The notes under the pieces were generated by a model. It was not told where the DNA came from. It saw only the letters and a program-made list of their open reading frames with translations, and ran no database searches. 64,000 nucleotides of DNA from Ianthella basta. Its lineage: Eukaryota > Porifera > Demospongiae > Verongiida > Ianthellidae. Below are positions 1-64,000 of this stretch, piece by piece. How positions within the stretch are numbered: position 1 is the stretch's first letter; each line of letters starts with the position of its first letter. Both the position numbers and the translations under genes were made by a program. Where the stretch lies: the NCBI GenBank assembly GCA_964019415.1, contig OZ025875.1, positions 547,501-611,500 on the forward strand, written 5' to 3'.

Positions 1-53
1 ATGCTCACTCACACTCACACACCTCCCCCACATTCACACTCACACACTACCAG

Positions 54-682
54 GTACTACCACCTCTGTTGGAAGACTAGTGGAGAGTTGTGGACATTTG
101 CAGACAACCTTCGTCTGGTTAGAGAGGTGTCAGCCCTGGACATTGACGCTGACAGTAACATCAACTGGCAAGCTTTGGCTGACGGCTGGCCCGAGTGAGG
201 AGGGTCCACTTGTGTGTGGGTGTGGCTGAGAGTGAGGAGGGTCCACTTGTGTGTGGGTGTGGCTGAGAGTGAGGAGGGTCCACTTGTGGGTGGGTGTGGC
301 TGAGAGTGAGGAGGGTCCACTTGTGTGTGGGTGTGGCTGAGAGTGGGAGGGTCCACTTGTGTGTGGGTGTGGCTGAGTGGGAGGGTCCACTTGTGTGTGG
401 GTGTGGCTGAGAGTGAGGAGGGTCCACTTGTGTGTGGGTGTGGCTGAGAGTGGGAGGGTCCACTTGTGTGTGGGTGTGGCTGAGAGTGAGGAGGGTCCAC
501 TTGTGTGTGGGTGTGGCTGAGAGTGGGAGGGTCCACTTGTGTGTGTGTCCACTTGTGTGTGGGTGTAACTGGGGAGGTTTTCTACGATGTTGTCAGATGA
601 TGTGTGTGCACACATGCATAATTTATGTGTACCCACCCCTACACACACATGCACACACACACACACTGCATGTACACACACA

Positions 683-744
<62 letters not shown>

Positions 745-1267
745 ACACACACACGCACACACGCGCACACGCACACATGGGGATACGCAAGAACAGATTC
801 AATGAGTAACCTCACATAACCCTTTGATGAATGGAGTCATGTTTTGTGATGTATGAGATGGTGGGTATACTCTAAACCACATTGGCCTCCTCTTAACCCT
901 CTATTTAGAGCCCGGTCAGGCTACTACTTGAGACGTAAGTGGGCCAGCCTGAAACGCTATGTTCCCAGCTATGAAACCAAGGAGCTGGCAGGTGGGCTGT
1001 GGACACTGCAAGTGTTGGGAGCATGTATGCTCATAATGTGTGAAACCATGTTGTTGTTGTTGTTGTTGTTGTTGTTGTATCACAAGCTCTGCTTGACAGC
1101 TGTATTTTTGCATTTTGTATTATTTTGCAGAAATTTTAGACTACTTGCATTCTGAAAAGGTCCCTGTGTGGCAGAAGAACTTGGAGAGAGGCATCAAAGG
1201 ATCCCGCAGCTCACTCAGAACCACTCCCAAGACACCAATTATGGTAGACGAAGACTCGGACAACTAA
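54..1267 (+). CDS. DMTF1: DMTF1-like Myb/SANT transcription factor, C-terminal part (partial at 5' end)
   Basis: Three exons can be read: 54-194, 909-991 and 1131-1267. They join in frame through GT-AG introns and end at a TAA. The encoded ~120 residues contain a Myb-like helix-turn-helix segment: an INWQALADGW stretch, an RSGYYLRRKW stretch, then an SLKRYVP basic helix. This spacing of tryptophans and basic residues matches what I know of the third Myb-type repeat of DMTF1 (cyclin D-binding Myb-like factor), a nuclear DNA-binding regulator. The upstream Myb repeats must lie left of the window. The C-terminal tail is short and acidic (ends MVDEDSDN), whereas vertebrate DMTF1 has a long tail. 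TTF1, which has related Myb repeats, is an alternative. The intron between exons 1 and 2 is filled by a 37-bp minisatellite that begins at the splice donor. Confidence 0.6.
195..560 (+). repeat. 37-bp minisatellite spanning the 5' splice site of the DMTF1-like intron
   Basis: About ten tandem copies of a ~37-bp unit (gtgaggagggtccacttgtg plus a GT-rich half) start exactly at the donor GT at 195. Most units carry a GAGTGAGGAGG or GAGTGGGAGG string, so each reproduces the exon-end plus donor sequence. The array runs into GT/CA-rich DNA. Confidence 0.85.
640..775. repeat. (CA)n microsatellite with flanking CA-rich DNA
   Basis: A nearly pure CA run from about 690 to 742 is flanked by interrupted CA and CG dinucleotides. 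It lies inside the DMTF1-like intron downstream of the 37-bp minisatellite. Confidence 0.95.
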
Positions 1268-1581
1268 CTGGACTGCCCTCACATTAGAACTGGGCCCTCA
1301 CTGACTGCTTAACAATGATTTTTATCATAGAGATATATCGACCGGATTGATATCTATGGAGGCTGAATGCTGCTTAAATGTACACATGTCTAGCACCCTC
1401 TATGGGTTCCTATATAATTAAAATTAAAAATGGCCGCTAGCGTATCGTGACGGGCTATCCGTACCGTTTAGAGGCTAGCCTTCGTCGCTTGTGCGCTTGG
1501 TGACTAGCACCAGCACACGCACACCGCAGCAGGTGCCTGCGCTACTCCGCCAGCGGTGTAGGGAGGACGATACTGGAGAGG
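1268..1581. promoter_or_regulatory. Short intergenic region between the DMTF1-like gene and SLC9B2; likely SLC9B2 promoter and 5' UTR
   Basis: These 314 bases lie between a stop codon and the next start codon on the same strand. An AT-rich tract (tatataattaaaattaaaa, about 1411-1429) precedes the GC-rich leader. They must hold the 3' UTR of the upstream gene and the promoter and leader of SLC9B2. No specific factor site is claimed. Confidence 0.35.
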
Positions 1582-4500
1582 ATGGAAGTGCAGGTGCGCG
1601 GAAGACAAGAGTTCGACGCTCAGTTGGAACCGCTGCCTCTAACTCAGGATGGAAGAGAAGGAGACGGAGTGAGAGAGAAAATGAACAACAGACTCTCTCA
1701 ACTGTCAGACCTTTACTTGGAGGAAGACGCAGAGGACGTCCCACCGGTAAAGAATGGCGGGGACACTATGGCACAAATGGATCCAGAAGAAGAGGAAACG
1801 AAGAGGATGTGGTTCTCCGCAGTCACAAAGACTAGAGCGTGGGTGTTCCTGAGGCGGCATGGTATTCTTCCTCCAAGCGGCAAGCTTGCTCAGCTGCTCA
1901 CCCGCATACTGGTGGTCCTATTGTGGGTGGGTGTGATGTGGGCCATCTTGGGAGACTACCTACATTACGCTCCTGTCAACCTGAACACGAGCCCAACCAG
2001 AGGAAGCTGTGGAGTGGGGGACACTGCCAGTGAATTCAACACCAGCAATGCCACTAATGGCACTTCCCCCAACTCCACAACCACCTCTGCCTTGAATTCC
2101 ACCACATCCTTGAATGTCTGTCAGATGCAAGTGTATGACAATTTATCTACATTCTTTTGGGAATCAGCGATGATGACAGGCTCTGATACTGTGGACGAAC
2201 TGGGTGAATTGCTAGACTCTGGAGAACAGTGCAATGGGACCACAGTGACGGGGCAGTGTGTGTTGAGGGACGCCATCCAAGCTCTGTGTCCTGCTCCGCA
2301 GAGTAGCTCCTCAAATCTGCGCCTGTTTGACATTGAAAAGGGACACTTTTTTGGGCTAATTGTGCTTGGCATTGTGGCAGCATTGGCCGGGTTCCTTGTT
2401 GGTTTAGTTCGGTTGCCTCCCCTTTTGGGGATGTTAATTGCAGGGGTTGTTCTCAACAACATTCCATACATTGCAGTCACACGGCTCATCAACCCAGCAT
2501 GGTCGTCAGTGGTTCGATCGGTAGCTCTTACGATAATCTTGATGAGGGGAGGAATAGCTATGGATGCATGTGAGTGTGTGTGTTTGTGGTGTGTGTGCAC
2601 GCATGTGTGGTGTGTGTGTGAGGTGTGTGCGTGTTTGTGTGTGTGTTTGTGTGGTGTGTATGTATGTGGTGTGTGTGTGAGTGAGTGTGTGGTGTGGTGT
2701 GGTGTGTGTGTGTGTGTACATGTGTGTGTACCCTCCATCCCCTCCATCCCCTCCATCCCCTCCATCCCCTCCATCCCCTCTATCCCCTCCATCCCCACTC
2801 CCTGTGCTCCATCCCTTCCAGCTGCCCTGAAGAAGAACATCCTTCCTGTGTTAGCTCTTGGTGCCCTCCCCTGCCTGGTAGAGGGAGGAATCATGGCAAT
2901 GATTGCGGCATTGTACCTGGAATTTCGTTGGCAATGGGCAGTGATGATAGGGTGAGTGCCGTAGTCGTGGAGTCCCATTGCAGTCGGTCACTTGGTTGCT
3001 TCCCACTCCTCCACCAGGTACATGCTAGCTGCCATTTCCCCTGCCGTCCTGGTGCCCAACCTACTGCAAATTCAGACCAAGAAACCACCTAACGCTAATG
3101 ACAGGGGTCTCCCCACGATGTTAATAGTGTCAGGTGCCCTTGATGATGTTGTATGCATTGCCTTATTTGGTGTGTTCCTGGGCCTAGCTTTCTCCCAAGG
3201 CACCCACCTGGCGCTGAGCATTGCACGAGGACCAATTGAGGTGTTGCTTGGACTGACGTATGGAGTGGTTGTGGGAGTTGTGATGTGGTACCTGCCCAGT
3301 GCAAGCGCCGTGAGTTCCTAGCTTGCAGTCGTTACGGCAGGAAGTGTCACACTGCCAACTTCGGCTTGCCACTGTCACATGCTGGTATTAATCTAAGCCT
3401 TTCACTGTCACACACTGTCACACACTGTCACATGTTGGTATTAATCTATGCCTGTCACTGTCACGTGTTGGAAGACTATTCATTGTCATTGTTGATGTCA
3501 ATGGATGGCATTCAACATTACTGTCACAAGATGTCACATGCTAGTGACAATGTAAGACTTATAGTGTCACTGTCAAACAATTATTGATTGACTGAGTACT
3601 CAAATTAAATAATGAGTACTGAATTAAATATGACAAAATCAATTTGAGGAACAAGTCCATTTGTGCACCACTGCTAACATGGAACCAGATTAGTTCACTG
3701 TACATGTGTTTGATGGACTGGCTGCCCCATTCCATCACATGCTGTGTTTGATGGACTGGCTGCCCCATTCCATCACATGCTGTGTTTGATGGACGGGCTG
3801 CCCCATTCCATCACATGCTGCGTTTGATGGACGGGCTGCCCCATTCCATCACATGCTGCGTTTGATGGACTGGCTGCCCCATTCCATCACATGCTGCGTT
3901 TGATGGACTGGCTGCCTCATTCCATCACATGCTGCGTTTGATGGACGGGCTGCCCCATTCCATCACATGCTGTGTTTGATGGACGGGCTGCCCCATTCCA
4001 TCACATGCTGCGTTTGATGGACGGGCTGCACCATTCCATCACATGCTGTGTTTGATGGACGGGCTGCCCCATTCCATCACATGCTGTGTTTGATGGACGG
4101 GCTGCCCCATTCCATCACATGCTGTGTTTGATGGACGGGCTGCCCCATTCCATCACATGCTGTGTTTGATGGACGGGCTGCCCCATTCCATCACATGCTG
4201 TGTTTGATGGACGGGCTGCCCCATTCCATCACATGCTGTGTTTGATGGACGGGCTGCCCAATTCCATCACATGCTGTGTTTGATGGACGGGCTGCCCAAT
4301 TCCATCACATGCTGTGTTTGATGGACGGGCTGCCCCATTCCATCACATGCTGTGTTTGATGGACGGGCTGCCCCATTCCATCACATGCTTGCAGTCAGTG
4401 ATGCATTTGCCCAACTTTCTCCTCTCTTCAATTTCAGAAAAAGGCGTCAAAGCTCAGAAACCGTGTATTGCTTCTACTCGGCTTTGCCCTTTTTGGTCTG

Positions 4501-4720
4501 TTTGGAGCTCAGCGGATCAAGTTGGGGCAGGCAGGGCTGGTTGGCGCTGGGGCTCTCTCCGTCCTGGTGGTGGCCTTCATGGCTCACTTGAATTGGAAAA
4601 AGGATCCATCAACAGGCATTCTGAGGAGGGCGCTCTTGATGCTCTGGCTCTTTGTTCAACCCTTTCTCTTTGGACTGATTGGAGCTGCCGTGGATGTGTA
4701 CTCCATCGACCCACAGGACT

Positions 4721-4758
<38 letters not shown>

Positions 4759-5563
4759 CATGTGATGGTGTGTTGTTGGCATGTGATGGTGTGTTGTGTG
4801 CTTGTGTGTGTGATAGTGTGCTTGTGTGTGTGTGATAGTGTGCTTGTGTGTGTGATAGTGTGCTTGTGTGTGTGATGGTGTGTGTGTGCACATGCAATCA
4901 TGTGATGTATGTTTTGAGGACAAGTACAAATGTACCAATGACTAGTGTACAAGGGATCCAAGGCAAATTTCAGCTCTAATGCTGTAATGTAATAACTTAA
5001 TGTATTCTCACTCTAATGTGACAGTGTGTGACAGTGTGTGACAGTGTGTGACAGTGTGTGACAGTGTGTGACAGTGTGTTTGGTGTGTGCATCCGCTGCC
5101 TCTCTCTCTGTCGCATGTGTTGTGTGCAGGGAAGGCCGTGGTGCTCATTGTCTGCGGCCTTATTACGAGGTTGACTGTTGTGGCACTCGTCGGACTTGCA
5201 ATGAGGTTGTCGTGGCGACACATTGTGTTTGCATGCATGTGCTGGATCCCCAAGGCAACCGTTCAGGCCGCCCTCGGAGGCATAGTGGCGGACATTGCAT
5301 CGCAGAATGGATCCCCTGAGGACCAGTGCAACGGGGCCACTGTCCTCACACTGGTGGTGATAACCATTGTCATCGCAGCTCCAACAGGGGCAACCCTGGT
5401 GGGTGTGTTTGGCCCCTCCCTCCTTTACTCCCTCCCCCTGTGTTCCACCAAGCGGAAGACAGATGAGGGAGAAGGTCGAGTGGAAGGGGAAGACGAAGAA
5501 AATTCTCAACAAAACATAGGAAATGGGCCTGATATAAGTCAATGCAAAGAAAACAGAATGTAA
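1582..5563 (+). CDS. SLC9B2: SLC9B-type (NHA2-like) sodium/hydrogen antiporter
   Basis: Five exons, 1582-2569, 2822-2951, 3018-3309, 4438-4723 and 5130-5563, join in frame to 709 codons. This is a CPA2-family cation/proton exchanger that moves Na+ or Li+ against H+ across the plasma or organelle membrane. The N-terminus is hydrophilic, followed by a first hydrophobic helix (LAQLLTRILVVLLWVGVMWA). A long Ser/Thr/Asn-rich loop with many NxS/T sites follows, then the transporter core. The family's paired aspartates are present in SGALDDVVCIALFG, and the late motif CWIPKATVQAALGG is typical of SLC9B. The protein is longer than human SLC9B2 (~537 residues) because of the glycosylation-rich loop and the N-terminus. 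The ATG at 1582 is the first in frame; ATGs at 1681 and 1770 are alternatives. SLC9B1 cannot be separated from SLC9B2 here. Confidence 0.9.
2570..2815 (+). repeat. GT-rich array plus CCATCCCCT decamer array in SLC9B2 intron 1
   Basis: Intron 1 begins GTGAGTGTGTGTG and continues as interrupted GT dinucleotides to about 2730. It then changes to about eight tandem copies of a 10-bp ccatcccctc unit (about 2731-2800) next to the acceptor at 2820-2821. The decamer supplies the pyrimidine tract for the 3' splice site. Confidence 0.85.
3705..4392 (+). repeat. 38-bp minisatellite, about 18 copies, in SLC9B2 intron 3
   Basis: A 38-bp unit beginning gtttgatggacgggctgccc is repeated about 18 times with few substitutions (gactgg/gacggg, tgcgtt/tgtgtt, ccccat/cccaat). 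The unit length is not a multiple of three. The array ends about 45 bp before the acceptor of exon 4. Confidence 0.95.
4724..4890 (+). repeat. (GT)n array starting at the SLC9B2 exon 4 donor
   Basis: Exon 4 ends at 4723 and the intron begins directly with about 15 GT dinucleotides. Several copies of a GTGATAGTGTGCTTGT unit follow. Confidence 0.9.
5022..5082 (+). repeat. 10-bp TGTGACAGTG tandem repeat
   Basis: Six near-perfect copies of a 10-bp unit lie in SLC9B2 intron 4, about 50 bp before the acceptor of the last exon. Confidence 0.85.
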
Positions 5564-6404
5564 TTTTTTATTTTACTATTTATTACAATTATACATTGCA
5601 ATGTATTAACTGTAATAGAGCTATTATATACCAATTTCCTTCTCAGATTCATATATTTCCCTTTCATTTACTATTATTCTCATGCATGTCCAATAGTTAT
5701 AATAATTGAATGCAAAACTAACTTCCATGCAGTTAACATGAAGAAACAACCAAAATCAGTAACACACACACAAGGGCGGATCCAGGGGTGTTTCCAAGGT
5801 TTCCAGAAACTGGTCAGATCACCTCTGGCTAGTATTTGCATGTACCAGTCTTACAATGTCTATGCTTCCTTATAGCTATACCTTTATGCGTTGGAAACCA
5901 GTCATAAAAGTGTCTCGATCTGCCCTAGCACACATGCACACACACACACACACACACACACAGGAGCACTTTACTAGCTCACAGTAGTCAGGAACTGTAT
6001 AGTCTCCTTCCTAGACCCACCTCCACCATCTGCCATTTGTAAGCAAAAGGCAGCCCTGAGAGAGGAAGGGGTTGGTATAAGCTCGTATACCACTCCCTTC
6101 TAAAAATAAATTAAAATTGGTGGAACAGCAGAGGTGGGTCTTGGCACCATACCCAACACATCCCTATTTCCATTCTGATTTCCTCTTGGGGGTAGTCAGA
6201 ATGGAAATAGGGACTGGGTACAAGCCTATAGCTAGGTGGGTCTGTGAACGAGACTAACTAGTCAGATGTGGGTCAACACCAGAGGTGTGTGTGTGTGTGC
6301 TGCAGTGTAGGGTAGTCCTGGAAACGAATGTTAGCATGAACGTCTTCTTATGTACCAAAATTGCTAAGAATGAAATGGATGCAGTCTACACAGGTTTGTG
6401 CACT
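5564..6404. other. Intergenic region between convergent SLC9B2 and EXPERA-like A genes
   Basis: No gene is seen. The left half is AT-rich, as expected of 3' UTRs. It contains a short (CA)n run at about 5938-5962 and a strong hairpin at 6161-6213. A gacccacct/aggtgggtc sequence recurs in both orientations (about 6014, 6132 and 6235), which suggests a degraded inverted-repeat element. Confidence 0.6.
6161..6213. repeat. Perfect 18-bp inverted repeat (hairpin)
   Basis: The arm 6161-6178 (tccctatttccattctga) is the exact reverse complement of 6196-6213, with a 17-nt loop. It may be the core of a miniature inverted-repeat element in the convergent intergenic gap. Confidence 0.8.
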
Positions 6405-9400
6405 TCAGTCCACTTTCTTCATCTTCCCCTTTGCTGCAATCTGTGCCTCTTTGAATGCCTTGCGAACCAGACGACTAAAGTATAGCAAGCAGAGGAGGGG
6501 AAACACCCACCGAGTGGAAACAGGAAGCAAGTAGTAAGAGAGGTAAACCCTCCAATCAGTGTCTTCAAACTGGGTTTGGCCAGGATTAAATGGTGCTGAA
6601 AGCAAGAGGTATAGAGTTGTCTTCCAGAACGACATGGTGGAGACAACCAGACCAGTGAGAACACCACTTGAGCTGCCACGGAGAATCTGTTTGAGAAGAA
6701 GAGTAGGAGGCAAAAAGAGCTACTGAAATAGTAATGAGGGTAGCTATTTAGTCTTGCTACATATCACAACTCCATTAAATGGTCTGGTAAGAATTAACTT
6801 TTCATAACTGGAAACTTTTAGCATACAGTTGACAGTACAATTATACAGCTTATTATATGGTATACAGTGGCAGTATAATTATACAGCATATATATTATAT
6901 AGCATACAGTGGCATACAATTATACAACATTAAATAGTATCCCACGGCAGTATAAGCTGATAACTTATACCTGAAATGCTGCAATGAATCCAATTAATGT
7001 TTCTGCAATTTTGGTACTGTGTGTAAGAATGTATAGAGAGGAGAATTATAAATTGATGCAAGTGACAAGATCCAATCCCATATTCGTGCCAGCTCCACTC
7101 ACAAAGTCAGTGCCCATACAAATGGATCCTCCATGTCCAGATAGGTCTTGTCCACTTTCAGGTATGTGTCATCTACAGGATACCCCGCCATGCGTAGCCA
7201 ATAGCAACAGGGGTGCAAACACCAACACACAACACCACATTCACACCATACAGTACTTTTGGGTCGGTTGTCCCGACCGGATATATGCGATCGGTTATCA
7301 ATTATCAACCTGGTGACGTCATTATGGCGGCTACAAGTCTAGCTGAAGTAGCGGCATTTGGAACGAGGAAGACTGAAATAAAGCGTATTACGAATGGTGG
7401 GAACGTTTCTGTACCAAGAGTAAAGCGCCTCCACGATAAGTGAACAGACAGCGCGGAGGCTGAACAGACTCGTACCGATTGTGTGCAACGATTTTCAGTA
7501 ACCTGCATTCCAGACCATTGAGAAAACTGTCAAATCACATTAACCCTTGCTCTGTCCTTGAGTATTGATAAGACCTGAACCTATTCTACCCTTAAAGGCC
7601 TAACCTACACCTATATCGTTTGGCAAATAGTGCAAGGGCACGTCAATCACACGTTGGGAGGAGATGGCTGTCTCCTCCCAACCGCTTGGTAGGTGGAGGT
7701 AGTAAGTCCACACACCATACTCTTAAGGGTTGGTCTTGCCTGCCAACCCATGCTATGTCCAGGTGTCCCTGGTATTCTATGATTTGCAACTTGCCTTCCC
7801 GTGGTAGTTGCCATGGGCACGCACGGAGACCTTACAACTACAATTGCCACGGGCAACCAAGGTTATCCTGGTAGGGTTGCAGCGGGCAACACAGACCTCA
7901 CTGCTAGGGTTGCCGTGGGCAACCAAGGCTCTACTCGGGCAGCTTAGGCTCTGCCTTATTTGGTCATTCACCTAGTACATGCTTGTTATGTGACCGTCAC
8001 TCATTCCCATAACTTTGGGGGACCCCACCCCCCAAAGGCATGCCCTTGCACTTTCTCACCCTAATGGTGAGAAATCTATAAAGGGAGGGAGGGAAGGGGA
8101 ACGAGTCTCTTTTCCCTCGACTGTCACGCAGTCAGCCACCGACGTGCAAACTCTTGACAACGCCCGCCAATGCTCACGTGCCCTTGCACTTCTGCCTGCA
8201 TCGCATGCTTGCCGGACACGTCAGGGTTAACGACCTTTAACCCTCTGTGTAACTGTTAAAGTATCAACCAGTCGATGATTCAGATCGCCCACCTTCGCCA
8301 CATATATACCCTGAATCTCCTGTACACCGTCCGCTAAGAGAATTGAGTATACTAAAGGTCACGCAAAAATGACGTCACTAGGTAACCGATTGCAACCATC
8401 TGGTCGAGACAACTGACCCAAAAAGTACTGTAGAGACAGTGCAGACAACATCCGCCACTTGTTGCATAGGTAACACAACAGATGATGTTTAATTTACACT
8501 GTGTAGAACTGAAATGAATACTCACACCCTGGGAATAGGTAGTTGAGGTCTTGCCCTGGAAAACTGCGTGGTCTGAGTACCACGAAGATGACATCCCACG
8601 TGTTCACCAGTCCTATGGCAACAAACCACACTGCAGGCCAGCTGGAAGGGTGACAAGAACAGGGACAGCATTATACACACAAGCAAGACCACTAAAGTCA
8701 GGAGTCACCAAACCAGCCACTCGATATGCCATCATAGCTTTCAAAGCTGACTTTACTGACACCTTGCCCTAACAAACTCATGGGTGGTCAAACATATTGC
8801 CTACAGCAATTGTTCGCTTAGCTGTGTAAACATGTCTGTAATGTTGGGACAAACTTCACCATTGCAACAACAAGGGTCCGGTTAGCACGTCTTTGCTGTA
8901 GTATTCCCAGAGGTGGGGCACTGCATTAAGGCTTAACAGCCTGGTTTGTTTAGTGTTCACCCTTTGGGTCGCCCAAGGATGTGTGTTTGGTTTGTGTCAA
9001 CAACAACCACCTAGACACCAACTCAGCTGGCAATGTTTACACAAGTATGCAGTGTCATAACCCACAGTACACTGACTGGGCAGGAACAGCCCTGCCCTCA
9101 GAATGGACACACACCAACAGGAACACTCAGGCAGAGACAGGTACAATTAACCAGAGGATCTGGTTCAGGGGACAGAAGGTAGTCTTGCTTAACCAGCCCC
9201 TTTCCATTAATTCAAGTTATTGTGCAATAACTTCGAAACTGTGGCAATTGAAGAAAGAATATGGGTTATATGCTGACAGAAGGGGCTCATTCGCCAGACT
9301 TGTCACATGACTGTCGTGTGATTCAGACAATGAAAGTGATTGGTTGTATTGTGTCTACCAACCAGATTATAATACTGTACACTTTGAAAGTGAAATATCA

Positions 9401-9938
9401 AATGATATCGACTGCTCTTGTTCAATAATATATGGCAACATATCACACTCCACCCATATGTGTTACTTCAGTGGGCTCTGTCATAGCATGCATCAGTCTT
9501 CCCAATGGGAGGGTCACTGCTAACAGTGCCCGCAGTGGCGCAACTGAAGCTATCTTAAGCAATGAAGTGGATGTTGGATAGGCTATGTATTAAAGTCTAG
9601 ATCTGTCAACAGGGCAACCACTTGAGCTAATTTGTCCCCTCTTGTGCAGCAGTGCACACTACACTGAACATCTCGGCTTCTCTAAAGTCTATGGTGCTGA
9701 TGAAACCATGTGGTGAGCCTACCAATAACTGGGGAGTTGCATGCAGCTGGAAATAGCATAGCCACCACTAAGTAAATTCATTAAGTTAAGTCATTATTCA
9801 AAGACCACAGTGCTTCTTGTATATGCAAGCGCCTAGGAGTGCCGCAGGCACGTAAGCTCCCTGTGTACAAGTCGCTCTTCTATCACAATATGACGGCATA
9901 CAGTAAACTCACGGAGAAGATTTTATTCCTCCAGCCAT
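6405..9938 (-). CDS. EXPERA/EBP-like four-helix membrane protein, paralogue A
   Basis: Five exons on the minus strand, 9938-9913, 8641-8526, 7172-7103, 7016-6971 and 6686-6405, join to 180 codons including the stop. The predicted 179-residue protein has a short N-terminus, a first helix (AVWFVAIGLVNTWDVIFVVL), the motif RPRSFPGQDL, a YDTYLKVDKTYLDMEDPF segment, further hydrophobic helices including SFWKTTLYLLL, and a lysine-rich end. The polar YxxVDxxYxDMxxxF segment between helices resembles EBP/EXPERA-type sterol-isomerase-like proteins known from fungi and animals. The assignment to that superfamily is an inference and no substrate can be stated. The second gene at 26519-27623 has the same four intron positions and internal exon lengths (116, 70, 46). 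The intron between exons 2 and 3 holds a transposon. The ATG lies 149 bp from the divergent cadherin ATG. Confidence 0.75.
7251..8430. mobile_element. TA-flanked terminal-inverted-repeat DNA element (Tc1/mariner-like, apparently non-autonomous)
   Basis: The ends are inverted copies: CAGTACTTTTGGGTCGGTTG from 7251 and, reading inward on the other strand from 8430, CAGTACTTTTTGGGTCAGTT. Similarity continues about 75 bp inward to a shared TGACGTCATT. Both ends are flanked by TA (7249-7250 and 8431-8432), as expected for a TA target duplication, and CAGT is a usual Tc1/mariner start. The 1180-bp body has no long transposase frame. It has only a 39-codon frame starting at 7324 just inside the left repeat. 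The middle holds GGTTGCC/GGGCAACC palindromes (7806-7925) and a TATA-like ctataaaggg at about 8077. The element sits in intron 2 of EXPERA-like gene A. Confidence 0.85.
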
Positions 9939-10087
9939 TTTGACGGTATTTAACCCCCTGGGCAGAGCTATGAATAATCTTAATATCCCTATGAATTCCG
10001 TTATCAAGCTGGCTAGGCTACGGTTGATGCACTTCCCTAAGGCCATAAGCCAGGAACACGAGCTGCGATGCTATAGGGACGAAGGAG
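9939..10087. promoter_or_regulatory. Divergent intergenic region: EXPERA-like A (-) and cadherin (+)
   Basis: Only 149 bp separate the two start codons, so the core promoters of both genes must lie here or overlap the leaders. No TATA box is evident. Confidence 0.5.
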
Positions 10088-20810
<10,723 letters not shown>

Positions 20811-21977
20811 GTGGATATTGCTATGACAATACATAGTATATGCAATTCGACTGTCTTTTCGTCTACCAATTTCATCAATGATTATAATATTCGTTTTTGT
20901 ATATAAATGTGATGGTGTCACCCATTTTTATGTATTTGAACTTTAGTGCATTAATTGTGTGCAGTATAATATCATTTTATAAGTATGTGTATGTAGCTGT
21001 TCTTTATATTATTACATATGTTATGTATGTGAATTAATGTGCCTTAAGTGCACTTTGGTGTGTACATATACCAGTGTGCAGGGCGGAGCTAGCAACCATT
21101 TGCCCAAACAATCCAATTGTTTCCATAAGCTAAAAATGACAGTGACCAGAAAATGCATGAAAGAACTAACTGCATGCACGAGTACTAATCAATTGGTACC
21201 ACATTAGAGCTGATAATTAGCTTTGCCTCTCATCAAGTGGGCCTAGTTGTGGCAAACATCCTTTTTTAACAGCTGCACATGTCACTGTACCAGCTGTGTT
21301 TACAGGAGTCAAAGGGTTATTCAGTCTGTGCTGTTTAACAACACTCAGGAGCTGTGAAGCAGCAGCTGCAGGTGGCTTAAAGCTTCTTGTGTGTTTGTGC
21401 TTGTACACAGGATGACAGCTGCAGGTTCTATAGAACTGATTGCTACACAATACAAGTAGCCAGCTGAGCAGCCATTGAATGCCCTCATTAGAGACAGAGC
21501 CCTGAATCTATTTATAGGGACAGGCAAGCCATGATGAATGTCATTACTGCTACTGGGAGGGATTTTCACATGTCTTGGAATGAATAGTGCTATGAATATC
21601 ATTATACCAGTAGTGTGACTGCTGACTCAGCGATGCAGCAACTGATTGGGATCATCACGGCACTGGTACAACCGCCTGACCGTCTGCCAGCTGCGTGTTA
21701 AACTGTTTACGTGTATTTGGCATGAGAAAGAACCTTTACACCACTTGCAGCTACAATGAGAACATCACTGATAGCCTATTACGTTGCATTCCATGTTACA
21801 ACACAAACGGTCACTTTGTTGAAAGAACAACTCAGCACACGTACAGCAAGGTGCAATGAACACTGAAGTGAGGCAAAGGTGTAACTAGATGAGTAGTTGG
21901 TAGCTTCTTTGAATCACAAACCATCCACATCACCAGTAATATGTTACACCACACATAGGTGGGGGTGAGGGGATCAG
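20811..21977. other. Intergenic region between convergent cadherin and POLR1E genes
   Basis: No gene is seen. The first ~250 bp are AT-rich and fit a cadherin 3' UTR. The rest is unique sequence with scattered cagctg motifs (21260-21480) and no long frame. Confidence 0.6.
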
Positions 21978-26470
<4,493 letters not shown>

Positions 26471-26518
26471 TTTGGTAGTGCAATGATGACGTCGTTTCTG
26501 TACTTTAGCTGATTCAAA
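26471..26518. promoter_or_regulatory. 48-bp bidirectional promoter/leader between POLR1E (-) and EXPERA-like B (+)
   Basis: Only 48 bp separate the two start codons. A TGACGTC cyclic-AMP-response-type element lies at 26487-26493. Both 5' UTRs and at least part of the core promoter must fit here, or transcription starts overlap the opposing coding exon. Confidence 0.55.
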
Positions 26519-27623
26519 ATGGCCTCTCTAAGGAAGCACTTTCCTCTTCACTGGTAACCAAAGGAACTGTGACAGTGTCTCTTAGAGAACTGCGTCTTTT
26601 TGTGTGATTTATTGATATAATTATGTTTAAAGTGTAATTTTATACTACTCTGCTACATCCTTCTCATTAACCCATTCATTCCTCCTTGGGTGTTGTTGTG
26701 TGCATTAGGTGGCCCATCGTCTGGATGGTGGTGGCCATCTTGTTGGTGACGTGGGACAGTGCATTTATTCTCCTGAGGCCAAGGTCCTTGCCCGGTAATG
26801 ACCTTCACTGGTTCTTCCGCCCATGTATGTTACCAGGTAGTGGTGGGCTACAGTATGCAACCTAATATTATGCGTTGATAGGACACTTGTGGTTCCTCTA
26901 TCTAGATGAGCTGTACATAAAAGTAGATGAGGCGTATGGAGACATGGACAATGCCTTCACGAAGGCTCAAACATGGTCAGTGGTGCAAGTGTTATAATTC
27001 ATATATCAAGACAGCAAAATGAAGTGTGCATGTATGTATGAATCATCTGCCTCTCACTTCAGGCTGAATGTAGCTGAAATTCTTTTAACCCTCACAACTC
27101 TGGTACTGGTAAGTGCACAGGATGGTTGCTACCTTGAACAGAGTGTTAAGTATGCCATTATACCCTTGGAGGTAGACCCTCTTGTATGGCCTTAGCCAAT
27201 ACACTGTGGGCGGGGCCTGTGTGTACCGTAGTTGTACACAGAGACACATTGCACACATTGACGGACTCTGATGTGGACAGTTGCTGTGCAACTCTGTAGT
27301 TCTGACTGTGTTTGATTCAGACATTCTGCACCCGTTTCATTCAGTTGGTGCTGAAAAGGAACACTGGACTCCTTCTTGGCTTGACGGTGAATCTTTTAAC
27401 CCTTTGGAAGACAGTACTGTACATGATACAATACACACCTCTGTGCAAGAGCAGTTCAGTCAACATTGACCATGTCTCTTGGAATGAGGCCATATTGCTC
27501 TTTATCATTCCAAATGGAATGTGGATCCTCGTGCCTCTGTTGTGTGCCGCTCACTACTTTCTGCTGCTTCAAAGGATGCTCAACGAGGCTGCTGGCTGCA
27601 CTGACAACAAGAAATCTAAGTAG
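26519..27623 (+). CDS. EXPERA/EBP-like four-helix membrane protein, paralogue B
   Basis: Five exons, 26519-26553, 26709-26824, 26906-26975, 27063-27108 and 27321-27623, join to 190 codons including the stop. The 189-residue protein starts MASLRKHFPLHWW. It has a helix with TWDSAFILLRPRSLPGNDL, the polar YELYIKVDEAYGDMDNAF loop, helices LNVAEILLTLTTLVL and LTLWKTVLYMI, a final IPNGMWILVPLLCAAHYFLLL helix, and a C-terminal KKSK that could act as an ER-retrieval-like lysine signal. The loop motif and the W-x-IPNG-x-W helix are as in EBP/EXPERA-like proteins. Enzymatic activity is not established. Exons 2-4 match paralogue A exactly in length and phase, so the two genes derive from one duplication. 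Confidence 0.78.
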
Positions 27624-27841
27624 CTTTAATGTCCATATTATTATTGTACTATGTAAGAAGAACGTGGTGTAGTGCTGTATTGGACCATACAATTGGGAGT
27701 ATATCTATATGCATCTGCAAATAATCTGACATCAGCTGATGTGCCATTATTTGAATTCTGCGATTCTGAGACACTTCACTACGTATGTGTAATGGCATGC
27801 ATGAAGTGAGGTGGGAGAGAGTGTAAAGTGTAGTTTGATGG

Positions 27842-28610
27842 AACATAAATGACAACATGTGACAAGATATAGTAAGACATGACAAGATGTGACAAGATGT
27901 AGTAAGATGTGACAAGATGTAGCAAGAAGTGACAAGATGTAGTAAGACATGACAAGATGTGACAAGATGTAGTAAGAAGTGACAAGATGTAGTAAGAAGT
28001 GACAAGATGTAGTAAGACATGACAAGATGTAGTAAGAAGTGACAAGATGCAGTAAGACATGACAAGATGTGACAAGATGTAGTAAGAAGTGACAAGATGT
28101 AGTAAGACATGACAAGATGTGACAAGATGTAGTAAGATGTGACAAGATGTATTAAGACATGACAAGATGTGACAAGATGTAGTAAGATGTGACAAGATGT
28201 ATTAAGACATGACAAGATGTGACAAGATGTATAAGACATGACAAGATGTGACAAGATGTAGTAAGAAGTGACAAGATGTAGTAAGACATGACAAGATGTG
28301 ACAAGATGTAGTAAGAAGTGACAAGATGTAGTAAGACATGACAAGATGTGACAAGATGTAGTAAGAAGTGACAAGATGTAGTAAGACATGACAAGATGTA
28401 GTAAGAAGTGACAAGATGCAGTAAGACATGACAAGATGTGACAAGATGTAGTAAGAAGTGACAAGATGTATTAAGACATGACAAGATGTGACAAGATGTA
28501 TAAGACATGACAAGATGTGACAAGATGTAGTAAGAAGTGACAAGATGTAGTAAGACATGACAAGATGTGACAAGATGTAGTAAGAAGTGACAAGATGCAG
28601 TAAGACATGC
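27842..28610. repeat. Hierarchical satellite of ~10-bp words (gacaagatgt / agtaagacat / agtaagaagt)
   Basis: About 770 bp is built almost entirely from the decamer gacaagatgt alternating with agtaagaagt, agtaagatgt or agtaagacat words. These combine into higher-order blocks of 20-70 bp. All frames of the minus strand are open. It begins just after EXPERA-like B and ends about 310 bp before the RNF121 stop. The flanks 27624-27841 and 28611-28923 hold no gene. Confidence 0.95.
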
Positions 28611-28923
28611 ATGGCAAAGCGTAATAACACAAAGTACAAGTTGCTTGTCTCTATACATCTCAGCCTCATGACTGACGAATAGCCTCAAGGCTGAATGCCT
28701 AACTCACTCGTTCTTCTTTGCTATATGATTGCGCAAGAATGATCCCATTTATGAAGCAAGTACAGTTGAATACACAGAGCACAAATACAAATAGACTATA
28801 ATATACCACACATTACATACACTATTAAATAACATAAATTTAATTTCTATGCATACGTACACCTATGTGAGTGTATAGTGCCACAAGGGCCGTAACAGTC
28901 TCATGCTCATAGCATAATGTGAC

Positions 28924-32447
<3,524 letters not shown>

Positions 32448-33090
32448 TTTGTCCATTACAATGTGCTTTATATTTTTATACATGTACTATGTATACTTTT
32501 CTCATATGTAAAGCAATATTTATGTACTATAACCACAGCGCTGTTTCAGTATAAAAGAACCATCCTGTGGCCGGCTGCCTGTGATGTCATGATACGTCAT
32601 CAAACACATGGTGGAAGGACGAGTGGATCTGTGGGATTGCTCTCAGTGAAACAGCATCCGTGGAAGGACTCTTATGGGTCAAGTAAGGGAGACCACTCAC
32701 TTCCGATGAGCCATTCCTCGCTGTGTAGTTAAAGCCACCCTTTCTTCTAGCTTGCGTGTGTGAGCAGAGAAGGAGAAGTCAGAACAGTGTACCAACTGAG
32801 AGAAGTTGTCGGGAACAAGTAAAGCTGTATACAACAGGCAAGTGCAGGACAGTGTATCTTCCACGACAGTTAATAGCCTTACGTGTTTCCCTCTTCTGCA
32901 CTGAATGTTGAAGTCACCCCACATTTCCCACTATCTCCCCACATCTTCTCCCTCCTCCTCCTTCCCACTCATGTCATTTTCTCCCATTTCACCCTTATAC
33001 TCCTTCCACCTCCCCCTTCTTGCCCTCTCCTGCCTTCCTCCAGATAGTTCAGGTCAAACAACACACACGCAGCAGGTTCAAAGTTAAGCA
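32448..33090. promoter_or_regulatory. Divergent intergenic region RNF121 / NAA15
   Basis: These 643 bp lie between opposing start codons and hold both promoters. A pyrimidine-rich stretch at 32930-33045 ends in tcctccag near 33044 and could be the acceptor of a non-coding NAA15 leader exon. No coding frame fits. Confidence 0.45.
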
Positions 33091-34312
33091 ATGGCTGACA
33101 AACTACCACCGAAGGAGGCAGGCATTTTCAAAAAGATTGTAGTGAGCTTTGCAGTGTGTTTGTGCATTGTGTGTCCATGTCGTAGCTGTAGTACCCTGTG
33201 TAGCAGCCAATAGTGGGCTGTTTAGCAATTACCACACAGCTGCTTGGGGCAGAGGGTGTGATGTCATGTGATGTCATGTGATGTCATGCACTGCAGAGGT
33301 CTTATGAATGCAAGCAGTACAAGAATGGGTTGAAATTTGCGAAGCAAGTCCTGTCCAACGCGAAATGTGCTGAACATGGCGGTGAGCTACACTATGCCCT
33401 GTGTGTGTATACATGTGTGTGTATGTGTGGGGGTGTGGGGTGTGCATGTGTGTGTATGTGTGGGGGTGTGTGTGTGTGCATGTGTGTGTGTTTGTGTGTG
33501 GGGGGTGTACGTGTGCGGCTTTTGTGTGCATGCTCACACACACACACATGCTTGTGTGCGTGCTCACACACACACATGTTTGTGTGTGTGTGAACGTCCA
33601 TTCCATTTTGGCACAGTATGGCAATGTCACTGTCCATGTGTCTGTAAACTGTACCCACTTGTACAATGTCACCTTTTATATCTTAAACATGTGAACAGAT
33701 GACTTTGTATTCCCATGACTATTTCTCTCCTCTGTCCACTCCCTTCAGAAACCCTTGCCATGAAGGGTCTCATACTGAACTGCATGGGGAAGAAGGAGGA
33801 AGCATATGACCATGTGAAGAGAGGATTGCGCAATGACCTCAAGAGTCATGTCTGTATCCATGACAACCACGCACAGCTACTCATTGAGTTTATAGAATGT
33901 GCTCTGTGGCCAGTGTCCTGGTCTCCTTGGTAACATTAAAGCAGTAGCTCCTTCTCTTAACAGGCCGCATTCTCACACAATGGGGAATTATCGTAGCCTT
34001 TGAGAGATGTTGGTTGTGTTTGGTTGCCTTGACAACTGTCTGTAGGTTGGCATGTGTTTGGCCTCCTCCAACGCTCAGACAGGAAGTACGATGAGGCAAT
34101 TAAGGCATACCGAAATGCTCTAAAGTGGGACAAGGACAACTTGCAGATCTTGCGAGACCTCTCCCTCCTCCAGCTACAGATGAGGGACCTGGAGGGATTT
34201 AGGGTATGCTGTGTGTGGGATGCAGGGAGGGGAGTGCACATACGTACACACAGACACCACTGACTGATGTGAATGTGATGCATTGCCAAATTACATCCTG
34301 CATGCATCCATT

Positions 34313-34370
<58 letters not shown>

Positions 34371-34959
34371 GTGTGCGTGCACACCCCACCACAGACATAC
34401 TGACATATGCAATCGTAGGCTAGGCCATGGGTGTGGGTATGCTACATTGTTGTACATGTGTGTGTGTGTGCGTGCGCGCGTGTGTGTGTGTGTATGTGTG
34501 TGTGCACATCTCCGTCCCCCACCCCCTTCCTGTAGGACACTCGGTACCAGCTGCTTAAGCTGCGTCCGACCCAGCGTGGCTCTTGGGTGGGCTACGTACT
34601 GTCCTACCACTTGTTGAAGGACTACGAAATGGCTCTGAAAGTGATGGCAGAGTACCGCAAGACACAGTCAGCAGGGAAGGAGGTTAGTGGAGTGGATCTC
34701 ACTCTCACTCGTATGAGGTGTGTGTGTGTGGTGTGAGGTGTGTGTGGTGTGTGGGGTGTGGGTGTGTGGGTGTGTGTGAGGGTGTGGTGTGTGTGTGTGA
34801 GGGTGTGTGGGGTGTGTGTGAGGGTGTGGGGTGTGTGTGTGGTGTGAGGGTGTGTGTGCGCATGTGGTGTGAGGCATGGGTGTGAGGTGTGGTGTGTGTG
34901 TATGTGCGCGTGTGTGGTGTGAGGTGTGTGTGTGTGTGCATGTGCGTGTGTGGTGTGAG

Positions 34960-35006
<47 letters not shown>

Positions 35007-35720
35007 CATGCGTGGTGTGTGTGATTTGATGTGTACACAATGCCGTGTTGTCTCTTCACCAGAACCCCGACTATGAGTACAGTGAGATGGTTTTGTACGA
35101 GGCTCAGCTCCTGATCGAGGCAGACAAGTCGGACGATGCCCTGCAGCACATCAGTGAATTCAGCGACAACATCTGTGATGACCTTGCAGTGAAGGAGATG
35201 CTGGGTCAGCAACACAACTACGTATCACAAGCCCAACCCTCACTAGCACCCCTCACATTGTCACCCTCACTAGCACCCCTCACCATCATTAGCACCCCTC
35301 ACATCACCCTCACTAGCACCCCTCACTAACACTGTTCCATTTGTCAGTGTGCAAATGACTCCTTTCTCACCACCTACAGCTGAGATCTATCTGGAAAAAG
35401 GCAATTTGAAGGAGGCCCAGAAGTTGTACTATGAACTTATCAAGCGTAACACTGAGTACAGGTTCTACTACCAGCAGTTGGAGAGGTGCACTGGAATCGG
35501 TGAGTGCTGTCGGGGGGGGGGGGGGGGGGGGGTAGCGTGGAAGTGTTCACACCATCGTGGAGGGGCAGCAGTGTAAAGGTGACACTCCCATCGTGTGCTT
35601 CCTTCTCTCTTCTGTGAAGAATGTGATGCCAAGCGGCTGAGATTGTATCAAGCACTGCAGGAGAAGTTCCCGTACTCGGGACTGCTAAAGAGACTGCCCA
35701 TGGAGTGTGCCACTGGTGAG

Positions 35721-35763
<43 letters not shown>

Positions 35764-38700
35764 CACACACACACACACACATGCGTACAGTGGTTTGTAC
35801 GTACACAGTATGGCCCATTTATTATTGCTCCCCTCATGTAGGTGATGAATTCCGTGGTTTAGTGAAGATGTTTTTAAAGAATGCCTTCCTGAAAGGTGTT
35901 CCTTCCATCTTTGTCAGATTAAAGGAACACTACATGGACAGGGAGAAGGTGAGGGGGGCAGGGGAGGGAAGGAAACCAGGGGAGGAGTTAGAAGGGAGGT
36001 GGAGGGAGGAGGGTGGGAGGGAATGGAGACTAGGGGAGGAGTTAGAAGGGAGGTGGAGGGAGGGAATGGAGAGCCATCTGCTCTCTCTCTTTCATGTGTG
36101 TGTGTGTGTGTTTTATCATTTCCTCCACTGCAGGGGCTGATTATTGGAAGTGTTACAGAGGAGTTCCTGCAGACATTGAAGAGTTGTGGCAAACTGTGTC
36201 AGGAGGGTGAGTTTGAAGGATGCAGCATACAGCATACAGTGGAACCTGTCTAAGACAGCCACCTGTGGGCCAGTTCTAACTGACCTTTACAGAGGTGGCT
36301 GCTCTACAGAGGTAGATTGCTACTTTTTAGTGCTATTTGAGGGTAGACTGGCTTATTGAGAGAGGTGGCTGCCTTACACAGTGACCATCTTGGATCAGCT
36401 TCAGTGCATTTGTCACCCGGTTTGAGCTGTCCTTTGACTTTTGACCTGCAGACTTGACGACTGCCGATCCATCTGTGGAGCTGTGGGTTGTTCACTTCTT
36501 GGCTCAGCACTACGACCGCATGGGGCAGACGGTGCAAGCAGTGGAGTTCATCAACCGTGCCATACACCACACTCCCACACTGCCTGAGCTGTTCATGAGT
36601 AAAGCCAAGATCTTCAAGGTGTGAGCCGCACACACGGCTGGCTGGTTGGCACTGTTGTTTCTTCATTCATTGGTGTGTGCGTGTGGATAAACTGTGTACT
36701 GCACTTCACTGGCGAGGAGTAGCGAATGCTCCTGCCCTCCCCTCACCTCCCTTTCTCCCTCCTTCCCTCCCTCCTCTCCCCTCTCTTCCCCTCCCCTTCC
36801 CCGCTCTCCCTCCCCTCCCCTCTTCTCCCCTCCCTCCTCTCTCCTCCCCTCCCCTCCCCTCCCCTACCCCGCCCTCTCTCCCCTCCCTCACAGCATGCTG
36901 GCGATGATGTGAAGGCAGCTCAGCTGATGGAGGAGGCTCAGTCTCTGGACACAGCTGACCGCTTTGTCACTAGCAAGTGCTGCAAGTATCTGATGAGAGT
37001 GAACCGCATTGACAGGGCAGTGGAGCTGGTGTCCATGTTCACGAGGGTGAGAAGTGGGGGGAGGGAGCGAGGGGAGGGGAGGGTGGGGGAGGGAGTGAGG
37101 GGAGGGGAGGGGAGGGGGAGGGGTGGGGAGGGAGTGTGGGGAGGGGAGGGAGGGGGAGTGGGAGTTGCCTGTTTAAACTGAGCATGAAGCTGATCCAGTG
37201 TGTGTACTGTTCTGTTGTTAAAATTTGTAGTTTGTATTCTTCATTTATGGGATGGTTTTGTGCATCTCGCGAACTGGTAAGAAGTGACCTTGTATGAGGA
37301 AATAATGAATTTACGTATCAAGTGACATTCATGAATTTGTTAAATATGAAACCAAGTTTCTTATCATGCTGCCATTTGGTCAATATCAGATCAAAAATGA
37401 TCAAATACTTACACGTCTTGTGATCATTAATTCTGTGGAAATTCCCTCAGGAGGGACTTCCCCCACTGGAGACCCTCAATGACATGCAATGCAACTGGTT
37501 TGAGATGGCAATGGCGAAGGCTTATCTCCGACTGGGGAGGGTGGGGGATGCGTTGAAGAAGTGCCACCAGATTGACAAGGTAGCGTGTGAGGGGAGGGGA
37601 GGGGAGAGGAGCAGAAGCCAGGGAGGCCATGCTCTAAAGCACTTCTGAAGGATAACGTTCTTGTTGTCCTCTGCAGCACTTTTCTGACATCATTGATGAC
37701 CAGTTTGACTTCCACTCCTACTGCATGAGGAAGATGACTCTTCGGCCTTACGTCAGGTGAGAACAGCAAGGGAGGTTGAGTGTTTGTGCTGAGGACAGCA
37801 AGGGAGGTTGAGTGCTGTGTGTGACTGACATGAGAAGGAATTATTGGTAGCACATACACATGCACCACCCATACACCCACACACGCACACACACACGTGC
37901 ACATACATGCACACGCACACACACACACACACACATGCACACATGCACACACGCATACGAACAGTAGCACACACCACACGCACACACACACATACCACAC
38001 ACACACACACCACACACGGTAGCACTCTACTCGTACCGGGTTGTGCTGTACGCCAGTGCCAGCTCTGTTCCAAGGGGGTGCCATAGCAACCATGACTCTG
38101 CCCTCAACCCCCCATCAGGTGAACACACCATCACCTGAATGGCTAGTCCCATGGGCAACATTCAGTAATCATTTGTTCACATTCAGTATGGTTGTTTTTG
38201 TTGTTGTTGTTGTTGACTGATTTGACTTGTTTACTTGCCCAGAATGTTACTGATGGAGGATAAGCTGAGGGGACATCCCCTTTACTTTGAGGCAGCTAAA
38301 CTGGCAATGGAGGTAAGTACCTGAGCATTGAAGAAAAGTGGTTGGCCTTGTTGAATGTTCAACCTAGCAACCTGTAGGAAGGCCTCCAGCAATGGATGAT
38401 TTGGGCAAGAGACTGTGTACTGTGCAAGTACTTTTCTGTTCTACTGTTTTGTAGATATATCTCAACATTCATGATAAACCTGTTGCCAAGCAACAGGAAA
38501 ATGGCCCCCAAGTGGAAGAAAGTGAGTGTGTGTATACTGTGCAGTGACTCACTGATGATACAGAATAAAAATATAGCAACTTACTGATGATATGAATAAA
38601 GGTATAGCAACTCTTTTAGTGTGTGTGGTGTGAGGAGGAAAGATGTGTGTGGGTGGAATCTCCTTTGCCTGATTCCATACTTTGCAGGTGCTGTGTCCAA

Positions 38701-40876
38701 GGCAGAAAGGAAGAAACTGGAGAAGAAACAGAGGAAGGCTCAGCTGAAGGCACAAAGCAAGGCACAGGAGGAGAAGAAAGGTGCCCGATGCAGGACACAC
38801 TGCACTGTTCCTACTTGCTCTTGACACAAGTGTTTGAACCTCTACATCCCAGACCCGAGCAAGGGTGGCGATGGCAGTAGGAGAGTTGACCTGATGGCAG
38901 AAAAGGATGACGAATTCAAACCAGAACAGCTTGCAGCCGTGAGCACCATGGCAACCAGCTTGTACTGTTGCATGGCAACCAGTTTGTACTGTTAAATTTG
39001 AAATGTAGTCCCATGAACCAGAGTATTCTGTAGCAGATTGTTGATATGGGCTGCGATATTTGCCCTTTTCTCTACTTCCTGTCACTTATCCCTCTCCATG
39101 CCTTACATTCTTCCTCTTCTTCCCTAACACTTCCTCCCCTCCCCTCACCCCCATCTCTCACGTCCTCTCACCCCCTCACAGACAGAGAAGCCATTGGAAG
39201 AAGCCCTGAGGTTCCTGAAACCACTGCAGCTCCTAGCTCTGTCCCGGATTGAGACACACCTGTACGCCTACAGGATCCACTCCAGAAGAGGTGAGGAGTG
39301 TTCCAGGGGAAGTTGAGTATAAAAATGTATTAAGCATTTCTGAGGGTCGTAACTTCGCCATGCAAGTCTCACTACTCACCCTCACCCTTGCTCCTCACCC
39401 TCACTCCTCACTCCACCCTCACTCCGTGTCCTCACTCCTTGTCCTCAGTCCTCACTCCTTGACCTCACTCCTCCTCACTCCACTCCACCCTCACTCCTCA
39501 CTTCTCACGCTCACTTTTGCCCACTTGTTTCCTTATGTTTGCAGGGAAGTACTTATTGATGCTGCAGGCCATACGACGAGCTCATGCCATTGATAGAGAC
39601 AGACCAGAACTACATGAACACATTGTGGACTTCTGCTGTAGAGGTATAGAATAATATGGCCAATACTGCCCAGTATTAGTAATACGGCCAATACTGCCCG
39701 GTAATGGTTATTTGTGTTGTATATATTTTCACTTGTTTTTGTTGACTTTGTTGTTTACTTTTAGTTGAAGCAAATCGTGAGCAGCTAGGTGAAGTTGTTC
39801 TGGCTGTGATTGATCAGACACTGCCGGATGTGTTGGGTGGCAAGCCTTGTGCATTATTCAATGAGGATTTTATCCAGAAGCACAGGACGTCATTACCCCA
39901 TGTGTTGATTGGTGAGTAATATCCAATTGTGTCAGAGTAGAGGGGAAGGATATCCATCTCCATTTCATCCCATTCCCTTCACATCTCCCTCCTCCCTCCC
40001 CTCCTCGCTCTCTCCCCTCCTCCCTCTCTCCCCTCCTCCCTCATTCCCCTCCCCATCCGTCCATAGGGTGCAAGGTGATGGCCAGACTGCAGCCAACCCA
40101 GGCGGAGAGAGCAGTTGAGATGATTGGTGATTTAGATGCCATAGCAACGGGTTGTTCAGTGCAGGTTAGTGGGCAATAGCATTCAGCGTGCACTTCGGAG
40201 TGTGATGTGAGGGGCAGTGTGGTGGTGTGATGTGAAGGGCAGTGTGGTGGCGTGGTGGTGTGATGTGAAGGGCAGTGTGGTGGCGTGATGTGAGGGGCAG
40301 TGTGGTGGGGCAGTGTGGTGGTGTGATGTGAAGGGCAGTTTGGTGGTGTGATGTGAGGGGCAGTGTGGTGGCGTGATGTGAAGGGCAGTGTGGTGGTGTG
40401 ATGTGAGGGGCAGTGTGGTGGTGTGATGTGAGGGGCAGTTTGGTGGTGTGATGTGAAGGGCAGTGTGGTGGTGTGATGTGAGGGGCAGTGTGGTGGCGTG
40501 ATGTGAGGGGCAGTGTGGTGGTGTGATGTGAAGGGCAGTGTGGTGGTGTGATGTGAAGGGCAGTGTGGTGGTGTGATGTGAAGGGCAGTGTGGTGGTGTG
40601 ATGTGAAGGGCAGTGTGGTGGCGTGATACCTCTGATAAGGTTTGTTAAGGTGTCCCTTCATTATAGGTGTGCTCTGACATATGCCATTTAATGAAGAACG
40701 GCACATTTGGCGACACTTCCCTTGCGCTGAGCAAGTTTCAAGCCAAATGCCATCTGCTCTTCCCATTGGCTGTTGCATTCATGCCTCCGAAAGCGTCACC
40801 ACAGCAACAAGAAGTGAACAGCTCCGTAGACAAGGAAAACAAAGAACCGCCTCCATCAGGTGCAATGTCAAATTAA
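33091..40876 (+). CDS. NAA15: N-alpha-acetyltransferase 15, NatA auxiliary subunit
   Basis: The 23 exons are 33091-33141, 33297-33381, 33749-33853, 34046-34203, 34536-34682, 35063-35204, 35380-35499, 35620-35715, 35842-35948, 36134-36206, 36452-36618, 36894-37046, 37451-37579, 37677-37756, 38243-38312, 38455-38521, 38688-38780, 38853-38938, 39182-39290, 39545-39643, 39765-39911, 40067-40164 and 40667-40876. They total 2592 nt (863 residues, as in human). NAA15 is the TPR-repeat scaffold that binds the catalytic NAA10 subunit and anchors NatA to ribosomes for co-translational N-terminal acetylation. Conserved segments include [74 protein letters not shown], a lysine-rich ribosome-binding-like helix ([16 protein letters not shown]) and a terminal [11 protein letters not shown]. 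All exon joins keep frame. Confidence 0.97.
33408..33595 (+). repeat. GT-rich then CA-rich tract in NAA15 intron 2
   Basis: Interrupted GT dinucleotides switch to CA at about 33536 and back to GT. This gives an inverted-repeat-like structure 25 bp after the donor. Confidence 0.8.
34316..34372 (+). repeat. (CA)n-(CG)n compound microsatellite in NAA15 intron 4
   Basis: About 19 CA dinucleotides lead directly into about eight CG dinucleotides and then GTGTGCGTG. Such alternating purine-pyrimidine DNA is prone to the Z form. Confidence 0.9.
34715..35012 (+). repeat. GGTGTGTG-rich array in NAA15 intron 5
   Basis: About 300 bp of interrupted GT with frequent gtgtggtgtgagg words begins about 30 bp after the donor at 34683. 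Confidence 0.9.
36237..36396 (+). mobile_element. Degenerate MITE fragment (CAGTGGAACC end) in NAA15 intron 10
   Basis: A CAGTGGAACCTGTCTAAGAC end follows TA at 36235-36236. Inside are inverted stretches around GAGGTGGCTG. The same end family is seen at 48335-48525 and 54467-54620. The right end here is unclear. Confidence 0.55.
36733..36892 (+). repeat. Polypyrimidine (CCT)-rich tract at a NAA15 acceptor
   Basis: About 160 bp of almost pure C/T runs directly into the CACAG acceptor of exon 12. A mirror-like G/A tract (37060-37160) follows the donor of the same exon, so the exon is bracketed by complementary purine/pyrimidine blocks. Confidence 0.85.
40187..40627 (+). repeat. 25-bp minisatellite, ~17 copies, in NAA15 intron 22
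   Basis: The unit gggcagtgtggtggtgtgat (plus gtgaa) is repeated with small variants (ggcgtg/ggtgtg, aagg/gagg). It fills almost the whole last intron and ends about 35 bp before the acceptor. Confidence 0.95.
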
Positions 40877-41460
40877 TACGCGATGCAGTTACTGATGTAA
40901 GACTTATTTTGACGTACAAGGGCATGTGTACATGTATAGTGTGTACTCGTTTGAATGACAGTGTTTGGTGGACAAACATAATTATATAGGAGTGAGGTGC
41001 ATTTTTATTGCTTCGGGTGTACTAATTGTTGTTTTGTAATGTAGCTTAAGTCTTATGTCATGTCACTTAATTGATATGCATGAATTTGATTAAGCAACCC
41101 AAGACAATTACATGAATTACATCAATCGGAGATTACATGGTTACTATGGCAACATGCAATATACATTACTGTGTATTTTGGCAGGAATGCCTGCTTTTCA
41201 GCGGATTTTTCTAATCGATTCCACTCCCATTGTAGTACTTCCCTTGTGGTAACTTCACTTAAGGTGCATGGCTTGATAAAAATAAGCAAACATTATTGCG
41301 AACTATTAAAAATAAACAGTCTGCTACGTTGCTACGGTAACATGTATATAATATTATATTACACTGTTATATAGTACATGGGTTACATAGGTTTGAAAAT
41401 TTATATGTGCCACTACAATATAGAATAAGGCACGTATTGTGTATATAAAAGCATGTGTGC
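40877..41460. other. Intergenic region between convergent NAA15 and the PDZ gene
   Basis: AT-rich, with no long frame. It fits two opposing 3' UTRs. No RNA gene is seen. Confidence 0.6.
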
Positions 41461-48281
<6,821 letters not shown>

Positions 48282-48334
48282 GGCTGGTGCGGAGCTGCGG
48301 AGACAGAATGCAAGAACCTGGCCGTTTTGGATTA

Positions 48335-48525
48335 CGGTGGAACCCCTTTATAAAGGACACCCTACATTCAGGAACCCTCTTTTTAATAAGGACAGTGCTT
48401 ACCGTCCAGTTACATAGAGGTGCAATACAACCTACATCCAAAAAACAGACACCTCTCTAATCAGGACACTTGAGCCTGTCCCAAACTGCTCTAAAGAGTG
48501 TGTACAGAATAGAGAGGTGTCACTG
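48335..48525. mobile_element. MITE with CAGTG-type inverted ends and TA flanks
   Basis: The left end cggtggaacccctttataaa and the right end (reverse complement cagtgacacctctctattct) are related inverted repeats. Both are flanked by TA (48333-48334 and 48526-48527). The size is about 191 bp with no coding capacity. Confidence 0.75.
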
Positions 48526-49110
48526 TATAATTCAGCGATTTAGACATATTTTCAGCCAATCTGCTGTATTCAAGTGAATGGCCTTCACCACTGGGGATCC
48601 TTATGTCCAATTGAGCATTAATTTCATTAATTGACTCAGACATATCCATTAATGAATCCTGTGGTAGGAAGTAATTGCATGCAATAGTAAAACGAATACT
48701 CCAGCCAGTAAGTCTGGATATTGAGGCCTTGAAGTTGACTGCAGTTAGTGATACCAACAGCAGGGTATACCCGGGAGAGGGTCTGATAGGGAAGAAAACT
48801 CATTAAGTAACTGAAGGTTCTCTTGGAGTGGAAAGTCAGGCTCCATCCATTCTCTTGGCATAAATATAGTAACCTCCTGGATGTAGTTGTATATACATGT
48901 TATCACATACACATGTCTATACTGTGCAGTCCTGTACACAAACGATCATGGTATGTTTCCAATATGATAGTTACAAGACGGCCCCAAGTACAAGGTTAAC
49001 TGAAAAAATGTACGCATGTTAATAGCCACTATTGGGACACACCCCTGTGGTAAGGACTAGGGCACTGTGTGTGCCGTAGTATGACAGATGAGCTCATTAC
49101 ACTACAATAT

Positions 49111-49223
<113 letters not shown>

Positions 49224-49582
49224 GTTAAGAAAAGTGGAAAGTGCGCCTCAATCAAAGGATAACAAGCACATAATCAGAGAGACATGGATATCTTAGCGGC
49301 GCCAAAGGACACCTTATGCTATGCCGTATGAATGAAGGGGAGGACGTTGCTGCAACCGTAGCAACATTTTACTCATATTTCTCATGGCTGTGCGTTAGGA
49401 TAAGGTTTCACGCGGCACCTAAGCGCACAATTTCGACAAGTGCGCCTAATTCCACTGCACAAACGATAACGACAGGCCACTCACATCTGCTTATGCTAAC
49501 AGAACCTTTCGGGCGTTGTCCTTCTGCTGCAAACACGCCCACTTATGTTGGGGGCGTCAAATACGAGCCAGCGGGCTCTTAG

Positions 49583-52654
<3,072 letters not shown>

Positions 52655-52993
52655 GGGAAGAGAACCAGAATTGTACCTCAGCTCTGGATAATTCTTTGGC
52701 CTTTTAACCCTTTCTGCTTCTAATTTCTGATGTAGTCGACTACACACAACCACACACACCACAAGCAAGCATTAACTAAATTGTCAGTGGAAACAAAATA
52801 TGCAGTGAGAAAATTAACGCTCAGTATATAGAATGGTTTTTCATAACAGTTAATAATTACAATGCTCGGCTATACTTTGTATCATAACTTACAAAATTTA
52901 ATGGATACTACTGAAATGCAAATATTGTGATGTGCATGTGATGTGCATGTGATGTGCATGTGACGTGCATGTGACATGCATGTGACCCTTCTT
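52655..52993. other. Intergenic region between convergent GRXCR-like and MOSPD2 genes
   Basis: These 339 bp are AT-rich with no coding frame. Five copies of an 11-bp tgatgtgcatg unit occur at about 52929-52985, within the presumed MOSPD2 3' UTR. Confidence 0.6.
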
Positions 52994-55107
52994 CTATTGT
53001 TTAAACAGTACCGTGTAGACCAGGAAAGCAACCATTGCAAACAAGATGGCTGCCACAAGGTGTTGTGTTCTGGCCATTCGGCGCTCCAATTTCTGCCCCA
53101 CTTCAACCAAACTTGACAGCTAGCAAAGATGAACGGATAGTTGAGGTCAAACAGTGCATGAATACACGATTAATGATTGATTGGTTGATTAATATTCAAT
53201 TACTAAAGACTTGCCTGCAACTCCAGTAGTTTGAGATCATTAGACGGCAGAGGTGACGGTTCAGGCTTGAGTGATACAGAGACTGAGGGCTGCTTAGTGG
53301 GGGCACTGGTTGCCATGGGAACAGGAGGAGGTGGGCTCTCTGTGGGTGGAGCCTTGATGGCAGAGGCCTTGCTCGATTCATCGACAAGTCGACAGTAGAG
53401 CCTGCATGGAGAGAGGGAGGGAAGTGGTAGGGGATAGGAGACCTCACACTCAGACTGAGCTGGATTGAGGTAGCCACTATCTTTACTAGCAGCCTACGCT
53501 TGGTAGGACACTCACATGGTCTCCAACACATTCTCTTTGCTCACATTCCTCCAGAAGGCCAGTAGCTCGGATGCATCCTGGTCCACAGGACAGACCTGAA
53601 TGAGGAACTTGTCCTGTGACACTGGCCCAAGGTGTTCCTGAGGGTCTGCAGCAGCAGGTGAGGAAGACATTGTATGTACTTGATGTATACATAAGTTCTC
53701 TCAGCTCAGTGATAGCCTGTGCATGTGTTGCGTGAGATCGTACCAAGTAGGAGATGTATGTGTATGTTCATTGACTGTCCAGGGTCAATCTTGCTAATGT
53801 TGGGCTTGACTCGGTATCTACTTGGAGCAGTGGTCTTGATCTGGAAGGAGGAAGGGAGGGGGAGGGGGAGGAGGAGGGGAGGAGGAGGAGGAGGAGGAGG
53901 AGGAGGGGGAGAAGGAGGAGGAGGAGGGGAGGAGGAGGAGGAGGGGGAGGGGGAGGGGGAGGGGGAGGGAGAGGAGGAAGAGGGGGAGGAGGACGAAGAC
54001 GTGGAGGAGGAGGAGGAGGAAGAATGGAGTTTACATGTGTGTATATGAGTGCATGTGTATGTATGTATGTGTATGTTTGTATCACACACAGTATGTTGGG
54101 TATATGTGCTTAGCGTTAACTGCAGACAATGTGCTCAGTACACAGAGTTGCTATCACTCTCACCTTGTAAGTAATGGTTTCAGAGTGTTGGTTGGTGAAA
54201 GTGAGGACAGCACGAGGGCTACGATCACCATTATCTGTGAGCTTGGAGAACACAACCTCTCTCGATGGGCTGGAAGGAGGGGAGGAAGGGGAGTAGAGGG
54301 AAGGAGATGGGAGGGAGAGAGGAGAGGGGAGGGGACAGTTAGGAGAAAGTACAGACAAGCTGTCACACTGGCTTCACCAGTCCCCAAACAGCTGGAAGGA
54401 AGGTGAAGGGTGAGCTACAACTTACAGACAGATAGTGGAGGACAGTCAACACAAATGATGCGTACACAGTGAAACCTGTCTAAGATGGTCACTGTGTTAG
54501 GCAGCCACCAGGCCCCAAATAGCCTTATAGCATTGCAGTTTATCTCTGTAGAGCAGCCACCTCTCCACATAGATAAGTTAGAACTGGCCCAGAGGTTGCT
54601 GTCTTAGGCAGGTGTCACTGCAATTATAAATGAAGCTAATAAACAACCAGCGTCCTTCTGAGCTTCACCACTATCCAATACCAGGAGGCTCCCATACTTG
54701 GTGACTATTGCAGAGTGAGTGATCCCCAATCAAACACACACACTCCTAGTAGCAATCACACTTTGTTGTACTACAGTTTTCTGTTCACACACACACACAT
54801 CAGTGTCCTTCTCCTGCACTTGCACAAAACCCATGCGCACAGACACACTTCCCAACCTCATCTTCAACAACGCGTGGACGCCACTGCCTTCCATCTCTTC
54901 CTCCTCCTCCTCCCCCTCAAAGTCTGCAGAGGTAAGCGTTGGTCCAGACGACAAAGAGCGTTGGGGGCCTGCACCTTGCATTGCAAGGATCTTCTCCACT
55001 TGACGACGACGAATCACAGTATTGGTGTCACCACTGAATCGTTGCCGTGGTGACCTGGCCAAGTTGCTACTGTCATCAAATCGTACCTAACGCAAGAAAG
55101 ATTCACA

Positions 55108-55198
<91 letters not shown>

Positions 55199-56388
55199 GC
55201 TTCCTCTGAAGTGGAATAGACGCGGCATTCCCTTCCTCATCTCCCAGCTCTGACGGGTCCAAGAAATCTCCAGTGGGCATTGGGTGGTCCTTGTCACTGA
55301 TAGAATATTCTCTTCTATATTGTTCAAACAGCTCTTGTGTGAAGACAAACTCCCATGTGTCCTGTATGGAATGGGAATGGGAATGGGAATGGGATTTAAT
55401 GCAAAAGTATTAAACTATTAGACTGGTACATTACGTGATCTCCAATAAGAAAAAAATGAATATATTTACAAGAAGTATATAATCATGTCCAATCACGCTT
55501 ACCTCTCCTCCATATCGAGCGAGGAGCTGGTCCGGAGCAATGAGCTCCTGAACATCTGCCTTGGATGCAAACCTATTAGCAAGTCAAGTAATCATTGATT
55601 AATACAAGTATACAAGGATTAAATAACTATTTGTCAACTAGAGAATTAATAACCCACTTCACTCTCTTGGTAGCCGCTTCACTGAGCATCGTCTTGACAA
55701 CGGCCCAGGCAGCTATTTTAAAAGATAGTATGTCATACATACTAGTATAAATTAAGGCAATTAATTCCATATCTATGTTAATACTAAGACGAACCATGAA
55801 GGACCCAGGGAAGGTCATATACCAGGAGGTAGTCTGTAGGGGGAGAACCCTGCATTCATTAGATGTGGGCTGAACCAACAGAAATAGGCAGGGCTTTACC
55901 TAAAGTGTCCGGAAAGTAGTCCCTAAACAGAGTAATGACAACCTTCACCATTTCAAGGTCCTTGACGGGAGGGGGGAGGGAGGGGAAGGGGAGGGGGGAG
56001 GGGAGGGGGAGGAGAGAGGGAAGGGGAGGGGGTAGGGAAGGAGGAAGGGGAGGAGGAAGGGGAGGGGAAAGGGAGGGGGGAGGGTAGCAATTAGACTATA
56101 ATAATTTGTGAGTGACTCCAAAATGTTAAGATGCTGTGAGGCCCATACTCACTGCGTTGGCAAGCCCTGTATCTGTCATGTCGAAAAAGAGAACGAGTTT
56201 TTGGTCTTTTTTGATCCAAAACTGCAAAAGTACAGCAACATTAAATTTTCATAAAATTATACAATTATTACCAAATTTTGGCAGGCATTCCAAATACAGC
56301 AGTTCAAATTTATCATCAAAATTTAGATTTTAGTGAGTCATTCAAGTATATATTCAGAAAGGCAGAGTCTCATGCATTTTGGTGATGC

Positions 56389-56450
<62 letters not shown>

Positions 56451-58300
56451 ATAGGGTAGCAAAAGGGAGGAAGGAGCCATGACACAAATCACCCAATCAG
56501 TTATGGCACACACCAGGCTCACATATCCGACTCCCACTGCGAGTCTGACCGCGATCATAAGCCAAGCCTGATTCTACAATAGACCTGTCCAGAGACTCAA
56601 TTGTTATATCTAAAATAGGAATGGGACCATTATAGCAAGCAATTGGGTTAACAGCAGTTGGGAGAAGGGTCACCATTGATGCCATCCTTTTTCCTCCACA
56701 ATAAGCAAGCAATCTGAAGAGGAGAAGAGAGGGAATGTTGCTAGCAAGTCAACAATTCCTGCGTGTCTACCGTTCAGTGTTACAGACAGAGACCTCTCTA
56801 AAACAACCAGCCTCCCTGGCCCAAACTAGCTCTTAAACATTGCAGTCTACGTATCTCCGTAATGCAGTCACTACTGTTCAAGGACAGTGATATCTTGTAC
56901 GCAGCCACTACTCACCATCCTCTCACACACACTGTCACCACTCACCATCCTCTCATACACACTGTCACCACTCACTATCGTCTCACACACACTGTCACCA
57001 CTCACCATCCTCTCACACACATTGTCACAACTCACCATCCTCTCATAAGCTGTCACCACTCACCATCCTCTCACACACACTGTCACCACTCACCATCCTC
57101 TCACACACACTGTCACCACTCACCATCCTCTCACACACACTGTCGCCACTCACCATCCTCTCATAAGCTGTCACCACTCACCATCCCCTCATACACACTG
57201 TCACCACTCACCATCCTCTCACACATACTGTCACCACTCATCGTCCTCTCACACACACTGTCACTACTCACCATCCTCTCATAAGCTGTCACCATATTTC
57301 CTCCAGTGTGCCTGATGTACTTGGAACAGAACCACAGGTCTCGCTGGACACGTCGGATGTCTCTGGGATCATACAGAGACTCATCTGCACAGTAGCAGGT
57401 CATGTGATGGTCATGTGATCATCATGTGACAGCACCATGGCAACAATACGGCCTGCTCATCACAAGCTGCTCAGTATACTACCTTCACATAGCCGCCATT
57501 TCAAGTTTACTTCTCCTTCAGAATGTAGGCTAGGGGCTAAGCTGTCAAACAGTGTCAAGTATACCTCACTTCTGGCTGACAGCCAAGAGCCAATTGGTGC
57601 CTTCTGTGACTAAATGAACTTATGCAGGAGTACACTCCTGACTTATGCTTGGTGATGTCTCTATGTGACATCGTTGCAGGAAAGTCCATTAACACCGCCA
57701 CTTTGGCACCAATTAGTTCTTGGGGGATGGGTGGAGGCAGGGCAGCTGACGTGTTTAGACGACTCACTCCCTATTCCATTTTTCATTTGGTGAAACCCAA
57801 GTAGGTGGACAACAGGACGGCTATGGGAGACTATTGCTATACTGTGCCTGTACTGAAACCACAGGTAGCATTACATACTGTACTGTTGAGAAGTATACAG
57901 TATGTATTAATACAAGGTGTACTATTCGAATACAGTGTGCATGTACTGAAGCGAATGTACAGACCTTTTGAAATAGTGTCCAGTACTCTGTTCTGTAGAG
58001 ACCTTGCCTTTAAAATGATTTCCTGCACGTCAGCAAAGGGCGTAAGCATCAAACCATACAAGCACCACACACTCAGCGTATCATGGGCACACAGACACTC
58101 AACACTATCCCGCCAACTGTAGTATCACCAACAAGCACTTGACCATTGAACTAGCAAAGGACTAGACCTATCGCTGCAATACACTCTATTCGCTCGTACC
58201 CTACAACCCTTGGATGGCGCCCCGTATGTTGGTGTCTAGTCCTGTGCGAATAATGTATACAGAAACTCACTGCTTCAACGGGATCTATGCCAGCAGCCAT
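52994..58300 (-). CDS. MOSPD2: MOSPD2-like ER tail-anchored CRAL-TRIO/MSP contact-site protein
   Basis: Seventeen exons on the minus strand are 58300-58271, 58022-57965, 57384-57272, 56713-56674, 56609-56512, 56221-56153, 55960-55900, 55833-55795, 55712-55658, 55572-55503, 55361-55197, 55086-54857, 54269-54164, 53840-53744, 53645-53516, 53401-53215 and 53119-52994. They total 1674 nt (557 residues; human ~518). MOSPD2 is an ER membrane tether whose MSP domain binds FFAT motifs. The CRAL-TRIO part is seen in YDPRDIRRVQRDLW, LVLFFDMTDTGL and LVYDLPWVLH. The MSP domain holds SPSREVVF and KTTAPSRYRVKPN...DPGQSMNIHI. The C-terminal helix is AAILFAMVAFLVYTVLF. The last intron is GC-AG (CAG|GCAAGT). 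The intron after exon 4 is only 64 bp. The donor of exon 5 (GGT|GTGTGC) was chosen because it alone keeps frame; an overlapping GTGAGC donor does not. Confidence 0.92.
53845..54024 (+). repeat. GGA-rich purine tract in MOSPD2 intron 13
   Basis: About 180 bp of GGA/GGAGG repeats occur on the + strand (TCC-rich on the transcribed strand). Many GG and GGG runs give G-quadruplex potential. The transcribed strand forms the pyrimidine tract of the exon 14 acceptor at 53841-53842. Confidence 0.9.
54467..54620. mobile_element. MITE with CAGTGAAACCTGTCTAAG inverted ends
   Basis: The left end cagtgaaacctgtctaagat and the right end (reverse complement cagtgacacctgcctaagac) are inverted repeats of about 25 bp that bracket 154 bp without coding capacity. 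It lies in MOSPD2 intron 12. Related elements are at 36237 and 48335. Confidence 0.78.
55108..55196 (+). repeat. (CA)n array abutting the MOSPD2 exon 11 donor
   Basis: On the minus strand exon 11 ends at 55197 and the intron starts at 55196 with about 42 GT dinucleotides. The 5' splice site is the first GT of the array. Confidence 0.97.
55966..56090 (+). repeat. G-rich GGGAGGGG tract in MOSPD2 intron 6
   Basis: About 120 bp of GGGAGGGGA repeats with many runs of four to six G. On the transcribed strand this is the C-rich tract before the exon 7 acceptor. Confidence 0.9.
56390..56448 (+). repeat. (GT)n microsatellite in MOSPD2 intron 5
   Basis: About 29 GT dinucleotides on the + strand. Confidence 0.95.
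56905..57298 (-). repeat. 28/30-bp minisatellite spanning the MOSPD2 exon 3 splice donor
   Basis: About 13 tandem units of 28 or 30 bp, read on the minus strand as GAGAGGATGGTGAGTGGTGA plus a short spacer. The first unit (57298-57271) overlaps the last coding bases of exon 3 and its donor (ATG|GTGAGT). Every later unit repeats the exon end and an intact or nearly intact donor. Two intronic units share the TTATGAGAGG variant with the exonic unit. Confidence 0.9.
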
Positions 58301-58397
58301 TTTCGATTTGAAGGGATTCCCCCGAAATATGATGTCATAGTCACTTACTTGCTTTGAACAAATTGTTGCACACAAATAGTAACTAAACAGTCATTCG

Positions 58398-60008
58398 TTA
58401 GCTGTCTCCTGGGTCAGAAACAGCCACTTTCTCTACTGCCTCTGAAACAGTGTCTTCACTGCTCTCCATTGCTTTCTTCTTTGGAGGGTTCTGAGGCTTG
58501 CGCTGCAAGGGAAGGAGATTGAGGGAGAGACGGATGGAGGGAGGGAGGAAGAGGGTATCATATGGGAGTTAGTGTGTACACTCTGAAGGAATCCAAACAA
58601 CACAACAGTGGTTAGAGTTCACTGGACGTTACCTCTTTGGGAGGAGGGAGGTTGGGCGTCTCCAGCTGAATGGTGACTGGACCATCATTCTGTATGTGAA
58701 CTTGCATCATTGCTCCAAAGCGCCCTCCTGAAGCAAGGCAAGGTAGTGCTAAATCACACATTTACTTTATCTCCCTTAAAGCTGTCTGTCATGCTACCTC
58801 ACGCAGTGCTTTCCGATATCATCTTTCACATCTCTTCAACCTATCCCTCCCCAACCCTCCCATTCCATCATACATACAATCAGCTGTCACCTTTTATCTT
58901 GTCAGGTTGGTACATTTTGCCAAGCAAGCCCAAGAACTCTGCAAACCTTGGCTCTGAGTCCTCAGCTCTCATGGCGAGGTGGAAGTCAGGTTTGTTGCCC
59001 TTGAGGACATGGCACAGAGTAAACTGGCAAGGCAGAAGGGATAAGCAATACTTTATAGTCAGTAGCAGAAAGAGGGGATTCCCCATGACTTACTGCATGT
59101 TTGTGTGTGTGTGTGTGTGTGTGTGCGTGCGTGCGTGTGGGGGGTGCGTGCATGCATGTGACCGACCTGGCTAACACAGAGAATCTCGTAATTCTTGTCT
59201 GACACACTCTTCTCCCACGGTTTCCCCTTATCATCATCATCAAATATCCGTAGGTTGACAAGCTTCCTTGCCCTACACCACATCACACAGCGACACATCA
59301 CGTGTGGGTGAATGTACAATACATAAAGATATGACCAATGAGAACACTCACAGGTTAACACATTGCATGTATAAGGCCTATGTGTAGAGGCCAAACAGCT
59401 GCAGGGATTGCTGCATGCGTGCTGTACTGTCAGGGTACATGGTAACTGGTGTATGGAAACATTCACCTTGTAGCCATATTCTAGTGTAAATGCTGCAACA
59501 AATGCTGTATGTGGTGTCTCAGGTGCTCTGGGAGCAGCAGATACGGTGCAACAGTTGGTTGTTGTGTGTCTGTTCGCTAAACCACTGAGTTGATGCTGTA
59601 GGCATGATAGCTAAACCTGACCACGACAGAATACGGTGTTAACGGCACAGGCTGCACCGTGCACGGAAGACCGGTCCATGTCCACGTCCAGAGGTGATTA
59701 CTTACGTACAATAGTGTAGTGTGGCCAGTCGTGTGTAGTTAGCTAGACCAGTAGCTCGGCTAAGGTTGTGTTATATGCGACTCACATCCACTCTGCCTCT
59801 CGCGGCGTGTCGTCCCTGCTGATCCCCAACAGGACACAGAGGCCTCGACCGATTTCACTGACGAGCTCTGCTCCGACTGCGAGGCCAAGCACAACGTGTC
59901 ACGTACTCGTGATGTAGCAGCAGGAACAGCGATAACACTAGCAATCGCACTAATGCCCACTTTACCTGTAACCTTCGCAGTCGTGACCCTCTGAACAATA
60001 GCCTTCAT
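58398..60008 (-). CDS. DTD1: D-aminoacyl-tRNA deacylase 1
   Basis: Six exons on the minus strand, 60008-59966, 59876-59786, 59272-59167, 59023-58891, 58727-58633 and 58502-58398, total 573 nt (190 residues). DTD1 hydrolyses D-amino acids wrongly attached to tRNA and so proofreads chirality in the cytosol. The N-terminus MKAIVQRVTTAKVT, the EILCVSQFTL stretch (holding the SQ-type active-site motif), the KGNKPDFHLAM segment and the MMQVHIQNDGPVTIQLE strand are all typical. The usual GP cross-subunit motif is present as NDGPVTI. A charged tail of about 35 residues follows, as in animal DTD1. The stop lies 97 bp upstream of the MOSPD2 ATG on the same strand. Confidence 0.95.
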
Positions 60009-60084
60009 CTTCTATTCACGTGCGATCCAGCTCAGCTCAAGCCCCATTGCGCAACATCCCAGTGCACTATACCATAGCAGATTT

Positions 60085-60294
60085 GCGCTCAACAATAATT
60101 ATTAGACTAAGAACAGCATGACAAAAATAAAGTATTTAACAATTATACATGAATCTAATATTCTAGCCTGTGTCAAGTCCAATGGAAGTCACGAATATTT
60201 AGCCTAAGGTGTCGTGTCTGTGTCCACGCTCCTGTAGGAAGTAAGTGATGCTGAGTAAAGATTAGCCTAGAGGGAGTCCACCTGCTGCATCGGC
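60085..60294 (-). repeat. 3' flank of orphan gene copy 1, duplicated at 63232-63424
   Basis: About 200 bp downstream of the stop (including catgacaaaaataaag, an AATAAA-type polyadenylation context on the + strand) is nearly identical to 63232-63424. It differs by only a few substitutions and 1-bp indels. It marks the right-hand limit of a tandem duplication that reaches toward the DTD1 leader. Confidence 0.9.
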
Positions 60295-61926
60295 CTATTG
60301 CTGAGGCCAGTTGTTGACATCCTTTGCCCGTCCTGGAAAGGCCACATGGCAGAAGGCACAAAGTGGTTTGTAGACAGGTTCTTCATCCTTGGTCATCGTT
60401 ACAGAGACCCACTGAATGTCAGCTACAGTGCGACCTCGACGAAGGCCCCTCAGTGCTGCCAGTGCATTGTCCTCTGCACACTGCACTGTTATGTCGGCAA
60501 GGCTAGCTGTGGGTGAGTCATCACGACACCTAAGGGCAGAGCAAAACAAACTAAGCATTTCTTCAGGAACTGGGTGAGGCTTAATGAACCTAACGGCAAC
60601 ATCTTGGACATCATTTGGAGGAGGGTCAGCCTTCCTAATGTCTTCTGCAATGCGAAGGAAGACCAAGGAGTACTTAGAGTTTTCAATTAGGCGACGGTCC
60701 AGCTCACTCATATCACCATCAAATACCAGCATCTCCTTTAATATCTTGTACTGACTGTCAAAGTAGGAGTCGAAGTCAGCAAGTTTCTCATAGTGGGGAA
60801 AGAATTCCGCTTTGAAGTCATTCTTAAGAGGTGCACCAAGAGCTTCCCAAAACACACAACGATACTCTTCAGGGATGTTGTGAGAGTTAAGCTCGTCAAT
60901 CACTTTCTGGGTTGTGAAATTGTCAGGAAGGCCACGTCTAATTGACTCAAAGTCATCCTTGAAACGGGTGTGTAGGATAAGCTCACAACATTGCTCTTCC
61001 AATATGGTCTTGGTACTGTGTGCGAGCAGTATTTTGGCAAGGGGAGGACGAAGATCACTAGAGTACTTTTCAATGGTTTGACTGACAGCAATTATAAATA
61101 ACCCAGAAAATACACGATGTATATTGCAAAATTGCAAGACACAATCAGTGATCAAGCAAATATGCCACCAGTCAGATGGCTTCGCAAAAGAAAGGATCAC
61201 CTCAATGCACCTGATGACAGCAGTGTAAGGAGTACCCAGTTCGATAAGTCGGCGGCACCACTCAACCACTGTGATGTCATTGGCAAGTCGCATGTAGTAT
61301 GGAACAATATAATCTTCAAAATCCTTTTGCAGGCTTGGCCTGTATGCTGGGCTCTTCATCAGAGCTGCCATTAAGGCTTCACGAGACGGTTTGGCTTTTC
61401 TCAGCCCTTCCACTTTGTTCTTAAAGCGTTTCATAAACTCCTCAGCAAAGGTCTCGCGGTATTCGGGAGTTATCACATCTGAACTTCGGACGCCGTCCCC
61501 AGTCGGTCCTACAGCTTCCTCCTCTTTCAGCTTCCGGTACTCGTCGTGCTCGTAGGCCAAGTCAGCCAGCACGATGTTCTTGGCTGCTAATGTCTCCTTC
61601 AGGTGCTTGAGCTTGCTGTTATTGAAGGCCACTTCTTCCAGGGTCCACTCGTTAACACCCGTGCCAGAAATAGCGGCAATTGTGACCCTGTACACAGTGT
61701 CTGAGAACCTGACGGACATCAAACCGATGGTCTTCCTACCCCAAATGAGCTTCTTGGTCTTGTTGGAGAGGTCTTTTTCTATGGCATCGCGGACGATTCT
61801 TAGCTGATCTCTCACGTATTCTGGGCATTCATCTAGTGATTCAAACACTCGTACATTAATACCTCGATCGTACCCTCCCCGTACTACACAGCTGCAGCAT
61901 TGGTCAAAACAGCCTGGTCCAGCCAT
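60295..61926 (-). CDS. Intronless gene of unknown family, copy 1
   Basis: A single uninterrupted 543-codon frame runs from ATG at 61926 to TAG at 60295. I do not recognise the family. The protein is soluble, with no signal peptide or membrane helix. The N-terminal ~120 residues look like a mixed alpha/beta domain (GLMSVRFSDTVYRVTIAAIS). The middle and C-terminal parts are alpha-helical with repeated EFFPHYEKL and FWEALGAPL-type segments. The C-terminus has a small Cys-rich end, PLCAFCHVAFPG, before NNWPQQ. The start Met is followed by CFDQCCSCVV, a cysteine cluster that could be lipid-modified (inference). The absence of introns is striking beside neighbours with 6-23 exons. This suggests a retrocopy origin or a gene family spread by duplication. 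A second copy begins 1.5 kb away. Confidence 0.8.
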   Translation of the reverse strand: MAGPGCFDQCCSCVVRGGYDRGINVRVFESLDECPEYVRDQLRIVRDAIEKDLSNKTKKLIWGRKTIGLMSVRFSDTVYRVTIAAISGTGVNEWTLEEVAFNNSKLKHLKETLAAKNIVLADLAYEHDEYRKLKEEEAVGPTGDGVRSSDVITPEYRETFAEEFMKRFKNKVEGLRKAKPSREALMAALMKSPAYRPSLQKDFEDYIVPYYMRLANDITVVEWCRRLIELGTPYTAVIRCIEVILSFAKPSDWWHICLITDCVLQFCNIHRVFSGLFIIAVSQTIEKYSSDLRPPLAKILLAHSTKTILEEQCCELILHTRFKDDFESIRRGLPDNFTTQKVIDELNSHNIPEEYRCVFWEALGAPLKNDFKAEFFPHYEKLADFDSYFDSQYKILKEMLVFDGDMSELDRRLIENSKYSLVFLRIAEDIRKADPPPNDVQDVAVRFIKPHPVPEEMLSLFCSALRCRDDSPTASLADITVQCAEDNALAALRGLRRGRTVADIQWVSVTMTKDEEPVYKPLCAFCHVAFPGRAKDVNNWPQQ

Positions 61927-63231
61927 AACGCTGTGCCGTGGACGCCCACTGATCGAGAAGAGGTGTGGCCAGTTGCTACTGGATACTGACGGGTCACACC
62001 CAGCCTAAGTTGGGGGATCTCTGGAGATAGATAACGTAACGTTGTATGCACTACGCCAAGACAGGCCCGTAGGCTGGAGGGGTTCGGAAGAACACCCCCA
62101 CAGCACTGGATAAGTTCCACCTGCCACTGAAAGCTCTAGTTACATTTTAGTCCCACAATTTTGTCAATTCCATGTTAACTTCTAATACCTAGGCCTGTGC
62201 GTAGTAGCTAATGGCTCAACTGAACACTGCTCAGCAGCACTCATAGTATTGCACTGTGTTCCACTTTGGCATGACAGCCCACCCTCCCCCATTTTAATTT
62301 CTGACCTGGCTACGGGCCTGCAAGAGTAGTCTTATCTACTATTAACTACACTCATTACTGTACAGATCTGGAAATAGATAATATGTTCCTCAAAGGCTGT
62401 GCTGCACAATGATTACACAACGGTTCCAACATTAATCTCTAGCTATCATAGCTAGCTACAGAATAGCAAGTTAAGTTAGCTAGCTAGTTTAATAGCCTTG
62501 CACATCCAGGCCTATGTATTATATATATGGGGAACTATTTTTCCATGTATAAAATTAATAGGCCTGGATCAGGATGTGTGATGATCTCTCTAAACAGCCA
62601 GCCTCTTTGGCACCATGCAAATATATAGCACCAACATAACTAGCACTGAACTGAGCTGAAAGCACGCTGTCAACGCAAACTATCCTGCGTCAAAACAAAG
62701 ACAAACATGGAAGTGATTTGTGCAGGATGCAAGCTCCCTGTTGCTATGAGTAAGCTTGCTGATGACACTCGAGTTCAACCACTACTGTAGCACAAGTCTC
62801 TAGCTACCAATACCATGTGATCTGACAGTTGATCTGAAATGAAACTTAGCCTAATTAACACATTACTGCTGATAAGGAATAGATAGAAAGTTACAGAAAG
62901 TGACCATATTAAATTGGTGAGCACACTGCACTCAATGCTACAGAGAAACAAACCTTCAAGGCCCACACACAATGTGTTAAAATGGTCCAACATTAGTCCG
63001 TAGCTATACAGTGTGTCTGTCACTGTGGTCCTGAGGGAAGTAGTGGCGATACTGGGTGAGGGCTAGGAGGGCGGAGGCATGAGTGAGGGGCTGCGAAGAC
63101 CAGAAGGGAAACAGGGAGTCAGGCCCTCTGTTGTACCCGTGGAAGTCAGTCGGAGTGAAGTGGCCCATGTCTAGCCCCACTGCACAACACTCCCACAGTA
63201 CACTATGTGGAAGATTTGCACTTGACAACAT
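61927..63231. other. Spacer between the two copies of the intronless gene
   Basis: No gene is supported. It should hold the promoter of copy 1 (near 61930-62150). It includes short palindromic agctagctagct runs at 62465-62490. A minus-strand frame at 63004-63231 has no recognisable similarity and was not accepted. Confidence 0.5.
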
Positions 63232-63424
63232 TAGACTAAGAACAGCATGACAAAAATAAAGTCTTCAACAATTATACATGAATCTAATATTCTAGCCTGT
63301 GTCAAGTCCAATGGAAGTCACGAATATTTTAGCCTAAGGTGTCGTGTCTGTGTCCACGCTCCTGTAATAAGTAAGTGATGCTGAGTAAAGAGTAGCCTAG
63401 AGGGAGTCCACCTGCTTCATCGGC

Positions 63425-64000
63425 CTATTGCTGAGGCCAGTTGTTGACATCCTTTGCCCATCCTGGAAAGGCCATTTGGCAGAAGGCACAGAGTGGTTTG
63501 TAAACAGGTTCTTCATCCTTGGTCATCGTTACAGAGACCCATTTAATCTCAGCTACAGTACGACCTCGACGAAGGCCCTTCAGTGCTGCCAGTGCATTGT
63601 CCTCTGCACACTGCACTGTCAGGTTGGCAAAGACAGCTGTGCGTGGGTCATCACGCCACCCAAGAGCAGAGCAAAATTCCTTAAACATCCATTCAGGAAC
63701 TCCATGAGGCTTAAGAAACCTATCAATGGCATCTTGGACAACCATTGGAGGAGGCTTAGCAGTCCTAAGTTCATTTTCGATGCAAAGTAAGATCTGCGAG
63801 CACTTAGAATGCATAAGGATGTGACGGTCCAGCTTACCTAGATGACTATCAAATTCCAGTATAATGTCACAGAAAGAGCTGTAGCCTTCGAGTTTCTCAT
63901 AGTTGGGAAAGAACTCCAATTTCCAGCCTTCTTTAAGAGGTGCACCAAGAGCTTCCCAAAACACACAATGAAACTCTTTAGGGATATTGTGAGATTTGAA
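63425..64000 (-). CDS. Intronless gene of unknown family, copy 2 (partial at window edge)
   Basis: The frame is open from the window edge (64000) to the TAG at 63425, 192 codons including the stop. It matches the C-terminal part of copy 1: FWEALGAPLK, ALAALKGLRRGRTVAEI, VSVTMTKDEEPVYKPLCAFC and the identical end KDVNNWPQQ. It lacks several residues between the FFPNYEKL and LDRHILMHSK segments relative to copy 1, without loss of frame, and shows no stop. The 5' part lies outside the window. Confidence 0.8.
   Translation of the reverse strand, partial: FKSHNIPKEFHCVFWEALGAPLKEGWKLEFFPNYEKLEGYSSFCDIILEFDSHLGKLDRHILMHSKCSQILLCIENELRTAKPPPMVVQDAIDRFLKPHGVPEWMFKEFCSALGWRDDPRTAVFANLTVQCAEDNALAALKGLRRGRTVAEIKWVSVTMTKDEEPVYKPLCAFCQMAFPGWAKDVNNWPQQ

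Follow-up and report, generated by a model that had tools for sequence, protein, structure and literature searches.

Intron 3 of a MOSPD2-like gene in Ianthella basta carries a tandem array that is very probably a mirage-type intronic minisatellite, copied from the end of exon 3 together with its 5′ splice site. The arrangement recurs within this genome, and it is the recurrence that is new here; arrays at exon boundaries are not a new kind of structure. The window (the whole 64,000 nt stretch that was analysed, C8:547501–611500) belongs to a genome of 209 Mb in 96 contigs, and the gene, its exon 3 and the intron 3 array are all on the minus strand of the window.

Exon 3, intron 3 and the tandem array

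Same-strand translated exons between about 57.4 and 53.4 kb matched CRAL_TRIO (PF00650, E = 5.7e-16) and Motile_Sperm (MSP, PF00635, E = 2e-20) in a domain search. We take this domain pairing to be that of MOSPD2, in agreement with the gene call of the preliminary description. Exon 3 (57272–57384, 113 nt) ends GAGAGGATG, followed by the donor GTGAGT just as described, and this first, exon-proximal 5′ splice site (ATG|GTGAGT, 57266–57271) gives an in-frame join to exon 4. Intron 3 (56714–57271) is 558 nt long and ends with the acceptor TCTCCTCTTCAG|ATT, whose final base (56714) lies outside the array. Joined through the first donor, exon 3, exon 4 (IACLLWRKKDGIN, 56674–56713) and exon 5 (DITIESLDRSIVESGLAYDR..., 56523–56609) read ...MVTAYERM|IACLLWRKKDGIN|DITIESLDR..., with the frame kept. 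The peptide presumably resembles the human sequence ...TLKMLDESFQWRKEISVNDLNESSI..., and homology over the exon 3/4 junction is judged from this human sequence; a PDB search of the junction gave no significant match, and the Pfam match begins past it. Intron boundaries in the gene were set by eye, and some cuts after exon 5 are off by 1–2 bases. The joined exon model loses frame past exon 5, where it probably lacks a small exon; intron 3 is unaffected. Further along the gene, exon 11 ends ...CAG and its donor leads directly into a (GT)46 microsatellite (55104–55196, minus strand), which occupies most of the 110 nt intron that follows.

The array (56906–57294) begins 23 nt inside exon 3, taking in the final 23 nt of the exon, and is built of 28 and 30 bp units within a 118 bp higher-order repeat. 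TRF called it twice, with a period of 30 (56906–57281, 12.7 copies) and with a period of 118 (56906–57294, 3.3 copies, 93% match). Divided at its donors, the intron yields 12 complete units, ten of 30 bp and two of 28 bp, in the order 30, 30, 30, 28, 30, 30, 30, 28, 30, 30, 30 and 30 bp, and then a trailing donor at 56915; with the exon tail as a further member, this matches an earlier count of about 13 copies. The exon tail is a member of the 28 bp type. It sits in a 28 bp slot 118 bp ahead of the first intronic 28 bp unit (57154–57181), and the second, identical unit (57036–57063) is another 118 bp on. Self-identity of the array is 91.2% at an offset of 118, compared with 80.2% at an offset of 30. 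The longest suffix of exon 3 with an exact copy in the intron measures 23 nt (29 nt including GTGAGT), and these 29 nt occur there twice, at 57176, within the first 28 bp unit, and at 57058. In 2000 simulated first-order Markov introns the longest suffix repeat did not exceed 13 nt, and the expectation for a 29-mer to recur by chance is about 2e-15. The repeat unit does, then, include the coding end and the donor, as had been proposed, and the array crosses the exon–intron boundary at 57272/57271. It was said to fill the intron, which was an overstatement, as it takes up about 65% of it (57271 to 56906 of 57271–56714). The related suggestion of intron growth agrees with the lengths, the array having extended intron 3 to 558 nt, whereas the other introns tabulated for the gene, eight in all, measure 64–301 nt.

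A DNA search of the 209 Mb genome with the exon tail plus array as query gave a full-length match in the window alone, which rules out a dispersed element; the search skips simple repeats, and its match counts are lower bounds. An intron born from the array is ruled out by the acceptor, which lies beyond it.

Thirteen boundary positions occur across exon 3 and intron 3, the true donor and 12 further ones. The true donor (position 1) scores 10.0 on a human 5′ splice site weight table. Its nearest competitor, position 2 (57236–57241), reads ATGAGT, so no GT donor is possible there, and it is the sole dead one among the 12. Ten of them (positions 3–10, 12 and 13) are ATG|GTGAGT, the same as the true donor, and position 11 is the weaker ATA|GTGAGT. 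GTGAGT is therefore kept at 11 of the 12, and the ladder of near-identical donors that the RNA was said to offer is present. Exon 4 is read in the frame of exon 3 only when the donor used adds a number of nucleotides divisible by 3. Donors 3 and 4 add 60 and 90 nt, open and in frame (+20 and +30 aa), while donors 5–13 all reach a single TGA (57163–57161, in the first 28 bp unit), 108 nt past exon 3. After splicing, the frame is open only from donors 1, 3 and 4 of the 12 GT donors. The earlier statement that 30 bp units keep the frame and 28 bp units shift it thus needs qualifying: the 28 bp shift is real, but it is hidden by the TGA shared by donors 5–13 and is of little consequence, and only donors 3 and 4 remain open in frame.

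Exon-end arrays in other genes

Individual arrays that include exon sequence are certain. At the level of sequence, the design of copied exon ends is confirmed in HTATSF1 and NIT2, and it is probably present in a DDX11-like gene. The HTATSF1 case was a chance find, a 41 bp array at an exon in the flank of locus L014, beside the array that had been matched by similarity, which is antisense to the gene. PDB entry 6y50 aligns without gaps over the junction CCYLK|RESV (E = 1.4e-15). The last 20 nt of the exon have five further copies in the intron; all five keep GTGGG as a donor, and each of these donors would lead to a stop. NIT2 is present as two copies on contig C1, 312 kb apart (L107 at 534 kb and L108 at 846 kb). 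In L108, PDB entry 2w1v matches up to the last residue ahead of the donor (E = 1.4e-30), and the exon peptide of L107 is identical to that of L108 in the 70 residues compared. The two copies share the exon-end array, with four further copies of a 12 nt exon tail in each piece, none of which keeps GT, unlike the repeats of MOSPD2 and HTATSF1. At L013, the following exons match DEAD_2 (E = 1.1e-7) and rad3 (E = 2.2e-12), and the gene is presumably DDX11-like, the family support coming from neighbouring exons only. Its 27 bp units keep the frame with no stop over 12 donors, so the repeat may be coding there.

Further loci came from the search with the exon tail plus array, which returned at least 41 matches, the window and 40 weaker ones (67–76% identity), several of the latter sharing one array. 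Twenty-four loci were read with their sense-strand flanks (L010–L018 except L016, a repeat of the L015 array, and L075–L090). In 6 of the 24, the array starts within about 25 nt of a gene-supported donor: RFC1 (L079; PDB 6vvo, E = 2.9e-10, to the last residue), cathepsin X (L086; PDB 1deu, E = 9.4e-9), MCM2 (L090; PDB 6raw, E = 1.3e-19, to the last residue), a tyrosine kinase exon (L011, E = 3.7e-8), L010, where the following exons match RhoGEF (E = 8.4e-7) and the exon ahead of the array is without a match, and the DDX11-like L013. Seven more show an open frame that runs to a donor at the array (L081, L087, L089) or ends about 20–35 nt short of it (L075, L083, L085, L088); the peptides of L081, L083, L085, L087, L088 and L089 gave no family match. 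The array is on the acceptor side at L017 and at L078, the latter with an exon-like frame on the opposite strand. No clear donor-array case was seen in the flanks of L012, L015, L018, L076, L077, L080, L082 and L084. The arrays that begin at donors of MCM2, RFC1 and cathepsin X, and those of the CDO1 and FRG1-like exons described below, contain little or no exon sequence. At L079 (C18:6786058–6786874), most of the 185 nt RFC1 intron consists of a GT-rich array that starts with the first base of the donor, and the next exon (VLHNL) comes after the intron. Arrays rich in CT adjoin acceptors in several introns (window 53846–54020 and 55967–56084, minus strand; L017; L078), and repeats may therefore be seeded at either end of an intron, with a composition particular to that end.

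Origin of the intron 3 array

The order of events that would account for the array starts with tandem duplication, as a 28 bp unit, of a short segment that takes in both the final bases of exon 3 and the adjoining 5′ splice site. One unit copy would then have changed to the 30 bp form (CTTA to TGTGTG), and blocks of four units, 118 bp long, would have been amplified via slippage or unequal exchange, giving a longer intron. The conserved protein would be produced from the first, exon-proximal donor, with the downstream donors as neutral by-products, ignored or now and then used; donors 3 and 4, if used, would add 20 or 30 residues, and donors 5–13 would give a truncated message that is probably degraded. 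Support comes from the 118 bp register that the exon tail shares with the two 28 bp units, and from the in-frame join of exons 3 and 4 via the first donor. From the sequence we infer that copying ran from the exon to the array.

The array might instead serve regulated or bet-hedging alternative splicing, with distal donors tuning MOSPD2 output through the longer isoforms or through NMD. Such a role would be in keeping with ten donors that match the true one exactly and with the two productive sites in frame, and human IFI6 is said in PMC4526556 to yield several mRNAs via donors in downstream units. We consider it unlikely, as one stop is common to 9 of the 12 further positions and another position is dead, and the NIT2 tails lack GT in four of four copies at each of two loci, as expected if decoy donors are useless. 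Somewhat less likely again is an array that arose elsewhere in the intron and reached the exon end by conversion, so that the exon tail is the copy. The tail keeps the register of the array, and arrays can homogenise their neighbours; however, the tail codes for plausible in-frame family sequence, the units that match it are the 28 bp ones (2 of 12), although conversion would be expected to draw on the dominant 30 bp units, and the exon ends of HTATSF1 and NIT2 align gapless to solved orthologues. An assembly artefact is very improbable, given units that vary by point changes, the alternation of 28 and 30 bp, the 118 bp order, and a contiguous assembly. Least probable of all is a coding array through which exon 3 continues as a protein repeat: 108 nt past the donor are open, and the array of the DDX11-like gene is stop-free, but the in-frame TGA at 57163 speaks against this for intron 3, and the first donor is canonical and the exon 4 junction is in frame without the array.

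Arrays at donors across the genome and in other organisms

A broader proposition is that tandem repeats nucleate at 5′ splice sites across the genome, so that introns grow from their donors. This general donor-anchored rule is tentative, and we lean slightly against it. Genome-wide, ladders of three GTGAGT motifs gave 7470 matches against 9094 for the reversed motif, and those of three AGGTGAGT gave 334 against 572, with no enrichment in either; three AGGTAAGT at a spacing of 10–40 nt gave none against 29. With the reversed motifs more numerous, donor-like ladders are not over-represented as such, and GT-rich arrays are common in this genome.

The AGGTGAGT matches listed comprised 13 distinct arrays, 11 with usable flanks, and among these 2 of 11 start at an exon end by homology: cysteine dioxygenase (CDO1, L103; PDB, E = 2.2e-9) and an FRG1-like exon (L099; E = 4.7e-5, below the Pfam cut-off). 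Two more, L094 (a weak RhoGAP-like match, E = 0.1) and L101 (open frame only), are tentative exon-end arrays, and at L098 the array starts about 45 nt past an exon-like end. For GTGAGT, contig C1 was covered to 16.18 of 16.58 Mb, with 30 distinct arrays among the matches listed. Firm cases were 2 of 30, the NIT2 pair; in four of the 30 (L111, L115, L118, L119) the piece was all repeat. L043, L112, L117 and L121 are tentative exon-end arrays by open frame only, with no Pfam match above the cut-off, and the repeats of L126 and L127 look coding. The homology-backed cases (2/11 and 2/30) are not clearly above a guessed chance level of 3–6%, so the genome-wide claim is kept tentative. Among the loci found by similarity the yield is higher (6 to 13 of 24), but these were selected for resembling the MOSPD2 array, with no matched null to set beside them.

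Exon ends inside the helicase domain (20, from 117 helicase-domain matches) provided a sample of a different kind. None of the 20 had a TRF array over the match end or an exon-tail 12-mer repeated downstream, a test in which MOSPD2 exon 3 is positive, so exon copying is uncommon per exon. A tandem array starts within 50 nt past the match end in four of the 20 (L056, L057, L065, L070). As a positional control, 15 places with three copies of the mirror motif TGAGTGGA were read. This motif is mostly found within GTGAGTGGA; its list includes the NIT2 pair, and of some seven other families two (L135/L137 and L136) resemble exon-end arrays, so it is not a clean control. In L136 (C3:13000805–13001235), an exon-like ...RIHVFPVLEPFGE is followed by copies of TGGAGCCATTTGGAG|GTGTGTG, a candidate exon-end array.

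Other features were seen in passing. A 40 bp × 8 array with AG|GTGAAT units (window 23390–23721, minus strand) follows an open frame ending ...QRELDALQQLALATVEDTQQYLQACREDGR, which makes it a candidate for a second array of the exon-end type in the window; the open frame gave no family match above the cut-off. An arbitrary 10 kb piece (L051, C6:4000001–4010000) is 91.5% tandem repeat, largely of 76–77 bp units. Two long open frames (window 60298–62004 and 63428–64000, minus strand; 569 and 191+ aa) resemble each other over stretches near the C-terminus and have the appearance of tandem paralogues.

Boundary repeats of this type are already known from lancelets, and the MOSPD2 array is thus no new kind. 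PMC3087553 describes "mirages" in Adh3 and globin genes as minisatellite-like tandem duplications of exon–intron boundaries, with units of 10–160 bp, and six versus three units in two haplotypes of one gene; RT-PCR suggests that they leave regular splicing undisturbed. Further lancelet cases, PGBD5 and TnC, are given in PMC3902484. As in the lancelet, the MOSPD2 array spans the boundary (57272/57271) in tandem copies, with splice signals in its units, many of which retain them in the lancelet as well. The lancelet copies are described from the 5′ or 3′ side of introns; distinctive here are the 28/30 bp unit, the 118 bp higher-order repeat and GTGAGT in 11 of 12 further positions. Human IFI6 (6-16) likewise has a minisatellite supplying multiple splice donors, to go by the title of Turri 1995 (cited in PMC4526556 and PMC2572611), and PMC4526556, citing that work, reports that downstream units are employed as donors. 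Several donors are thus reported in use in IFI6, whereas in MOSPD2 most distal donors would, judging from sequence, truncate the protein. PMC2812944 proposes that variable human repeats at exon–intron boundaries may give new introns. Intron gain via tandem duplication is treated in PMC4974935, including repeated 24 bp AGGT segments in fission yeast, where exon sequence and splice signal are also tandemly copied. There the intron spans several copies, whereas in MOSPD2 an existing intron was lengthened from its 5′ end; in intron gain of the Rogers type both splice sites come from the duplicated segment, and here the acceptor (TCTCCTCTTCAG|ATT) is outside it. In the open-licence literature, minisatellites at exon boundaries turned up for lancelets and humans and for no other animal, alongside the AGGT repeats of fission yeast.

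Arrays such as these catch intron growth in progress, and are natural test sites for the long-standing question of how one of several identical 5′ splice sites is selected by the spliceosome. The conserved MOSPD2 protein can be made only if the proximal donor beats ten identical ones, and NIT2, with copies that lack GT, is the contrast case. If donors do nucleate repeats, the genome would hold many naturally formed rows of equal donors, and RNA could show directly which rule governs the choice among them. Should the donor-anchored pattern hold genome-wide in an animal that is not a lancelet, boundary-spanning arrays would be a general route of intron growth and no lancelet peculiarity.
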